From contig JARUHJ010000002.1 in assembly GCA_029667085.1 (NCBI GenBank), forward strand, positions 372,001-436,000: a stretch of 64,000 nucleotides of DNA. The letters run 5' to 3'. The DNA is from Deltaproteobacteria bacterium IMCC39524. Its GTDB lineage: Bacteria > Desulfobacterota > Desulfuromonadia > Desulfuromonadales > BM103. Numbering within the stretch: position 1 is the stretch's first letter; every line of letters starts with the position of its first letter. The notes beneath the pieces are model-generated. The model made no database searches and was not told the origin of the DNA. It saw only the letters and a list, made by a program, of their open reading frames with translations. Below are positions 1 to 64,000 of the stretch, piece by piece. The position numbers and the translations under genes were made by a program.

Positions 1-118
1 GTTGAGACGCTTGATCTGCTTGACTGTTGATCTTGTGGTTGGTATTGGTCAGGGACGTTTCAAGTTTGCAGGGTACTCTAGGTTGTCTTTGATTCTAAAT
101 GCTGGATAGGGTTCATTC

Positions 119-961
119 ATGAAGAAGGTTGTTCACGCACCGGCAAAGATTAACCTGTGCCTGTATGTTACGGGTCGCCGCGAAGATGGTTACCACGACC
201 TGGCGACACTGATGCAGAGGGTTGCTATCCAGGATCGTCTGGAAATTGCCATCTCCAGCGGGACTGAGATAACAGTTTGCTGTCCACGGCTAGTTCTCTC
301 TCCAGGGGTTGAAAATATCGCTGCGCGAGCTGCACGTCTTTTCCTCTCCTATATAGGAGAGGAGTGCAGTGTAGCAGTACGGATTGATAAAAAGATTCCT
401 GCAGCGGCCGGGATGGGTGGCGGTTCCTCAAACGCTGCATCGGTTCTCTTGGCACTGAACGACATGTTGGATGTGAACCTCTCGCAGAGCGAAATGATAA
501 GTATCGGTGTGACGATCGGAGCAGACGTTCCCTTTTTTCTTTGTGATCAGTCTTCCGCCTGGGCCACTGGCGTTGGCGAGAGGTTGCAACCCTGGCCCGG
601 AATGCCGCCAACTACGTTTGTTTTGGTGAATCCTGGTATAGAAGTTTCGACAGCATGGGTTTTCAAAACTTTGGGGTTGACATGCTCTCGGCCAATCGCT
701 AAAATCCCGAGGTTTCCCGTGAGAACAAGCGGCTTAGTACGTCTGCTGCATAATGATCTCGAAGTTGTCACCTGCCAACGTCATCCTGTGATCACGACGA
801 TCAAAGAACGTTTGCTTGCTGGCGGTGCTGCCGGGGCGCTCATGTCCGGTAGCGGGGCGACAGTTTTTGGCGTTTTTGACGATCAAGACCAGGCGGGAAA
901 AGTTGCCAAAGTTCTGTCAACGGAAACAGATTGGTGGGTGCAGGTCGTCAACCCACTGTAG
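119..961 (+). CDS. ispE: 4-diphosphocytidyl-2-C-methyl-D-erythritol kinase
   Basis: GHMP-family kinase of the MEP isoprenoid pathway; it phosphorylates the 2-hydroxyl of CDP-methylerythritol with ATP in the cytoplasm. The 280-aa length is normal for IspE. The N-terminus carries the substrate-site pattern APAKINLCLYV, the middle has the glycine-rich ATP loop PAAAGMGGGSSNAA (about residues 94-107), and the C-terminal third has the GALMSGSGATVFG motif. It is followed directly by tRNA-Gln and prs, the usual ispE-tRNA-Gln-prs-rplY-pth order in this lineage. I kept the ATG at 119 because the conserved motif begins about six residues later. The upstream 118 bases show no gene and no clear promoter. 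Confidence 0.96.
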   Translation: MKKVVHAPAKINLCLYVTGRREDGYHDLATLMQRVAIQDRLEIAISSGTEITVCCPRLVLSPGVENIAARAARLFLSYIGEECSVAVRIDKKIPAAAGMGGGSSNAASVLLALNDMLDVNLSQSEMISIGVTIGADVPFFLCDQSSAWATGVGERLQPWPGMPPTTFVLVNPGIEVSTAWVFKTLGLTCSRPIAKIPRFPVRTSGLVRLLHNDLEVVTCQRHPVITTIKERLLAGGAAGALMSGSGATVFGVFDDQDQAGKVAKVLSTETDWWVQVVNPL

Positions 962-976
962 GACCGAGTAAAAAAT

Positions 977-1051
977 AGGGGCGTCGCCAAGCGGTAAGGC
1001 ACTGGATTTTGATTCCAGCATTCACAGGTTCGATCCCTGTCGCCCCTGCCA
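977..1051 (+). tRNA. tRNA-Gln (anticodon TTG)
   Basis: A full cloverleaf can be drawn by eye. The acceptor stem AGGGGCG pairs with CGCCCCT, the anticodon stem CTGGA/TCCAG encloses the loop TTTTGAT, and the T arm ACAGG-TTCGATC-CCTGT is intact. The discriminator G and the CCA end are encoded. The anticodon TTG reads CAA/CAG glutamine codons, and the D-arm sequence is typical of bacterial tRNA-Gln. It sits 15 bases after ispE and 113 bases before prs, so it may be processed from a shared transcript. Confidence 0.97.
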
Positions 1052-1164
1052 CTCGCAAGATTGCTACCTCCGGATGTTTGAGGAGGTCGCTTACATTGAT
1101 AATGGGTTGAGACACGGGCCATGCATTGACATGGCCTGAAGTTTCCAGAGAAACAGGTGATGAT

Positions 1165-2106
1165 GTGTTTAAAGAACTGAAGATCTTTACCGGTAATGCA
1201 AATCCAGCCCTTGCGCAGGAAATTTGTCGTCACCTCTCCGTGCCTTTAGCCCAGGCAACCGTCAAGTCTTTCTCCGACGGCGAAATTATGGTTGAAATTA
1301 ACGAAAACGTCCGAGGTCGAGACGTTTTTGTCGTTCAATCGACCTGTCAGCCTGCGAATCATAACCTGATGGAGCTGTTGGTTATGATTGATGCCCTGAA
1401 ACGAGCGTCGGCTGCCCGCATTACAGCAGTTATTCCTTACTTCGGTTATGCTCGACAGGATCGCAAGGTTGCTCCGCGGACACCGATCACCAGCAAACTG
1501 GTCGCAGACCTGATTACTACCGCGGGTGCGCAACGGGTTCTCTGCGTCGATTTGCACGCGGGCCAGATCCAGGGCTTTTTCAACATCCCGGTTGATCATC
1601 TCTATGCGGCCCCTGCTGTTCTTGAAGACGTCAAGGCCCGCTTTACCGAAGAACTTGTGGTTGTTTCTCCAGATGCGGGTGGTACCGAGCGAGCAAGGGC
1701 GTTCGCTAAAAGGTTGAATGCCGGTCTTGCGATTATAGACAAGCGTCGCAGCGCCGCCAACGTCTCGGAAGTCATGCATATCATCGGTGATGTCGATGGC
1801 CGGACCTGTATCATCGTTGATGACATGATCGATACGGCCGGCACCCTTTGTCAGGCAGCTGCGGCACTCAAGGCCCATGGCGCTGGAGATGTGTATGCTA
1901 CGGCAACCCATGCGGTCCTCTCCGGGCCTGCCCTGGAACGGATCAACGAAAGCGATCTAAAGGAAGTTCTGGTCTGTAACACAATTCCTACCGATGAAAA
2001 GGTCAAGAATTGTTCACGACTCAGGACGATCTCTGTCGCAAATATTTTGGCGGAAGCTATCCGTCGTATTCACGGTGATGAATCTGTTAGCTCACTTTTC
2101 GTGTAG
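1165..2106 (+). CDS. prs: Ribose-phosphate pyrophosphokinase (PRPP synthetase)
   Basis: Makes 5-phosphoribosyl-1-pyrophosphate from ribose 5-phosphate and ATP for purine, pyrimidine, histidine, tryptophan and NAD synthesis. Class I Prs features are visible: the N-terminal [12 protein letters not shown], the ATP flexible loop around YARQDRK, the metal-binding [11 protein letters not shown], and the PRPP loop [11 protein letters not shown] frame is open from 1126, but I chose the GTG at 1165 because it follows an AGGTGA ribosome site and gives the family's usual 313 residues. It lies in the ispE-tRNA-prs-rplY-pth group. Confidence 0.95.
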
Positions 2107-2166
2107 TTGTGACAGAAACCAATAAAGAAACTAAATTAAGAAGTTCAAGGATGGAGGAATAGATAA

Positions 2167-2808
2167 ATGGCCAAATCGGTACTGAATGTAGAAACGCGAG
2201 TTCGCATAGGTAAGGGCGGCTCTCGCAAGGTCCGTCAGGACGGCCTGGTGCCTGCAGTAGTTTATGGAAAAGGCGTTGAGGCCCTTAACCTTCGTCTTGA
2301 CCCGAAAGCTCTGCAGAAGGCAGTTGCCACCGAAGCTGGCTGGAATACCCTGATTACCCTCAAGGGAGATGGCCCATTTGATGGCCTGGTTGTTATCCTT
2401 AAGGATATGCAGATTGATGCGATCCGTCGAAATCCCATGCACATTGATTTTCTGGCGATCGATCTGAAGAAAACTTTGGCCGTCATGGTTCCCGTGCAGC
2501 CTGTTGGAAAATCTCAGGGCGAAATTGAAGGTGGTACCTTGCAGTTGGTTCGTCATGAGGTCGAAGTTTACTGCCTGCCGACCAATATCCCGACTTCCAT
2601 CGAGGTTGATGTCACCGCCTTGAATATCGGTGATGTTGTCCATATTGATGAACTTTCTCTTCCTGAAGGTGTTGAGTCACAGCACGATGTCAACTTCACG
2701 GTGCTGACTGTTGTTGGTCGCATGGCTGAAGAAGTCGAGGTTGATGAAGAGGCAGAAGAGGGCGTAGAGACAGAAGATGTCTCTGAAGAGGCTGCTGACG
2801 CAGAGTAG
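2167..2808 (+). CDS. rplY: 50S ribosomal protein L25, long Ctc form
   Basis: Binds 5S rRNA in the large ribosomal subunit. At 213 aa it is the long (Ctc/TL5) form, with an N-terminal L25 domain (about residues 1-95, including the RxGKGGSRKVRQDGLVPAVVYG stretch) and a C-terminal beta domain. The tail (about residues 185-213) is almost wholly Glu, Asp, Val and Ala, as in many long L25 proteins. A GGAGG-type ribosome site lies just before the ATG. It is placed between prs and pth, a classic arrangement. Confidence 0.95.
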   Translation: MAKSVLNVETRVRIGKGGSRKVRQDGLVPAVVYGKGVEALNLRLDPKALQKAVATEAGWNTLITLKGDGPFDGLVVILKDMQIDAIRRNPMHIDFLAIDLKKTLAVMVPVQPVGKSQGEIEGGTLQLVRHEVEVYCLPTNIPTSIEVDVTALNIGDVVHIDELSLPEGVESQHDVNFTVLTVVGRMAEEVEVDEEAEEGVETEDVSEEAADAE

Positions 2809-2819
2809 GCGAGGCGCTT

Positions 2820-3395
2820 TTGAAGTTGATCGTCGGGTTGGGCAACCCTGGTATTGAATATGCCGAAACTCGCCACAATATTGGCTTTATGGTTGCCAAC
2901 TGTCTGGCAGACAGAGCCGGCATCGCGCTGAAACGTAAAGGTTATCAAGGTCTTTATGGTGTGGGGCGAATGGTTGGCGAAGAGGTGACGATCCTGTTGC
3001 CGCAAACATTCATGAATCGCAGTGGCGTAAGCGTTGCCCCTGCTTGTCAATCCCTCGGTGTTGAGCCGGGGGATTTGATTGTGGTTCACGACGAAATTGA
3101 CCTGGCTTTTGGCTCCCTTCGGGTCAAGGTTGGTGGTGGCCATGGCGGGCATAACGGCCTGCGTAGTATTGGCTCTGCTCTCGGCGAGTCGGGTTACAAT
3201 AGATTGCGCATGGGTGTTGGAAGACCTCCGGGAGGCGGTGACGTCTCAGGGCATGTCTTGAGCCGATTCAATGCCGCAGAGCGTAAACAGCTCGGAACAT
3301 ATATAGATGTAGCGACTGAAGCCCTTGAGATGTTTTTGCGTGAAGGGGCTCAGCAAGCTATGAATAGTTATAACAATCGTGAAATATTAACCTGA
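2820..3395 (+). CDS. pth: Peptidyl-tRNA hydrolase
   Basis: Cleaves the ester bond of peptidyl-tRNA released from stalled ribosomes, recycling the tRNA. The 191-aa protein has the family signatures KLIVGLGNPG at the N-terminus, TRHNIGF with the catalytic histidine near residue 20, FMNRSG near residue 60, and the VHDEIDL and GGHGGHNGLRS motifs. The start is a TTG at 2820, supported by GGCGAGG just upstream and by the conserved N-terminus beginning at once. Only 11 bases separate it from rplY, so the two are probably co-transcribed. Confidence 0.95.
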   Translation: MKLIVGLGNPGIEYAETRHNIGFMVANCLADRAGIALKRKGYQGLYGVGRMVGEEVTILLPQTFMNRSGVSVAPACQSLGVEPGDLIVVHDEIDLAFGSLRVKVGGGHGGHNGLRSIGSALGESGYNRLRMGVGRPPGGGDVSGHVLSRFNAAERKQLGTYIDVATEALEMFLREGAQQAMNSYNNREILT

Positions 3396-3442
3396 GCGTA
3401 ACTACTTAACTCAGCACAAAGATTAAGAGAGGAACTAAAAAA

Positions 3443-5467
3443 ATGGAACTGCAGATGTTTGCACCAATTCTCGGTGTGGTCGGCTTTGTGATTGCTATTA
3501 TCCTGTACAACGTGGTCAAGGCTGAACCTGTTGGCAACGACAGAATGAAAGAGATCGGCGACGATATTTATAACGGTGCAATGGCTTTTCTTGGCCGTGA
3601 ATACCGCGTGCTGGCGATCTTTATTGCCATCGTCTTTTGTTTGATTGCTGTGGGCATGAACATCCAGACGGCTTTGGCCTTCCTTGGTGGTGCTCTTTGC
3701 TCGATGACATGCGGCTTCATTGGTATGAAGGCAGCGACTCGCGCTAACGTGAGAACGACCGAAGCTGCTCGCGCATCGGGTCAGGCTAAGGCTCTAGAGG
3801 TCTCCTTTAACGGCGGTGCCGTCATGGGTCTCGCCGTGGCTTCCCTTGGTCTGGTTGGCGTCGGCATTGCTTACATCATGTTTGGTGGCGATCCTGCAAC
3901 AGCCAAATATATCAATGGTTTCGCCATGGGTGCTTCCTCCATTGCACTTTTTGCTCGTGTTGGTGGCGGCATCTACACCAAGGCTGCTGATGTCGGTTCA
4001 GACCTGGTCGGCAAGGTCGAAGCTGGTATTCCTGAAGACGATCCACGTAACCCCGGCGTTATTGCTGACAATGTCGGTGATTGCGTTGGCGATACTGCCG
4101 GTATGGGTGCTGATATTTTCGAATCCTATGTCGGTTCGATTATCGCAACCATCGCGATTGCCGCAGCGGCAAGCCCTGCATTGCTTCTCAAGCTCGGTAC
4201 CGTCTCCAGTGGTTTGAATACGCAGTCAGCGGCAATGCTGCTGCCTCTCGGTCTGGCGATGATCGGTTTGGTCTTCTCCTTCATCGGCATCGGTTCGATG
4301 AAAGTTCTCAAGTCGATGGACCCGGCCAAGGCCCTTCATTATACAACGTTTGTTGCCGCTGGTGGCTTCCTGATTGCTGCTTTCTTCTTTATTAGTCACC
4401 TTGGTTTGACCACAGGTGTCTTCTGGGCCATCCTCGCTGGTACCCTGGCAGGCATCGCAATTGGTCAGGTTACTGAATACTATACTGCTCATGCACCTGT
4501 TCTGCGCATTGCCGAGGCCAGCAAAACCGGTCCGGCGACCAACATCATTCATGGCCTTGCGGTCGGTCTTGAGTCTACTGCAATTCCGATCCTGATTATC
4601 TGCTCTTCTATTTTTGTCGCCAATCATTTTGCCGGACTTTACGGTATTGGCATCGCGGCTGTCGGTATGTTGGCCACCGTCGGTGTGACTATGACGGTCG
4701 ACGCTTACGGCCCGATTGCTGACAATGCTGGCGGAATCTCTGAAATGGCCGGTCTCGGTCCTGACGTTCGTGAGATCACCGATGGTCTTGATGCCATCGG
4801 TAATACCACTGCAGCTATCGGCAAGGGCTTTGCCATCGGTTCTGCCGCATTGACAGCTCTTGCGCTCTTCTCTGCTTATGCCACGACCGTTGGCCTCAAA
4901 ACAATCAACCTGATTGACCCCAAGGTTGTTATCGGCCTATTTATCGGTGGTGCTCTACCGTTCTTTATCGGTGCGCTGACCATGACCAGTGTTGGTCGTG
5001 CTGCTGGCGCGATGGTCGATGAAATTCGTCGCCAGTTCCGTGAAATCCCTGGCCTTCTTGAAGGCAAAGAAGGGGTTAAACCTGATTCGCAGAAATGTAT
5101 CGACATCTCGGCGAAAGCTGCGCTGCGTGAAATGATCCTGCCTGGTGTGGTTGCCGTTGTTGCTCCAGTATTGGTCGGCTTCGTGCTTGGTAAAGAATCG
5201 CTCGGCGGCATGCTCGCTGGTGCCACTCTTGCTGGTGTACTTCTGGCGCTGATGATGTCCAATGGCGGTGGCGCATGGGACAACGCCAAAAAGTATATTG
5301 AACAAGGTAAAGTTGAAGGTGAGAAGAAGGGCGGCACTGCTCATGAGGCAGCTGTTATCGGCGACACCGTTGGCGACCCCTTCAAAGATACGTCTGGTCC
5401 TGCCATGAACATCCTTATCAAGCTGATGAGTGTTGTCGCACTGGTTATTGCTCCTCTGCTGGCCTAG
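3443..5467 (+). CDS. hppA: K+-dependent membrane-bound pyrophosphatase (ion pump)
   Basis: Integral membrane pyrophosphatase that couples PPi hydrolysis to H+ or Na+ export across the inner membrane. It has 674 aa and about 16 hydrophobic segments. Conserved catalytic blocks include [21 protein letters not shown] (about residues 209-229, split here across the two metal sites) and [17 protein letters not shown] near the C-terminus. The position that separates the two subfamilies reads [10 protein letters not shown]. Alanine there is known to mark the K+-dependent class, whereas lysine marks the K+-independent one. Whether it pumps H+ or Na+ cannot be settled by eye. It begins 47 bases after pth and ends before a strong hairpin. 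Confidence 0.94.
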
Positions 5468-5493
5468 GTCCAAAAGACATAACACGACTGTAA

Positions 5494-5530
5494 CGATAGC
5501 CGGGGCTTCTGCTCCGGCTATCGTTATTTA
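5494..5530 (+). terminator. Rho-independent terminator after hppA
   Basis: A long GC-rich inverted repeat, CGATAGCCGG paired with CCGGCTATCG and extended by an inner GC pair, is followed by a short T-rich stretch (TTATTT). It closes the ispE-to-hppA run and lies immediately before ychF. Confidence 0.75.
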
Positions 5531-5547
5531 CATGGATAAAGAAAATT

Positions 5548-6642
5548 ATGGGATTCAAATGCGGTATCGTTGGTCTGCCTAATGTCGGTAAGTCAACCAT
5601 CTTCAACGCGATAACATCTGCCGGTGCTGAGGCAGCTAATTACCCCTTCTGTACCATTGAACCAAATGTCGGCATCGTCACAGTTCCAGACCCCCGTCTT
5701 GATGTTCTCTCTGATATCGTCAATCCACAGAATGTCCTGCCAACAGCCATGGAGTTTGTCGATATCGCAGGATTGGTGAAAGGGGCGAGTCGCGGTGAAG
5801 GCTTGGGTAACCAGTTCCTTGGACACATTCGTCAGGTTGACGCCATTGCCCATATTGTGCGCTGTTTTGAAGATGAGAATGTCGTGCATGTTGATGGCAG
5901 TATTGATCCTTTGCGTGATGTTGAAGTGATACAAACGGAACTTAACCTGACTGATTTGGATGCCGTTGAGAAGCGCATCAACCGCGTCGGCAAGCAGGCA
6001 AAGAGTGGCGACAAAAAGATGCAGGAAGAAATGGCTATTCTGGAGAAGGTGCAAAAATGTCTCGACAGTGGACAGCCTGCCCGCAATGCTGACCTGAATG
6101 CTGAACAATGGGCCCCACTGGGTGAACTCTGCCTGATAACCGCAAAGCCGGTTCTCTATGTGGCCAATGTCTCAGAAGATGATCTTGCCGGTGAGCACCC
6201 ATTCGTTGATCGTCTCAAGGAGCATGCTGCCAATGAAGGAGCTGAAATCGTCATTATCTGCGGCAAAATAGAGTCAGAGATTGCTGAATTGGCAGAGGAT
6301 GAGAAAGCAGAATTTCTCGGTGAGCTCGGTCTCGATGAGTCTGGCCTTGATCGGATGATTCATGCTGGATACCGCTTGCTGGGTTTGATCACTTACTTCA
6401 CTGCAGGGGTCAAAGAAGTGCGTGCGTGGACTGTTAGTGAAGGTGCTCGCGCTCCTCAAGCTGCTGGAGTGATCCATACTGACTTTGAGAAGGGCTTTAT
6501 TCGCGCGGAAGTGATTGGCTACGGAGATTTTATCTCTTCAAAAGGTGAAGCAGGTGCTAAGGAAAAAGGGCTGATGCGACTTGAAGGCAAGGACTATCTT
6601 GTCAAAGACGGCGATGTCATGCACTTCCGTTTTAATGTCTAA
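5548..6642 (+). CDS. ychF: Redox-regulated ATPase YchF (Obg family)
   Basis: Obg-related P-loop ATPase that associates with ribosomes and has been linked to stress responses. The 364-aa length matches YchF. The Walker A site is GLPNVGKST near residue 9, the G3 region is [20 protein letters not shown], and the usual NKxD motif is replaced by NVSE (in [10 protein letters not shown]), the change that makes YchF prefer ATP to GTP. A coiled-coil region occupies about residues 130-175 and a TGS domain closes the protein. The ribosome site before the ATG is weak (GGATAAAG). Confidence 0.95.
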
Positions 6643-6791
6643 ACAAACGGTGGACAGAGACTGGATCCAGAGACAGGATTCACCGACAACCCCTGTCGTC
6701 TGTTTTAATAAAAATCCGTTGCCTCGTGGTGCGGGGTGTGGTAGAAAACAAAGTTCTTTAGAAGGAAGCATGCAGGATGTTTCCGCTCCTT

Positions 6792-6808
6792 GCTCCGCCT
6801 GGCGGGGC
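6792..6808 (+). promoter_or_regulatory. Hairpin in rpsF leader, possible S6:S18 autoregulatory site
   Basis: GCTCCGC and GCGGGGC form a 7-bp stem (one G-U pair) around a CTG loop, ending 22 bases before the rpsF start. Many bacteria carry an RNA structure in the rpsF leader that binds the S6:S18 complex and represses translation. The position and CCG content here are compatible, but I cannot match the full consensus. The rest of 6643-6830 shows no gene. Confidence 0.35.
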
Positions 6809-6830
6809 TAATAACTCAAGAGGAGGTTTT

Positions 6831-7250
6831 ATGCGAACCTACGAATCAATCTTCATCGTACACCCGGAAGTTATCGGGGACGATCAGACTGCCCTCATCG
6901 ACAAGTACAAAACGATCTTGTCTGATCAGGGAGCTGACGTTCTCAAGGTAGAAAACTGGGGAACCCGGACACTGGCCTATCAGGTCAAGAAGCAGTCTAA
7001 AGGCTGTTACGTTCTGGTGATCTTTGACGCCGAGCCGACTGTTATTGCCGAGTTCGAGCGCCGCATGCGCATCGACGAAAAGGTAATCAAGTTCCAGACC
7101 ATCATTCTGGAAGGTGGTTACGAGGCGCCTCCTGTTGTTGAGGCTGCACCCGAAGAAGCCCCCGCAGAAGATGCTGAGGCGACCGAAAGTGCCACCGAAG
7201 CCCCAGTAGAAGCTGAAGCTGCTACTGAGGAATCAACAGAAAAATCCTAA
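6831..7250 (+). CDS. rpsF: 30S ribosomal protein S6
   Basis: Component of the 30S platform that assembles with S18. The S6 fold is clear in the first 95 residues: RTYESIFIVHPEV at the N-terminus, WGTRTLAYQVKKQSKGCYVL in the middle and RRMRIDEKVIKFQT at the RNA-binding end. The C-terminus (about residues 107-139) is an extended acidic tail rich in Glu, Ala and Pro, common in this group. The ATG at 6831 follows AGAGGAGG. An upstream in-frame start at 6777 has no such signal. First gene of rpsF-rpsR-DUF2232-rplI-dnaB. Confidence 0.96.
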   Translation: MRTYESIFIVHPEVIGDDQTALIDKYKTILSDQGADVLKVENWGTRTLAYQVKKQSKGCYVLVIFDAEPTVIAEFERRMRIDEKVIKFQTIILEGGYEAPPVVEAAPEEAPAEDAEATESATEAPVEAEAATEESTEKS

Positions 7251-7292
7251 CATTCGAATCAATCTTAAGATGATGAAGAAGGAGATATAATC

Positions 7293-7574
7293 ATGGCATA
7301 TGAAGGAAATCGCAGCGGTGGACCTCGTCGGCGTTATGGCCGTCGCAAAGTTTGTCGTTTCTGTGCCGATAAGAAAGCAACAATCGACTACAAAGATATC
7401 CGCTCACTGCGTTACTTTATTTCCGAGCGTGGCAAGATTACTCCACGGCGGATTTCTGGTACCTGTTCGGATCATCAGAGAAAATTGACAGAAGCAATCA
7501 AGCGCGCGCGTAATATCGCGTTGCTGCCTTTCACCGCAAGCCACTCTCTCGAGAGAGGTTCATCGCAGCGCTAG
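7293..7574 (+). CDS. rpsR: 30S ribosomal protein S18
   Basis: Partner of S6 on the 30S platform. The 93-aa protein has a basic Gly/Arg N-terminus, the CRFCADKK cysteine pair found in many S18 proteins, and the core [17 protein letters not shown] and [30 protein letters not shown] (split here by position, about residues 27-85). A strong AAGGAGAT precedes the ATG. The tail after ALLPF is about ten residues longer than in E. coli. Confidence 0.96.
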
Positions 7575-7578
7575 CGCG

Positions 7579-8520
7579 ATGATGATGCAGCGAGGACTTT
7601 ACGTTGTTCTCGGCACGATAGCCGGGTATGCGTTGTTTGGAACCTTTGCCGCTCTGGGTTTTGCTGCTGTTGCAGTGAACCTCTTCACGCCTCTTCCGGC
7701 AGCTTTTGTTGGTATGCGTGTTGGCTCAGCAGCCGCAGGAGTGACAGTTGCATTGACTGCACTCCTGGTACTGCTGACAGCCGATTCAGCTTCGTCCGCC
7801 ATGTACCTGGTTCAGTTTGGTATTCCGGGCGTTGCGTTACCCTGGTTGTTAAACCGAGGGTTCGCTTGGGATAAGTCTGCAGTCGCTGTTTTGTGGGCCA
7901 TGGTCGCGGCGAGTGTTTGCGGATTGCTGGTTGTCTCAGCTGTCTCCGGTCAGTCGCCCTTGGTAACAGTCAGTGATCTGATCGGCAAGGAAATTGTCCA
8001 GACCACGACGATCATGCAGGATATGTTTGCTGACGCAGACCTTCCTGCAGCCCAGAAGCGCGAGGTAGGGCTGGCGATAGAGAATATGGCCAGCTTCCTG
8101 GAGAAAGCTTATCCGGGGATTTCGATCACCGTCAGCGGCCTTATGGTCGTCGGCCTGATCTTTATGCTGTCGCTGCTGGCACGAGGTCGTTATACTGTTC
8201 CGGGTAGAGCCTTCCCCGAGTGGAAGTCTCCTGAATGGCTGGTCTGGATACTGATAACTGCTGGTTTCCTGGTTGCATTTGTTGAAGGGATAGCTGGAAC
8301 CTTTGCCCTGAACCTGCTGGTGATTCTCTTGCCGGTTTACTTTCTGCAAGGTCTGGCTGTTATTGATTGTTTTTTTCGCCGCAAAGCTTTTTCGCCGATG
8401 ATAAGGACTGTCGGCTACCTGCTGGTCACGTTGGTTAATCCGTTACCGATGGTTGTCACTGGAATTGGCGTATTTGACTTGTGGGCTGATTTTCGCAAAC
8501 CAAAAGAACCTGAATCATAA
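7579..8520 (+). CDS. DUF2232 family integral membrane protein
   Basis: A 313-aa polytopic membrane protein with about eight hydrophobic segments, matching the DUF2232/YybS-type proteins found between ribosomal genes in delta-proteobacteria and Firmicutes. Its function is unknown; a role as a membrane component in vitamin transport has been guessed for distant relatives only. A soluble stretch at about residues 130-175 separates two hydrophobic halves. It starts four bases after rpsR, with three consecutive ATG codons and no strong ribosome site, which suggests translational coupling. The exact ATG is uncertain. Confidence 0.82.
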   Translation: MMMQRGLYVVLGTIAGYALFGTFAALGFAAVAVNLFTPLPAAFVGMRVGSAAAGVTVALTALLVLLTADSASSAMYLVQFGIPGVALPWLLNRGFAWDKSAVAVLWAMVAASVCGLLVVSAVSGQSPLVTVSDLIGKEIVQTTTIMQDMFADADLPAAQKREVGLAIENMASFLEKAYPGISITVSGLMVVGLIFMLSLLARGRYTVPGRAFPEWKSPEWLVWILITAGFLVAFVEGIAGTFALNLLVILLPVYFLQGLAVIDCFFRRKAFSPMIRTVGYLLVTLVNPLPMVVTGIGVFDLWADFRKPKEPES

Positions 8521-8541
8521 AGATTTTGGGAGGATAAAAAG

Positions 8542-9036
8542 ATGGATGTCATTCTGACTGAAAATGTTAAAAATCTCGGGACCATTGGTGAAGTGGTTAA
8601 GGTCAAGCCTGGCTATGGTCGTAATTTCCTGGTTCCTCAGGGGCTGGCTGTTGAAGCGAGTGAGGCTAAGCTCAAAGAACTTGAGCATCACAAGCGCCAG
8701 TTGAATCGCAAGGCTGAGAAGCTGAGCCAGGAAGCTGCTGACGTCAAGGCACGGATTGAGGCTGTTGAGTGTACTTTTGTGCACAAAGCAAGCGAAGAAG
8801 GCAAGCTGTTCGGCTCGGTCACCTCTATGGAAATCGCTGAAAGTCTCTCTTCCCAGGGTATTGAAATCGATCGTCGCAAGATCCTGCTTGAGCAGCCGAT
8901 TAAAGAACTTGGTGAGCACGCGATTGATATCAAGCTGAATGCTGGTGTTAATGCTATCGTTAAGATTAATGTTATCAGTGAAGATGCTCAGCCGGTTTCT
9001 ACAGACGTTCCTGCAGAGACTCCTGTAGACGCTTAA
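8542..9036 (+). CDS. rplI: 50S ribosomal protein L9
   Basis: Binds 23S rRNA near the L1 stalk. The N-terminal domain is unmistakable (MDVILTENVKNLGTIGEVV, then KPGYGRNFLVPQGLA), followed by the long connecting helix (about residues 42-75) and the C-terminal domain with LFGSVT and IKELGEHAIDIKL. The 164-aa length includes a short extra tail of about 15 residues. A clear GGGAGG site lies before the ATG. Confidence 0.96.
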   Translation: MDVILTENVKNLGTIGEVVKVKPGYGRNFLVPQGLAVEASEAKLKELEHHKRQLNRKAEKLSQEAADVKARIEAVECTFVHKASEEGKLFGSVTSMEIAESLSSQGIEIDRRKILLEQPIKELGEHAIDIKLNAGVNAIVKINVISEDAQPVSTDVPAETPVDA

Positions 9037-9059
9037 GAACAAAAGCTGTAACTGACTTC

Positions 9060-9090
9060 AGGGGCTTGCTCTCGTGCAGGCCCCTCTTTT
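9060..9090 (+). terminator. Terminator-like hairpin between rplI and dnaB
   Basis: AGGGGC-TTGC and a GTGCA-GGCCCCT arm form an imperfect GC-rich stem around TCTC, followed by CTTTTCCC. It probably attenuates rather than fully isolates dnaB, which begins 16 bases later with no obvious promoter of its own. Confidence 0.6.
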
Positions 9091-9105
9091 CCCTTGAGGG
9101 CGAAC

Positions 9106-10482
9106 GTGCAAGACCGCGCTGAACATCGCCTGCCACCCCAGAACCTGGAAGCAGAAATGTCTGTTCTGGGGGGGATCCTATTGGAGAACGAGGCCCTGAG
9201 CAGGGCATTGGAATCTCTGCGTCCAGAAGACTTCTATCGAGCCTCCCACGGTAAAATCTTTAATGGGTTGATCGCTCTGTATGAGCGCAATGAACCCGCT
9301 GACCTGGTCACCTTGACCGACATCCTGAAGACGCAGGATGCTCTCGAGGAAGTTGGCGGCAGCTCCTACCTGGCAACGCTCGTCGATTATGTGCCGACCG
9401 CGGCCAACATCTCCTATTACTGTAAAATTGTAAAAGAGAAGGCCATCGCTCGAGAATTAATCAAGGTTGCGACCGAAATTGCCAGCAGAGGTTATGAGGG
9501 CGGTGAAGTTGAGACCTCCCTTGATTGGGCTGAAGGCGAGATCTTCAAGATCGCCAATATGAAGACCAAGCAGTCTTATTATGCGACCAAGGATATCGTT
9601 AAGGACACGATCAAGACGATTGAAGGGCTGTACAGCCGAAAAGAGCTGATTACAGGTGTCCCGACCGGTTTCAAAGATCTCGACAATATGACTTCAGGTA
9701 TGCAGGGTGGTGATCTGGTTATTGTTGCCGCGCGACCCTCTATGGGAAAAACGGCTTTCTGTCTCAACCTCGTTGAATACGCGTCCATGCATTCCAGTAA
9801 ACCCGTTACTTCACTGGTCTTTTCGTTGGAGATGAGCAAGGAACAGCTCGTCCAGCGTCTGCTTTGTTCGGTCGCTCGTATTGAAGCCGGACGGGTTCGA
9901 ACCGGCAAACTGGCTCAGTCTGAATTTCCTACCCTGGTCAATGCGGCCGGGATTATCGCTGAGGCTCCGATCTATATCGATGATACCCCCTCTATCAGCG
10001 TTTTGGAAGTTCGTGCAAAGTCTCGTCGCCTTAAAGCGGAAAACAATCTTGGCCTGATCGTCGTTGATTATTTGCAGTTGATGACCGGTAAAACCACTGA
10101 AAACCGTCAGCAGGAGATCTCAGAGATCTCACGTTCTCTGAAAGCTCTGGCCAAAGAGCTCGATGTGCCGGTCATCGCCTTGTCTCAGCTAAATCGTTCT
10201 CTTGAGAGTCGCACAGACAAGCGACCTATTCTTTCTGATTTACGTGAGTCGGGTGCGATTGAGCAGGATGCCGACGTCATAATGTTCCTCTATCGTGAGA
10301 CGGTATATTGCGACGCCTGTAAAAAGCGCGACAACAGCTGTGGAGAGAATCACGAGCGCAGCGCCGAGGTGATCATCGGTAAACAGAGAAACGGGCCACT
10401 TGGAGTCGAACAGTTGACTTTTCTTGGCGAGTTCACGCGTTTTGAGAGCAGATCGGAACGTAGTGATGACTATGCAGCTTGA
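9106..10482 (+). CDS. dnaB: Replicative DNA helicase
   Basis: Hexameric 5'-3' helicase of the replication fork. The N-terminal primase-interaction domain spans about residues 8-115 (RLPPQNLEAEMSVLGG at its start). The RecA-like C-terminal domain follows, with Walker A ARPSMGKTAF, the LIVVDYLQLM Walker B region, the H4 segment with QEISEISRSLKALAKEL, and the SDLRESGAIEQDAD motif. I prefer the GTG at 9106, which GAGGG precedes at good spacing; a TTG at 9094 is the alternative. A cysteine pair lies in the C-terminal region near the hydrolysis sensor. No intein is present. Confidence 0.94.
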   Translation: MQDRAEHRLPPQNLEAEMSVLGGILLENEALSRALESLRPEDFYRASHGKIFNGLIALYERNEPADLVTLTDILKTQDALEEVGGSSYLATLVDYVPTAANISYYCKIVKEKAIARELIKVATEIASRGYEGGEVETSLDWAEGEIFKIANMKTKQSYYATKDIVKDTIKTIEGLYSRKELITGVPTGFKDLDNMTSGMQGGDLVIVAARPSMGKTAFCLNLVEYASMHSSKPVTSLVFSLEMSKEQLVQRLLCSVARIEAGRVRTGKLAQSEFPTLVNAAGIIAEAPIYIDDTPSISVLEVRAKSRRLKAENNLGLIVVDYLQLMTGKTTENRQQEISEISRSLKALAKELDVPVIALSQLNRSLESRTDKRPILSDLRESGAIEQDADVIMFLYRETVYCDACKKRDNSCGENHERSAEVIIGKQRNGPLGVEQLTFLGEFTRFESRSERSDDYAA

Positions 10483-10509
10483 AGCCGGCCTGAAATGGCC
10501 GGCTTTTTT
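10483..10509 (+). terminator. Rho-independent terminator after dnaB
   Basis: Perfect 8-bp stem AGCCGGCC/GGCCGGCT with loop TGAAAT, followed by a run of T. It starts right after the dnaB stop codon and separates it from thyX, which converges on it. Confidence 0.93.
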
Positions 10510-10533
10510 GTTGGGTGCTTGCTCCTGATGTTT

Positions 10534-11439
10534 TTAAGGAAGTCGTAGTCCCAATGTCTCCAGTTTGACTTCGAGTTCCTTCGCTTCTCTTGATTTCTTG
10601 CCGTCCTTTAAGCTGACCCAGCCATGTTCTTTTAGCCACTCTTTTGCCGCAGGTTGGTCCTGTGCAATCAGCAACCTCATAAGTTCCGTCTCTGGTCCGG
10701 AAAGTCGCATAGCGTTCAACCTGTAGTCTCTGAAGGCCTCCCAGACAAAAGGAACCCAGCGGGCGACGATTTCTTCTCCGATCACTGTTGCATATTGACG
10801 GATTTCGGTTTGCGCATGGCTGTCCATACGCAGCATGAGAAAGTGCAGGAGGTTGTGCAGGTCAATCGACCAGTAGGCTTCTGTGTAAGTCGAGAGGGGG
10901 AGGTCTTTGCGGGCTTGCTCGCGAGCCACTCCCGATTCAATCCGCGATTGGTATAAATCTCTTGCGGATTGGTGAAATTTCGCCTCGCTGATAGTCAACT
11001 CCTTGCCCAGGTCGAGATCAAGGAAGCCTTCGCTGCCCTGCTTATTCAGAGTCGTCTGGAGGCGCCATTCTCCGGGCAAAGTCCCCTGTTGGTCGGAGAT
11101 TGCCTCAGAGTAACGTGTGCTGTACTCATTGACTGATGCGGTACGATGACGTATCCACTGACGCCAGCAGTCCATCGGCACACGGATATGCAGCTTTAGC
11201 TTGCACATCTCGAAAGGGGTTGTGTGTGCGTTGCGCAGCAGATATCGAATCAAACCACGGTCTTCATGGACCTGTTTTGTGCCCGCTCCGTAGGACACTC
11301 TTGCCGCCTGCACGATTGCGGCATCATCGCCCATATAATCGATGATCCTTACGTGACCATGATCCAGGACCGGAAAGCTTTTCCCCAGAATCTCGTCGAG
11401 AACTGCCACTCTGGCGCGCTTGATATTGGTTTCTTGCAT
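10534..11439 (-). CDS. thyX: Flavin-dependent thymidylate synthase
   Basis: Makes dTMP from dUMP using methylene-THF and FADH2/NADPH. The ThyX signature RHRxxS is present as RHRTASVNEYS, with further conserved blocks RLIRYLLRNAHTTPFE-like (near residue 75) and DLHNLLHFLMLRMDSHAQTEIR (about residues 205-226). The length is 301 aa; some ThyX proteins are shorter (about 220-250 aa), and the C-terminal extension (about residues 255-301) is charged and helical. I chose the ATG at 11439, preceded by GGGAGATGAA. It lies 77 bases downstream of folA on the same strand. Confidence 0.93.
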   Translation of the reverse strand: MQETNIKRARVAVLDEILGKSFPVLDHGHVRIIDYMGDDAAIVQAARVSYGAGTKQVHEDRGLIRYLLRNAHTTPFEMCKLKLHIRVPMDCWRQWIRHRTASVNEYSTRYSEAISDQQGTLPGEWRLQTTLNKQGSEGFLDLDLGKELTISEAKFHQSARDLYQSRIESGVAREQARKDLPLSTYTEAYWSIDLHNLLHFLMLRMDSHAQTEIRQYATVIGEEIVARWVPFVWEAFRDYRLNAMRLSGPETELMRLLIAQDQPAAKEWLKEHGWVSLKDGKKSREAKELEVKLETLGLRLP

Positions 11440-11516
11440 TTCATCTCCCTTTCGTGTGTGCCATCCAAACCCGTCGCGCCGGGCAGCCCTGTACAATCGC
11501 TCAAGGCACTAGGGTG

Positions 11517-12032
11517 CTAGGTGTTGTTGCGTTGATAATGGATATGATTGAACCCTGAATATTCTGAGATGCTAAGAACTCTCCAGTCATCAAGATCGAA
11601 AGGCGGGAAATGGATGTCGCCCGCTGCATTTTCTTCGACCCAGGAAATATGTAGATCGGATGCAATCGGTAAGGATTTTTTGTAGAGCTCTGCTCCGCCG
11701 ATCACGAAGATCGGCTGCCCATGACGGGCGGCCTCAGCAAGGCCTTCGATAAAGCTGCTGCAGACTTGTACGCCTGTTATGGTTAATGGTGCGCGACTCA
11801 AAACAATATTGTGGCGCCCCTGGAGTGGCCGGCCTATCGACTGATGGGTTTTGTGGCCCATGATGACCGTTTTGCCGAGGGTCCTGCGTTTGAATAGCTG
11901 TAAATCCTCGGGAAGATGCCAGGGCAAGCCCTGCAGGGTGCCAATGACCCGTTCGCTGGTCATGGCGACAATAATCGATACGGTCGGTAAGCTTTTAGTG
12001 CTTTGGTTGCGAATTGGCTGTTGCATAGCCAT
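11517..12032 (-). CDS. folA: Dihydrofolate reductase
   Basis: Reduces dihydrofolate to tetrahydrofolate with NADPH. The DHFR fold begins VSIIVAMTSERVIG and continues with LPWHLPEDLQLFKRRT (substrate site with the acidic residue), VIMGHKTHQSIGRPL (NADPH site) and IFVIGGAELY. The C-terminus is normal. The start is uncertain: in-frame starts exist at 12089, 12032 and 12026, none with a good ribosome site. I chose 12032 because it leaves only a short tail before the core. Next to thyX, which is notable because ThyX does not generate dihydrofolate. Confidence 0.88.
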   Translation of the reverse strand: MAMQQPIRNQSTKSLPTVSIIVAMTSERVIGTLQGLPWHLPEDLQLFKRRTLGKTVIMGHKTHQSIGRPLQGRHNIVLSRAPLTITGVQVCSSFIEGLAEAARHGQPIFVIGGAELYKKSLPIASDLHISWVEENAAGDIHFPPFDLDDWRVLSISEYSGFNHIHYQRNNT

Positions 12033-12135
12033 TAAGATAGCATTGCATGGACCGGAGATAAAGTAGAGAAGGAAACCAAAACGGCGCACAATGACTGAGC
12101 GCCGTTTTGACGTTTTGACTTGTTGAATGATACGG

Positions 12136-13569
12136 CTAGTTACGTTTCGCCGTGATATTGAGAGTCTGGATCTTCTTGCGCAGAGTGTTGCGGTTGATTC
12201 CGAGGACTTCTGCGGCCTTTACCTGGTTGCCGCGCGTTTTTTCCAGAACGATGTTGATCAAAGGGCGTTCCATCTGGTGCAGCACCATTTCGTAAAGATT
12301 GTCCATGTCCTGCAGGTCGATTTGCGCGAGAGAGCTCTGCAGCTTCTGTGTGATCAATGCCTCCAGCGATGTGCCATTGCCGCTGGAACCTTGTGCTGAC
12401 GTCAGGTCTGGAAAGTCTGCGGCGTTGAGAAGCGCATCGGGCGAGAGCAGGGAGGCTCTCTGGATGGCGTTCTCAAGCTCGCGAACGTTGCCTGGCCAAT
12501 CATAGCTGCAAAGCAGGTCCATCGCTTCTTTCGCAAAGCCGTTTGCCGGAGACGCATATTCCTGATGGGCTTTGGCCAGGAAATAGTCTGCCAGGTTTGG
12601 GATATCTTCGCGGCGATCACGTAGTGCGGGGAGCTCAAGTGGAACCACATTCAGGCGGTAGTAGAGGTCTTCACGAAACTCTTTCTGCTGCACTTTGCTC
12701 TTAAGGTCCTGATTGGTCGCTGCAACAATGCGGGTGTTGATTTGAATTGTTGTGTTGCCTCCGGTGCGGGTCACTTCTTTTTCCTGCAGGACTCTTAACA
12801 GTTTGGCTTGCAACTCCAGAGGCATGTCACCGATTTCGTCAAGGAAGATGGTGCCGTCATTGGCCTGTTCGAATTTGCCGATCTTCCTTTCGGTTGCGCC
12901 GGTAAAGGCGCCTCTTTCATGGCCGAAAAGTTCGCTTTCAAGGAGCTCTCCAGGGATCGCGGCGCAGTTGAGTGCGATGAAAGGTTTACCAAGGCGGGGG
13001 CTGTTGAAATGAATTGCCCTGGCGATCAATTCCTTACCGGTACCACTTTCACCGTAAATGAGAACCGTTATGTCTGATGGCGCAATTTTGCCGAGGGTTT
13101 TGTAAATTTTCTGCATTGGCTGGCTCTGACCGATAATCGTCCTCTCCAGCTGGTAATGATCTTTGATCTCCTGCTTAAGCACAGACACTTCGGCAGAGAT
13201 CTTTGACGCCTTCTGCGCCTTGAAGATGATGGCATCCAGTGCGTCAAGGTCAAAAGGCTTGGTCAGATAATCGTAGGCGCCGCGTTTCATTGCTTCCACG
13301 GCATTCTTCATGGAAGATTCTGCAGTCATGATAACGATCAGCGCTTGGGGACACTCTTCCTGGAACTTGCTTAAAAGCTCTAATCCGGTGATGCCTGGCA
13401 TTTTTATATCAAGGACCGCCAGGTCATAACTCTGCTTTCTGCTCATCAGCAATGCTTCTTTGCCGTCTTTGGCCAGATCAACTTGGTAGCCCTGTTTGGT
13501 TAGGGATTTGGAAAGCACCCAACGGATACTCTCTTCGTCATCCGCAACCAGAATTCGTTTGATCGACAT
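12136..13569 (-). CDS. ntrC: NtrC-type sigma-54 response regulator
   Basis: Transcription activator for sigma-54 promoters. The receiver domain occupies residues 1-120 with phospho-acceptor D54 (in LAVLDIKMPG). The AAA+ domain follows, with Walker A GESGTGKE, the sigma-54 contact loop GAFTGA and Walker B TIFLDEIGDMP. A Fis-type helix-turn-helix closes the protein (GNQVKAAEVLGINRNTLRKK). The length is 477 aa. I chose the ATG at 13569, which has AAGGAGTG upstream, over a GTG at 13578 that overlaps that site. It lies directly downstream of the histidine kinase, in the dusB-ntrB-ntrC order known from nitrogen-regulation operons. Confidence 0.88.
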   Translation of the reverse strand: MSIKRILVADDEESIRWVLSKSLTKQGYQVDLAKDGKEALLMSRKQSYDLAVLDIKMPGITGLELLSKFQEECPQALIVIMTAESSMKNAVEAMKRGAYDYLTKPFDLDALDAIIFKAQKASKISAEVSVLKQEIKDHYQLERTIIGQSQPMQKIYKTLGKIAPSDITVLIYGESGTGKELIARAIHFNSPRLGKPFIALNCAAIPGELLESELFGHERGAFTGATERKIGKFEQANDGTIFLDEIGDMPLELQAKLLRVLQEKEVTRTGGNTTIQINTRIVAATNQDLKSKVQQKEFREDLYYRLNVVPLELPALRDRREDIPNLADYFLAKAHQEYASPANGFAKEAMDLLCSYDWPGNVRELENAIQRASLLSPDALLNAADFPDLTSAQGSSGNGTSLEALITQKLQSSLAQIDLQDMDNLYEMVLHQMERPLINIVLEKTRGNQVKAAEVLGINRNTLRKKIQTLNITAKRN

Positions 13570-13596
13570 GTGTGACACTCCTTGAAAAAGAACTCG

Positions 13597-14703
13597 CTAA
13601 CGGCGTAGCGGTAAAGAAACAATCATAGTGGTCCCCTCATCAGGGGTGCTCTCAATTTTAAGCAGGCCATTGTGGTCTTCAATAATTTTTTGCGAAATAG
13701 CCAGCCCCAGGCCACTACCTTTGATCTTGGTGGTGAAGTAAGGAGTGAAGATGCGCTCCATTTCCTCGACAGCAATTCCGCAGCCGGTATCGCGGATCGT
13801 GATGTCCACCATAGGTGATGAGCGTCGGCCCGGGCCGGTCATATGGTAGCTCGAGGCGATTCTCGTTTCGATCGTAACCTCGCCATCATGGGCTATAGCC
13901 TCACGCGCATTCTTTATAAGGTTCAGGAAGAGCCGGGTCAGCAGGCTTTCGTCTCCTCGGACCGGCGGAATGCTGGGGTCGAACCTTAAGGTAAACTTTG
14001 TGTTCTGGTTACGGGCTGCTTCTCGTTGCAATAAAACTATATCGTCAAGAATTTTGGCCAGGTCGACTTCAGCAAATTCGGGTGTGCGTGGATTACCCAG
14101 CTCCATGAGTTCCTCAATGATGAAATTAATACGATCCACTTCTTTGACCATGATTTGCGTGTAGTCCAGCAGAGAGTTTTCTTTCGGCAGCTCCATGGCA
14201 AGAAGCTGGGCGGCGCCCTTAATGCCTCCCAGCGGGTTTTTTATCTCGTGTGCCAGTCCAGCGGCCAGGGTCCCCAGGATCGACAGGCGGTCAGCCCGCC
14301 GGAGAGTCCCTTCCAACTCCTTGATGCGGGACAGATCACGGATGATCATAACCGCCCCGTCCTGGTTGCCGCGATTGGTATAGATCGGAGCTGCGTAGGC
14401 ATTGACCGGCAGCGGGGATGCATTGGCCCTGTGCAGGTAGAGACCTTCGTCGTCGGTGATGGAGCGACTTTCGTTGAGGGCCACTTTGACCAGATATAGG
14501 AGTGTCTCCTGATCTTTGAAAAGGGCTTCGTAGTGCTGGCCGGCCATTTGTCTGGAAGAACGCTCCATGAGCGCTTCTGCGGCCGGATTGAAGAGTGTGA
14601 TGCAGCCTTCCTGATCAAAGGCAATGACCGCACGGTCTATGTTCTCCAGAATCCTGCTGTAGAGAGTAGAGCCGGTATCAGGTAAAGGTTCACGGCTAAT
14701 CAT
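13597..14703 (-). CDS. ntrB: NtrB-type PAS sensor histidine kinase
   Basis: Cytoplasmic sensor kinase, predicted to phosphorylate the neighbouring NtrC-type regulator. There is no transmembrane segment. A PAS domain spans about residues 15-125 (AVIAFDQEGCITLFNPAAEAL). The HisKA helix carries the phospho-acceptor in LAAGLAHEIKNPLGGIKGAA, and the HATPase_c domain shows N, G1 (DTGCGI) and G2 (KGSGLGLAISQKI) boxes. The length is 368 aa, like NtrB/GlnL. The start codon overlaps the dusB stop by four bases, so translation is coupled. The signal sensed cannot be told from sequence. Confidence 0.86.
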   Translation of the reverse strand: MISREPLPDTGSTLYSRILENIDRAVIAFDQEGCITLFNPAAEALMERSSRQMAGQHYEALFKDQETLLYLVKVALNESRSITDDEGLYLHRANASPLPVNAYAAPIYTNRGNQDGAVMIIRDLSRIKELEGTLRRADRLSILGTLAAGLAHEIKNPLGGIKGAAQLLAMELPKENSLLDYTQIMVKEVDRINFIIEELMELGNPRTPEFAEVDLAKILDDIVLLQREAARNQNTKFTLRFDPSIPPVRGDESLLTRLFLNLIKNAREAIAHDGEVTIETRIASSYHMTGPGRRSSPMVDITIRDTGCGIAVEEMERIFTPYFTTKIKGSGLGLAISQKIIEDHNGLLKIESTPDEGTTMIVSLPLRR

Positions 14704-15677
14704 CTTTGGGCATCACTCCCTAGTGAAGAGGTGAAGAAATTATCGAGCAGGGTGCTCATCTCGTTAATTGTTCGTGTCTGGTTGATACCGGAGCGAAAGC
14801 CCGCCGAGTTCTCCATCCCTCGGACATACCAGCAGAGGTGCTTGCGCATATGTCCCAGTGTTTTTTGCGGGCCGAATGTTTCCAGGCAAAGCCCCAAATG
14901 CTCTTTGGCGACGGCAAAACGCTCTTCTGTGCTCGGCTGGCTTCCCGGCTTGTCTGCGAGCAACTCAAGGGCCTGTTGAATGATCCAGGGGTTGCCATAT
15001 CCGCCTCGACCGACCATGACCGCATCACATCCAGTCTGCTCAAACATGGTTTTAATACACTCTGCAGAAAAGAGGTCTCCGCTGCCAATAACCGGTACCG
15101 AGACAGCCTTTTTTAACGCTTTTATCTGCGTCCAGTCGGCGGATCCACCGAACATCTGAGAGCGTGTGCGTGGGTGCAGAGTGATGGCATCTACGCCTTC
15201 TTCAACGGCGATACGGGCAATCTCGGTAAAGTTGACAGAATCGTGGTCCCAGCCAGACCTGATTTTGACTGTCAGCGGTCGTGTTGTTGCGCGACGCACC
15301 GCAGCGACGATGTGTGCGACCTTCTCCGGTTCACGTAGAAGGGCGCTGCCTGCTCCAGAGCGGATAACCTTACGTACTGGGCAACCGAGATTGAGATCGA
15401 TCAGCTCACCATATTCTTCTACCTGCTCGGTCGCTTCAGCGAGTCTTTCCGGAGTGTCTCCAAAGAGTTGCACGGCCAGGGGGTGCTCTTCCGGAGAGGA
15501 GTGGAGGAGCTTGCGAGTGGCTTTCCCGCTATAGAATAGGCCATTAGCGCTGATCATTTCAGAATAGACCAGTGCGGCGCCATGGCGTTTCATGATGAGC
15601 CTGTAAGGCAGGTCAGAGATGCCCGCCATAGGCGCAGAAAAGATGGGGTTCTTGAGTTTAAGGGAGCCGATATACAT
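14700..15677 (-). CDS. dusB: tRNA-dihydrouridine synthase
   Basis: FMN enzyme that reduces uridines in the tRNA D-loop. The TIM-barrel motifs are present: NPIFSAPMAGISDLPYR at the N-terminus, LNLGCPVRKVIRSGAGSALL with the catalytic cysteine (about residues 90-110), and VMVGRGGYGNPWII in the phosphate-binding region. The length is 325 aa from the ATG at 15677; an earlier in-frame start at 15776 adds a non-conserved leader. It heads the dusB-ntrB-ntrC group. This pairing matches nifR3-ntrB-ntrC of alpha-proteobacteria. Confidence 0.92.
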   Translation of the reverse strand: MYIGSLKLKNPIFSAPMAGISDLPYRLIMKRHGAALVYSEMISANGLFYSGKATRKLLHSSPEEHPLAVQLFGDTPERLAEATEQVEEYGELIDLNLGCPVRKVIRSGAGSALLREPEKVAHIVAAVRRATTRPLTVKIRSGWDHDSVNFTEIARIAVEEGVDAITLHPRTRSQMFGGSADWTQIKALKKAVSVPVIGSGDLFSAECIKTMFEQTGCDAVMVGRGGYGNPWIIQQALELLADKPGSQPSTEERFAVAKEHLGLCLETFGPQKTLGHMRKHLCWYVRGMENSAGFRSGINQTRTINEMSTLLDNFFTSSLGSDAQR

Positions 15678-15783
15678 GAGTTTATGCCTATTTTTTGGGC
15701 ATTTTAGCATGGCGAAGTGGTAATGCAAAAGATAAATGTCACCGTATGGAAAAAAGAAATCGCATACTGTATACAAAATCGGC

Positions 15784-15812
15784 TTGACACTTCAGGGGTG
15801 ACTTGTTAGAAC
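15784..15812 (+). promoter_or_regulatory. Probable sigma-70 promoter for citrate synthase
   Basis: TTGACA and TAGAAC are separated by 17 bases. The site lies about 236 bases before gltA, in the 371-base divergent space (15678-16048) between dusB and gltA. That implies a long leader; I see no gene or recognised riboswitch in it. Confidence 0.6.
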
Positions 15813-16048
15813 GTTATTTGGAAATGATAAAGGGTAAAGTATCACAAGCATGATTTACTCTTTGTCGTCTCTAATTATTCTTCCCGCCGCATTAATCTTC
15901 CTCTGGTGCGGGTTCAATGCACCAAATATCGATTTGTTGGCGGGATGATTTGTCATTTGACAGTTAGTTGTTAGGTAAACAAGGGACAGTTTTACTCTGG
16001 TGGGCCTTCTAACCCGCCACCATATCATTTCCCAAAGGAGAGAGAATT

Positions 16049-17359
16049 ATGTCTACACTGAAAAAAGTTCTGAGTCAGAAAATTGATGCACATCGCCCCC
16101 GGATCACCAAGCTGGTCAAGCAATGCGGCGATGTCAAACTGGGTGATGTTACCATCGCTCAGGCTATCGGTGGCGCTCGTGGCGTCAAGTGCCTGGTTAC
16201 CGATATCTCTTATCTCGACCCCTTCGAAGGTATCCGCTTCCGTGGCTTGACCATTCCTGAGACCTTTGATGCTCTGCCAAAAGTTCCCGGTAGTGAATAT
16301 CCTTTCGTCGAAGGCTTCTGGTACATGCTTTTGACCGGTGATGTTCCGACCATGGATCAGACCCTTGAGGTTGTAGAAGACTGGAAGAAGCGTGCAGAAG
16401 TTCCTCAGTACGTTTATGACGTTCTGAATGCCCTCCCTGATGATGCTCATCCTATGGCCATGTTCTCCAGCGCCGTTCTCGCCATGCAGCGCGACTCTGT
16501 GTTCGCTAAGAACTACCGTGAAGGTAAGTTCAACAAGATGACCTGCTGGGAAGACATGTACGAAGATTGTAACAACATGATGGCCAAGCTTGGTCCGATC
16601 GGCGCATACATCTACAACAAGAAGTATCGCAACAACGATCAGATTGCTGCTGATCCGAACCTCGACATGGGCGGCAACTTCGCTCACATGATCGGCCAGA
16701 GTGATGATTACAAGGATGTGTCCCGTATGTATTTCATCCTCCACTCTGATCATGAGTCCGGCAACGTTTCTGCCCATACGACTCACCTGGTTGCTTCGGC
16801 CTTGTCCGACGCATACTACGCATACAGCGCTGGCCTTGGCGGCTTAGCTGGTCCTCTGCACGGTCTGGCAAACGAGGAAGTTCTTCGTTGGACCCAGAAC
16901 TTCATGGAAGAGCTCGGTGGTGAAGTTCCGACCGAAGAGAAGCTCAAAGAAGCTCTCTGGGCGACTCTGAACAGCGGTCAGGTTATCCCGGGTTACGGCC
17001 ACGCCGTTCTCCGCAAGACCGACCCACGATACACTTCTCAGCGTGAGTTCTGCATGAAGACAGAAGGTCTCAAAGACTACCCATTGTTCCAGTTGGTCCG
17101 GATGATCTTTGAAGTTGCTCCTGGTGTCCTCACCGAGCACGGTAAAGCCAAAAACCCTTGGCCAAATGTCGACGCACAGTCCGGCGTTATCCAGTGGTAC
17201 TACGGTGTTACCCAGTACGAGTTCTACACCGTTCTGTTCGGAATCGGCCGTGCACTTGGCTGCCTCGCCAACATCACTTGGGACCGCGCTCTCGGCTACG
17301 GTATCGAGCGTCCTAAGTCGGTTACGACTGCAATGCTGGAAGAAGCTGCTGGCATCTAG
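16049..17359 (+). CDS. gltA: Citrate synthase, eukaryote-like type
   Basis: Condenses acetyl-CoA and oxaloacetate in the TCA cycle. The 436-aa sequence resembles mitochondrial citrate synthases rather than the E. coli type: an extended N-terminal helical region, GIRFRGLTIPE, the SDHESGNVSAHTTHLV block with a catalytic histidine, GLAGPLHGLANEE, and VIPGYGHAVLRKTDPRY with the second histidine. Such enzymes are documented in Geobacteraceae. A good AAAGGAGAG site precedes the ATG. Codon use looks strongly optimised (many GTT, CGT, AAG), suggesting high expression. Monocistronic, between a promoter and a terminator. Confidence 0.93.
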   Translation: MSTLKKVLSQKIDAHRPRITKLVKQCGDVKLGDVTIAQAIGGARGVKCLVTDISYLDPFEGIRFRGLTIPETFDALPKVPGSEYPFVEGFWYMLLTGDVPTMDQTLEVVEDWKKRAEVPQYVYDVLNALPDDAHPMAMFSSAVLAMQRDSVFAKNYREGKFNKMTCWEDMYEDCNNMMAKLGPIGAYIYNKKYRNNDQIAADPNLDMGGNFAHMIGQSDDYKDVSRMYFILHSDHESGNVSAHTTHLVASALSDAYYAYSAGLGGLAGPLHGLANEEVLRWTQNFMEELGGEVPTEEKLKEALWATLNSGQVIPGYGHAVLRKTDPRYTSQREFCMKTEGLKDYPLFQLVRMIFEVAPGVLTEHGKAKNPWPNVDAQSGVIQWYYGVTQYEFYTVLFGIGRALGCLANITWDRALGYGIERPKSVTTAMLEEAAGI

Positions 17360-17384
17360 TCCGCAAGCTCATATGCAAGATCAT

Positions 17385-17416
17385 AAGGGGTGCCTTTCGA
17401 GGCGCCCCTTTTTTTA
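17385..17416 (+). terminator. Rho-independent terminator after gltA
   Basis: AAGGGGTGCC pairs with GGCGCCCCTT (one G-U) around TTTCGA, followed by seven T. It is a strong terminator. Confidence 0.93.
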
Positions 17417-17828
17417 TGCTGCTCGCTAACTAAAGCCACAAAAGTTAGACAATAGAGGTTGCTTGTTTTTTTTCTCTCCCTTGTCGAGCTGTTCCCCTTA
17501 AAAACGACTTTATTTTGAAAGGTCATTTCCCCAACTGAACTCTAAACATTGTCTGTAAAATTCTTTGCGCTAATGATTGACCTGATATTTAACGTGTTTT
17601 GGCTGACTGTTAACCCTCTGTGTGGCCATCAAATTGTGAATCCCGATCTCTCTTTATGGTTTTTATTCGACATCACATGAAGGGTTAAAATGGGATTCCT
17701 CTCATCATTCTAGTTCGTTACGTTCGTGGAAGGTTTTCCTGTTGTTGCTGGCTCGCGTAAACATTAGAGGCGGCACATTGTTTGCAGTTGTTAATGTCCT
17801 GAACTGTTTGACTTTAAACCGGGGGGTT
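17417..17828. other. Intergenic stretch without a gene
   Basis: About 410 AT-rich bases between the gltA terminator and the next coding start. An in-frame reading frame upstream of 17829 lacks a ribosome site and conserved sequence. I see no convincing promoter, tRNA or repeat. Confidence 0.5.
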
Positions 17829-20330
17829 ATGAGTATCTCAGGACTGCACAAGAGGTTTGTTTATCTCATCTTTGCCCTATCAGGTTGCTGTGCTCTGATC
17901 TATGAAATTCTCTGGTCAAAGTATCTCTCGCTAACCTTCGGCAACACCATGATTGCAGTCAGCGTGGTTGCAGCGACCTTCATGGCAGGCCTGGCGCTCG
18001 GTAGTTTTCTCCTTGGTCGTTATTCCGATCGAGATGCGAACCTGCTTAAAACATATGCCCTGCTTGAAATCGGAATTGCTTTAACGGCGCTGCTTTTCGT
18101 GCCGACCCTGAGTGTCGTCGAGCATCTTTACGCCTATTGGGTACAACTCCTGCCTAACTTCCCTTGGTTAACTACCTCTCTTCACATTTTCTTCTCCGCC
18201 ATGCTTCTGCTGCCACCGAGCATCTGTATGGGGGGAACTTTTCCCCTTATGTGCCGATTTTTCGCCCGACGAAAATCGGGAGCTCAGATTGGGAGGCTCT
18301 ACGCGCTCAACACATTAGGTGCGACCTTAGGGACCTTCTCGGCCGGGTATATACTGATTCCGACCCTTGGACTTTCACGCACTGGTTTTTTGGCAATCTT
18401 CGGCAATCTCGTTATTGCTGGTATCTGTTTTGCTCTGTCGAAAAGGTATGGTGCTGTAGATGCTGATGGTCATGCAGATGAGATAAAAGTTTCTCAGCAC
18501 CTGGATTTAGCCAAACACCGGCCAATCCTGATTGCTGTTGCCTTGATCGGTTTCTTGAGCCTTGGCTACGAGATTCTCTGGACCCGGGTATTGTTGCTGT
18601 TCCTTGGCAATACGAGTTATGCCTTCTCGCTGATGCTGAGTGTCTATCTGGTTTGCGTCGCTACCGGTGGTTACCTTTATGCTTGCCTCAGCAATCCGCA
18701 GGTGAACGAGAAAAAAGTCTTTCTGGTCCTCAGTTTGATGATGAGTGGGTCTGTCCTTTTGGCAGCTCCCTTCTATGACAGATTGGCACATCTGTTTCAG
18801 TTTGCTCATGAAGTCTCGGGTGAGAACTGGTGGTTCCTTACGCTGCTCTCGTTTGTGATAGTTCTCTTCGTCATTGGCCTGCCGACAATCCTCTCTGGTG
18901 CCTTACTGCCTGCCGCAGTGGCCATCATAGACCCAGGCAAAAAGCACACTGGCCAAGGGGTCGGAATGGTGGTTCTTCACAATACCACAGGTGCTGTTTT
19001 GGGAAGTCTTGTCGCTGGCTTTGTCATGGTTCCAGCATTTGGCTTATTGAACAGTTTTAAATACTTGGCGGTCGTTAATCTGGTTATGGTGTTCATCCTT
19101 GCCTTGCATTTTCGTCAAAGGGGGGTGTCGCTTCGAATGGTTCCGTCTGTCGCTATCGCTGGGATCCTCCTTGTCTTCGTACCAATGTCGTGGGACGCAA
19201 AATTGATCAATAGTGGAGTCTACTGCTACGCTTCGAAATACACCAAGATGGGTGGCATGGAGAGGGTCCTCTCCGAGGAAAGAATCCTTGAGGTTATTGA
19301 AGGCCGCGATTGCACTGTAGCGGTTCATGAAAGCGTAGACGGCGACTTTCGCTTCTTCTCAGTGAACGGCAAAACCGATGGCGGCACAGGGGGGGATATG
19401 TCCACCCAGTTTCTGATCGGGCAAATCCCCCTGATGTTGCACCAGGCACCGAAAGATGTACTGGTTATTGGTCTCGGCACAGGACTGACACTGAATGGGA
19501 TGAGCTCTCACCCGGTGGAAAATATCAATTGCGTTGAAATTTCGCCTGAGGTGGTTAAAGCAGAAAAATACTTCAAAGAGTTCAACGGCAATGCGCTTGC
19601 TGAACCGAACGTCAATCTGTTTGTCACTGATGGACGGAATTTATTGTTTACCCATACTAAAAAGTACGATGTCATCGTCTCCGAGCCCTCTAATCCCTGG
19701 CAGAGCGGCAACAGTAACCTGTTTACGGATGACTTTTATCAGATCGCTGTCGATCGACTAAAAGAAGGAGGGTTGTTCTGTCAATGGATCGGTCTCTATG
19801 ACATTACTGTCGACAACCTGCAGATTGTCAGCCAGACGTTTCTGCATAATTTCCCTCGCGCTCTCGTATTCAAGTCGGGGTCCGATCTGATCCTGATCGG
19901 TTCATCGTCCCCGCTCAAAATCGACTATCAGCGAATGAAAAATCGTTTCTCCAACAAGAAAATTGCCGAGATTATGGGCAGTATAAACCTTCGGTCACCG
20001 GGGGACTTGATTGCCAAACATTATCTTTTTGATGAGGCTACCCTGGCGTCGCTCGCCGGCAACGCCATACTTAATACCGACGATCTGCCGACACTTGAAT
20101 ATTCGGCACACCACAATATTGGCGATAACACTCTCGGTGCCTTTCAGATGGATAATATGGCGGCTATCAACGAAACCATTCCTTCAAAGACCATGCTTCC
20201 TGTGCGCAATCTTGGTTCCCAAAAGCAGGCTGTAGCACAGGCCTTAAGAGAGCTTGGGGCCGGATACGCTATGGTCGGTTCAAATGCTATTGCAAAACAT
20301 TTCATGGCTAAGGCTGCGTCAATCGACTAG
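17829..20330 (+). CDS. Membrane protein fused to a spermidine-synthase-like domain
   Basis: An 833-aa fusion. The first about 490 residues form a polytopic membrane region with around 14 hydrophobic segments in two similar halves; each half starts with a version of YEILWxxxLxLxFGNT followed by a GLALGSFLLGR-like turn. The C-terminal about 290 residues are a Rossmann domain of the spermidine synthase family, with VLVIGLGTGLTLNGM, the acidic NCVEISPEVVKA strand and DVIVSEPSNPWQSG. Such fusions are common in delta-proteobacteria, but their substrates are not established; polyamine synthesis should not be assumed. The start at 17829 is chosen because the hydrophobic core begins soon after, although its GGGGGG leader is a poor ribosome site. 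Confidence 0.82.
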   Translation: MSISGLHKRFVYLIFALSGCCALIYEILWSKYLSLTFGNTMIAVSVVAATFMAGLALGSFLLGRYSDRDANLLKTYALLEIGIALTALLFVPTLSVVEHLYAYWVQLLPNFPWLTTSLHIFFSAMLLLPPSICMGGTFPLMCRFFARRKSGAQIGRLYALNTLGATLGTFSAGYILIPTLGLSRTGFLAIFGNLVIAGICFALSKRYGAVDADGHADEIKVSQHLDLAKHRPILIAVALIGFLSLGYEILWTRVLLLFLGNTSYAFSLMLSVYLVCVATGGYLYACLSNPQVNEKKVFLVLSLMMSGSVLLAAPFYDRLAHLFQFAHEVSGENWWFLTLLSFVIVLFVIGLPTILSGALLPAAVAIIDPGKKHTGQGVGMVVLHNTTGAVLGSLVAGFVMVPAFGLLNSFKYLAVVNLVMVFILALHFRQRGVSLRMVPSVAIAGILLVFVPMSWDAKLINSGVYCYASKYTKMGGMERVLSEERILEVIEGRDCTVAVHESVDGDFRFFSVNGKTDGGTGGDMSTQFLIGQIPLMLHQAPKDVLVIGLGTGLTLNGMSSHPVENINCVEISPEVVKAEKYFKEFNGNALAEPNVNLFVTDGRNLLFTHTKKYDVIVSEPSNPWQSGNSNLFTDDFYQIAVDRLKEGGLFCQWIGLYDITVDNLQIVSQTFLHNFPRALVFKSGSDLILIGSSSPLKIDYQRMKNRFSNKKIAEIMGSINLRSPGDLIAKHYLFDEATLASLAGNAILNTDDLPTLEYSAHHNIGDNTLGAFQMDNMAAINETIPSKTMLPVRNLGSQKQAVAQALRELGAGYAMVGSNAIAKHFMAKAASID

Positions 20331-20464
20331 CTCAAATAAGCACTTCTTCTTCGTTAGAAGAATGTCAGCTCCTGAGGACAATATAAAACTTTCCCGGTGA
20401 ACCGCATAAAGTTTACAGAAAATAGAATTTTGACGGACAATAGCCAAGGCTGTTTTTCTTCCGT

Positions 20465-21412
20465 TTAGCCCCACAGCTCGGTCAGAGTATAAGGTGAACC
20501 TTCCATCGTCCAGAATTCGCCATTGACATAACGGAAGCCCCTCTCCAGCTTTTCTAGTTCTGCCATCTCCTGATTGCTGAGCTTAAGGTTTGCTGCATCA
20601 AGGTTTTCAGCAAGACGATCCGGGTTGGTCGATTTAGGTATTACCGAAGTGCCACGTTGAATGGCCCACTTGAGTAGAACTTGTGCCGCCTTGCAGCCAT
20701 GAGCCTGGGCGATATTCACGACTTTCGAATTCTCAAGTAAGCTGGGTTCGTTTGCAGCCTTCATGGCTTCAGGCCGGTCCCCTGAGCCAAGTGGCGAATA
20801 AGCCGTCAGGTAAATATTGTGCTTCTTGCAATAGTTCAGCATCTCCTCCTGTTGCAGGTAGGGATGCAACTCGATCTGGTTAACCTCCGGTCTGATTTTT
20901 GCGCTGTTTAGCTCTTCGATTTTCTTGATGCTGAAGTTGGAGACACCGATGTGCTTGGTCAGTCCATTCTCAACGCAATCTTCCATGCCTGCCCAGGTTT
21001 CATTTAATGGCATTTCTGCCAAGCTGAAAAATTCATCGGCTTTTCTCGGAAAAATAACTTCTGGCCGTGTGGCCACCGGCCAGTGAATCAGATAAAGGTC
21101 GAGATAGTCCAGGCGCAGATCGGCGAGAGTTGTTTTCAGGGCGATTGAAACCTCTTCTCTTGCGTGAGCATTGTTCCAGAGTTTTGATGTGATCCATAGC
21201 TCGTCGCGTTTAACCAGCCCGGTTTGCATAACCTCTTCAAGTGCTTTGCCGATTTCTGCTTCGTTACCGTATATTGCGGCGCAATCGATATGCCGGTAAC
21301 CGATCCTGACCGCTTCCTGAACAGCTTTGCCAACGGCCCCTGGCTCTGCTTTCCATGTGCCCAGGCCGAGGATCGGCATCTTATCATTATTGTTGAATGT
21401 CAGTGATTGCAT
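20465..21412 (-). CDS. Aldo/keto reductase
   Basis: NADPH-dependent oxidoreductase with a TIM-barrel fold, about 315 aa. The family signatures are MPILGLGTWK, RHIDCAAIYGNE (catalytic Asp and Tyr), the ITSKLWN lysine block, LDLYLIHWPV with the active-site histidine, HIGVSNFS and IPKSTNPDRLAENLD near the cofactor site. It is close to the AKR4/AKR5-type reductases that act on aldehydes and sugars, but the substrate is unknown. The ATG at 21412, with GAGAGGAG upstream, is better supported than a start 60 bases earlier. It is transcribed away from the lipoate-ligase-like gene. Confidence 0.9.
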   Translation of the reverse strand: MQSLTFNNNDKMPILGLGTWKAEPGAVGKAVQEAVRIGYRHIDCAAIYGNEAEIGKALEEVMQTGLVKRDELWITSKLWNNAHAREEVSIALKTTLADLRLDYLDLYLIHWPVATRPEVIFPRKADEFFSLAEMPLNETWAGMEDCVENGLTKHIGVSNFSIKKIEELNSAKIRPEVNQIELHPYLQQEEMLNYCKKHNIYLTAYSPLGSGDRPEAMKAANEPSLLENSKVVNIAQAHGCKAAQVLLKWAIQRGTSVIPKSTNPDRLAENLDAANLKLSNQEMAELEKLERGFRYVNGEFWTMEGSPYTLTELWG

Positions 21413-21546
21413 GGTCGGAAACTCCTCTCGTCTGAGTCGCTTAAGATGGGTTTTTTGTGTCTGTGAGGACAACTGTATCAGGATTTCCTGTGCGTGCCAG
21501 AGGCATCCACTTTGTTCTGTCTCTCTTTCGCTGACGTGACACTTAA

Positions 21547-21576
21547 TTGTCTGAACAGACGAAAAGTGAGTATACT
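21547..21576 (+). promoter_or_regulatory. Probable promoter with a palindromic operator over the -35
   Basis: TTGTCT and TATACT are spaced by 18 bases, 38 bases before the start at 21614. The perfect palindrome GTCTGAACAGAC (21549-21560) covers the -35, so a dimeric repressor could block it. The regulator is unknown. Confidence 0.5.
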
Positions 21577-21613
21577 GTCAAAATTATCCAATCAAAACTA
21601 AGGTCTTGCCCTG

Positions 21614-22384
21614 ATGAGTCCCTTTAACCTTTACAATAATTTTCCTCTTCTGCGCTTTGATCAACCCTGGTCATTAGAAAAGTTTGCCGGCAAAGGTGAG
21701 CTCAACAAGCAAGTAACCTTTGACGAACTCTTGCTGGAGAAGGTTGGTCATGGCGAAATTGGGCCTTGTCTATATATCAACAGCACTCCCCGTTGCCTGG
21801 TCGCGACAGTCAGGGAATCTCGTATGTCCAACTTTGAAGCAGCACAACAGGTTTTAGCTGCTCAAGGGTGGCCGGTCGTCGTGCGTTGTACCGGTGGATC
21901 CTGTGTGCCGCAGGGCCCCGGTGTTATCAACCTTGCCGTGATTCATCCCAAGGTTAAAGGCTGGCATCTCGAAGATGGCTATCAGCTGCTCTGTGCTCTC
22001 CTGCGAGAGTTTCTCGCAGGATATGACCTCGATGCAACCACCGGTGAAGTCCCGGGTTCTTTTTGTGACGGCAACTACAATTTACAAGTCGCCGGTCAGA
22101 AACTGGTGGGGACGGCTCAGCGCTGGGCTGGCGGTAGCCGGGAGAGCGCCGCGGTGCTTGCTCATGCCTGCCTGATGGTCGACATGGACCTGGTGGAAGC
22201 GACGGGAAAAATCAACTCCCTTTATAGCCTCTGCGATAATCCGCAACAGTTCTTGCCGCAAGCGTGTACAACCCTGCGCGATTGTTTGGGGCCCATGACC
22301 TCGCAAACGACAGAGGCCTTTGTGGTGGAAGTTGAGCAACGCCTGCTGTTGATGGCTAAAGAATTCTTTAACATCTCAAGTTAA
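21614..22384 (+). CDS. Lipoate-protein ligase A family protein
   Basis: A 256-aa protein of the LplA/LipB/BirA ligase superfamily, predicted to transfer lipoate, octanoate or a related acid to a lysine. Supporting blocks are VVVRCTGGSCVPQGPGVINLAV (a variant of the usual RRxSGGGAVxHxxGxLN) and the C-terminal half's GSFCDGNYNLQVAGQKLVGTAQRW (near residues 148-171), which has the GKK/GRK-like lipoyl-lysine contact. In the first block an SGGG is replaced by TGGS, so substrate handling may differ from true LplA. No lipoyl-domain gene lies nearby. Members of this clade are often annotated only as lipoate-protein ligase family. Confidence 0.8.
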   Translation: MSPFNLYNNFPLLRFDQPWSLEKFAGKGELNKQVTFDELLLEKVGHGEIGPCLYINSTPRCLVATVRESRMSNFEAAQQVLAAQGWPVVVRCTGGSCVPQGPGVINLAVIHPKVKGWHLEDGYQLLCALLREFLAGYDLDATTGEVPGSFCDGNYNLQVAGQKLVGTAQRWAGGSRESAAVLAHACLMVDMDLVEATGKINSLYSLCDNPQQFLPQACTTLRDCLGPMTSQTTEAFVVEVEQRLLLMAKEFFNISS

Positions 22385-22586
22385 CCGGTCTCTCCTTAAT
22401 TCCATAGGCCTTCTTCGCCTTCCTTGCCTCGATACAACCTATCGTCTCAACAAAATACCATATACCGCATAGGATAAAGATATACAGGCATGGTTTATTA
22501 TTAGCTTGCCATCAGCCTGTGAGACGACTATAGTCGGCGTCTTTTGCCCGCTTTCCTGTTCTGATCCAACCCTTTGAGGAAAATTG

Positions 22587-24116
22587 ATGTTCGAGTTTCT
22601 CGTTAGAAAAAGTACGTCCTGTAAAGATGACCTCCTTTCCGGATTGACCGTTGCCTTGGCCTTGGTTCCAGAAGCTGTTGCTTTCTCCTTTGTTGCCGGT
22701 GTCGACCCTCTGGTCGGACTTTATGCCGCATTTATGGTCGGCCTGATCACCGCTGCCATCGGTGGTCGTCCAGGAATGATCTCCGGCGCTACGGGGGCGC
22801 TGGCCGTAGTGATGGTCGATTTGGTCGCAGAGCATGGCATTGAATATCTCTTTGCCACGGTGGTGCTGATGGGTATTATTCAGGTTGGCGCCGGAGTCTT
22901 GCGCCTCGGTAAATTTATTCGTTTGATTCCCCACCCGGTCATGCTCGGTTTCGTCAATGGCCTGGCGATTATCATCTTTCTCGCTCAACTCAACCAGTTT
23001 AAGATTGCCGATGCCGGCGGCGTCATGCAGTGGATGTCTGGTTCTTCGCTCTACCTGATGCTCGGCTTGGTGCTGTTAACAATGGCCGTGATTTATTTCC
23101 TGCCTAAGTTGACCATGGCTTTCCCCTCAGCACTGGCGGCAATCCTGGTGGTGACCGCACTGGTCCATGGTCTCAATCTTGACACCAAAACTGTTGGCGA
23201 TCTTGCCTCGGTGGCCGGTGGGTTACCCTCCTTTCATATCCCGATGGTGTCTCCCGGCTGGGACAGTTTCATGATTATCCTTCCCTACGCCGTGATCCTT
23301 GCCGCAATCGGCTTGATCGAGTCGTTGATGACCCTCACACTGATCGACGAGGTGACCGAGACACGTGGTCGTGGAAATAAAGAGTGTATTGGACAGGGCG
23401 TTGCCAACATGGTCACCGGCTTCTTCGGCGGCATGGGCGGCTGTGCAATGATCGGCCAGAGCATCATCAATATCAACTCAGGTGGTCGTGGCCGTCTCTC
23501 TGGCATTACTGCGGCACTTTCTCTCCTCTGCTTCATCGTCTTTGCTTCGAGTCTGATTGAGATGATTCCCGTGGCCGCGCTGATCGGCGTCATGTTTATG
23601 GTGGTGGTTGGTACCTTCGCCTGGTCGAGTCTGCGTATCCTGCACAAGATTCCCCTCAGCGACGCCCTTGTCCTGGTGCTGGTTTCGGCCGTGACTGTCT
23701 TTACCGATCTGGCGATTGCGGTCGCAGTTGGTGTAATCGTTTCGGCGTTGGTGTTCGCCTGGCAGAACGCCCGGCGTATCTACTCGGACATTTCCACCGA
23801 CGAAGAGGGCACGAAAACCTACCGGCTCAATGGACCGCTCTTCTTCGGTTCGGTTCGTTCCTTTCACGACCAGTTCACACCGGGTGAAGATCCCGATGAG
23901 GTTGTTATTGATTTCCGTGGCTCACGGGTCTGTGATCACTCTGGGTTGGAGGCTGTGAGCAGCCTCACGGAACGATACCTGAGCCAGGGTAAGAAACTTC
24001 GTCTCAAACACCTCAGCGCCGAGTGTCGCTCGTTGCTGGAAAATGCCGGTAGCATGATTGAAGTGAACGTGATCGAAGATCCGCGCTACCGTGTGGCTGT
24101 AGATGAGTTAGCGTAA
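22587..24116 (+). CDS. SulP family anion transporter with STAS domain
   Basis: Inner-membrane SLC26/SulP carrier of 509 aa. The membrane domain covers about residues 15-395, with the N-terminal signature [29 protein letters not shown] (near residues 20-48) and [15 protein letters not shown]. The cytoplasmic STAS domain is at about residues 405-500, with the [19 protein letters not shown] strand. Members carry sulfate, bicarbonate, dicarboxylates or other anions. The gene neighbourhood gives no hint, so the substrate is open. The ATG at 22587 follows TGAGGAAA; a TTG one codon earlier is less likely. Confidence 0.9.
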
Positions 24117-24150
24117 GCTACAAAGCTTTTCCATGATCGACACACAAAAA

Positions 24151-24178
24151 CAAAGGGCAGCCGATTGGCTGCCCTTTG
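24151..24178. terminator. Bidirectional terminator between two convergent genes
   Basis: Perfect 12-bp stem CAAAGGGCAGCC/GGCTGCCCTTTG with loop GATT. On the minus strand it is followed by TTTTTG, serving the nuclease gene. The plus strand has a weaker tail and serves the SulP gene. Confidence 0.9.
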
Positions 24179-24198
24179 TCGTGATATCTACCTTCAGC

Positions 24199-25014
24199 TC
24201 AACCGCAAGATTCACTGGTAAAATTCTCCATTGATTTCACCGCCTCTTTGCCTTCATCGCAGTAGCAATGCGGCGCACGTGATGCTTTGCGTTGGTCATT
24301 CTCAACCTGAACATCGAAATCAACCAGCACGGGAAGATGATCTGAAAAGGGAATCTGAGGGACACGAAAATCTTTGACCGTAATCCCTTTGCTGTGGAGG
24401 ACAAAGTCCAGGTGCCGTCGTGGATTATTGCTGGGGTAAGTTGGTAAATTATCAACGTTGGCGTTTTGCAGCCCTGTTGCTGCGAGGAACAGGTCTATCT
24501 CTTTGTCCCCCCAGAGCATGTTGAAATCTCCTGCGACCACGCAGGGCCGTTTGGTCTGCTTGACCAGATCGTAAAGTGCGTTCAACTGCTGATGCCGAAC
24601 CTTCCCGCCCAAAGCCAGGTGGACCAGATAAACCACCATATGTTCGAGCTCCAGCTCGATCACCAGTCGTTTCATGCCGTGTTTGAAGAAGTGGAAAGTC
24701 TCGTTGCGGATGCGATCGCGGGCTAGAAACGCGTTACCCTGTTTCCTGACTACGGGCACATGTCTCCAGAAGGAGCTTTGACCGTACTTGATCGAATGCG
24801 AGTGATAATGCCCCAGAGATTCAGCCATCAGTTCTGCCTGATTCTTCCAGCCCGTACGATATGAACCGTGATCGACCTCGATCAGACCGACAAGGTCAGG
24901 CTCCAGTTCCTGCAGAAAAGTCGTGATTTTTGCCAGGTTCTTGCGTGAAGAACGCAAGTGATTATGCATCCTGGGACCGGTTCCGTAGCGCATATTGTAA
25001 AGTAAGAATCTCAT
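24199..25014 (-). CDS. Endonuclease/exonuclease/phosphatase (EEP) family protein
   Basis: A 271-aa protein of the DNase I/Exo III/inositol phosphatase fold. Conserved pieces are RFLLYNMRYG at the start, LVGLIEVDHGS (metal-binding glutamate), VVAGDFNMLWGD (catalytic Asp-Asn), LDFVLHSKGI and FSDHLPVLVDFDV (C-terminal His-Asp pair). There is no signal peptide. The C-terminal 30 residues add a small cysteine cluster (HCYC and SCG) beyond the fold. The same frame stays open to 25764 across dinB, but the conserved fold begins only at the ATG at 25014, which has an AGAGG site. Substrate unknown. Confidence 0.87.
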   Translation of the reverse strand: MRFLLYNMRYGTGPRMHNHLRSSRKNLAKITTFLQELEPDLVGLIEVDHGSYRTGWKNQAELMAESLGHYHSHSIKYGQSSFWRHVPVVRKQGNAFLARDRIRNETFHFFKHGMKRLVIELELEHMVVYLVHLALGGKVRHQQLNALYDLVKQTKRPCVVAGDFNMLWGDKEIDLFLAATGLQNANVDNLPTYPSNNPRRHLDFVLHSKGITVKDFRVPQIPFSDHLPVLVDFDVQVENDQRKASRAPHCYCDEGKEAVKSMENFTSESCG

Positions 25015-25182
25015 AGCGACCTCTGATTTTATTAAAGCACTATCGCGGCATAACTCAAGCAGCCAGATTGAGATTGATGCTTTTCGCTTTGCGTCAGAAT
25101 CCGTGCGGCAAAGAGCTGTTGATGTTAATATCTCCCTGAATATTGTGAAGAGACGCCCCAGACTTTTCCCTTGAAGGGAACA

Positions 25183-26292
25183 ATGACTCCATTGACCCAG
25201 GTCGAGAAAGTAGTGAAGCAGCGCAAGATCGTTCATGTCGATATGGACGCTTTTTATGCCGCCGTTGAACAACGGGACAATCCGCAGCTGCGCGGCAAGC
25301 CGGTGATTGTCGGTGGCGACCCAGGCTCCCGGGGAGTGGTGGCGACCTGTTCCTACGAAGCGCGCCAGTTCGGCATTCACTCGGCCATGTCGTCCGTGCG
25401 GGCTTATCGGCTTTGTCCGCAGGCGGTTTTTGTCAGGCCGCGTTTCGAGGCTTACCGTAACGTATCCATACAGATCCGTGAACTGTTTCACGAGTACACC
25501 GACCTGGTCGAGCCCCTTTCCCTCGATGAAGCCTTCCTCGATGTCACCGAGAACAAGCCGGGCATCGAGTTCGCAACCCAGGTGGCGCGCGAGATCCTGT
25601 CCGAGATCCGTAAGCGCACGGAACTGACTGCCTCTGCCGGAGTCTCCTACAACAAGTTCCTCGCCAAGGTGGCCTCCGATATCAACAAGCCGGCCGGACT
25701 GACTGTGGTGACTCCTGAACAGGCGGAAGCTTTTATTGCCGAACTGCCAGTCCGGCGCTTTCATGGAGTAGGTCGAGTCACAGAAAAACGCATGCTGGCC
25801 CGCGGCATTGCTTCAGGGGCTGATCTTCGTAAGCTTTCAGAAGAGGAACTGCAACGACTGTTCGGCAGCTCCGGGCCTTATTTCTACAATATTGCCCGCG
25901 GCATAGATAACCGTGAAGTGGTGCCAAACCGTCTTCGTAAATCGATCGGCAAGGAAACCACCCTGGATGAGGACTGTGTCGACAAGGGTGAGATGATGAT
26001 CATCCTCGATAAGTTGGCAAAGCAGGTTTCAGCGCTTTTAATCTCGCGCAAGACGAGTGGTTTGACACTGACGCTGAAAGTTCGTTATGACGACTTTCAA
26101 AGTGTCACCCGTAGTCATACCCAGACAGAACCGATTGACGATGCGGGGGTCATGCTTGACCTGGCCGATGCCCTGTTGGGTAAAACCGAAGCCGGGCCGC
26201 GCCCGGTGCGCCTTCTTGGACTGACAGTATCAAACCTGACTACGGATATTCTGCTCGATGAATCGGCTCAGATGGAGTTGCCGTTTCCGTGA
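25183..26292 (+). CDS. dinB: DNA polymerase IV (Y family)
   Basis: Error-prone translesion polymerase, 369 aa. The catalytic sites are HVDMDAFYAAVEQRDNP (first Asp) and SLDEAFLDVT (Asp-Glu). The thumb region with helix-hairpin-helix (VRRFHGVGRVTEKRM) and the little-finger domain (TLDEDCVDKGE, then LTLKVRYDDFQSVTRS) follow. The C-terminus ends MELPFP, a QLxLF-like sliding-clamp binding tail. I chose the ATG at 25183 with GAAGGGAA upstream; a TTG 12 bases earlier is possible. No LexA box was recognised. Confidence 0.94.
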   Translation: MTPLTQVEKVVKQRKIVHVDMDAFYAAVEQRDNPQLRGKPVIVGGDPGSRGVVATCSYEARQFGIHSAMSSVRAYRLCPQAVFVRPRFEAYRNVSIQIRELFHEYTDLVEPLSLDEAFLDVTENKPGIEFATQVAREILSEIRKRTELTASAGVSYNKFLAKVASDINKPAGLTVVTPEQAEAFIAELPVRRFHGVGRVTEKRMLARGIASGADLRKLSEEELQRLFGSSGPYFYNIARGIDNREVVPNRLRKSIGKETTLDEDCVDKGEMMIILDKLAKQVSALLISRKTSGLTLTLKVRYDDFQSVTRSHTQTEPIDDAGVMLDLADALLGKTEAGPRPVRLLGLTVSNLTTDILLDESAQMELPFP

Positions 26293-26361
26293 CGATTGAA
26301 ACCTTTCAAGGCTTCATTTGGGATGGGGTGGATGGAAAACACAGCTGCTCGGGCACGGTGA

Positions 26362-26523
26362 CTACATCGTGCGCGGTGATTTGAACAGCCCTTGCCAGAA
26401 GCTGAACCAACGACCATGTGACGCTTGCAGTTGACTACTGTTTGCAGCATTAAGCATGTTGGCCAGCAGGTAACGGCGGGTTGTTTCCTTTTCCATGGTT
26501 TTGTTGCTGTTGTCAAAACTCAT
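26362..26523 (-). CDS. Small hypothetical protein (53 aa)
   Basis: A short reading frame with a GGAG ribosome site about eight bases before its ATG. The composition looks protein-like: a charged, polar N-terminus (MSFDNSNKTMEKETTRR), a central YLLANMLNAANSSQLQ helix and a Trp/Phe-rich C-terminus (RWFSFWQGLFKSPRTM) that could form an amphipathic membrane-surface helix. I recognise no family. It lies between dinB and an aminotransferase, on the opposite strand to both. A different 82-aa frame over the same bases looks non-coding. Confidence 0.45.
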   Translation of the reverse strand: MSFDNSNKTMEKETTRRYLLANMLNAANSSQLQASHGRWFSFWQGLFKSPRTM

Positions 26524-26893
26524 ACGGACTCCAACGGATTATTAATTTATTCTCAAACTGTCCTTTATCTAACCATACTTTCTGGTGATTACAAGTCGTG
26601 ATAACAGAGAGTTGTTAAACGTTAAAGGCTTCTTTTGTTTTGAACTTTTGTTGATAAAAGATAAGTTAAAACAGGGGTTTGTTGATTTTTCCTAGGTAGG
26701 ATTGATTGTTCAAGTGGTGTCGAGCTTTTACAGGTTTTTGCTAAGGATGGAAGGTAGTTAAGTGCCCGCAGGCAGAATGTTGGTTTTTTGGCCTTTTGAA
26801 GTTGTTTTTTCTTTCATATACATCTGGATTTGAAGCGGTATCATGTAATTGAAGGTTGAGTCTCGGCTTCAAATTGAATATAAGGAACCAGGT
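26524..26893. other. AT-rich intergenic stretch without a gene
   Basis: About 370 bases between the small minus-strand frame and the aminotransferase. It presumably holds promoters for both, but no hexamer pair is convincing and there is no hairpin of note. Confidence 0.5.
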
Positions 26894-27757
26894 ATGAGCT
26901 ACGTTTATTTAAATGGAGAATTCGTCAAAAGCGATGAGGCGGTGGTCTCTGTTTTTGATCAGGGGCTTTTGTACGGTGACGGGATATATGAAAGCTTCCG
27001 TTCCGTTGGCAATCACCTCTATCAATTCCCTAAACACTACCAGAGGCTGCTGCAATCTGCCGAGGCTCTTTGCTATCCGATGACTTTCTCGCAGGAAGAG
27101 TTGGAAAAGATCCTGATGGCGTTGAAAGAGAAGAACGGTTTGAACGATGCTTATTTCCGCATAACCATTACTCGTGGAAAGGGGCAGGTGGGCTTCCAGC
27201 GTGATATGGGCAAGGTTTTGACCTGTCTGATCATTGCCCGGGAGTTCGAGCCTTTTGATGCAGCGCATTATGCAGAGGGGATTCAGCTTCGCCTGGCCGA
27301 AACGCGCCGTAACGCTCCTGAAGCGATTAACCCCAAGATCAAGTCGATCAGTAACCTCAACAGCCTGCTGGGCAAACTCGAAGCCAAGACTTACGGGGCT
27401 TTTGAGGTGATCATGCTGAACAACAAGGATCACATCTGCGAGGGCGCTTCGTCGAATATCTTCTGGGTCAAGGGCCAGTGGGTGTTCACTCCTGATGCTT
27501 CTACCGGACTTCTGGAAGGGGTGACCCGTTCGACCATTATCCGGCTCTGTGAGGAGGTGTTGAACTTAAGGGTCGTGACTGGTGAATTCAAAATGCAGGA
27601 CTTGAAGTATGCGGATGAGGTTTTCATTACGTCAACCTCGCTGGAGGTGATGCCTGTGGTCAAGGTGGATGATTTTACGATTAACCAGGGTTTGGTGGGG
27701 TCTACGGCCTGGCATTTGCGAGAGGCTTTACATCTGGATATGGGGAAAGTTGCCTAG
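26894..27757 (+). CDS. Class IV aminotransferase (branched-chain or D-amino acid type)
   Basis: PLP enzyme of fold type IV, 287 aa. Seen: YVYLNGEFVKSDEAVVSVFDQGLLYGDGIYE (about residues 3-33), the lysine region INPKIKSISNLNSLLGK, CEGASSNIFWVKG, TGLLEGVTRSTII and TSTSLEVMPVVKVD. These fit the IlvE/DAT/PabC superfamily. The SLEVMPV motif is typical of the branched-chain and D-alanine aminotransferases, so I do not assign ilvE. The ATG at 26894 follows AAGGAACCAGGT. It stands alone, not next to branched-chain or folate genes. Confidence 0.88.
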   Translation: MSYVYLNGEFVKSDEAVVSVFDQGLLYGDGIYESFRSVGNHLYQFPKHYQRLLQSAEALCYPMTFSQEELEKILMALKEKNGLNDAYFRITITRGKGQVGFQRDMGKVLTCLIIAREFEPFDAAHYAEGIQLRLAETRRNAPEAINPKIKSISNLNSLLGKLEAKTYGAFEVIMLNNKDHICEGASSNIFWVKGQWVFTPDASTGLLEGVTRSTIIRLCEEVLNLRVVTGEFKMQDLKYADEVFITSTSLEVMPVVKVDDFTINQGLVGSTAWHLREALHLDMGKVA

Positions 27758-27815
27758 CTTTTGAGAGGTTGAAGGGTAAAGGTTTTAACCGAGCGCGTCC
27801 CTCCAGTCCCCAGTC

Positions 27816-28976
27816 TCAGACCCTAATAATCTTCTTCAAATTCTTCTTCACCTCAGATGCCACCATCGGCATCAACCGACCCTTCTCTTTTAAAATTCGG
27901 GTAAACATCAAGCCTTTGTTGAGGGGCGGGCGGGGGCGCTTGTCGCGTTCGACGAGTTGCAGGGCGTTTTCCGGGCAGGAGCCGATGCAGGCGCCGCAGC
28001 CGAGGCAGACTTTTTGGTCCACGCGGGTTGTTTGTTCTGCTTTGATCGGGTCGATGCAGGCGGCATTGCAAACCTTGATGCACTTGCCGCAAAGTGTACA
28101 GGCTTCTTCGTCAACCTTTGCCAGGAAGGGGGTCTTGGCTACGCCATCGGGGAAGCCAGATTGGACTCCGGCCATCAGCTCGCAACAGCATGAGCAGCAG
28201 TTGCAGATGAATGATGGCTGTTCGCGGATATTATCGGTGATGTGGGTCAAATTGTGGCTTCGAGCCTTGTCCAGGATCGCGAGCAGTTCTTCTGTACTCT
28301 TCTCTTCCATGAAGCCGCGTCGCACCAGGAACTGGGCGCCCTTGCCGAGGGCGATGCAAATCTCTTCCATCGGCGCGTCTTTGGCGCAGGTCTCGCCGAG
28401 ATGTTCTTTCTGGTGGCGGCAGAAGCAGATCCCCGCTGCGCCGAACTCGGCTTCCTGCAGGATTTTTCGGGCGTCTTCCCACCGGGTGACTTTTGAAGTG
28501 AGCGGGATCTTGTCTTCGTAGGCCAGGGCGCGGGTCAATTGCGTGGCCGAACCGAAGAACTCTTCGGCCTGGCCCGGCCGCACCTCGTGCAGGTATTCAC
28601 GCATCAGCTTGGCGACTTCGGCCATCGGGATGTCGGTACGCCTTTTCATAAAGGTGAATTCGAAGAACCCGATCAACCCGGGCATCAGCATCCAGTAGGT
28701 GGTGTCTTCGCACGGCGTGTCTACGACCAAGCCTTTGTCTGCCATCTGTTCGAGTTTTGGCAGCAGCTCTTTCACATCAATCCTGGTGCGAGCGGCCAAC
28801 TCTTCACTGGTGGTTTCCGAAAGGGGGAAGCAGGATGCGATGAATGCTTCTTCTTCGCTGAAGAGCAGGGCGAGGATCTCGCGTAGCTTTTCATTGTCGA
28901 CCAGGCCGACTGGGTAACGGTTGAGTCGGTCGATAAGAGGAACCAGATGTGATTTGCCGGATATCAGATGACCCAT
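27816..28976 (-). CDS. 4Fe-4S ferredoxin with a winged-helix-like N-terminal region
   Basis: A 386-aa cytoplasmic iron-sulfur protein. About residues 30-110 resemble a winged helix (ELAARTRIDVKELLPKLEQM, then DKGLVVDT). The centre is helical. A cysteine-dense stretch ICNCCSCCCELM lies near residue 280, and two [4Fe-4S] motifs follow: CTLCGKCIKVCNAACID and CLGCGACIGSCPENAL. Proteins of this plan are widespread in anaerobic delta-proteobacteria with unknown electron partners. The run of clustered cysteines suggests an extra cluster or metal site. The ATG at 28976 is supported by AGAGG. It converges on the aminotransferase gene. Confidence 0.8.
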   Translation of the reverse strand: MGHLISGKSHLVPLIDRLNRYPVGLVDNEKLREILALLFSEEEAFIASCFPLSETTSEELAARTRIDVKELLPKLEQMADKGLVVDTPCEDTTYWMLMPGLIGFFEFTFMKRRTDIPMAEVAKLMREYLHEVRPGQAEEFFGSATQLTRALAYEDKIPLTSKVTRWEDARKILQEAEFGAAGICFCRHQKEHLGETCAKDAPMEEICIALGKGAQFLVRRGFMEEKSTEELLAILDKARSHNLTHITDNIREQPSFICNCCSCCCELMAGVQSGFPDGVAKTPFLAKVDEEACTLCGKCIKVCNAACIDPIKAEQTTRVDQKVCLGCGACIGSCPENALQLVERDKRPRPPLNKGLMFTRILKEKGRLMPMVASEVKKNLKKIIRV

Positions 28977-29183
28977 TTGGATGCCTCTTTTTCTGTTTAA
29001 TGGATAACGCAAAGGCATTTTAGCATAAGCTGGAAGCAATGAAACGAGCATGTTTTACGGATATTTGAGTGGTTCAAGGTCTGTTCTTACGGAAAAGTTG
29101 CAAAAAAGTCGTTATCTCCTTCACAGCAAGCCTTTGATATGTTAGTCAAGTGCAAACTTTTTCGGTACAAAATAGGAGGAAAT

Positions 29184-29615
29184 ATGTCTGAAACTGCAAG
29201 TGAAAAGATGGTCAAGGTTCATTATACGGGTTCCCTCGACGACGGGTCGGTTTTTGATTCTTCGCGCGAGCGTGAGCCTTTCGAGTTCGTGGTCGGTACA
29301 GGTCAGGTTATCAATGGCTTTGATAAGGCCGTGGTCGATATGGCTGTTGGGGATGTCAAGACCGTGAAAATTCCTTCCGAAGAGGCTTATGGCCCGTTCG
29401 TTGAAGAACGTGTCTTCGAAGTTGGCCATGATCAGTTCGCCGAGGGCGTTAAGCTCGAAGTTGGCATGCAGCTGCAGTCTGAGGGTGGTGAAGGTCAGCC
29501 TCCGATGGTTGCAACGGTGACCGAGGTAACAGAAGAGAAAGTTGTTCTCGATGCCAACCATCCCTTGGCTGGTAAGGATCTGACCTTCGAGATCGAGTTG
29601 ATGGAAGTTGCTTAA
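29184..29615 (+). CDS. SlyD-like FKBP peptidyl-prolyl cis-trans isomerase
   Basis: Folding catalyst of 143 aa. The FKBP core is split by an insert-in-flap domain, as in SlyD: VKVHYTGSLDDGSVFDSSREREPFEFVVGTGQVI (about residues 10-43), a central insert with YGPFVEERVFEV, and the return strand LDANHPLAGKDLTFEIELM. It lacks the His/Cys-rich metal tail of E. coli SlyD, so I give no symbol. A strong AGGAGG precedes the ATG at 29184. There is no signal peptide, so it is cytoplasmic. Monocistronic, with its own terminator. Confidence 0.92.
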   Translation: MSETASEKMVKVHYTGSLDDGSVFDSSREREPFEFVVGTGQVINGFDKAVVDMAVGDVKTVKIPSEEAYGPFVEERVFEVGHDQFAEGVKLEVGMQLQSEGGEGQPPMVATVTEVTEEKVVLDANHPLAGKDLTFEIELMEVA

Positions 29616-29641
29616 AAAGTTTCTGTGGAAATTGTATTAGC

Positions 29642-29679
29642 AAGGGCCGGATGATTTGATCATCTGGCCCTTTGTTTTT
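29642..29679 (+). terminator. Rho-independent terminator after the FKBP gene
   Basis: AAGGGCC-GATGA pairs with TCATC-GGCCCTT (one mismatch) around TTTGA, followed by TGTTTTTA. Confidence 0.9.
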
Positions 29680-29697
29680 ATAACCTTTAAGGAACGT

Positions 29698-29735
29698 TTA
29701 ACGCAGAGACGCTAAGACGCAGAGGGAAGGCAATT
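29698..29735 (+). repeat. Half copy of the TTAACGCAAAG-type dispersed repeat
   Basis: TTAACGCAGAGACGCTAAGA and following bases match the left arm of the full copies at 35496-35603 and 50243-50351. The right arm is missing here. Confidence 0.65.
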
Positions 29736-29757
29736 TCTCAAGCTTAATGACCAGTCA

Positions 29758-29901
29758 CTAGTCGATAGGCACTGATTTCTGCTCTTCCTTCGCTTTCCTC
29801 TCCTTGCGTTTACGCAGTTTAGCCGTCGTTCCGAAGAATAATCCGCAGACGGTCAATGTCCAGACCGTGATGAGGAGAATCGTTTCAGATGTGGTTTGCA
29901 T
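29758..29901 (-). CDS. Small single-pass membrane protein (47 aa)
   Basis: A well supported small gene: AAAGGAG lies eight bases before the ATG. The product has a short polar start, one hydrophobic helix of about 20 residues (ILLITVWTLTVCGLFFGTTA) and a strongly basic, helical tail (KLRKRKERKAKEEQ). That pattern predicts an inner-membrane anchor with a cytoplasmic tail (positive-inside rule). I recognise no family; size and shape recall small accessory subunits of respiratory complexes, but nothing nearby supports that. The adjacent DUF4126 gene is divergent. Confidence 0.62.
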   Translation of the reverse strand: MQTTSETILLITVWTLTVCGLFFGTTAKLRKRKERKAKEEQKSVPID

Positions 29902-30023
29902 GGTGAGGCTCCTTTGCTGATTGGCCCTGATCATAGTATGATTTTCGTATGCGGGCTTTGACGTCTGTCAAGTTTTCACCGCTATAAAGTTATTCTACTC
30001 GATAGCGGGAGTGTGCTGCCACT

Positions 30024-30647
30024 ATGCAAGAGATCTTACCTTACATCGCTCTCTCCATGGGCGTGGCCTGGGCCAGCGGAATTAATCTCTACGCGGCGAT
30101 TCTCGTCCTCGGCCTGCTCGGGCTTTCGGGCAATGTGCCGCTGCCTGAAACTTTGCAGGTCCTCCAGAATCCAATTGTCATTGGTGTTGCCGGGTTCATG
30201 TATTGTGTCGAGTTTTTTGCCGACAAGATTCAAGGCGTTGATAGCGCCTGGGATACCCTCCATACGTTTATCCGAATTCCGGCCGGTGCTGTTCTGGCTG
30301 CAACCGCTGTTGGTGATGTTGATCCGGCCATTGCTATTTCGGCTGCGCTGGTCGGTGGTGGGTTGACGGCGGGAACGCATCTGGCCAAGACCAGTACGCG
30401 TCTTCTGGTGAATACTTCACCGGAGCCTTTCAGTAATATTGGTGCATCACTGGTAGAAGATACGGTTGTTGTCGGCGGTCTCTTGACAGCCCTTTATTAT
30501 CCTTTTTTGTTTCTTCTCCTGCTCGTGGCCTTTGTGGCGTTGATGATCTGGCTTCTGCCGATTCTCATACGGGCGCTTAAAGGGATCTTTGATTCTTTGA
30601 AGTGGTTCTTCAGAGGGCGTGGGGTGAAGCGTCTGCCAGAAGGTTAA
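30024..30647 (+). CDS. DUF4126 family membrane protein
   Basis: A 207-aa inner-membrane protein with about five hydrophobic segments. It fits the DUF4126 family by ASGINLYAAILVLGLLG at the N-terminus, the conserved FFADKIQGVDSAWDTLHTFIRIPAGA (about residues 67-92) and STRLLVNTSPEPFSNIGASLVED. The role is unknown. The conserved polar residues inside membrane stretches suggest transport or channel activity, which is inference only. A possible ribosome site GGGAG lies slightly far from the ATG. Confidence 0.85.
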   Translation: MQEILPYIALSMGVAWASGINLYAAILVLGLLGLSGNVPLPETLQVLQNPIVIGVAGFMYCVEFFADKIQGVDSAWDTLHTFIRIPAGAVLAATAVGDVDPAIAISAALVGGGLTAGTHLAKTSTRLLVNTSPEPFSNIGASLVEDTVVVGGLLTALYYPFLFLLLLVAFVALMIWLLPILIRALKGIFDSLKWFFRGRGVKRLPEG

Positions 30648-30651
30648 GGTG

Positions 30652-30684
30652 ACGGGGACACACAAATTGTGTGCCCCCGTTTTC
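30652..30684 (+). terminator. Rho-independent terminator after DUF4126
   Basis: ACGGGG and CCCCGT arms are extended by CACACAA/TTGTGTG around a minimal loop, then TTTTC. The near-perfect palindrome with GGGGACACA arms may also be a REP-like element. Confidence 0.8.
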
Positions 30685-30827
30685 TAGAATTTCACAGCTT
30701 TTCTTTTAATCGTGACTTCTATGACGATCGGTAGTCTGGACGCGTACGCTTTATGCCTTAAGATTAAAACTCTTTACAATTGACCAAGCCAGAGTATGAT
30801 TAGTTATGTTTAACGAAAGGTTGATTT

Positions 30828-31148
30828 ATGTTTGACTTGGTTAGTGAAATGTTTTGTTTTGTAACGGCAACAGTGAGCTTCTTGTACGGAACAAGAATTT
30901 TGTGGGCTTGCGGTAAAAAGTGTAACTTTGTGGTAGCTCCTGCTGAAAAAAAGCAGAGTCTAAGAGCGACTATCCCAGGAGGTTTTGTTGTCTACTTTTT
31001 TGGTTTTCTTATTGTTTTCAACGAGGTCTTAAGCGGCACATTAACAATTGTCACGACATCACTTATCAGCGCCCTGCTACTTTCTCACTTTGTCGTTTCA
31101 ATGGCTATGCCTGAGTTGAAAAGAAACCCTTCGAATTACATTGATTGA
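30828..31148 (+). CDS. Hypothetical membrane protein (106 aa)
   Basis: Unrecognised. Three hydrophobic segments are visible (about residues 5-25, 50-66 and 70-92). The first loop has a CGKKCNF cysteine pair. A weak GAAAGG ribosome site precedes the ATG. The surrounding DNA is more AT-rich than the block before it and uses rarer codons, which might reflect transfer. No partner gene lies in the same direction. Confidence 0.55.
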   Translation: MFDLVSEMFCFVTATVSFLYGTRILWACGKKCNFVVAPAEKKQSLRATIPGGFVVYFFGFLIVFNEVLSGTLTIVTTSLISALLLSHFVVSMAMPELKRNPSNYID

Positions 31149-31257
31149 TTTGTTGAAGTTGTTGCTGATTTAACTATAAAAACTCCTGAATGTATTTATC
31201 AACAATAGGCCGTTTTTCTTCTCACAAGTCGTGGTTTCCAGGACACAGCCCGCAAGG

Positions 31258-31647
31258 TTACATCTCCCTGTTTTCAGAATAATAATATTCCAATACGTCC
31301 TTTGTGATATTGGAAAGTCTTATTGCACGTATGCTTTCCCTGCTGAACCAATGTGCATTACAATCTTTTATGTCAGACATCTTTGCGCTACTGATATCAC
31401 CGACATAGACAGAAACTTCGACATCGCCAGGCCTGACCGGAGAAGGACCTTTGATGGTTTTTCCCAGTTTTCTGAAAACACTGGCAACCGTGTCATTCAT
31501 TTCACGGGCAACAACTTCATTCAGACACTGCATCTCGTCTTCACCAGGCTCAATCTTTCCACCGGGCAATATCCAAAAATCACCCTTTTTGGTTAAGAGG
31601 ATCATCCCCTTTCTCTCGACGATAATATCCACTACCTTGATTGCCAT
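31258..31647 (-). CDS. Nudix-fold protein with a degenerate Nudix box
   Basis: A 129-aa protein. The Nudix fold is suggested by KGDFWILPGGKIEPGE (about residues 21-36) and the overall length. The catalytic box should read Gx5Ex7REUxEExGU. Here it reads GKIEPGEDEMQCLNEVVARE: the first glutamate and one E of the REU part remain, but the two adjacent glutamates of EE are A and R. Metal binding and hydrolysis may be lost or shifted by a residue. The local DNA is AT-rich and unlike the neighbours. A GGAGGAA ribosome site precedes the ATG. Substrate unknown. Confidence 0.75.
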   Translation of the reverse strand: MAIKVVDIIVERKGMILLTKKGDFWILPGGKIEPGEDEMQCLNEVVAREMNDTVASVFRKLGKTIKGPSPVRPGDVEVSVYVGDISSAKMSDIKDCNAHWFSRESIRAIRLSNITKDVLEYYYSENREM

Positions 31648-31727
31648 CGTTCTTCCTCCAAAATCTCAGGAACTTAGATCAATGAAACGCTACAAAAGCT
31701 ATAATGTGTTATCTACATGGAATAAGA

Positions 31728-32096
31728 CTACCAAATGGCTTCAATGTCTAAACAACTCGCAATTGAAGCCAAATCTTCTGGTGCTAGGTCTATAAATTGC
31801 ACACCCACACCTGATGGCAATTCTGGTTGAAGAGGGTTTTCCTCTTGATTGACCCATGCAACTCTAGCGCCGCAAGAAACAGACTTATTCCCTTGGCCAT
31901 GAAGGGAAAATGTCAACATTAAATCATCATCAATTCCCAACGGTATATTGGTTTTGAGGTAAAGTCCGCCAGTGCTAAAATCAACACTAAAATCAGAAAG
32001 GACCGTTTGTGGGGATGGCCCGTAGTATACGCGCATCTCTGACTTCAAACGTTGGCAGGCACCTTGTGTTAACGGCATATCTATATCAATCCCCAT
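31728..32096 (-). CDS. PilZ domain protein
   Basis: A stand-alone PilZ domain of 122 aa, the usual cyclic-di-GMP receptor fold. The DxSxxG motif is present as DFSTGG (about residues 39-44). The N-terminal RxxxR motif is KSEMR here, with Lys for the first Arg, so ligand binding may be weaker. The strand GARVAWVNQEEN and the end LPSGVGVQFIDLAPEDL are typical. The neighbours give no partner. It may be read with the Nudix-like gene, which starts 80 bases downstream. Confidence 0.82.
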   Translation of the reverse strand: MGIDIDMPLTQGACQRLKSEMRVYYGPSPQTVLSDFSVDFSTGGLYLKTNIPLGIDDDLMLTFSLHGQGNKSVSCGARVAWVNQEENPLQPELPSGVGVQFIDLAPEDLASIASCLDIEAIW

Positions 32097-32456
32097 TAAA
32101 GCTCTCCTTGATTCAATGCAATATAACCTTAAGTAGAAAAACCGTAAGGATGAAGGAACACATCTTCATAGAGCACGTTGCATGCCAACTACTTAAGCAG
32201 AATTTAATGTCGAGCTATTAAAGAGTTAGCCCTTTGTGCAGGGAAAGTAAAAGCATCCTAAGCGACAATAACACGCAAAAATTGCACATCATTGCAGGTG
32301 AAGATTATCTCGATTCACGACATTTCTCTGCTCACAATATTTAATAGCTAGTTCAAGAATTGCAAAAACATGATGTTCCATAAGTTGTGTCAAAAGGTTT
32401 ATCATGTCGAAATGACCCGATTTAGCCTGTCAGAAAAAACAGTCACTGTTGTCTGC
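32097..32456. other. AT-rich intergenic stretch without a gene
   Basis: About 360 bases with no supported gene. A weak minus-strand hairpin (AACAG-TGA-CTGTT plus T-run, near 32435-32455) may terminate the sugar-dehydrogenase gene. Nothing else stands out. Confidence 0.45.
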
Positions 32457-33632
32457 TCAGTCCCGAACTTGCACAAGCTTGCCACTATCTGTAAGCAGAT
32501 AAATCCAACCGTCCGGTCCTTGTCCAACATCCCGGATGCGCTCGTTGGGCTCAAAGAATAAACGTTCCCGCGACACTTCTTGATCTTCGTTGAGTTCGAC
32601 CCGCCAGAGTGCTGTTCCGACCAACGCACCTACAAACAGGTTGCCCTGCCATTGCGGAAAACCGGCTCCTGTGTAAAAGATCATCCCGGAAGGGGCAATG
32701 GAGACAGGCACCCAGTAGCTGACAGGCTCGATATAGTTCGGCGCATGGACGCCTCCGCCGATACGGCAAGCATCACTGACCGGATCACCATAGTTGCAGC
32801 CATAGCTCACCACTGGCCAGCCATAGTTGCCGCCCGCAACGATCTTGTTGATTTCGTCTCCGCCCTGGGGACCGTGCTCGGACACCCAAAGCTCGTCACT
32901 GCCCGGGCGGATTGCCGCACCTTGCGGGTTGCGATGCCCGTAGCTGAAGATCTCCGGTTCTGCGCCGATGATTGATGGATTGTCTGGAGGGATCGTTCCG
33001 TCGCGATTGATGCGAATGACTTTGCCAAGAGTGGTGGTAAGGTCCTGCGCCGGAGTGAACTTCTGGCGCTCGCCTAAAGTGACGTAGAGAGTTCGGTCGC
33101 TGCGAAAGGCAATGCGTGATCCGAAATGACCGCCGCCAGTGACCTTGGGCTTTTGGCGATAGATCACTTCGACATCATTCAAGGTGCTGCCGATGAGTCG
33201 ACCGCGTGCGACGGCCGATCCTGCGTGCCCCAGTTCGGCACCGGTGCCGGGTTCGGCGTAAGTCCAGTAGATCCATGGATCGGTTGTGAAGTCCGGATCA
33301 AGCGCAACATCGAGCAGCCCGCCCTGACTTGCGTCGGCGACCGCAGGTAAGCCAGTCACAGCTTGTTGCACGCTTGTGCCTTCGGCACTCAGGATCAACA
33401 TGCGCCCGCGCTTCTCGGTGACCAGTATGCGACCATCTGGCAGAAAGGCGAGTCCCCAGGGGCGAACAAGCAGGTCGTTGAGGACAACGTATCTCGGGTC
33501 GACCGATGCTGGAGCCGTGGCTCGAGTTTTTTCGGATCCGTTGCTGCTGCCTTCACCTCCGCAGCCAGCAAGAACCCACAGCAATATCAGTAAGGCGGAT
33601 AGGGTTACCCCGGTTATAATTTTTCGCTTCAT
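32457..33632 (-). CDS. PQQ-dependent sugar dehydrogenase-like lipoprotein
   Basis: A beta-propeller protein of the glucose/sorbosone dehydrogenase family, 391 aa. It begins with a lipoprotein signal: a basic start, a hydrophobic helix and the lipobox LAGC (Cys near residue 23), so it is anchored in the periplasm. Propeller motifs are RPWGLAFLPDGRILVTEKRGRM, the GGGHFGSRIAF blade with the likely catalytic histidine, YGHRNPQGAA and SEHGPQGGDEIN, which bind PQQ and calcium in the characterised enzymes. The ATG at 33632 follows GAGGTC. No PQQ synthesis genes are in the window, so PQQ may be supplied elsewhere or the protein may not use it. Confidence 0.86.
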   Translation of the reverse strand: MKRKIITGVTLSALLILLWVLAGCGGEGSSNGSEKTRATAPASVDPRYVVLNDLLVRPWGLAFLPDGRILVTEKRGRMLILSAEGTSVQQAVTGLPAVADASQGGLLDVALDPDFTTDPWIYWTYAEPGTGAELGHAGSAVARGRLIGSTLNDVEVIYRQKPKVTGGGHFGSRIAFRSDRTLYVTLGERQKFTPAQDLTTTLGKVIRINRDGTIPPDNPSIIGAEPEIFSYGHRNPQGAAIRPGSDELWVSEHGPQGGDEINKIVAGGNYGWPVVSYGCNYGDPVSDACRIGGGVHAPNYIEPVSYWVPVSIAPSGMIFYTGAGFPQWQGNLFVGALVGTALWRVELNEDQEVSRERLFFEPNERIRDVGQGPDGWIYLLTDSGKLVQVRD

Positions 33633-33818
33633 GATCGACCTCAGGATATAGAGATATCTCTTTCCATAACTCATATCAGAGTTTCGGTGCGTGACAACAT
33701 TTACCGATAGCTTGCGGTCGTCAGCGACTTTCCTGTTATCCTTTACCTGTGTAAACTTGACCCGCAACCACACATAGATTAAGTTGTGCTCCCTATTAAA
33801 CTCAAGTGGAGTCAGACC

Positions 33819-35480
33819 ATGGCCATTAAGCCTTCTGTGCCCAGTATAAATATCAATGACTTTTCACAATTAACAGCTGTTGAGCAGATCGATGTCCTAC
33901 GTTGTCTGGACGCGCGACAGAAAACTGAATTGCTGCTTGATTCACCCGATGGTGCCGAGCTTATGGCTCAACTCCCCGCACAGGAAGTTTATCTCCTGGC
34001 CGTGGAGCGTGGTCCCGAGCATTTGCCGGAGCTGTTGAGTCTGGCAACTCCTGAACAATGGAGTGGTTTCATTGATCTCGATTGCTGGGAGGGGGACCAG
34101 TTCAACTCCGACAAAACACATCGCTGGCTGATCACTCTTTTGCAAGGCGAAGAAGAGAAGGCCTTCGACGTTCTCCAGCAGATGAACTTTGAGCAGCTGG
34201 TTCTGATCTTCAAGGCCGAAATGGATATTATCTCGGGGCCGGAAGCCGATGAGAACAGCGACGCTCGCATTGATGCAAAGAAGCGCGATGGCGGCTACGA
34301 GATCTCCTACTATTCCGATAACAGCGCCAAGCTTTTTGAAAAGCTGCTTGATGTGTTGCAAAGCTTCTCCCCGGAGTTTTTCGTCTACCTGATGGAGGCG
34401 GTTCGTTCGGAAACCATGGGGCTGATCGTTGAGAGTGTTTATCAGCAACGCACCGGACGTCTCCTGGACATGGGGATCCCGGAACCTTTCACGGCGCAAA
34501 AAGTTTACGCCTGGCTCGATCCCGAAGACTATCGTGAGGATCGCCCCTTCAAGCTGGCTCCCGGTACGAGTGAGGTCAGTGCTCCCGGCTTTACCCTGAC
34601 GCTGGCGCGACCTAAAGGCTTGTTGGCCGAGGTTTTGGCTGACGGAATCGATGAAGGTTTGGCCTGGGAGATGGCCAACGTGGTCAACAAGGTGATCCTG
34701 GCGGATCGCATCGATATGGGTAATGTCGAGCAGGTTTCCAATGTTGTTGCCAAGGTGGATGCGTATCTCAACCTGGGCCTGGAATGGCTGGCCGGTACCG
34801 ATGTTGATACAGCCAGAACCTGTATGACCGATTGCTATTGTGAAGACCTGTTTCGCCTTGGCTTCAGCTTGACGATGAGGTTGAAGCGTCGCGGCGACAT
34901 TGTTGGCAAGTCTTCCGTTGCTCCTTATCTTGATCACAACGCACGCGCTTGCCTCAGCGCTCTACATCAGTTTCCACCGCTCTTCTTAGAAGGTGTCGCC
35001 GATTCGACTCAGGGTGGCACTCGCCTCTTTGCCAGCCTCGCTGAAATCGGCATGGTGGAACAATGGCTGGGCAGGATGGAGCTCCAGCGGCAGCTCTTTG
35101 AAGACGTCCTGCACTTCCCGATGCCTGATCCAAAGGTGATAGACCTCTCCGGTTGCCAACCGGATAATGTGGATGACATCACCCTGGTGGAATTCTTCCT
35201 GACCTCGCTGGCCAACAAACTGATGGGACGTGATTTCCAACCGCTGCCGATCGCCGAGGAAGAGCTGGCCGGTCTGCACGGCATGGTCTCCCAGTCGGGT
35301 GTGCTCAATCCGCGTCTGCGGGAAGAGACGGTTAAGTGGCTTGGTTCATTGATGGATGGTGGCGGTGACTTTGCGACCTACTGTCTGGATATCTGGGAAG
35401 AAGAGTTCTGCTCGATCGGCTTTGAAGATATCGACCCGCGTTTTATCGGTGGGATGATTGTGCAGTTGGAAGAACTTTGA
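33819..35480 (+). CDS. DUF6178 family protein
   Basis: A 553-aa, mostly helical cytoplasmic protein that I assign to DUF6178, a family found in Desulfuromonadia and relatives. No catalytic motif is recognisable. The first half is rich in Leu, Glu and Asp with repeated LLxLxxPEQWxxFIDLDCW-like helices (about residues 75-95). The middle has VNKVILADRIDMGNVEQVSNVV, and a CMTDCYCEDLFRLG cysteine cluster lies near residue 345. The ATG at 33819 follows GTGGAG. It stands alone between divergent genes. The role is unknown. Confidence 0.75.
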   Translation: MAIKPSVPSININDFSQLTAVEQIDVLRCLDARQKTELLLDSPDGAELMAQLPAQEVYLLAVERGPEHLPELLSLATPEQWSGFIDLDCWEGDQFNSDKTHRWLITLLQGEEEKAFDVLQQMNFEQLVLIFKAEMDIISGPEADENSDARIDAKKRDGGYEISYYSDNSAKLFEKLLDVLQSFSPEFFVYLMEAVRSETMGLIVESVYQQRTGRLLDMGIPEPFTAQKVYAWLDPEDYREDRPFKLAPGTSEVSAPGFTLTLARPKGLLAEVLADGIDEGLAWEMANVVNKVILADRIDMGNVEQVSNVVAKVDAYLNLGLEWLAGTDVDTARTCMTDCYCEDLFRLGFSLTMRLKRRGDIVGKSSVAPYLDHNARACLSALHQFPPLFLEGVADSTQGGTRLFASLAEIGMVEQWLGRMELQRQLFEDVLHFPMPDPKVIDLSGCQPDNVDDITLVEFFLTSLANKLMGRDFQPLPIAEEELAGLHGMVSQSGVLNPRLREETVKWLGSLMDGGGDFATYCLDIWEEEFCSIGFEDIDPRFIGGMIVQLEEL

Positions 35481-35495
35481 CTTAACCTTAGAAGG

Positions 35496-35603
35496 TTAAC
35501 GCAAAGACGCTAAGAAAAGCGAATAAAGGTGCAAAGAGAATTATGGTTTTTACATGATATCCCCTTTGCGTCTTTGATTTGATCCTTTGTGCCTTTGCGT
35601 TAA
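35496..35603. repeat. TTAACGCAAAG inverted dispersed repeat, full copy
   Basis: A 108-bp imperfect inverted repeat. It opens TTAACGCAAAGACGCTAAGA and closes CTTTGTGCCTTTGCGTTAA, with internal CTTTGCGTC elements. The same design appears at 50243-50351, with half copies at 29698 and 51519. It lies between the DUF6178 gene and a convergent minus-strand gene and may act as a bidirectional terminator or a non-autonomous element. Confidence 0.75.
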
Positions 35604-35608
35604 ATATT

Positions 35609-35974
35609 CTACTCTTTATCGTCCTCAGCAGAAGGCTTGCCACCAGAAATAATCCCTTTAAACCACCCCGGTTTATCGTCAGCCTCTTCCGCAGAGGAGT
35701 ACGTGTAGGGATCTTCCAGGAAACGCACCAGTTCCTCAAAGTAATCCTTGGTGAACTGATCAACCGGACGGTCCGAGAGTTGGTCGCGCACCAGCCCGAT
35801 CCGTGTGACAAAATCATTTTTGAACGTCTCGTTCTGTTCACTCACAACCGTCAGCGCTATCAGCAGAACATGGCTTAAGGCCTGAATTTGCCCGGCCTGG
35901 TTCTGGATCGTCTGCGCCGTCTTGGTGGCAAACTCAATCATCTTCTGTTCGATCTCTGTCGGTTGGTCAGACAT
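35609..35974 (-). CDS. Hypothetical protein (121 aa)
   Basis: Unrecognised soluble protein. It is mostly helical: an N-terminal segment rich in Glu and Gln (about residues 6-30) is followed by a LSHVLLIALTVVSEQNETF helix, which is amphipathic rather than membrane-spanning. The C-terminus is acidic and disordered (SAEEADDKPGW, then PSAEDDKE). A strong AAGGAG site precedes the ATG. It lies 15 bases downstream of the radical SAM gene on the same strand, so the two are probably one operon. Confidence 0.68.
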   Translation of the reverse strand: MSDQPTEIEQKMIEFATKTAQTIQNQAGQIQALSHVLLIALTVVSEQNETFKNDFVTRIGLVRDQLSDRPVDQFTKDYFEELVRFLEDPYTYSSAEEADDKPGWFKGIISGGKPSAEDDKE

Positions 35975-35989
35975 TTTCGCTCCTTAATC

Positions 35990-37690
35990 TTAATCGCTGT
36001 AGCGATATTCCTCAACCTGCATTTTCCGCCCGGTCCCTGTGAGATAGCAGAAGAGGTGAACAGTTCTTAGTTCCGGAGTGTGAATGGTGGTGAAGGCCGC
36101 GGCAAAATATTGCAGCTTAATCCCCTGACCCTTGATCGCTTCGGTCTTCTCCTGAACCCTTGTACGCACCCATTGCTCTTCTTCAGGTTCGAGGGCGGAG
36201 TCAAAAAACTCCGGAATACGGTTGGTGACAACGCGTTCGCAACGGGCGTAGTCGTAAGCGAGGCTTTCAATAAGTCGTGCTTGAGACGTTCCTTTGTCGC
36301 GTCCCCTGACGATCTCGTAAAGGTTCTGAAAAAGTGACTGGCGGTTTAAGGGGAAACGGAACAGCTCGCGTTTGCGCCACTCTCCAGCCAGCCATTCCAG
36401 CCCCATGGCAAAGGAGCCGGTTGCGTCGCTTAATTCGCGTATAAAGCTCGATAAATGACCGCTGTTGTACGTCAGGTCAAGAAGCCGACTGATCTCCTGG
36501 AGTTGCTGCAACTCGGCATAAGAGAGCTCAGGGCTGCCCAGAATCGTGTAGGGTGGGTTCGGGTCAAATCGGATCTGCAACTCTTCGGCTTGGTCGCGCA
36601 ACGGTGAGCCGGGTAGCAGCTTGACCGGTTCGATCTGCAGGTGGTGGGGGGCGAGGGCGGCCACCCGGTCAATTGATTTGAGAAAGCTGTTGTAGTTGTC
36701 ACCGGGAAGGCCGGCCACCAGGTCGAGGTGCATGTGAATCCGGTTGCTTTTGCGCAGGGACCGAATATTCTCCTCTAGTTTCTTCATATTGACCTTGCGA
36801 CCGATCGCATCGAGGGTACTCTCCAGGGTTGATTGCACCCCGATCTCAAACTGGAACATCTCTTCCGGGACTTGATCCAAAAGCTCGAGAGTCGCTTCGT
36901 CGAGCAGGTGGCCGGCGATCTCAAAATGAAAATGCGTCGACCGGTTGTGTTCCAGGATGAAGCTGAAAATCTCCTTGGCGCGACCGGCGTCGAAGTTGAA
37001 GGTGCGGTCGACCAGTTTGACCTTTGCAACGCCTTTCTGCATAAGCAAGAGCAGGTCGCTCTTAATGCGCTCCATGGAGTAGGAGCGAATCAGGTTGTCT
37101 CTGGCGCTTAAACAGAAGCTGCAGTGAAAGGGGCAACCGCGACTGGTCTCGTAATATACAAAGCCGCGCTCCATATCGGTCAGCCCGGTCTTGAAGGGTG
37201 AAGGGACTGTGTCGAGTTCTTTTAACGGCGGGCTGTCCGGCCCGCTGATGAGCTCTTCTCCAACACGCAGAACTGTTCTTGGAGCCACCCCTGGTTGTTG
37301 TCCCTGTTGCCAGGCAGATAGCAATGCACGCAAGGGTTCTTCCCCTTCACCGCGAATCAACGCCGTGATGCCGGGGTTGCGAGTAAAGATTTCCACACAT
37401 TCAAAAGAGACTTCAGGGCCGCCCAGGATGATGCGTAACTCGGGCCGAGCAACGTACAAGGCGTCGACCAGATCGAGGGTCTCGCGTCGGTTCCAGAGGT
37501 AGACGGAAAAGGCGACCACATCCGGGGCCACATCCAGAATCTGGGAGAGAATTGATTCGCGCGGTTCGTGGACGGTAAATTCACGGATCAGGAAATCGCC
37601 GCAATCATCTCCGCAATAGGCTGCGAGACAGGGCAGGGCGAGACTGTTATGAATGAACTTGCTGTGGAGTGTGCTGAGGATTGTTCGCAT
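35990..37690 (-). CDS. B12-binding domain/radical SAM protein (DUF4080 type)
   Basis: A 566-aa enzyme. The N-terminal about 150 residues resemble a cobalamin-binding Rossmann domain (DVVAFSVYLWNRRETLDLV and LRIILGGPEVSFE), though I see no DxHxxG. The radical SAM core follows with the cluster motif CPFHCSFC and TSRG upstream of it. The AGLPGDNYNSF loop and the C-terminal DUF4080 domain (LLDLTYNSGHLSSF onwards) complete the known plan. Reaction unknown; relatives include methyltransferases and methylthiotransferases. The ribosome site is weak. It is followed by the 121-aa gene in the same operon. Confidence 0.85.
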   Translation of the reverse strand: MRTILSTLHSKFIHNSLALPCLAAYCGDDCGDFLIREFTVHEPRESILSQILDVAPDVVAFSVYLWNRRETLDLVDALYVARPELRIILGGPEVSFECVEIFTRNPGITALIRGEGEEPLRALLSAWQQGQQPGVAPRTVLRVGEELISGPDSPPLKELDTVPSPFKTGLTDMERGFVYYETSRGCPFHCSFCLSARDNLIRSYSMERIKSDLLLLMQKGVAKVKLVDRTFNFDAGRAKEIFSFILEHNRSTHFHFEIAGHLLDEATLELLDQVPEEMFQFEIGVQSTLESTLDAIGRKVNMKKLEENIRSLRKSNRIHMHLDLVAGLPGDNYNSFLKSIDRVAALAPHHLQIEPVKLLPGSPLRDQAEELQIRFDPNPPYTILGSPELSYAELQQLQEISRLLDLTYNSGHLSSFIRELSDATGSFAMGLEWLAGEWRKRELFRFPLNRQSLFQNLYEIVRGRDKGTSQARLIESLAYDYARCERVVTNRIPEFFDSALEPEEEQWVRTRVQEKTEAIKGQGIKLQYFAAAFTTIHTPELRTVHLFCYLTGTGRKMQVEEYRYSD

Positions 37691-38155
37691 GAATCAAGGA
37701 TAGCGAAGGGAGGAGGTTATATAAAGCGGAAAGTTCTACTTTGTGGGTTGTTGCAACGGCTGCTGTTGCCTTTTTAATAAACAATCGAGGTCAAAAGCAT
37801 ATTGATCAGGGTTGAAAAGGGGGGGGGGGGGACTGTCAGCCAGCTTTGGTCTGACTCCCACTGTCAGATCTGGATGAGTTCGCCAGAGGGGATTGTTGCC
37901 ATTTTCTTCTTTGTCAGGGTCAGTAAAAATTTCCACACTCTGAATTTTACTAGCTTATAAAAAAGAAAAACTGCTTACTACAGCAACCAAGAAGGATTAA
38001 TCCTACTCTCACTTGACAAACAAGACCAAAATGGTGATATTTAAGAAAAGAACATTCCGTTCAGCATCGCATCATGCTTTTGATGTTTATTTGATGACAT
38101 GTAAGTAAGGGGGGAGGACATTTTATAGGAACATTTAACCAACGGGCAGCAATCC
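37691..38155. other. Intergenic stretch with a 13-base G tract
   Basis: About 465 bases. The tract of 13 consecutive G is at 37819-37831. It is flanked by GGTCTGACTCCC, similar to the complement of GTGGAGTCAGACC at 33807-33819. A 66-aa minus-strand frame through this region contains Pro-Pro-Pro-Pro from the G tract and is not convincing. A good GGGAGG-like site lies before the cytochrome gene, but not at ideal spacing. Confidence 0.55.
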
Positions 38156-38965
38156 ATGTTACTTCATAAATATTATTTTGTAGCTCTCATTATTGCGATT
38201 TCTATAACATCAAGTGTTGTTGTCCTGTCTGCACCACTCACAGACCCAGACAATCAACATAATCTTTCGAGTACAGCGACTCATGGCGGACCACAAGCCC
38301 AACCTATAGCGACTGGAGGTACTGATCAGATTTGCATTTTCTGTCATACTCCACACTCTGCAACACCGGAGTCTACTCTTTGGAGTCGCCCGGATCCTAA
38401 CACTGGGACTTTTCCGCTTTATGGACAACAATTGGTCATTAAGGGAGATTATCCCGGATCCCCTGCGGGCTCTCAGGATCGCAGTCAATACAAGAATGAC
38501 GGGTCTGTCACCTATCCCAGCGGCGCTTCTCGGTTATGCCTTTCCTGTCATGATGGCGTGACGGCTATTGGTATACTGAACGATGGCACGTCAATTGCTA
38601 TGCTCGGTGGGCAAGACCTTGTCACTGGCGTAGCGGTTATTGATCTTTCGACATCTCATCCGATCTCATTTGTTTACGATAATGCAGTACTTGCCGATAT
38701 AAATACTGCCCGGCCTGGAACAACCTATCAGTTGCCGCTGAATCTAACCGTTCCCACCCCGCTTGACGGCGAGAACAAGATGCAATGCACGACTTGTCAT
38801 GATCCCCATAATGACACCTCTCTTGATGGCGGTGGTCTGCCCCCATTTTGGAGGTGGACAGGAACACCCATCGTTGATGAATATGACGATGTATGTAACC
38901 AGTGCCACATCGGCGGCAGTCCTGCAGGGCCTAGTGGGGATCATGATCCTGGCCCTGGAATTTAA
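38156..38965 (+). CDS. Tetrahaem c-type cytochrome, exported
   Basis: A 269-aa periplasmic electron-transfer protein. It has an N-terminal signal peptide (basic start and hydrophobic stretch to about residue 26, cut near LSA-PL). Four CxxCH haem sites are seen: CIFCH (60-64), CLSCH (128-132), CTTCH (211-215) and CNQCH (247-251). The spacing and DPDNQHNLS/HDPHND wording match the doubled-CxxCH family of metal-reducing bacteria. The C-terminus is Gly/Pro rich. It is monocistronic with its own terminator. The electron partner is unknown; a role in extracellular electron transfer is plausible but not shown. Confidence 0.9.
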   Translation: MLLHKYYFVALIIAISITSSVVVLSAPLTDPDNQHNLSSTATHGGPQAQPIATGGTDQICIFCHTPHSATPESTLWSRPDPNTGTFPLYGQQLVIKGDYPGSPAGSQDRSQYKNDGSVTYPSGASRLCLSCHDGVTAIGILNDGTSIAMLGGQDLVTGVAVIDLSTSHPISFVYDNAVLADINTARPGTTYQLPLNLTVPTPLDGENKMQCTTCHDPHNDTSLDGGGLPPFWRWTGTPIVDEYDDVCNQCHIGGSPAGPSGDHDPGPGI

Positions 38966-39005
38966 CTATGGGGCTTTTTATAATTCACGATTTACAGTAA
39001 AAGAG

Positions 39006-39040
39006 AGCCCCAGCCTGTCCACAAGGCCGGGGCTTTATTA
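39006..39040 (+). terminator. Rho-independent terminator after the cytochrome gene
   Basis: AGCCCC-GCCT pairs with AGGC-GGGGCT (interrupted by one unpaired base on each side) around TGTCCACA, then TTATTATT. Confidence 0.85.
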
Positions 39041-39213
39041 TTAATCCTGTTGCATCTGATTCTTAGATTATCTAGGGATATTTAGTATGCGGCGAGCGTG
39101 GAACAAAATTAGATGCTGTCTGTCAGGTCAAGTTATGCTCATGGCACTTTAAAAACGAAGAACTAGCACTTTTACCATCCCTTTTATACCGTTCCTCACA
39201 GTCAACGAAGCTT

Positions 39214-40065
39214 TTATTCTGATTGCTTTTTACTGCTTGGAATAAAGGCCTCCGGTTCCTCATAGCTCTCATAATCATGCCGCCTCCAGCGAAACGGCAA
39301 ATCAACGATCTCACCCGGAGTGGTGATGCCGTAAAGAGCCTTAAAGGCCTCAAGAATAACAGCTCGCTGCTGCTTAACCTTTCCCGGTTCACCAAGCGGA
39401 TGACCGAACGGCCATTTCAGGTAAACGCTGCGTGGCGGCTGAACCTTTTCTGTATACTCGCGAACGATGGTGACGCCAACGGTGGCGATTCCGGCTTTTT
39501 CAATCTCTCTTTGTATCAATCCCACGGATTGATTGCAGATGCCTCAAGCCGGGGTGAGCAGGACCACATCGACCTGGTCCTGTTTGAGCCTCCTTACCAC
39601 CTCCTGGGCGGCTTGTCCGATCAGGGTGGCGATGTGGCGACCGTCGATGTGGCCCATGAAGGAGTAGTGGGTGTCGGCCAGTTGACCGATAACGCCTTCC
39701 TGCTGCAGCTCCTGTAACCTCTGCAACGGAAAGATGATGTTGAGGTCTTTCTCGGCATCGCTGTGGTCGTAGTAGTCGTGGGTGATCTTGTAATCGTTGC
39801 CGATCGTCGCACCATCGATGGCCCTAAAGCTCGGATCACCATCGCTATCCTGCATGTCGAAGGGTTCTTGAGAGCTGTGATGCACACCTGATGTCGTGAC
39901 CAGCGCCAGCTTGCATTCGGCCAGTGGTTTGTGTGGAGGTGCCCAGGGCACAGCTTCACCGGATTCCCAGGGCTCATACGCAGTGATGAAGCGTTGGGCG
40001 AGGCCCGGGTAGCGGGTAATCACCTTGGCGATCAGGCGGTTTTTGAAGCGGTTGATTGTCGACAT
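39214..40065 (-). CDS. GrdB-like selenoprotein (glycine/sarcosine/betaine reductase B family), UGA recoded at 39544-39546
   Basis: Read through an in-frame TGA, the protein has 283 aa with selenocysteine at residue 174 in the motif LLTPA-U-GICNQSVGL. A cysteine lies three residues on, giving a UxxC redox pair. The N-terminal part (173 aa) and the C-terminal part (109 aa) are in the same frame, both look like selenoprotein B of the glycine/sarcosine/betaine/proline reductase family, and no start or ribosome site precedes the second part. Known members are shorter stand-alone forms in delta-proteobacteria without a GrdA/GrdC partner, so the substrate is unknown. The ATG at 40065 follows GGGAG. 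The SECIS hairpin is listed separately. Confidence 0.9.
39515..39533 (-). promoter_or_regulatory. Bacterial SECIS-like hairpin downstream of the recoded UGA
   Basis: On the coding strand, ATCAATCC and GGATTGAT form a perfect 8-bp stem around GUG. It starts 11 bases and its loop lies 19-21 bases after the UGA. Bacterial SECIS elements sit inside the reading frame just downstream of UGA with a G in the apical loop about 16-37 bases away. Both spacing and loop agree, so SelB could bind here. Confidence 0.82.
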
Positions 40066-40126
40066 AGAAGTCTCCCGTATAATTTTGTGAACGACAGTAT
40101 AATCATAATTATGCGCCGGATACTAG

Positions 40127-40163
40127 TGTCCCCATCCGGTAGCCCGGATGGGGACATTTTTTT
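40127..40163 (+). terminator. Plus-strand terminator hairpin with no plus-strand gene
   Basis: A 13-bp perfect stem, TGTCCCCATCCGG/CCGGATGGGGACA with loop TAGC, is followed by seven T on the plus strand. Both flanking genes are on the minus strand. A perfect TATAAT lies at 40098-40103 on the plus strand, but no -35 matches. It may end an antisense or small RNA, or be a mobile palindrome remnant. Confidence 0.75.
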
Positions 40164-40188
40164 CAACTCAGGAGAACAAAGCCTCTAT

Positions 40189-41115
40189 TCAGTTACGAAG
40201 CAAGGCAACTTCATCCTGCCTGGGTGTCTCTGCATTTTCTATAATTGGCAGGGTCGCGTTGTTCGCCCATTCAATCCATGAGCCATCGTAGTTCTTGACC
40301 TCGGAGTAGCCTAATCCTTGTAACACCAGAGTTGCATAAGATGAACGGATGCCGGTCTGGCAATGGGCGATGACCTCCTGACCAGAGGTGATGCCATGTT
40401 TTGCGAGCAGTTGGCGAATCTCACTCTCACTTTTTAAGACTTTAACGCCATCGACTTCGTGTTGCAACTTTGTCCAGTTAAGATGAGTCGCGCCGGGGAT
40501 ATGGCCGCCACGATCAGCGCGCACCTTTGTACCGTCATATTCTTCAGGTGTGCGGGTATCCCAGATGACGACCGAGGTATTGCCAAGCTGGGTCAACACG
40601 TAGTCGGCTTCGGCGCGTGCTTGACCCGGCGTTGAGACGCGGTAGCTGCTCGGTATTGCCGCCGCTGTTGGTAGTAAAGTTGTCGGATGTCCCTCTTTGG
40701 ACCATTTTTCATAACCGCCATCGAGAACCAGTACCTTGTTGTGCCCATGGTAGCGCAAGGTCCAGGCGAGGCGTGCTGCATAAGGGTTGCCGTCTTCGGC
40801 ATAAGTGACCACTGTGGTCTCGGGGGTAATGCCGAATTCCTGCATCAGGGTCTCGAAAGCGGTGGTGGTAGGAACCAGGCTCTTAACGCCGTCGCGCTTG
40901 TCGAGAAAGCCACTGCGAGGAAGGTGATGGGCTCCCTCAATGTGCCCCAGGATGAAGAGCGGGGTCTGACGAGCGTCGAGAATGACGACTTTCGAACGGT
41001 TCTCGGCCAGCCAGTCTGTTTGTACAAAGTAATCTCCCAGACCTGCGCTTGCCAGTGCTGGGAGAGCGGCTAGAAGTAAAATGGTGAGCGAGATGAGTTT
41101 TCTGAGTGACTGCAT
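40189..41115 (-). CDS. Exported thiosulfate sulfurtransferase (tandem rhodanese)
   Basis: A 308-aa periplasmic rhodanese. The signal peptide ends near residue 24 (LALASAG-type cut after a hydrophobic helix). The N-terminal rhodanese domain (about 25-145) keeps VILDARQTPLF and HIEGAHHLP but lacks a loop cysteine. The C-terminal domain (about 165-295) has VVIWDTRTPEEYDG, the CRxGxR-like loop with the catalytic Cys 252 (in AHCQTGIRSS) and GYSEVKNYDGSWIEW. This is the normal two-domain plan. It would move sulfane sulfur from thiosulfate or a related donor. AGGAGAC precedes the ATG. No operon partner. Confidence 0.9.
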   Translation of the reverse strand: MQSLRKLISLTILLLAALPALASAGLGDYFVQTDWLAENRSKVVILDARQTPLFILGHIEGAHHLPRSGFLDKRDGVKSLVPTTTAFETLMQEFGITPETTVVTYAEDGNPYAARLAWTLRYHGHNKVLVLDGGYEKWSKEGHPTTLLPTAAAIPSSYRVSTPGQARAEADYVLTQLGNTSVVIWDTRTPEEYDGTKVRADRGGHIPGATHLNWTKLQHEVDGVKVLKSESEIRQLLAKHGITSGQEVIAHCQTGIRSSYATLVLQGLGYSEVKNYDGSWIEWANNATLPIIENAETPRQDEVALLRN

Positions 41116-41420
41116 GATTGTCTCCTGTTGTTGAGTATTTCGGTAAGGAATACATTAAATGAATAACGGTGTCAAGGTGTTTTTTTTAAAAAATATTCTA
41201 CTGTAAAATAATGTAAAATAAGATCGTGGTTTGAAAGGCTGTAATGTCGGTGGCTTGGCAAAACCATGAACGATAAATTGTTTTCCTCAAGTTGCCTGTG
41301 GTAATTTGGAACTGCACCAGTTCAGGGACTATCCCTTTACCGGAAGAGTCAAACAAGGCACGGATCTCCCCGTGGGGTTATGTCCTGTAAACTAGGATTA
41401 GAAAACTAAAGGAACGGCGC
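41116..41420. other. Divergent intergenic region with a tandem 10-bp repeat
   Basis: About 305 bases between the rhodanese and radical SAM genes. TGTAAAATAA occurs twice in direct tandem at 41202-41221, about one helical turn apart, some 90 bases upstream of the rhodanese gene. GAACTG-CAC-CAGTTC (41309-41323) is a small perfect palindrome. Either could be a regulator site; no promoter pair is clear. Confidence 0.5.
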
Positions 41421-42749
41421 GTGGCAAAAGGTAAAACCATACTGGCAGTGGTCGCCGATGAGAGTGGCGAGGTCTTCGAGCATCCAGATCTGCTACTTGC
41501 CGGCATCAGCGGTACGGAAGCGGTGCGACCGCGCATCGATGAGCTGATCCCCATGCCCGAAGGCAGCCGTCTCTTCACCATACCGCAGACACCGCCGATC
41601 GGTTTCGACCGTCGCAGTGGCAAGCAGCTGACGGCTGATCGCCTACCCAAGCAATGGAGCGGAGGTCCTATTCAGGCGGTTTCGGCTTTTCTGACTCCTG
41701 GCTATACCCGCACCTTGCTGCCTGCAGCTGATTACCGACGTAAGGAACAGACCTTGCCGCTCTGGTCTTACACCGCGGTCGGTTGGTGCCTTGAGGAAGA
41801 GCGTTTCTACGTAGCCGGTGTCCAGGTCGATCGCAACAACCAGTGGCGACCTGATCACTTCGATGATCGTAAGCTCGTTCCCCTGGTGAACAAGACCCTG
41901 CAAGACAGCCCGGACAATCGCCTGCTGGAACAGCTCTCGCGCTGTGCTCTCGATTACCATTGTTTTGCCGCCAAGAATCTTTTCTTCCGCCGTTGGGAAG
42001 CGCCGCTGCCGACTTCGCCTACATGCAATTCCCGTTGCGTTGGTTGTATCTCCAAACAGGAATCAGACTGTTGTCCTTCCAGTCAGGAGCGTCTGACCTT
42101 CGTCCCTACCGTTAAAGAGCTTTGTGAAGTGGCGGTGCCGCACCTCAAAGAAGCAAAGAATGCAATCGTTTCTTTCGGCCAGGGCTGTGAAGGTGACCCG
42201 ATCATGCAGTCGGATGTGATCAGCCAAGCGGTGCGTGAAATGCGCCGTCAGACAGAACGCGGTACGATCAATTTTAACAGCAACGCTTCTTTACCTGATG
42301 CCATCGATAATCTAGCCGCTGCCGGCGTGGAATCGATCCGTGTCTCACTCAACTCGGCTCAGGAACATCTCTACAACGCCTATTACCGGCCATGTGGTTA
42401 TTGTTTTGCCGATGTGGTTGAATCCCTGAAACGGGCTAAAGCGGCCGGTCTTTACCTGATGCTCAATTACCTGGTCTTTCCTGGTGTGACCGATCGCGAG
42501 GATGAGGTTGAGGCCATGGGTGAGCTGATTGACCTGGTTGGTGTTGATATGATCCAGATGCGTAACTTAAGCCTTGACCCGGTACTCTATCTTGATTCGC
42601 TGCAAGTGACAGGCAAGGGCATTGGCATGGTTGAAATGCTTAAAATGCATAAGGCACGCTTCCCCAGCCTGCAGTACGGCTATTTCAACCGGACCAGGGA
42701 GACCTTTTTCCCGCCTGGATACCAGACGGAGTGGCCGATTCCTTCCTGA
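41421..42749 (+). CDS. Radical SAM protein with an uncharacterised N-terminal domain
   Basis: A 442-aa enzyme starting at GTG 41421 (AAAGGAACG upstream). About residues 1-190 form a domain of unknown type; it contains LFTIPQTPPIGFDRRSG (near residue 50-66) and FFRRWEAPLPTSPT. The radical SAM core follows with the cluster motif CNSRCVGC, then a second group of cysteines (ESDCCP), SFGQGCEGDP and INFNSNASLPDAI. The later part reads NYLVFPGVTDREDE and GVDMIQMRNLSLDP. The order is typical of a group widespread in Desulfuromonadia with no assigned reaction. Monocistronic. Confidence 0.82.
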   Translation: MAKGKTILAVVADESGEVFEHPDLLLAGISGTEAVRPRIDELIPMPEGSRLFTIPQTPPIGFDRRSGKQLTADRLPKQWSGGPIQAVSAFLTPGYTRTLLPAADYRRKEQTLPLWSYTAVGWCLEEERFYVAGVQVDRNNQWRPDHFDDRKLVPLVNKTLQDSPDNRLLEQLSRCALDYHCFAAKNLFFRRWEAPLPTSPTCNSRCVGCISKQESDCCPSSQERLTFVPTVKELCEVAVPHLKEAKNAIVSFGQGCEGDPIMQSDVISQAVREMRRQTERGTINFNSNASLPDAIDNLAAAGVESIRVSLNSAQEHLYNAYYRPCGYCFADVVESLKRAKAAGLYLMLNYLVFPGVTDREDEVEAMGELIDLVGVDMIQMRNLSLDPVLYLDSLQVTGKGIGMVEMLKMHKARFPSLQYGYFNRTRETFFPPGYQTEWPIPS

Positions 42750-42827
42750 CGCACCTACCTCATCATCCGTAAACACCTGTATTTAATGGTGCATTAAATG
42801 ATTGTATTGGCGCGGTGTTTTTGTGTG

Positions 42828-42857
42828 TTGACTTGCAATACATTCAAAAAGTATGAT
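42828..42857 (+). promoter_or_regulatory. Probable sigma-70 promoter for the DUF4920-PepSY pair
   Basis: TTGACT and TATGAT are spaced by 18 bases, about 35 bases before the coding start at 42893. It stands in the 143-base gap after the radical SAM gene. Confidence 0.65.
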
Positions 42858-42892
42858 GCGTTCCGTTGTCCATTCCCTCTAAGGAGCAAATC

Positions 42893-43357
42893 ATGCGTAC
42901 TTTCCTGATCACCTTTCTGCTTGTAGCCATCTTGTCCCCGGTCACTGCTTTTGCCAAAGATTTCGGCAATGGCGTCACCCTGTCCGAAGAGACGGCGATC
43001 TCCGCGATCCTTGATGCCCCAGCAGATTATGTTGGTAAAAAAGTCAAAGTCTCCGGACTGGTCATCGACGTATGCAGCACAAGGGGCTGCTGGATCTATC
43101 TGGCAGGCGACCGTGATTTTGAGAAAATCCGTATTAAGGTAACCGATGGCGAGATCGTCTTCCCGATGGAAGCTCGCGGCAAGGTAGCGACTGTTGAGGG
43201 GGTCGTGGAGAGTATGGAGTTGACCCGTGAGGAAGTCATCAAGCGGCGCAAACATCATGCGGAAGAGAAGGGCATTGATTTTGATCCTGCCTCGGTGACT
43301 TCCGGTGAAACTGTCTTGCGTATTCGTGGTCTCGGTGCCTCGATTGATGGTGTTTAG
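42893..43357 (+). CDS. Exported DUF4920 domain protein
   Basis: A 154-aa periplasmic protein. The signal peptide runs to about residue 21 (a hydrophobic helix ending VTAFAKD). The rest is a small OB-like beta domain fitting DUF4920, with PADYVGKKVKVSGLVIDVCSTRGCWIYLAGD; the two cysteines in CSTRGCW are conserved and may bind a metal. The C-terminal half has EVIKRRKHHAEEKG and ends VLRIRGLGASIDGV. The ATG at 42893 follows AAGGAGC. It is followed after six bases by the PepSY gene, which suggests joint work in periplasmic metal or redox handling (inference). Confidence 0.82.
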   Translation: MRTFLITFLLVAILSPVTAFAKDFGNGVTLSEETAISAILDAPADYVGKKVKVSGLVIDVCSTRGCWIYLAGDRDFEKIRIKVTDGEIVFPMEARGKVATVEGVVESMELTREEVIKRRKHHAEEKGIDFDPASVTSGETVLRIRGLGASIDGV

Positions 43358-43363
43358 ATAAGC

Positions 43364-43909
43364 ATGAGTTGGCGGCGCTGGAATTACCTACTGCACCGTG
43401 ATATCGGTTTTCTCTGTATCGGATTGACCCTGCTCTACGCCATCTCCGGCGTGGCCGTCAATCATATCAAAGAGTGGAACCCGAGTTACAGTGTAGAGCG
43501 GGTCGAAACCAATATCGGCCCGGTTGTCGGCAACCCTGCGGACGCCGCAACCGCGCTTACGATCCTTGCGCGCCTCGGTGAACCGGGCAAACTTGAAAGC
43601 AGCTACCGGCCTGACCGAAACAGCCTGCAGCTCTTTGTCGAAGGGCGTTCGATTACGGTCGACCTGCCGAGCGGTCAAGTTGTTCATGATCGTGCCATCC
43701 CCCGGCCCGTTCTGCGCGAGATGAATTTCCTGCACCTCAACCATCCGAAAAAAGCCTGGACCTGGTTCGCTGACCTTTACGCTGTCGCCCTTGCATTTCT
43801 GGCCATCAGCGGTCTCTTTATGCTTCGCCGCAAGACTCTAAGGCGGGGGCTCGTATTGACAGGTATCGGGGTAGTCATTCCCGTTTTCTTCCTGATCCTT
43901 TATCTTTGA
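43364..43909 (+). CDS. PepSY-associated membrane protein
   Basis: A 181-aa inner-membrane protein. One hydrophobic helix lies near the N-terminus (HRDIGFLCIGLTLLYAISGVAVNHI, about residues 11-35), a periplasmic loop of about 85 residues carries a PepSY-like fold, and two helices close the protein after HLNHPKKAWTWFADLYAV. The histidines next to the helices (HRD, HLNH) resemble the PepSY/PiuB layout that may bind haem or metal in relatives. Coupled to the DUF4920 gene, with a six-base gap. A hairpin (GAGGGAC/GTCCCTC, 43929-43960) follows but lacks a T run. Confidence 0.8.
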   Translation: MSWRRWNYLLHRDIGFLCIGLTLLYAISGVAVNHIKEWNPSYSVERVETNIGPVVGNPADAATALTILARLGEPGKLESSYRPDRNSLQLFVEGRSITVDLPSGQVVHDRAIPRPVLREMNFLHLNHPKKAWTWFADLYAVALAFLAISGLFMLRRKTLRRGLVLTGIGVVIPVFFLILYL

Positions 43910-44056
43910 TCGCTCCTCCATAACTTAAGAGGGACGCCATAGCAGCCTGTTGTGTCCCTCCACGTATAAGCCCTTTACGTTGACACCCCGGCAGGCCTGG
44001 GGTAGAAACGATCACAGACCTGTCGCCTTAATTTTTTCATCAAGACTGGAACAGAG

Positions 44057-44662
44057 ATGTTCACTGATATCTTTTTACATGCCCTGACATCTTATTTTGT
44101 TGTCATCGATCCGATCGGTACTGCGCTGATCTTTCATGGTTTGACCACGGGGTGTGAGCGGGCTTATGCAAAGCGCATGGCGTTGCGTTCGACGCTGATT
44201 GCGGCGGCGATCGTGCTGGTCTCTGCCTTCTTCGGTCAGGCACTGCTGACCAAACTCGGTATCAGCATCGAGGCTTTACGGGTGTCCGGCGGACTGCTGC
44301 TCTTCATTACAGCGTTCAACATGGTGACCAAGGGGGAAACCGGCAAGAAGTGGGAGAGTGGCGAAGAGGTTGATATCTCAGTCTTCCCGATGTCGATTCC
44401 GTTGTTGTCCGGTCCCGGTTGTCTGACCGTAACGATTCTACTCTTTTCTCAAACACAGTCAGTTTCGGGGAGTCTTTCCCTGGTGATCGCAGTTCTGGTC
44501 ATCTACCTGCTCACCTACCTGGCGCTCTCCTCGGCAAACCGGGTCAAAGACTTGATAGGTCGAACCGGTGACGATATCCTGCGCCGTCTGCTTGGGGTGA
44601 TCCTTGCTGCGCTGGCAATCCAGTTTATTGCAGACGGTGTACGCCAGATCATGACTGGTTGA
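44057..44662 (+). CDS. MarC family integral membrane protein
   Basis: A 201-aa inner-membrane protein with six hydrophobic segments, matching the MarC/YchE family. Family blocks are FVVIDPIGTALIFHGLT near residue 18, the middle LRVSGGLLLFITAFNMV, FPMSIPLLSGPGCLTVTILL and the end RLLGVILAALAIQFIADGVRQ. The function is unresolved; the link of E. coli MarC to antibiotic resistance has not held up. The ribosome site is weak (GGAACAGAG). It converges on acpH. Confidence 0.9.
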   Translation: MFTDIFLHALTSYFVVIDPIGTALIFHGLTTGCERAYAKRMALRSTLIAAAIVLVSAFFGQALLTKLGISIEALRVSGGLLLFITAFNMVTKGETGKKWESGEEVDISVFPMSIPLLSGPGCLTVTILLFSQTQSVSGSLSLVIAVLVIYLLTYLALSSANRVKDLIGRTGDDILRRLLGVILAALAIQFIADGVRQIMTG

Positions 44663-44673
44663 CCCTGCGCGAC

Positions 44674-45264
44674 TTATTTCACCTTAATATCAAAATCCTC
44701 TTGCACAAAAAGTGTTGCTTCATGCAGGAACCCTGCAAAGTCCTCCAGCAACGAGCCTTCGTGAGCGACAAGTTCATCAACGCCTTCGGCGAGGGGCAGG
44801 GGTCTGCTCAGGCGTCGGGCGATCCTGTGTAGAGCCTTGCCGACCACCTCGCGGTGTTGATAAGAAACCAGCCAGTTGTATTCAATCATGCGTGGGGCTA
44901 TTTGCTTTAAACCTTCTGGTAGTTGCCGATGAGAGCTTTGCAGCAGTGTGTAGAAATCTGCTGCGTAGCTTTCCAGGGGAACAGGAGAATAGTCGCGCCA
45001 GTTTGCTGCGAGAAAGTGATCGTAGAAAATGTCGACGATGATGCCGCGACCGTGACCGAACTTTGGGTCAAGTCTTTGACGACTACGACGTGTGTGTGGA
45101 CTGTTCTGAGCGAGGCTGTCGATCCGACGATGCAGGTGTAAACCCAGAGCGATTTTTTCGGGATAATCTGTAGGGATGCGGCCTTTGACAAAGTCACCCA
45201 TCAGGCCGCCAAGTTGAATCTCTGGATCCGATCCGGAGAGATAAAGGTGGACGAGGTAGTTCAA
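44674..45264 (-). CDS. acpH: Acyl carrier protein phosphodiesterase
   Basis: A 196-aa HD-like protein that removes the phosphopantetheine arm from holo-ACP in E. coli. Family traits are NYLVHLYLSGSDPEIQLGGLMGDFVKGR (about residues 2-29), the GLHLHRRIDSLAQNSP histidine block and RGIIVDIFYDHFLA with the metal-binding Asp/His. The start is a TTG that overlaps the stop codon of the upstream MshEN gene (TTGA), so translation is coupled. The physiological role is uncertain even in E. coli. Confidence 0.87.
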   Translation of the reverse strand: MNYLVHLYLSGSDPEIQLGGLMGDFVKGRIPTDYPEKIALGLHLHRRIDSLAQNSPHTRRSRQRLDPKFGHGRGIIVDIFYDHFLAANWRDYSPVPLESYAADFYTLLQSSHRQLPEGLKQIAPRMIEYNWLVSYQHREVVGKALHRIARRLSRPLPLAEGVDELVAHEGSLLEDFAGFLHEATLFVQEDFDIKVK

Positions 45265-46427
45265 ACTCTGAGAATCTTGTTGTGCAGTATGAGGACCTCA
45301 AAGGCCATTAATGCTTTGCTGGAGAGCTGTTGGACATCCACGACTGCTAAAGACAAGTCTGCTTTGGGGTCGTCAACGTAGATCAGTCCGACAACGCGGC
45401 CCAGCATGCTCATAGGCATCAGCAGTGCTGACTGGGGGGCTGGCTTGCCCAGAAAGGTTGTCAGCGCCAGGTTCGCGCCACTCTGTGGCACGGGGCCGAG
45501 GAAGAAGCTGTTGCTTTCAACAGCGGTTTTCAGAACCGATGGCTCTGAGAGTGGTAGCTGAAACTGCTCAAAGCCTGGAATCGGTTGCCCACCTTTTGCA
45601 GATCGCCACCCGGTTACTTGCCCGGCTACGACCATGAACAGGGCCGCCCGTGAGTAGTTGGCCCCGAGATAGGCGATAACCGCATCGGCGACATCGTTAC
45701 GATCGGTGATGCCAATCAGGGTCTGGGCTGTCGTCGCCAGCGTAATCTCTTCATCTTCCAGCTCTTCGATCAGGTCGTCGTCATCCAACTCCTCGATCTC
45801 GTCTTCCACGACTTCCGGGGCTGCCACAGGCTGCGCTGGTTCGGCTGCCGGTTTCTCATAGATGTGTTCGGATCCGAGTGTCCCCAGCTCTTCATCTGTA
45901 TCACGGGCTTCAATCGGGCCGTCCGCAGTTTCCAAAACGTGGAGCTGGTTCAGCTCTTCGCGCACCTGTTTCGGCGGCGCTATATAGCGCATGGTGCGCT
46001 TGACGCCGTAGTAATTTTCCAGGGCAAAGACCAGGCGAACTTCGAGAGCCAGGATCGGCATCACGATGTAGCCAGTACGAAAGGAGATCTCGTCGATCGA
46101 CTGCAGGTTGCGCGGGTCGGCCATGGCCAGGGTCAATTTTTTGCCAATGACAGAAACTGGCATGACCTTATGCTTCTCAGCCAGTTCCGGGCTGATGATT
46201 TTTATGACGTTATCGGGGATGTTTTGCAGTTGTCCGGGTTTTGCACAGGGGATGTTGATGAGCTGACCCAGAATCTCGGCCAGGATATCTTCTGTGATCA
46301 GTCCCATTTCGATGAGGACTGTCCCAAGCTTACCGCCGAAAATGACCTGGGCTTGCAGCGCTTCTTCGAGCTGCGCCTGGGTCAACAGGTTCTTCTTGAT
46401 CAGTAACTCGCCAAGTTTTTCGGCCAT
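45261..46427 (-). CDS. MshEN (GspE N-terminal) domain protein without an ATPase
   Basis: A 388-aa protein. It opens with two 24-residue blocks starting KLGELLIKKNLL and KLGTVLIEMGLI, spaced by VIFGG. That is the tandem MshEN layout, which binds cyclic di-GMP in MshE. A T2SSE-N domain continues to about residue 150. An acidic linker rich in Glu and Asp (about residues 170-225) leads to a C-terminal GAF-like domain (about 235-385). No Walker motif exists, so it is not a secretion ATPase. The first motif has K for R and N for G, which may reduce affinity. The order is M23 peptidase - MshEN - acpH. Confidence 0.78.
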   Translation of the reverse strand: MAEKLGELLIKKNLLTQAQLEEALQAQVIFGGKLGTVLIEMGLITEDILAEILGQLINIPCAKPGQLQNIPDNVIKIISPELAEKHKVMPVSVIGKKLTLAMADPRNLQSIDEISFRTGYIVMPILALEVRLVFALENYYGVKRTMRYIAPPKQVREELNQLHVLETADGPIEARDTDEELGTLGSEHIYEKPAAEPAQPVAAPEVVEDEIEELDDDDLIEELEDEEITLATTAQTLIGITDRNDVADAVIAYLGANYSRAALFMVVAGQVTGWRSAKGGQPIPGFEQFQLPLSEPSVLKTAVESNSFFLGPVPQSGANLALTTFLGKPAPQSALLMPMSMLGRVVGLIYVDDPKADLSLAVVDVQQLSSKALMAFEVLILHNKILRV

Positions 46428-46447
46428 GATGTGTCCCTTATCTGGAA

Positions 46448-47767
46448 TTAGTCTTTTACAGGGTCCTCTGCCTGCTGTGCGCTGGCAGTCTTGACTGGTG
46501 CCTGATCAGTTAACTCGGCCATGAGCTTTGCCGCAAGAATATCAAACTCTGCCCGACTGGCCCCGGAGATCGGCTTGGTCGCAGGGGCTTTCACCCGATT
46601 AGGATTGACCGGAGCACCATTTTTATACATGCGGAAACAGAGGTGAGGTCCTGTGGCCAGACCGGTGCTGCCGACATAGCCTATCCGTTGACCCTGAGCG
46701 ACCCGCTTGCCTTTTGCGATGCCCTTGGCGAAGCCTTTCATGTGCAGATAGATGGTTTCATAGCTGCTGTTGTGGCGGATCTTAACATAATTACCGTTGC
46801 CGCGGGTGTAACCTTTCTTGATGATGACGCCATCGCCAACACTTTTGATCGGGGTCCCTCGCGGAGCAGCGTAATCGATGGCCGGATGAGATTTCCAGGT
46901 CTTTGTGATCGGGTGGAAGCGACGCATGGTAAATCCCGAGGAGATACGGGAGAAAGAGAGCGGCGCTTTGAGGAAAGCTTTGCGCAAACTCCGGCCTTCG
47001 GCGTCGTAGTAGTCAAGGCGTCTGTCGCCGTCCTTGTATAGAAAGGCCTGGAAGGTGGTGCCCTGGTTGGTGAACTCTGCTGCCAAAATGCGGCCATAGC
47101 CTGCCGGCTGACCTTCGCGATAACGTTTTTCCACCAGCGCCTGGAATGAGTCTCCTTTACGGATGTCGAGGATGAAGTCGATATCCCAGGCAAAAATGTC
47201 AGCAAGGTTCATCGCCAGCACCTCACTCTCACCGGTGGCGGTCACCGCTTCAAAGAGGCTGCTTTCGATGACTCCACGGACACGAGCTGTGTCTGTCGTG
47301 TAGGGGATCGGAATTTTCTCGATAGAGAAGGTTTCTGCTTCACGCGAGATGATGAGTTGCTCATCGCGATCTATGTCGTATTCGAAGCGTTCGAAATCAT
47401 CGTCGCTCAGACAAAGGCGGTAGGGTTGCCCTGCGCTGAGGCGTGAGAGTGGAAAGACCGGTTTGCACTGTTTATTCAACGTGTGAATTTCAGCCGCTGA
47501 AAAGTATCCTCCCAGCAGGCCTGAAATCGTATCACCAGAGGCGATTGTCCCGGAGATGATCTCTTTGCGAATCTCAGGAACGGGGGGCGGAGGTGGAGCT
47601 GCCTCAGGCGCTGCTGTGTTTGCTTCGGTACTGGTAACCGTCGGGCGCAAAAAAAGCGGAACGAGCAACAGGGTTATCAGGGCAAGCAGCAACCAGATAC
47701 GTAACTTTGGAGCCTTCTTGCGACGCCTGGTCATGGAATGTTTGGGCGGGTGAAAATCGAAATCCAA
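46448..47767 (-). CDS. M23 family metallopeptidase with an altered zinc ligand
   Basis: A 439-aa envelope protein. It has a basic N-terminus and one membrane helix (about residues 24-42), then a Pro-rich linker, an OapA/LysM-like domain (SGTIASGDTISGLLGGYFSAAEI, about 72-94) and a LytM peptidase domain (about 275-400). The domain has the ligand pair HPAID (H294, D298) and the LHM histidine (342). The final HxH, which supplies the last zinc ligand and a catalytic residue, is HLC (375-377). It resembles MepM-type cross-link hydrolases but may be inactive, or use Cys as a ligand. The start is a TTG with GGAAGAG. It overlaps no neighbour. Confidence 0.84.
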   Translation of the reverse strand: MDFDFHPPKHSMTRRRKKAPKLRIWLLLALITLLLVPLFLRPTVTSTEANTAAPEAAPPPPPVPEIRKEIISGTIASGDTISGLLGGYFSAAEIHTLNKQCKPVFPLSRLSAGQPYRLCLSDDDFERFEYDIDRDEQLIISREAETFSIEKIPIPYTTDTARVRGVIESSLFEAVTATGESEVLAMNLADIFAWDIDFILDIRKGDSFQALVEKRYREGQPAGYGRILAAEFTNQGTTFQAFLYKDGDRRLDYYDAEGRSLRKAFLKAPLSFSRISSGFTMRRFHPITKTWKSHPAIDYAAPRGTPIKSVGDGVIIKKGYTRGNGNYVKIRHNSSYETIYLHMKGFAKGIAKGKRVAQGQRIGYVGSTGLATGPHLCFRMYKNGAPVNPNRVKAPATKPISGASRAEFDILAAKLMAELTDQAPVKTASAQQAEDPVKD

Positions 47768-48006
47768 GGGTCTCTTCCTACCGGGATGAAAACGTTAACT
47801 TCCCGAAAAACAAAATTTATTTATACTAGCAGGGTCATAACAGATTTGTCTATAAATCTATACCCTGTCCCCATTCGTTTTTACTTTTGAGGTGCGTTTA
47901 GTGGTTTGTTTTGTTGATTGCAATATGTGATGATGGTGTTGCTTGCAAAATCTGAAAATCTAGATCTATCCAAACAGACCTGTGTCTGTTTTTTGAGGAG
48001 TTTCCT

Positions 48007-49143
48007 ATGATTGACCAGCAACGCCTGAGTGAAGAATTTGCCCGCTTGGCAGCCATTAACAGCCCGCCCTTACATGAAAGTTCGATTGCCAGTTACCTGG
48101 CCGAACGCCTGCGGCGCCTCGGTTCTGAGATCCGTTTTGACGCTGCGGCGACTGCAACTGGCGGTGAAGTAGGCAACCTGGTGGCAAACTTTCCTGGTAA
48201 CGGCAAACAGGTCGAACCGCTGCTCTTTTCTGTTCACATGGATACGGTTGAGCCGGGAGGTCAGGTCGAACCGGTGTTACGTGACGGGGTTTTCTACAGC
48301 GCCGGCGATACCATCCTCGGTGCTGACGACAAGGCCGGAATTGCCGAACTCATAGAAGCTCTCGAGGTTGTCAACGAGCAGGATATCCTCCATGGGCCTA
48401 TTGAGGTGGTGGTGACGATCGCTGAAGAGATCGGCCTGGTGGGGGCGAAGCATTTTGATTACAGTATGGTCCAGGCGCGCTACGGCTATGCCCTCGATAC
48501 TGAGGGCGTCGAGATGATGGTTCTGCAGGCCCCTGGTGCGAATCACATCCAGATAGAGATAGAGGGGCTTGCTTCCCATGCCGGTATGGTGCCTGAACGT
48601 GGAGTCTCAGCCATTCAAACCGCCTCCCTCGCGATCAGCCAGATGCGCCTCGGACGCATAGATTATGAAACAACCGCCAATATTGGTGTCATCGAGGGTG
48701 GTGTCGCCCGCAATATCGTGCCGCAGAAGGTTTCCATTGTCGGAGAGGCTCGCAGTCATGATCCAGTTAAACTTCAAGAGCAAACCGAGCATATGCTCTC
48801 ATGTTTTAAAGCGGCCGCCGATGAGATGACACGTGAAATCGACGGCAAGCGTGTACGCCCGGAAATTCATGTCGAGGTTCGGTCTGATTTCCCAAGTATG
48901 TCTGTTGATGAAAAAGCCCCGGTGGTGACATTGGCCCGTAACGCCGCGGAGGCTTTAGGGCAGGATCTGAAGATTCGTCTGGGGGGCGGCGGGAGTGATG
49001 CCAATATCTTCAACGGTCATGGCATCGAGATGATCATCCTAGCGACCGGGATGACGGGCGTTCACACCCATGACGAGTCGGTTGCGGTTGCCGACATGGT
49101 TCATGTCACTGAATTGCTGGTCGAGATTATCCGGCAGGCTTAA
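48007..49143 (+). CDS. M20 family peptidase (PepT/YqjE type)
   Basis: Zinc-dependent aminopeptidase-like protein, 378 aa, cytoplasmic. Metal and catalytic sites are FSVHMDTVEPG (first His and catalytic Asp), GADDKAGIAELIEAL (bridging Asp), TIAEEIGLVGAKHFD (catalytic and metal Glu) and DTEG. A dimerisation domain lies in the middle (about residues 185-300), starting IQIEIEGLASHAGMVPERG. It ends with the final His in VHTHDE. Members of this clade are named tripeptidase or YqjE-like; peptide specificity is unknown. TTGAGGAG lies just before the ATG. Confidence 0.9.
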   Translation: MIDQQRLSEEFARLAAINSPPLHESSIASYLAERLRRLGSEIRFDAAATATGGEVGNLVANFPGNGKQVEPLLFSVHMDTVEPGGQVEPVLRDGVFYSAGDTILGADDKAGIAELIEALEVVNEQDILHGPIEVVVTIAEEIGLVGAKHFDYSMVQARYGYALDTEGVEMMVLQAPGANHIQIEIEGLASHAGMVPERGVSAIQTASLAISQMRLGRIDYETTANIGVIEGGVARNIVPQKVSIVGEARSHDPVKLQEQTEHMLSCFKAAADEMTREIDGKRVRPEIHVEVRSDFPSMSVDEKAPVVTLARNAAEALGQDLKIRLGGGGSDANIFNGHGIEMIILATGMTGVHTHDESVAVADMVHVTELLVEIIRQA

Positions 49144-49195
49144 AGGCCGCGGTGCGTGCTTCGAGGTGTGGAAAAGCAAAAAGAGAGAAACTCGA

Positions 49196-50188
49196 TTAAT
49201 TGGTTTCCAGGGGTAATTCGTTTAATGCGGCGATCTGCTCTCGCAACTGCAGGATATGTTCGCCCCAGTAGTTGACGGTGTTGAACCAGGGGAAGTGGTG
49301 GGGGAAGGCCGGGTCATCCCAGCGCCTTGCCAGCCAGGCGCAATAGTGCAGAATGCGCAGTGCTCGAAGCGCTTCAACAAGGCGTAATTCGCTCGGCCGA
49401 AAATCGTAAAACTCGTTGTAGCCTTCAACAATCTCTGCCAATTGTGCGGTCTGGCGCGAACGATCCCCTGAAAGCATCATCCAGATATCCTGAATTGCCG
49501 GCGCTGTCCTGGCATCATCAAAATCGACAAAGTGAGGCGCCTGGTCGCGCCACAAAACATTGCCCGCATGGCAGTCGCCGTGAGTACGGATGAATGGCGT
49601 GTCGCCGGCCCCGGCGATCAGCTCATCAATACTCTGCAGCAAGTCATGGCTCAGTGCGTCGTAATTGGCCTTGTACTCGGGTATGATGAACTTCTCACTG
49701 ATCAATGCCACCGAAGCGTGACCGAAGCTTGCACTGTCGAGTCGGGGTCGATGCTGAAAAGGTTTTGTGGCGGCGATGGCGTGCATGCGGCCGATTGTGC
49801 GGCCCATGATCAGCAGATTGTCGAGATCATCGAACTCCGGTGCGTGCCCGCCCTGGCGCGGATAAAGGGAAAAACGGAAGTCGCCGAAATGAAAAAGACT
49901 TTCACCGCGCTCGTTAAGCATTGGGGCGACGACCGGCAGCTCATGCTCTACCAGCTCAAAACAGAATTGGTGCTCTTCTAGAATCTGCTCGTCACTCCAA
50001 CGTTTTGGTCGGTAGAACTTGGCGATCAGTGGGCTCCCCTCTTCGATACCCACCTGGTAAACGCGGTTCTCGTAGCTGTTTAAGGCAAAAGTGCGGCAAT
50101 CGCAAAGAAAGCCGCAACTCTCGACGGCATCCATGATGAGACTGGGCGTCAAGGCTTCGAAATGATGCTGGTTTTGTGTTTCAGTCAT
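49196..50188 (-). CDS. srkA: Stress response kinase A (SrkA/YihE)
   Basis: Serine/threonine kinase of the choline-kinase-like fold, 330 aa, shown in E. coli to counter programmed cell death under stress. Seen: the N-terminal LNSYENRVYQVG and IAKFYRPKRWSDEQILEEHQF (ATP-binding lysine), the catalytic loop FIRTHGDCHAGNVLWRD and the metal-binding FVDFDDARTAP. The C-terminus is normal. An alternative is another aminoglycoside-phosphotransferase family kinase, but the length and the FYRP block favour SrkA. It converges on the M20 peptidase. Confidence 0.9.
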   Translation of the reverse strand: MTETQNQHHFEALTPSLIMDAVESCGFLCDCRTFALNSYENRVYQVGIEEGSPLIAKFYRPKRWSDEQILEEHQFCFELVEHELPVVAPMLNERGESLFHFGDFRFSLYPRQGGHAPEFDDLDNLLIMGRTIGRMHAIAATKPFQHRPRLDSASFGHASVALISEKFIIPEYKANYDALSHDLLQSIDELIAGAGDTPFIRTHGDCHAGNVLWRDQAPHFVDFDDARTAPAIQDIWMMLSGDRSRQTAQLAEIVEGYNEFYDFRPSELRLVEALRALRILHYCAWLARRWDDPAFPHHFPWFNTVNYWGEHILQLREQIAALNELPLETN

Positions 50189-50242
50189 TTGAGCCGTTAT
50201 TGAATAAGTTAGGTTTTGCCTGCTTATAATTAAAAAAAATCT

Positions 50243-50351
50243 TTAACGCAAAGGCGCTAAGTCGCAAAAAACGCAGAGGGAAAGCGCCTAAGCTTAGGGA
50301 CATGTCTCTATATTAAGCTTTACTCTCTGCGTCTTGGCGCCTTTGCGTTAA
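50243..50351. repeat. TTAACGCAAAG inverted dispersed repeat, full copy
   Basis: A 109-bp imperfect inverted repeat, TTAACGCAAAGGCGCTAAG against CTTGGCGCCTTTGCGTTAA, with an inner GCGCC pair and AAGCTTA/TTAAGCTT. It has the same design as 35496-35603. It lies between srkA and ltaE. Confidence 0.78.
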
Positions 50352-50407
50352 CCAATGGTTTGAATCGATTTTGTCTTATGCTTGAGGTGCGATGCTATGT
50401 TTTAAAC

Positions 50408-51451
50408 TTACGCTATAAGAGCCTGAATATCGCTCACAAGGTTAGCTATATCTTCTTCAGTGGTTGCCCAGGAGCACATGAAGCGGCAATGGCCTGAGCC
50501 AATGAAGGTGTAGAAGATCCAACCTTTGTCTCTTAGCTTGGCAATCATTTCCTCTGGCATTTCGGCAAAGACTGCATTCGCTTCGGTGGGATTGACAAGG
50601 CTCACACCGGAGATCTTCGAGAGTTCTCTGGCCAGTTTGCGTGCGCAGGCGTTGGCATGGCCGGCATGCTTGAGCATGGTGTTGTTTTGCAACAAACCAA
50701 GCCAGGGGGCGGAAAGATAACGCATCTTGGAAGCCAGTTGTCCGGCCTGTTTGCATCGGTATTCAAATTCGTAGGCGAGCTTTTTGTTGAAAAAGACCAC
50801 CGCTTCCCCCATCGGCATACCGCACTTGGTGCCGCCGAAGGTCAGCACATCGACCCCGGCCCGCCAGGTCAGCTCTTTCGGGTGAACCTGAAGTGCCGCT
50901 ACTGCGTTCGCAAAGCGCGCACCATCCATGTGCAGTTTGAGGTTGAGCCGCTTGGTCAGACCGTGGATCTCGACCAGTTCCTCAGGCGTATAGAGGGTGC
51001 CCAGCTCTGTGGACTGGGTGATCGAGAGGACCTGGGGCTTGGGGTAATGAATGTCGGTACGTCTCTTGACGGTGTGTTCAACTTCGTTCAGGTCAACCTT
51101 ACCATTGTCTCCTCCAACCGTTAAAAGTTTGGTGCCGTTGGAAAAGAATTCGATGGCACCACATTCGTCGGTTTCAACGTGAGCCATCTCATGGCAGATG
51201 ACACTGTGGTACGACTGGCACATTGAGGCCAGGGCCAGCGAATTGGCTGCGGTGCCGTTGAAAGCAAAGAAGATTTCACAATCTGTTGCAAAGAACTCAC
51301 GGAGAGCATCACAGGCTTTAGCTGTCCAGGGGTCATCGCCGTAGCTGGTCGAATAACCGCTGTTGGCTTGCTGCAGCGCCTGCATGGCTTCCGGGCAAAT
51401 CCCGGCGTAATTGTCACTTGCGAACTGGTTCTTAAGATTTTTCATCATCAT
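50408..51451 (-). CDS. ltaE: Low-specificity L-threonine aldolase
   Basis: PLP-dependent enzyme that splits L-threonine or L-allo-threonine into glycine and acetaldehyde. The 347-aa sequence has the family blocks FASDNYAGICPEAM, YSTSYGDDPWT, the aspartate/arginine region LHMDGARFANAV and the PLP lysine in DVLTFGGTKCGMPMGEA. The start is the first of three adjacent ATG codons (GACGAGAAC upstream is weak). Acetaldehyde made here could in principle feed the aldehyde oxidoreductase encoded 10 kb away, but nothing in the sequence links them. Confidence 0.93.
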   Translation of the reverse strand: MMMKNLKNQFASDNYAGICPEAMQALQQANSGYSTSYGDDPWTAKACDALREFFATDCEIFFAFNGTAANSLALASMCQSYHSVICHEMAHVETDECGAIEFFSNGTKLLTVGGDNGKVDLNEVEHTVKRRTDIHYPKPQVLSITQSTELGTLYTPEELVEIHGLTKRLNLKLHMDGARFANAVAALQVHPKELTWRAGVDVLTFGGTKCGMPMGEAVVFFNKKLAYEFEYRCKQAGQLASKMRYLSAPWLGLLQNNTMLKHAGHANACARKLARELSKISGVSLVNPTEANAVFAEMPEEMIAKLRDKGWIFYTFIGSGHCRFMCSWATTEEDIANLVSDIQALIA

Positions 51452-51518
51452 GATCGTTCTCGTCAGCCGTGTGTTTATGGGTGCTTTAGCGTTTGCAATG
51501 ACAAGTCAGTACAGGAAT

Positions 51519-51556
51519 TTAACGCAAAGATGCCCAAAAAAGCTAGTAAAGACGCA
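51519..51556. repeat. Half copy of the TTAACGCAAAG dispersed repeat
   Basis: TTAACGCAAAGATGCCCAAA and AGACGC match the left arm of the full copies. No right arm is present. It sits in the promoter region of ltaE. Confidence 0.55.
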
Positions 51557-51564
51557 ATAACAGG

Positions 51565-51603
51565 TAATTCCGGTGACACAATGGTATTCTGTCACCGGAA
51601 TTA
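51565..51603. repeat. 14-bp perfect inverted repeat (REP-like)
   Basis: TAATTCCGGTGACA and TGTCACCGGAATTA flank an 11-base loop. There is no T run on the minus strand, so a plain terminator for the M16C gene is less likely. Elements with AATTCCGGTGACA are familiar to me next to REP-associated transposases; no such gene is here. Confidence 0.75.
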
Positions 51604-51633
51604 AACCCTCAAGCGTCCTGAAGCTTACTCGAA

Positions 51634-54594
51634 CTATAGACTCCCCAGTCGTTTCATCTGCATGTCCATTTGCTTGAGTCTCACCTGTGCTTTATTGAAC
51701 ATTTCCTCGCCGGCAAGTACGCCCACCGAACTGGAGTGAAATGCCTGCTTCAGGTAGGTTTGTGCAACATGGGCCAACTGCTCCTGCTTCACAGCGAGGA
51801 TGCCGTTGCGGAAGCTTTGCAGCATGTCGTGGTTAACGCCCTGCTGTTGATGGATAAATTCACGGTATCCCCGACTGCCAGGAGAAAGAGGGCGGTCCAG
51901 TTCGGCGAATGCCGTCAGGATCGATTCATTGATCATCTCGTCACTGAAACCTCCCTTGCAGGCCCACTCAATACCTTCTTCGTAGACATCAAGAGTTCGC
52001 TCGAGGTGAGGGTCGCGATAGGAGAGCATGGAGAAGAGGCCTCCACCTGCGTTGTACCCGGCCATGCCGCCGTATGCGCCGCCTTTCTCACGAACTTCAC
52101 GATGCAGGAAGTCTGCACGCAACAGCTTCGCCAGTACCATCAGAGCCGGCGCATCAGGGTGTGTGTAGGGCACGGTACGAAAAACACGAGAGACATAAGC
52201 CACCGGCAGGTTGTGCTGCCAACCGGTGACGCCAGGTTGAGCGTTGAAAGTTATTGTTGCCTGAGATTCTTCGGTGGTCCTTTCAGGCAGGGCTGCCAAC
52301 AAACCTGCTAAAGGCTTTTGAATGCTTTGTTGCGCAAGTTCTTCTGCTGTGATGGCGACTGCTGCATGGTTTGAAACAAACAGGCAGGATGCTATCTCTT
52401 TGAAGGTCTGCGCGAGTTCGGCAAGGCCTGCATCATCCAGAGTGCTGGCCTGCTGGATTGTCTGCACTTGAGTCATGCCGCTCCACTCTTCGCGCAAGCT
52501 TGCGGTCGGTGTGAGAGTGGCTGCTGCGGCACGCGCGGCGAAGGAATGGCCTGCCCCGGGGATCGAGTTCTCCATCGAGGCCCTGATCTGGCCGATTACC
52601 GTGCGTATACGCTCGAGGTCGCTAAAGTCCGGAGCGGTCAAGATGTCGGTCAGAATTTCACACAGGGTGGTCTGATTGCGATCCAGGCATTTACCTTTGA
52701 GCTCCACTACGGAACGCATGCTGTCGAGGTCGAGAGGACTCTCCAACAGGTTTGGACCGAAGCGGACGCCACCCGTAGCGGCGCTAATACGTCGGGACAT
52801 GGCCAGGTAGTCATGACCCGCCGCGCCGATCTGAGGCATTAAGGCACAGAAAATCGGCAGGTAAGGACGCAGGGCAGGGGGCAGAGTGCTGGTGTTAAAC
52901 TGCATGACCAGATTGGTGATGCCATTCGTTGGCTGGGTAAACCAGAAGGTGTCGCAGATTGAATCTGTTTGCTTTTTGAAAGTTGTCTTCTGCTCTTCCC
53001 GTTCGATGTCTGTCAACTCGAGGATGGGCAGACAGCTGGTGTCGTCAGGGGTCTCCTGACTTTCCTTCAAGGCAATATTTTGGGCTTTGATGTCAGCGAT
53101 TTTTGCCTCGTCAAGGCTCTCTCGAATTTTCTCCAGATGATTAGCAAAGGCCTGCTCTTCGCGATGAGCATGCTCGGTGTCTGGTCGCAGCAGGAGCGTA
53201 ACGCGGTGCGGGTTGTCGAGCAAATGACGGCGAATCATTTTTGGGAAAAACTTCGGGTCGGCCGTTGCCGTTCTGAGTCGTTCGAGGTTCTGGCCAATCA
53301 TCAGCGTGCTGAAAGGATCGTCGGCATGCAGCCAGGGACCGAACAGCCGCATCATCAGTCCCAGCCCGTAAGGGTATTGGTCTCCCGTGACTTCCCGGTT
53401 GGCAAACTCATATTGGTGCAAAGTTGCGTCGATGCGTTCCTGCGGGAAGCCATCTTTCTCAACTTTACGCAGGGTGTCGAGAATCAGGGCTTCGATCTCT
53501 GCCAGGCGCTCGGGATCTGTCCCCTGCAGGCCTGCTGAGAGAAAGGTGTCACGATAGTCATCGTGATAGCCGGTGCCGGGTGAGAGGTTGCGTCCCAGCC
53601 CCGACTCGATCAACGCCTGGTAGAGAGGCGCTGCCGGGTTGCCAAGCAGCAGGTTGGCCAGGATGCCGGTGGCTGCCCGTTCAAAAGTGTCTTCGATCGG
53701 GCAGGTCAGCCACGCCATCTGCACCATGCAGCGCTGTTGCAGTTCGTCGTCGGGGCCGACAGGGAAAGTCTGTGTGCTCTGGGTTGGGGCCGTCAGGCGT
53801 GTCTCCAGCGGAATCTCGCTGGTAACGTCCTGCTGCTTGAAACGACTTAGGGCCAGTTCCTCGATCTGTCGAAGATGTTCTTCAAGGGGCAGGTTGCCGT
53901 AGGTGAAGATCCAGCTGTTACTGGGATGATAATAGCTTTTGTGGAAGGCGCGTAATTCTTGCCAACTCAGTTCCGGGATATCGAGTGGCTCGCCGCCGGA
54001 ATTCTTGCCGTAGCAGGTCGTGGGGAAAAGCGCTGCATTGAGACGCCGTCCCAGCAGCGATGAAGGGTCGGCCATGGCGCCCTTCATCTCATTAAAAACC
54101 ACGCCTTTGATCATCAGGCTGTCCGGGTCATTCTCGTCGGCAAAGTCGAGCCGATGCCCTTCCTGCAGAAAGTCCTGTTCCCGCAGGGTAGGGAAGAAGG
54201 TGGCGTCGAGGTAAATGCCCATCAGGTTGTAGAAGTCTTTACGGTTCATACTGGCCACTGGATAAAGCGTCCAGTCGGCAGCCGTCATGGCGTTCATAAA
54301 AGTGTTGAGGCTGCGCTTGATCATGGCAAAAAAAGGATCGCGCACCGGATATTTCTCTGAGCCACAGAGGACTGTGTGCTCAAGAATGTGGGCTACCCCG
54401 GTTGAATCGGGTGGCGGCGTGCGGAAGCCAACGGCAAAGACATTGTTCGGGTCGTCGCAAGCCATGTGAAGCATCCTCGCGCCGGTCGGTTCGTGCTTCA
54501 AACGAATAGCGGTCAGGTTTAATTCAGCAACGGGCAGGTTCTGCTCTACGAGAAAAGTGCCAAGCCGTGTGCCTGGCAAAGGAAGATTATTCAT
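51634..54594 (-). CDS. M16C family zinc metalloprotease (presequence-protease type)
   Basis: A large insulinase-type protease, 986 aa. It has the inverted zinc motif HxxEH as HILEH (H69, E72, H73) with the family's further glutamate downstream in GVVFNEMKG. The protein has the four-lobe length of PreP/falcilysin-type M16C enzymes, which degrade peptides up to about 60 residues in a closed chamber. A hinge region of charged helices lies near residue 490-530. The ATG at 54594 is preceded by GGAG at good spacing; a start 12 bases earlier is not. There is no signal peptide, so it should be cytoplasmic. Confidence 0.9.
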   Translation of the reverse strand: MNNLPLPGTRLGTFLVEQNLPVAELNLTAIRLKHEPTGARMLHMACDDPNNVFAVGFRTPPPDSTGVAHILEHTVLCGSEKYPVRDPFFAMIKRSLNTFMNAMTAADWTLYPVASMNRKDFYNLMGIYLDATFFPTLREQDFLQEGHRLDFADENDPDSLMIKGVVFNEMKGAMADPSSLLGRRLNAALFPTTCYGKNSGGEPLDIPELSWQELRAFHKSYYHPSNSWIFTYGNLPLEEHLRQIEELALSRFKQQDVTSEIPLETRLTAPTQSTQTFPVGPDDELQQRCMVQMAWLTCPIEDTFERAATGILANLLLGNPAAPLYQALIESGLGRNLSPGTGYHDDYRDTFLSAGLQGTDPERLAEIEALILDTLRKVEKDGFPQERIDATLHQYEFANREVTGDQYPYGLGLMMRLFGPWLHADDPFSTLMIGQNLERLRTATADPKFFPKMIRRHLLDNPHRVTLLLRPDTEHAHREEQAFANHLEKIRESLDEAKIADIKAQNIALKESQETPDDTSCLPILELTDIEREEQKTTFKKQTDSICDTFWFTQPTNGITNLVMQFNTSTLPPALRPYLPIFCALMPQIGAAGHDYLAMSRRISAATGGVRFGPNLLESPLDLDSMRSVVELKGKCLDRNQTTLCEILTDILTAPDFSDLERIRTVIGQIRASMENSIPGAGHSFAARAAAATLTPTASLREEWSGMTQVQTIQQASTLDDAGLAELAQTFKEIASCLFVSNHAAVAITAEELAQQSIQKPLAGLLAALPERTTEESQATITFNAQPGVTGWQHNLPVAYVSRVFRTVPYTHPDAPALMVLAKLLRADFLHREVREKGGAYGGMAGYNAGGGLFSMLSYRDPHLERTLDVYEEGIEWACKGGFSDEMINESILTAFAELDRPLSPGSRGYREFIHQQQGVNHDMLQSFRNGILAVKQEQLAHVAQTYLKQAFHSSSVGVLAGEEMFNKAQVRLKQMDMQMKRLGSL

Positions 54595-54664
54595 TATGTG
54601 CTCCATTTCATGGTGTCATTTGATGATTAATTGTAGCGCACTACTCTCTGATTGATAGGCGAGG

Positions 54665-54697
54665 CAAAAAATAAAAAGCCCCGCTTTGCGGCGGGGC
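54665..54697 (-). terminator. Terminator closing the aor-tup operon
   Basis: On the minus strand GCCCCGC and GCGGGGC form a 7-bp GC stem with an internal loop of CGCAAA, followed by TTTTTATTTTTT. It lies 122 bases after the last gene of the operon. Confidence 0.93.
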
Positions 54698-54818
54698 AGG
54701 ATATTGACACAATTTTCAGAGAAAGACTAGTTGAAGCACCCATTCTTCACAATCACTCTTAAATCGTTTGAGGTCTTGTTTTAACAATTGCCCTCAACGC
54801 CCGAATGTCGCCTGCGTT

Positions 54819-55217
54819 TTAGCCTGAAAGGTCCTCCTTGGAATGTACGACCTGCCAATGCTGTAGCGAAAAGTATCTGATCCAGCTCGGTGCATGAGAG
54901 ATGAACCCGGAAAGTGCAATGACGGCAATTAGGCCAGGGATCGTTGTGTTTGGGTACATGTGGATAAGCAACAGAAGCAGTAACTTGAGATACAGGGATA
55001 TGCCTCGGAGTTGAACAAACCAGACCCAGCCAGAGGAGGCTTCCATAAAAGTCAGCACCGCCCCTGAAACGATAGTCATGGTTATATAAATTGTTTCGTA
55101 ACTGCCCGTCATGGCGTTGCCGAAAAAACCGGCAATCGCGACCAGGTGTATTGTCCTGACAATCACCTTGGTTAGGCGCCTGGGAGTATTCTCAGGCAAT
55201 GAATTCAAAAAAGACAT
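54819..55217 (-). CDS. Hypothetical membrane protein at the end of the aor-tup operon
   Basis: A 132-aa inner-membrane protein I do not recognise. Four hydrophobic segments can be seen (about residues 20-38, 44-60, 72-88 and 93-108). The N-terminus is polar and basic. The segments include GNAMTGSYETIYITMTIVSGAVLTFMEASSG, with polar residues that could lie within the membrane (about residues 34-62). A strong GGAGGAG site precedes the ATG. It is 59 bases after moeA on the same strand and before the operon terminator. It could be an ion or anion permease component or a general membrane protein; I cannot decide. Confidence 0.65.
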   Translation of the reverse strand: MSFLNSLPENTPRRLTKVIVRTIHLVAIAGFFGNAMTGSYETIYITMTIVSGAVLTFMEASSGWVWFVQLRGISLYLKLLLLLLIHMYPNTTIPGLIAVIALSGFISHAPSWIRYFSLQHWQVVHSKEDLSG

Positions 55218-55276
55218 TCATCTCCTCCGGTCTCGAACAAGAATGAAACGGTCCTTTAGCTCTTGCCTGACTTGAT

Positions 55277-56488
55277 TCAAAGATCATCAATAGCCGCAAT
55301 CAAATGAATGTTCACTTCTTCACCAACTTGAATCTGCTCCTGGTCAGCAGGCAGAACCGCAATTCCATTGGACCGCAACAGGGTGCTTAAAATGCCGGTA
55401 TTCTGGTCGCCGGAACTCGTCGCAAGCAGCAGCCCGCCGTTTTTTGCTATGCGTACTCGCAAGAATTGAACGCGTCCCGGTTTCTTTTTTATCGCCTCTT
55501 TCATGACAGCCTTGATGAACGGCTTGATCACATGCTGATGACCCATCATCTTCAAGAGTGCGGGCCTGACAAATTCCTCAAATGTAACCATACTCGAGAC
55601 CGGGTTGCCAGGCAGGGAGAAGACCGGCGTTGACCCCTTAAGACCAAAAGCGGTTGGGCGTCCGGGTTTGATGTCAACTTTCCAGAACTGGCGTTCAACT
55701 TCCAGCTCTTGCAGTACTTCACAGACCAGGTCGCGATCCCCCATCGACACACCCGCCGTTGTGATCAGGGCATCAGCCTGTAACCCCGCAGTCAACTTAG
55801 CGATGAGGCTTTCTCGGTCATCGCGGGCAATGCCGAGGAGGATTGGCTCACCACCAAGCTCACTGACCGCAGCTGCAATAGAATAGTCATTGCTGTTGAT
55901 AATCTGACCCGGACCAACGTCTTCTCCCGGTTCCACCAGCTCATCACCGGTCGACAGAATCGCGACCTTGGCACGGCGGATGACGGTGACGCTCTGGTAG
56001 CCGAATGAAGCCAGCATGTTGATTTCCGCCGGCCGCAAAATCGTGCCGGCAGAAATGACCAGTTCACCCTGGGGTACATCCTCACCCTGAAGGCGAAGAT
56101 GATCGCCAGGTTTGACCTGGCCAGTGATGATAAGCTTACCGTCCTTCTCTTCAGTTTCTTCAATCGGCACAATCGCATCGCAGCCCGCCGGAGCAGGAGC
56201 CCCGGTCATGATCCTGACCGCACTACCTGGCTCGACAGAGATCCCTCTGGCACTGCTGCCTGCCGGAAGATAACCGTCTATTGTGAGTGCCTGGCCAGAA
56301 AAGCAATCCTCTGCCCTGACAGCAAAGCCATCCATGGCCGAATTGTTCCAGCGCGGCAGATCCCAGGGCGCGCGAATATCTGCAGCAAGGACTCGTCCGA
56401 CGATGTCCAGTAATGATGCCGACTCACACGGTAGTGTGGTCATCTTTTCCAGAATCATTGATCTTGCAGATTCAAAACTAAGTGCCAT
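55277..56488 (-). CDS. moeA: Molybdopterin molybdenumtransferase
   Basis: Inserts the metal into adenylated molybdopterin. The 403-aa sequence has the MoeA blocks: LPRWNNSAMDGFAVRAED, the MPT-binding GDELVEPGED, TAGVSMGDRD and FSLPGNPVSSMVTFEEFVRP. The C-terminal domain IV with KKPGRVQFLRVR is present. It starts at an ATG at 56488, with CGGAG upstream, and overlaps the end of tupC by 11 bases, so it is translated with the importer. Together with a tungstate importer and an AOR it may prefer tungstate over molybdate. No moaABC, moeB or mogA lies in the window. Confidence 0.92.
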   Translation of the reverse strand: MALSFESARSMILEKMTTLPCESASLLDIVGRVLAADIRAPWDLPRWNNSAMDGFAVRAEDCFSGQALTIDGYLPAGSSARGISVEPGSAVRIMTGAPAPAGCDAIVPIEETEEKDGKLIITGQVKPGDHLRLQGEDVPQGELVISAGTILRPAEINMLASFGYQSVTVIRRAKVAILSTGDELVEPGEDVGPGQIINSNDYSIAAAVSELGGEPILLGIARDDRESLIAKLTAGLQADALITTAGVSMGDRDLVCEVLQELEVERQFWKVDIKPGRPTAFGLKGSTPVFSLPGNPVSSMVTFEEFVRPALLKMMGHQHVIKPFIKAVMKEAIKKKPGRVQFLRVRIAKNGGLLLATSSGDQNTGILSTLLRSNGIAVLPADQEQIQVGEEVNIHLIAAIDDL

Positions 56489-57164
56489 ACAGATTGCTCC
56501 GTTCATCCAGTCTCTGCTGGGGGCTGTTTAATAATCTGCCATTTTCCAGGCGCAACACCTGGTCGCCAAGTCGCTGCGATTGGGACGGGTCATGGGTAGA
56601 AAAAACCACGGTCACACCGTATTTAGGCAGGTCTCTGAGCAGGGACTCGTAGCCTTGGAGGCTGCTGCTGTCGATATTTGCAGTAGGCTCATCGAGAAGC
56701 AGTAACTCCGGTTTGAGAGCCAGCGCACGCGCCAGAGCCACTCTCTGTATTTCGCCACCGGAAAGCTCTTTCGCCTGGCGCTGTTCGAACCCCTCGAGGC
56801 CGACATTTGCCAGGGTTGTCTTGATACGACGGCTTCGTTCGTTACTGTCAATACCACGAAGTTTTAGGCCATAGCTTAAATTGTCAATCACCTTTCCCTT
56901 GAAGAGATAAGGAGACTGTTCCACCAGGGTGACCTTTTGCCGTTGCTGTGCGGAATTGTGTGTCTTGTTGCCAGAGAATTCGATCGTCCCTTCGTACGGT
57001 GGGGTCAATAGCGCCATGACGCGAAGCAGGGTGCTTTTGCCGGAACCGTTGGCTCCGGTCAATGCATAAATTAAACCTGGCTGTAAGGCGAGATGCCCAA
57101 CCGACAGTTTGAAGCTGTCGCCTTGTGTCACCAGGATATTATTAAACGAGACCACCGGTGGCAT
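56478..57164 (-). CDS. tupC: Tungstate ABC importer ATPase (TupC)
   Basis: ATP-binding subunit, 228 aa. Walker A is TGANGSGKST, the Q-loop lies in VTLVEQSPYLFKG, the signature is LSGGEIQRVALARALA, Walker B is LLLLDEPTAN and the switch histidine lies in STHDPSQ. It lacks a C-terminal regulatory domain of the ModC type (no TOBE), as expected for TupC. The ATG at 57164, with AGAGGTG upstream, is only four bases after the tupB stop. Confidence 0.9.
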   Translation of the reverse strand: MPPVVSFNNILVTQGDSFKLSVGHLALQPGLIYALTGANGSGKSTLLRVMALLTPPYEGTIEFSGNKTHNSAQQRQKVTLVEQSPYLFKGKVIDNLSYGLKLRGIDSNERSRRIKTTLANVGLEGFEQRQAKELSGGEIQRVALARALALKPELLLLDEPTANIDSSSLQGYESLLRDLPKYGVTVVFSTHDPSQSQRLGDQVLRLENGRLLNSPQQRLDERSNLYGT

Positions 57165-57168
57165 TGGT

Positions 57169-57855
57169 TCACCTCTGCTGCAGAACATTCAGGAAAAGAT
57201 TGACCAGTAAAGCGACGGATAACAAAAGCATCCCTAATGCCAGACCGAAGGCGAATTCCCCTTTGCTGGTCTCCAGGGCAATTGCTGTCGTCATGGTTCG
57301 GGTGCTGTTACGAATATTGCCACCAAGCATCATTGCAACGCCGACTTCGGCGATCACACGCCCGAAACCGGCGATTACCGCAGCCATCACACCAAAGCGT
57401 ATTTCCCGCAACAGCTGGATCGCTGCTTGAAATCGGCTGGCCCCGAGAGTGAGGGCCGTGTTGATAATTCGTTGGTCGGCACCTGTAACAGCCGCAAGCA
57501 CCAGGTTGGCAACGATCGGCGTCGCTAGCACTGTCTGTCCGACGATCATCGCCAGTGGCGTGAACAGTAACCCAAGTGGGCCCAGTGGTCCCTGGCGGCT
57601 GAGTAGACCGAACAGCAACAGGCCGACGACCACGGTTGGCAGTGCCATAAGGGTGTTGAGCAGGGCGAGCAGGATTTGACGCCCACGAAACCGATTTAGA
57701 CCCAGCCACAGGCCGGTCGGCACGCCCAGCAGCGCCGCGATCACAATAGCACAGCTGGAGGTATACAGGGAGACCCAGGCGGTTATCCGGACCTCCCGAT
57801 CAAAGTTTATAATCAGCTCAAGTGCTGTCAGTAGTGATTCGCCTAAATATCCCAA
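57169..57855 (-). CDS. tupB: Tungstate ABC importer permease (TupB)
   Basis: Inner-membrane permease, 228 aa, with about six hydrophobic helices. The EAA loop, which contacts TupC, lies at about residues 140-160 (TLGASRFQAAIQLLREI with the following helix). Starts at a TTG directly after the tupA stop (nine bases), with AAGGG upstream. It is similar to TupB/WtpB-like permeases rather than ModB. It sits between tupA and tupC. Confidence 0.88.
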   Translation of the reverse strand: MGYLGESLLTALELIINFDREVRITAWVSLYTSSCAIVIAALLGVPTGLWLGLNRFRGRQILLALLNTLMALPTVVVGLLLFGLLSRQGPLGPLGLLFTPLAMIVGQTVLATPIVANLVLAAVTGADQRIINTALTLGASRFQAAIQLLREIRFGVMAAVIAGFGRVIAEVGVAMMLGGNIRNSTRTMTTAIALETSKGEFAFGLALGMLLLSVALLVNLFLNVLQQR

Positions 57856-57863
57856 GATGACCC

Positions 57864-58667
57864 TTAATCGGCAATGTAAAAGAGTTGCTTGCCACCTTTA
57901 CGGAAGCCAGTGATCAACTGCTTTGCCTGGCTTGAAGTCAGGTAGTTGAGGAAATCCTTCGCAAGGTCAAGCTTGACATGTTTGTGCCTTGCGGGGTTGA
58001 CCATAATGACGCCATAGGGGTTGAAGAGGCGTTTGTCTCCTTCAGAGACGATCTGCAAGGGGGTTTTTTCCGAATAGGCAATGTAAGTGCCGCGGTCACT
58101 CAAGGTGTAACCATTACGCTCGCTTGCCATCACAATAACTTCGCCCATACCGCGACCGGCCTCCAGATACCAACTTCCAACGGGTGTTACACCCGCTTTT
58201 TGCCATAGTTGTTTTTCCCGTGTGTGGGTTCCCGAGTCATCACCTCGCGAAACAAAGGTGCTCTTGCTGTGAGCGATTTTTACCATCGCCTCAGCTGCAT
58301 CGTTGTTCCCCTTGACTCCCGCCGGGTCAGTTGCAGGGCCGAGAATGACGAAATCGTTGTACATTACGTCGTGGCGGTCAACACCAAAGCCGGCGGCGAC
58401 AAACTTGTCCTCCTTGCTGCGGGCGTGGACCATGATGACGTCAACGTCGCCGGTTTCTCCGAGCTTGATAGCTTTGCCAGTCCCTACAGCAATCACGTCG
58501 ACTTGACAGTTATTGGCTCTTTCGAATGGAGGCAAAAGCTCTGCGAGCAGGCCGGAGTTGTCAGTGGAGGTTGTTGTTGCCAGGCGCAGGTGCTCGACAG
58601 CGAATCCTGTAGAAGTCAGAAATAATAAAAGAGAAATACTGATGACAAGTTTTTGAAGGGAAAACAA
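57864..58667 (-). CDS. tupA: Tungstate-binding periplasmic protein (TupA)
   Basis: A 267-aa solute-binding protein. The signal peptide reaches about residue 23 (FLTSTGFAVEH). The oxyanion site begins RLATTTSTDNSGLL, the TTTS motif that defines TupA-type tungstate binders, and the second lobe has VSRGDDSGTHTREKQLWQ and GMGEVIVMASERNGYTLSDRGTY (about residues 177-199), which supply Arg, Ser and Asp contacts. TupA binds tungstate far better than molybdate in characterised proteins. The start is a TTG with GGAGAG eight bases before. Starts the tupABC part of the operon. Confidence 0.9.
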   Translation of the reverse strand: MFSLQKLVISISLLLFLTSTGFAVEHLRLATTTSTDNSGLLAELLPPFERANNCQVDVIAVGTGKAIKLGETGDVDVIMVHARSKEDKFVAAGFGVDRHDVMYNDFVILGPATDPAGVKGNNDAAEAMVKIAHSKSTFVSRGDDSGTHTREKQLWQKAGVTPVGSWYLEAGRGMGEVIVMASERNGYTLSDRGTYIAYSEKTPLQIVSEGDKRLFNPYGVIMVNPARHKHVKLDLAKDFLNYLTSSQAKQLITGFRKGGKQLFYIAD

Positions 58668-58726
58668 CTTTAAACTCTCCTGGTTTTGAATTAAATCAGT
58701 GCAATGAATACTGTCAGGGTAGAGGA

Positions 58727-59029
58727 TTAGCCTCCACCTTTCATGAATTTTAGATTGAAATGCCTGATAAAGTCACTCATCTCTTCTTCTGAAAAAGCAA
58801 AAAATCGTAATGTGACGATTGTCACGGGTAAGGTTACAGAGGGCCCTATCTTGCGAACCTCTTCGAGACCAAGATTTACTTCGACGCGTTTGCCTCGAAG
58901 CTCAAAACTGATGGTGTCTTGGTACAGATGATAAGGAATGCCTTCAAGCAGGTTCGGAAGCTCATCATGAAAATCTTTATGGGTAATCCCCATCTCTTTT
59001 TTGATTGTTTTGGGTTGACCTGTGTTCAT
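58727..59029 (-). CDS. Unrecognised protein inside the aor-tup operon, ends in Gly-Gly-Gly
   Basis: A 100-aa protein, charged and without signal peptide or membrane helix. A helical start (HKDFHDELPNLLEGIPYHLYQ) is followed by beta strands (TISFELRGKRVEVNLGLEEV and LPVTIVTLRFFAF) and a C-terminal helix that ends in KGGG. The gene lies 12 bases downstream of the ThiF-like gene and 59 upstream of tupA. A GGAGACC site precedes the ATG. I do not recognise a family. The triple-glycine end, next to an E1-like enzyme, resembles a ubiquitin-like sulfur carrier or a chaperone partner; that is inference. Confidence 0.75.
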   Translation of the reverse strand: MNTGQPKTIKKEMGITHKDFHDELPNLLEGIPYHLYQDTISFELRGKRVEVNLGLEEVRKIGPSVTLPVTIVTLRFFAFSEEEMSDFIRHFNLKFMKGGG

Positions 59030-59041
59030 CTGGTCTCCGGC

Positions 59042-59710
59042 CTAGACATCAAGAAAGCTTATATGAAAGTCCGCAAGGCTGATAACGAGACATCGGTTGA
59101 GCAGTTTCGGGGTTTTCCAGAGTACGCTGAAGAGTTCGTTGGCCATCAGACCGGCGATGATTACTACGTTGTCCGGAGTTACAGGAATGCTGCCCTGCGG
59201 TTGGACGGCACCGGCAAAGATGGTGCCGAACGCTTGAGACTCTCCGGCCACAAGGGTCAAAAGCTGCCCGTGGTCGCCGTCGAGGCCACCATGCACAAAA
59301 TAGGTCCCCGTTGCGAGGCCGTTGTAGAGAGCAAAACGACTTTGGTAGTTATCAAGGCAGTCGGCCACACCATCGATCGCTGTGGGAGCCTGGAAAAATT
59401 CATCAATTCGCCCTTGCAGTTCAACGATCTCGGTTGCGGAGTTGATTTGATTCAAGCGTTCTTTGGCGAGGGGCAACTTGGCCCGGCCGACATCATTTTC
59501 ACCATAGAGTGTCTGGCGGTTCAGATCAGGCCAGTCGAGGCGACCATCATCAACCAGGAAGAGACGACCGATACCAGCGCGTACCAGGAGTTGACTGACC
59601 GTCGCTCCCAAGCCACCGACTCCGGCGATCAGTAACGATGATTCTTCTATGATCTTTTGCTTCTCAGCTCCCCAGTGGAGGACCTGCCGGGCGTAACGAT
59701 CTGTCAACAT
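59042..59710 (-). CDS. ThiF/MoeB-family adenylyltransferase (AorE-like)
   Basis: E1-like protein of 222 aa that would adenylate the C-terminal glycine of a MoaD/ThiS-type partner. The Rossmann nucleotide site is LLIAGVGGLGATVSQLLVRAG (about residues 27-47); further sites are the Arg finger DWPDLNRQTLY, KLPLAKERL and CLDNYQSR. It lacks the CxxC zinc tetrad of MoeB, has only two cysteines and no rhodanese domain. That fits the small E1-like members found in AOR operons. The stop and start overlap with the MoaD-like gene (TGATG). In Aromatoleum-type operons the last gene is a ThiF/MoeB-like protein. Confidence 0.85.
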   Translation of the reverse strand: MLTDRYARQVLHWGAEKQKIIEESSLLIAGVGGLGATVSQLLVRAGIGRLFLVDDGRLDWPDLNRQTLYGENDVGRAKLPLAKERLNQINSATEIVELQGRIDEFFQAPTAIDGVADCLDNYQSRFALYNGLATGTYFVHGGLDGDHGQLLTLVAGESQAFGTIFAGAVQPQGSIPVTPDNVVIIAGLMANELFSVLWKTPKLLNRCLVISLADFHISFLDV

Positions 59711-59991
59711 CAGCCTCCGGCGCCGGGGGGGAAGAAGGCCAGAACATCTTTATCGGCAACAGGAGTCTGCAAACCCTGCAGGTGCAGGATGTTCTTGCGA
59801 TTAACCATTATAATGGCTCCGGTGTGCGGCTCACCCTGTTCATCAAGCAGTTTGTGCAGAAAAGGCGTCACGATTTTCGCCTGGGTTTTTTCCAGGACAC
59901 TCTGCACGGTGTCGCCTGCCTCCCAGGGGATTTCTGCGGCCTCCTGCTTTAAAAGCATCCTGATCAGGCTGAAAAACTGGATCTGTATCAT
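59710..59991 (-). CDS. MoaD/ThiS family sulfur-carrier protein (AorD-like)
   Basis: A 93-aa ubiquitin-like protein. The beta-grasp pattern ends with PVADKDVLAFFPPGAGG, so the terminal Gly-Gly tail needed for adenylation and thiocarboxylation is present. It probably supplies sulfur for the dithiolene of the tungsten pterin. The ATG at 59991 follows GAGGTG; an earlier ATG at 60000 has no such signal. Its stop overlaps the start of the E1-like gene. It is longer than E. coli MoaD (81 aa) because of the loop LDEQGEPHTGAIIM. Confidence 0.86.
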   Translation of the reverse strand: MIQIQFFSLIRMLLKQEAAEIPWEAGDTVQSVLEKTQAKIVTPFLHKLLDEQGEPHTGAIIMVNRKNILHLQGLQTPVADKDVLAFFPPGAGG

Positions 59992-60002
59992 CGCTGTCAC
60001 CT

Positions 60003-61226
60003 CTATGCCATTCTCTTCTGGAAGCTGGCGTATGTATTGGTGCCGCTCAAAACCTCTTTACCCGGGAAAATAATCTGGTTGCGAATCCAGTGGTAATAGA
60101 GGCCCGAATCGTTGGTTTCTCCGATCAGGATCGCACCGATCACCTGTTGTTGATCATTGAGAAAAACCTTGCGGAAACGGCCAGTGGACGGATCGTGAGT
60201 GCGGACAGTTTGCGCGCTGTCAGCCAGGCACTCACCAATTGCGGCAACATCTACACCGAACACCTCGGTGATGTTGTTTTTCAGGCTGCCTGCGTAGGCG
60301 CAGTCCATCGCCAGCATGTTGAGAGCCGCGTTCTCTCCCTGTTCGACAGCCGTCATCCAGTTGCCTTGAATGACCGGTTCGCCGGTGATGAAATCTTTGC
60401 CTTCAGCTGAGTCTCCCGCAGCGTAGATATCAGCGTGACTGGTTCGACAGTAATCATCGATCAGTATGCCGTAATTCACCTGCAACCCTGCCTGTCGGGC
60501 CAGCGCGCTGTTCGGTTGCACGCCCTTGCCCACAATCAGCATGTCACTCACAAGACAACCGCCCGAAGCCAGCTGCAGTTGCAGCCGGTCCCCCTCTTCG
60601 ATCGCCACAATGTCATCCTGCTTGTGTATCTGCAAGCCCTGCTTGGCAAAACGTGCTTCGAGGAGTTCTGAACTTTCTGCATCCACCATGCGGCTCAAGA
60701 TGCGGTTGGAGCCAACCACCAGGTGCTTCTCGGCGGACGCCGGAGCATGGGAGAGTAACGGCAGACTGACCAGGCCGGCGCCGATCGCCGTAATGCTTTC
60801 GGCGCCCTGCATCAGCTCGACCAGTTTCTCCGCATCCGTCATGTGCCGCAGCACGCTGGAGCGATCGGAGGCAATTGACAGCTTGCGTGCCTCGGCCCCC
60901 GTTGCCAGAAGCAGTTTGCCAAAGGTTACGTGGCCGCCATCGTCAAGCTCCAGTTGATGGTTTTCGGCATCGAGCGCAACGACGTTACGACCAAACAGGG
61001 TTGTGGCACCGGCCCGCCGATAGTAATCGTGGTTGACGATGAACAGGTTGTCACGGCTGGTCTTGCCGCCAACAAAGTAGGGAGTTATTACTCTGGAGTA
61101 GGCGGGAAGGTCCTCGCGGTCGATGATCGCCACGGAAGCCTCTGCCGTATGTTTACGAAGCGTGCTTAGCGCCTGTAAGCCTGCCGCGCTGTTGCCCACA
61201 ATTACGTAATCGAAAGCTTCTGCCAT
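60003..61226 (-). CDS. FAD/NAD(P)-dependent oxidoreductase (AorC-like)
   Basis: A 407-aa pyridine nucleotide-disulfide-type flavoprotein. The FAD site is DYVIVGNSAAGLQALSTL. A second Rossmann dinucleotide site is degenerate: ITAIGAGLVSLPLLSHAP. The FAD-contact motif ADIYAAGDSAEGKDF is present. The C-terminal reductase domain ends near RMA. No active-site CxxC pair of thiol reductases is seen, so the hydride goes to another partner. In Aromatoleum aromaticum AorC passes electrons between NAD and the iron-sulfur chain. The ATG at 61226 is likeliest (GGGGGC upstream). Confidence 0.86.
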   Translation of the reverse strand: MAEAFDYVIVGNSAAGLQALSTLRKHTAEASVAIIDREDLPAYSRVITPYFVGGKTSRDNLFIVNHDYYRRAGATTLFGRNVVALDAENHQLELDDGGHVTFGKLLLATGAEARKLSIASDRSSVLRHMTDAEKLVELMQGAESITAIGAGLVSLPLLSHAPASAEKHLVVGSNRILSRMVDAESSELLEARFAKQGLQIHKQDDIVAIEEGDRLQLQLASGGCLVSDMLIVGKGVQPNSALARQAGLQVNYGILIDDYCRTSHADIYAAGDSAEGKDFITGEPVIQGNWMTAVEQGENAALNMLAMDCAYAGSLKNNITEVFGVDVAAIGECLADSAQTVRTHDPSTGRFRKVFLNDQQQVIGAILIGETNDSGLYYHWIRNQIIFPGKEVLSGTNTYASFQKRMA

Positions 61227-61295
61227 GTCAGCCCCCATTTCAAAGCAGGGAGGAGTCTTGGCTGGCTCCTCCCTTATGCATCAATCACGACAGAC

Positions 61296-63101
61296 TTAAG
61301 CGAGGCCGAGAGACTGCAGCTTCTCCTCGGTTGGAATCCCGTCGCTGCCCCAGCCACGCACCTGGTAATAGTCGGGCAGCATCTGGTCGAGTTTGCAGAC
61401 CTCACCCTTGGACGGCCCGTCAGGTAACGGCTCTTCGATCATCCGCTTCGGCAGTTTGTCCTGAGAAGGATCAATGCCCGCCTTGAGGTTGAAGACCCTC
61501 TCCAGGTTGTAAATACGGTCACCGGCCTCAAGCAGCTCTTCGTCACTCATATTGGTGCCGTTCGCTGCGTTGCAGAACTTGGTGAACTGCGGCACACCGA
61601 TGCCGAAGGTCGTAAAGAGACAGACTCCGGCCGAATCGACAACCGCGGTGAAATCCTGGAAAATCTTCAGCCAACCGGCCTTTCCTTCTGTCGCCGCGGG
61701 ATCAAGCTTCTCCGGCAAGCCAAGGACCTCGGGCGAAATCAGGTAGCCGCGGACATGGCAGGCGCCACGGTTGCTGGTAGCGTACTCCAGGCCCATGCCC
61801 TGTACCATGCGGGCATCATAAGCGGGGAACTCCAGCTTCTTGACCGACATCGACAACTCGGGAACACCGTAGCTATCGGCTAAGCGGTAGGAGCCGAGAC
61901 CTATCTTCTTGCCGAAGCCTTCGCCCTTGGCGGTCATCTCCATCAGCTTGACCATATTGTCGGCCTCGCCAAAATTCAATGACATGCCGATTTCTTCTTC
62001 GCTGATCAGGCCTTTTTCGAACAGTTCCATGGCACAGCCAATCGTGGAGCCGGCGGTGATGGTGTCCATGCCCGCCTCGTTACAGATATAGTTGGCCTTG
62101 GTAATCGCCGCCAGGTCGGAGATGCCGCAGGCGGCACCGATCGCCCAGAGCGTCTCATACTCGGGCCCTTCACCATCGCCCCCGTAGCGCGAATCGGAGA
62201 TTTTGGTCACCCGACCGCAGCTGATGATACAACCCATGCAGCTCTTGTTGCGTTTCAAGTAACTGGAGGCCAAGGTCTCACCTGAAATCGCTTCGGCTCC
62301 TTCGAAGGTTCCCGTCTGGGCGTTGCGGGTTGGCAAACCACCACTCTGGTTCATGATGTTAACCAGAACCGCGGTTCCCAGGGCGCCCAGACCTTCACCG
62401 GTGACCGGATTCTCTTTCAGCATGCTGTAAGATTCCAGGGCCGCATCGCGATAAGCTTTCGGGTTAGCGACCTTGACGCCGCCGGTGCCGCGCACGGCAA
62501 CCGCCTTGAGGTTCTTGCTACCCATCACCATGCCGACGCCGCTACGGCCGGCGGCCCGGTGTTTATCATTCACGATACAGGCGAAATGCACGCCGATTTC
62601 ACCAGCCGGCCCAATGCAGGCGATCTTGGCGTCACCATGAAACTCGTTCAGGATAGCGTCTTCCGTCTCATTGGTTGATTTGCCCCACAGGTGGACGGCA
62701 CCGACCAGTTCAGCCTTGCCGTCGCGAATCTGCAGGTAGACCGGGTGGGCCGACTTGCCTTCGAAAATGATCATGTCGAAGCCGGCGTATTTAAGTTCGC
62801 TGGGGAAATATCCGCCAGAGTTGGAGCTGGCGATGGTGCCGGTGAGGGGTGACTTGGTAATCACCATGTAACGGCCGTTGGCCGCACCGTAAGTACCGGT
62901 AAGAGGGCCGGTCGCCATAATCAGTTTGTTCTCCGGGCTCATCGGCTCAACCTCTGGGGAAATTTCCTCACAGAGATATTTTGACGCCAGGCCACGCCCA
63001 CCGAGATATGTCCTGGCCCATTCTTCGTTGAGCGCTTCAATCTTGCAGGTGCCCGCAGTCAGATCAACGCGTAACAATTGTCCCTTCCATCCCTTATTCA
63101 T
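61296..63101 (-). CDS. aorB: Tungsten aldehyde ferredoxin oxidoreductase catalytic subunit
   Basis: Oxidises aldehydes to acids (or the reverse) on a bis-pterin tungsten centre. The 601-aa length is normal. The [4Fe-4S] ligands C288, C291 and C295 (in [10 protein letters not shown]) and C494 (in DSAGVCLFT) are at the same residue numbers as in Pyrococcus furiosus AOR, so alignment is almost gap-free. The N-terminal domain has [12 protein letters not shown] and the pterin loops [16 protein letters not shown]. It is directly downstream of aorA: the aorA stop is one base before the ATG, with GGAGG overlapping. The substrate range cannot be told from sequence. Confidence 0.93.
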
Positions 63102-63102
63102 A

Positions 63103-63582
63103 TCAAACCTCCATCTGCCCGTCTTTTACCGTATTGACGAAACGCAGCATCTTCTGCCGCAGCGGCTTGTCCTCCTCATCCAGCGTGAGACACTGGGTGG
63201 GACAGAAAGCCACACACTCGGGAGTGTCGCCCCCGCAGAGGTTGCACTTGTCTGCCTTTCCAGTGCTGTCGACATACTTGATCATGCCGAAGGGACAGGC
63301 ACTGACGCAGGTACGGCAGCCGACGCAATTGTCATCGTCGACCGTAACAACGCCACTGGACATGTCTTTGCTGATAGCGTTTTTGGGGCAGGCCTTTTCG
63401 CACCAGGGCTCATCGCACTGCATGCAGGTGACTGTAATGAACTTGGCTTCCTCGAGAAAAATTTCGTTGTAGATGCGGGATCGACTGGGGGCAAACTCGC
63501 CGGTGTTCTTGAACGAACAGGACAGTTCGCAGGTCTTGCAGCCAACACATTTTGCGGGATCGATGCGTATCAATTTCTGCAT
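63103..63582 (-). CDS. aorA: AorA-like ferredoxin subunit, four [4Fe-4S] clusters
   Basis: A 159-aa HycB-type electron-transfer protein. Four cysteine quartets can be counted: [11 protein letters not shown] with its distal partner, [24 protein letters not shown] and [15 protein letters not shown], giving sixteen cysteines. There is no signal peptide. It would wire the tungsten enzyme to AorC or to ferredoxin. In Aromatoleum, AorA forms filaments that carry the AorB subunits; sequence here cannot show that. The ribosome site AAGGAGG is strong. First gene of the aor-tup operon. Confidence 0.92.
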
Positions 63583-63695
63583 GAGCTACCTCCTTCACGA
63601 GATGGGTGATAACCAATAGAACGCAAGCTGGATGTCAAAATTCATATTTAAAGGGTGGCGTTGTCTTCTCTCCTCCCCGGATAACACATTTGAGC
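63583..63695 (-). other. Leader of the aor-tup operon
   Basis: About 107 bases separate the predicted transcription start from aorA. They end in a strong AAGGAGG. I looked for a molybdenum/tungsten-cofactor riboswitch and did not find its consensus. No other gene lies in 63583-63899. Confidence 0.5.
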
Positions 63696-63724
63696 AGTAT
63701 AGCAGTGTTTTTGGAGGGTGCCAG
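63696..63724 (-). promoter_or_regulatory. Sigma-70 promoter with extended -10 for the aor-tup operon
   Basis: On the minus strand CTGGCA and TATACT are spaced by 17 bases, and TGC precedes the -10, giving an extended TGnTATACT. It is located about 110 bases before aorA. The TGGCAC here is not a sigma-54 site because the expected GC at -12 is missing. Confidence 0.65.
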
Positions 63725-63748
63725 TTCGTGGAAAGGGCGGGGCGCGAA

Positions 63749-63777
63749 ATAAAAAAGCCCCGCCGGGAAGCGGGGCT
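63749..63777 (-). terminator. Terminator of the gene entering from the right edge
   Basis: On the minus strand AGCCCCGC and GCGGGGCT form a perfect 8-bp stem, followed by TTTTTTATTT. Its sequence and flanks closely resemble the terminator at 54665-54697. Confidence 0.93.
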
Positions 63778-63899
63778 GAATATTGATATGGTTTGAGAAG
63801 AAGGACCCTTTGAAGGAACGAAGAATAATCGACCTCTATCTGGTTACGAGGCCGTTTATTTGTCACCAAATATTAGGCACAGACTTTTCGGTTTGAATC

Positions 63900-64000
63900 T
63901 TATGGTTTTATGATGATTTTGCCGAAGAGCCCTTTCCCCGAGAGGAATTGCTCGTAAGCTTCAGCAGCTTGATCGAATGTGTACTCGGCACCGATTGCGG
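63900..64000 (-). CDS. C-terminus of a quinone oxidoreductase/zinc-binding alcohol dehydrogenase family protein (partial)
   Basis: Only the last 33 codons lie in the window; the gene continues past 64000. The ending TFDQAAEAYEQFLSGKGLFGKIIIKP is typical of the MDR superfamily (quinone reductase and zinc-alcohol dehydrogenase type), where the last strand carries GKIVL-like sequence. No cofactor or metal site is visible in this piece. It ends 122 bases before its own terminator. An oxidoreductase upstream of an aldehyde oxidoreductase operon is suggestive, but the terminator separates them. Confidence 0.7.
   Translation of the reverse strand, partial: AIGAEYTFDQAAEAYEQFLSGKGLFGKIIIKP

Follow-up and report, generated by a model that had tools for sequence, protein, structure and literature searches.

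The question raised by this locus is whether two short open reading frames parted by a single TGA are broken or separate genes, or the two halves of one intact gene in which the UGA specifies selenocysteine (Sec). In the window (the whole analysed stretch of 64,000 nt of DNA from Deltaproteobacteria bacterium IMCC39524), genetic code table 11 yields the frames 40065..39544 (173 aa) and 39525..39214 (103 aa, with a GTG start), both on the minus strand and in the same register, and the TGA at 39546..39544 is the sole stop that separates them. The sequence-only reading of this DNA had joined the two frames into a selenoprotein with the junction TPA-U-GIC; the arrangement of the frames is borne out by the ORF list, which places them on the minus strand, and the resulting UxxC motif by translation through the TGA. 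The gene so defined (40065..39214, minus strand) consists of 283 codons followed by TAA, with one in-frame TGA at codon 174 (39544..39546), and is preceded by GGGAG (40072..40076, minus strand), a likely ribosome-binding site judging from its sequence. The predicted readthrough protein has 283 residues (MSTINRFKNR...LLTPA-U-GICNQSVGLIQ...KKQSE), with Cys177 (codon 39535..39537, minus strand) as the second half of the UxxC motif.

Were the TGA a true stop, the locus would hold either two separate proteins or one gene that is truncated or in decay, and the two table 11 frames, the second with its own GTG start, lend themselves to such an interpretation. The codon usage of relatives at this site speaks against it. 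A search of 98 genomes at the protein level produced matches in 25, and TGA occupies the aligned codon in all 27 loci inspected, the window's own included; three further matches of this search stop short of the Sec site. A scan of contigs from named genomes, which employed an alignment with X at the Sec column, detected 244 relatives, and among the best 80 of these the codon is TGA in 79, GGA in one (L098) and a Cys codon in none. The search patterns had been placed beside the Sec column and not on it, so the design did not rule out Cys forms. Of 30 loci read at the Sec codon in a later phylum search, 29 have TGA and the remaining one, a repeat of the L098 sequence, has GGA; the three locus sets overlap. 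A far GrdB-type match of the phylum search (G129:C168), outside the 30 that were read, seemingly spans the site without a stop. The record titles of the 80 loci include Desulfuromonadales, Deltaproteobacteria, Nitrospirae, Desulfobacterales, Thermodesulfobacteriota, one Rokuibacteriota MAG and others. Homologs that end at the UGA, or that start separately after it, had been named in advance as the pattern contrary to Sec insertion, and neither was seen in the relatives examined.

The part of the frame that follows the TGA shows the signature of a coding sequence. The dN/dS ratios (Nei-Gojobori) before and after the TGA are 0.051 and 0.057 for L010, 0.094 and 0.028 for L011, and 0.113 and 0.046 for L018, with the qualification that these pairs were aligned gap-free outward from the TGA, which may make distant relatives look more divergent upstream of the TGA than they are, and that dS is saturated in several rows. 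Sequence identity after the TGA equals or exceeds that before it in 20 of 21 relatives, the exception being L017 (0.81 before, 0.80 after). The sequence comparison thus indicates that purifying selection persists past the TGA and that the downstream part is protein. Furthermore, conserved residues, Cys177 among them, are encoded downstream of the UGA but ahead of the GTG that opens the second frame, which argues against reinitiation at that GTG and, more generally, against a true stop. The Sec position and Cys177 are both invariant in all 49 rows of alignment A3, a hand-chosen set of 49 of the 81 sequences that omits L098 (GGA), L073 and L081 (extra stops) and L058 (contig end).

Decay or sequence error does occur within the family, and this is the other observation with which a true stop would agree. 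An additional in-gene stop is present in two of the 80 loci. In L073 (Malonomonas rubra SZUA-375), a second copy, TAA appears before the Sec codon, at match codon 99, and the loop of the hairpin described below is changed to UAC, so this copy is perhaps decaying; L065, from the same isolate, has no such stop. In L081, a TAG (8625-8627) at match codon 209, 34 codons past Sec, reflects either decay or a sequence error, and the near relative L057 is open at this position. The single GGA (Gly) codon, at L098:8508-8510 (GWB2_55_19; identical to L139 of genome G409), lies in a frame and next to a hairpin that are otherwise intact, and represents either a recent loss of Sec or a sequence error; L141, which shares the genus code of L098 and L139, retains TGA. 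In yet another locus (L072:3675-5141), the frame continues for 318 codons past Sec, about 215 beyond the usual end, as a result of either a fusion or a lost stop.

A hairpin of 8 bp with a GUG loop, AUCAAUCC-GUG-GGAUUGAU, is located at 39533..39515 (minus strand), that is, +11 to +29 after the UGA, exactly where it had been placed before this analysis. The rule given for bacterial SECIS elements in PMC1088965 (this and the other papers are cited from excerpts), namely a stem-loop immediately 3' to the UGA whose apical loop is small and contains G, fits this structure. Folding energy is unconvincing alone and was dropped as evidence: the z-score is -0.29 over 58 nt and -1.60 over 43 nt, and in the latter case 15 of 200 shuffled sequences are at least as stable. 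It is the comparison among relatives by which the hairpin was judged to exceed chance. Over 81 sequences, the Gln/Arg and Leu codons that face each other in the stem occur as CAG-CTG (34), CGG-CTG (25), CAA-TTG (21) and CAG-CTT (1), and the mismatched combinations CAA-CTG and CAG-TTG are absent from all 81. Among 76 distinct rows, 97.7% of the hairpin cells are paired, compared with 8.6-53.3% when the partner strand is slid by 1-3 columns, and all eight positions pair in 67 of 80 rows, with 13 of the 80 incomplete. In the same 76 rows, double-change cells number 25, where shuffling gives 4.9 on average (a register slid by -1 gives 27), and the covariation score is unmatched by any shuffle; two of the five pair measures do not rise above the shuffles, with both-side-change pairs as high in 323 of 500 and further pair types in 500 of 500. 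Of the 6912 synonymous codings of NQSVGLI, 144 pair fully, 24 of these by Watson-Crick pairs alone, and the coding found in the window is Watson-Crick throughout.

A quick protein tree, for which the hairpin region was omitted, implies at least 10 changes of state for one of the two covarying pairs and at least 9 for the other; one unpaired state, in L090, is counted among the 9. When the quick tree (with L073 left out) is restricted to well-supported branches, only 4 and 3 independent pairs are available, all in one direction save an occasional tie, and the corresponding p values, 0.125 and 0.25, come from numbers of pairs that cannot reach 0.05. Taken at the level of sequence, these patterns indicate that the hairpin is RNA-constrained. 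The claim of a matching SECIS thus stands as far as pairing and covariation across relatives are concerned and gains nothing from the folding energy of the single hairpin. A search against Rfam at the gathering threshold reported no SECIS family in the window, where it found tRNA alone, and nothing in the selD locus of the same genome either, so its silence on SECIS elements is uninformative.

The genome encodes a complete apparatus for Sec incorporation. The Rfam model for tRNA-Sec scores 75.3 bits, in a search that also gave matches in all 14 control genomes (above the cut-off in 5), and ARAGORN identifies the same gene as tRNA-SeC with anticodon tca; a second hit of 48.2 bits (cut-off 47) is a tRNA-Trp according to ARAGORN. 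The selA (620.6 bits), selB (405.5 bits) and selD (361.8 bits) genes all score above their cut-offs and form one cluster (C2:158492-162931). The selD gene carries an in-frame TGA of its own, reading SGUAAK, and is a second gene of this genome that is best read with UGA as Sec. Only a few nucleotides from the tRNA-Sec gene is yedF (L001:1497-2197, G000:C2 near 192600; 203.1 bits, cut-off 110), a selenium-metabolism gene. All four of selA, selB, selC and selD are thus present, and the absence that the sequence-only reading had specified as grounds for refutation is not observed. Co-occurrence across the phylum was considered as an additional line of evidence and rejected: SelA is found in 364 of 394 genomes, including 97 of the 101 with a PrdB/GrdB-like match (4 of which thus show no SelA) and 267 of the 293 without one, a contrast that is too small, and the genome lists were compared by eye.

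The TGA in 79 of 80 loci, the constraint that extends past it, the covariation in the hairpin and the complete Sec machinery together make it highly probable, on sequence grounds, that the stretch 40065..39214 is one intact selenoprotein gene with UGA174 read as Sec. Given the same evidence, a true stop at this position appears extremely improbable. SelB and Sec-tRNA(Sec) would decode UGA174 as selenocysteine, aided by the hairpin located just downstream, and the product would be a protein of 283 residues that belongs to the PrdB/GrdB family and has the active site Sec174-Gly-Ile-Cys177.

The search of the joined halves against the selenoprotein B families, which had been recommended as a check, placed this product above the cut-offs of PF07355 (59.3 bits, cut-off 22) and TIGR01918 (80.7 bits, cut-off 65.45). 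The best-scoring model is TIGR04483 (PrdB), with 171 bits and an E-value of 2.7e-50 over residues 41-262, under its cut-off of 300. The GrdB, GrdF and GrdH models yield 69.8-80.4 bits against cut-offs of 602-800 and align only from about position 200; for TIGR01917 (GrdB), in particular, the score is 69.8 bits against 602.2, below the cut-off, and the match covers positions 200-420 of 431. The same five families are matched by all 49 relatives scanned at E <= 0.01. The UGSC family (NF041046) is matched at 11.9 bits (cut-off 125) over residues 151-199 around Sec, so that the protein is not a member, and 9 of the 49 relatives match this model at E <= 0.01.

By these scores, the protein is assigned to the GrdB/PrdB selenoprotein family, as more PrdB-like than GrdB proper; it is classified as neither a glycine reductase GrdB nor, by the curated cut-off, a D-proline reductase PrdB. 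The initial description as GrdB-like accordingly holds at the level of the family, through PF07355 and TIGR01918, and has to be amended to PrdB-like in that both the N-terminal half of GrdB and the UxxCxxC motif are missing. With GrdB, GrdF and GrdH (PF07355, TIGR01917/01918), the protein has in common the above-cut-off matches to PF07355 and TIGR01918 and Sec at the same site, and differs from them in the lack of the N-terminal half, of the third Cys of UxxCxxC, and of a GrdA match in its genome. The UxxCxxC motif is attributed to GrdB in the available part of PMC13188914, and the GrdB-like loci L032 and L033 read U-GTCTRC. With PrdB (TIGR04483), it shares the size class, Sec within UxxC and the alignment over residues 41-262; unlike PrdB, it has about 40 residues ahead of the matched part, a rhodanese gene as its neighbor and no PrdA match in its genome, in addition to the score below the cut-off.

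Residues 3-29, N-terminal to the main domain, form a conserved, basic, amphipathic-looking helical stretch (RxKNRLIAxxxTRFP), which might anchor the protein at the membrane surface. In the excerpt of PMC13188914, D-proline reductase is said to be membrane-associated. An AlphaFold2 model computed from 49 rows has a pLDDT of 92.2 and a pTM of 0.91. Among solved structures, the sequence search produced one match (E 0.21) and the best Foldseek hit has an E-value of 0.015 and a TM-score of 0.25; none of these is convincing, and hence no mechanism can be transferred from a structure.

The high rank of TIGR04483 among the models and its matches in all 49 relatives, together with catalogs that name such selenoproteins 'proline reductase PrdB' (PMC1794560, PMC2398784 and PMC1088965, as excerpted), could be taken to mean that the protein is a true D-proline reductase PrdB whose PrdA partner is divergent or missed. 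Against this stand the score of 171 bits where 300 are required, the rhodanese neighbor and the distribution of PrdA. No match to PrdA (TIGR04480) was found in the window's genome, and the named controls gave none either; likewise, GrdA (PF04723) had no match in this genome or in the control genomes. Across the 394 genomes of the phylum, the PrdA model has no match above the cut-off and weak matches in 18. Every one of these 18 belongs to the 101 genomes that have a PrdB/GrdB-like match, and each has a weak PrdA match no more than about 2 kb from a GrdB-type match (by eye). The PrdA model can accordingly detect pyruvoyl-type subunits in this phylum, and 83 of the 101 genomes lack any match to it. 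A true D-proline reductase with an overlooked partner is, on this evidence, improbable. Since no pyruvoyl partner was found, the substrate is probably not proline, and the protein is probably not a D-proline reductase. Its description as stand-alone is upheld to the extent that the genome has no PrdA or GrdA match and needs correction in that a rhodanese gene adjoins it.

Selenoproteins of this kind have been reported before. According to the excerpts, the Sargasso Sea data contain 42 'proline reductase PrdB' selenoprotein genes (PMC1088965), the GOS data contain 235 Sec and 110 Cys homologs of PrdB, listed with pfam07355 and UxxC (PMC2398784), and a 'proline reductase' selenoprotein occurs in Geobacter uraniireducens and Anaeromyxobacter (PMC1794560). 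The 'PrdB' of marine data, G. uraniireducens and Anaeromyxobacter, set beside our protein by description, has pfam07355 and UxxC in the GOS table (PMC2398784, in part) and probably includes its type. The proportion of Cys forms differs, with 110 Cys versus 235 Sec in the excerpted GOS counts (PMC2398784) and no Cys in the best 80 of our 244 loci. 'PrdB' selenoproteins have been cataloged since 2005, and the window gene is a further member of that known type. Another GrdB-type selenoprotein, FarB, which with FarE is GrdB/GrdE-like and proposed for fluoroacetate reduction in Synergistota (PMC10838667, in part), resembles it, by description, in being proposed to act on a bond other than the C-N bond of glycine, and differs in working with a GrdE-type partner and a transporter; this proposal suggests that the GrdB-type family serves several substrates.

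Directly upstream of the selenoprotein gene, on the same strand, is a gene (41115..40189, minus strand) for a double rhodanese (PF00581, 129.3 bits over two stretches) with an apparent signal peptide (by eye); 123 nt separate it from the selenoprotein ATG, and it is a possible operon partner. In a survey of 81 loci that covered up to 8 kb on each side (with at least 1.2 kb upstream in 72 of the 80 other loci), a rhodanese homolog is encoded upstream, in the same orientation, in 19, namely the window and 18 of the 80 others. In 18 of the 19 it is directly upstream: eight loci have a gap of 4-24 nt, two a 4-nt overlap and eight, the window among them, a gap of 120-274 nt. The rhodanese-linked records are labeled Desulfuromonadales, Geobacteraceae, Geopsychrobacter, Malonomonas, Pelovirga or plain Deltaproteobacteria, and two of the loci, L057 and L081, have two rhodanese copies upstream. 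Elsewhere, the upstream gene encodes a cytochrome c, an FAD oxidoreductase or a methyltransferase (at least one example each) or, in some loci, what we take from its sequence to be a metal P-type ATPase. No universal operon surrounds the selenoprotein gene among the 81 loci. On its other side in the window are a convergent gene for a CXXCH-type heme protein (38156-38965, plus strand) and a gene for a protein of the B12-binding/radical SAM type (35990-37690, minus strand), which stays under the cut-off for each of the 25 NCBIfam matches listed; 6 of the 81 loci, the window included, have a gene of the latter type downstream in the same orientation.

The rhodanese neighbor raises the possibility of a chalcogen enzyme that acts together with the exported rhodanese on sulfane sulfur, selenite/tellurite or a similar substrate. 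Apart from the 19 of 81 loci with this gene upstream, such a role finds some agreement in the match of the window rhodanese to ExtH of selenite/tellurite reduction operons, at 83.9 bits below the cut-off of 200. However, the link is confined to these 19 loci, with other upstream genes elsewhere; the rhodanese is apparently exported whereas the selenoprotein has no visible signal peptide (both by eye); and the best NCBIfam match of the rhodanese, all of which are below cut-off, is another sulfurtransferase model, 3-mercaptopyruvate sulfurtransferase (115.1 bits against 250). On balance, we regard this assignment as doubtful. No open-licence paper was found that addresses the rhodanese link or a function without PrdA.

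With respect to the more general reading, namely that the protein is a stand-alone Sec-x-x-Cys reductase, either soluble or at the membrane surface, the analogy with the family, together with a neighbor conserved in part of it, makes it an even proposition. Sec174 and Cys177 would constitute its redox pair, by comparison with related enzymes. The selenolate of Sec174 would attack a small substrate; cleavage of the Se-substrate bond would then leave Sec174 and Cys177 joined as a selenenylsulfide, to be reset by a thiol donor. Such a cycle is likely by analogy with the GrdB/PrdB enzymes: selenolate attack and a selenenylsulfide cycle are proposed for glycine and D-proline reductase, and in the latter proline is bound to the pyruvoyl group (PMC10298544, in the excerpt available). 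In Desulfuromonadales-type bacteria, the substrate may, as a weak inference from the rhodanese gene, be tied to the handling of sulfur or another chalcogen. The specific combination, a half-size Sec enzyme of the GrdB/PrdB type that dispenses with a pyruvoyl subunit and, partnered by an exported double rhodanese, acts on a substrate containing sulfur or another chalcogen, is put forward tentatively, as somewhat short of an even chance.

Without recoding of UGA as Sec, this gene would look broken, and the present case corrects that possible misreading. The confidently predicted model, along with the lack of a solved relative, makes the protein a sensible structural target. The name 'PrdB' implies a proline reductase that operates with PrdA, which is not found above the cut-off in any of the 394 genomes of the phylum, and in marine data 'PrdB' ranks with the most abundant families of selenoproteins (PMC2398784, as excerpted). 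If the tentative proposal above is true, these proteins would represent not an amino-acid reductase but a new selenoenzyme activity that has been cataloged as proline reductase.
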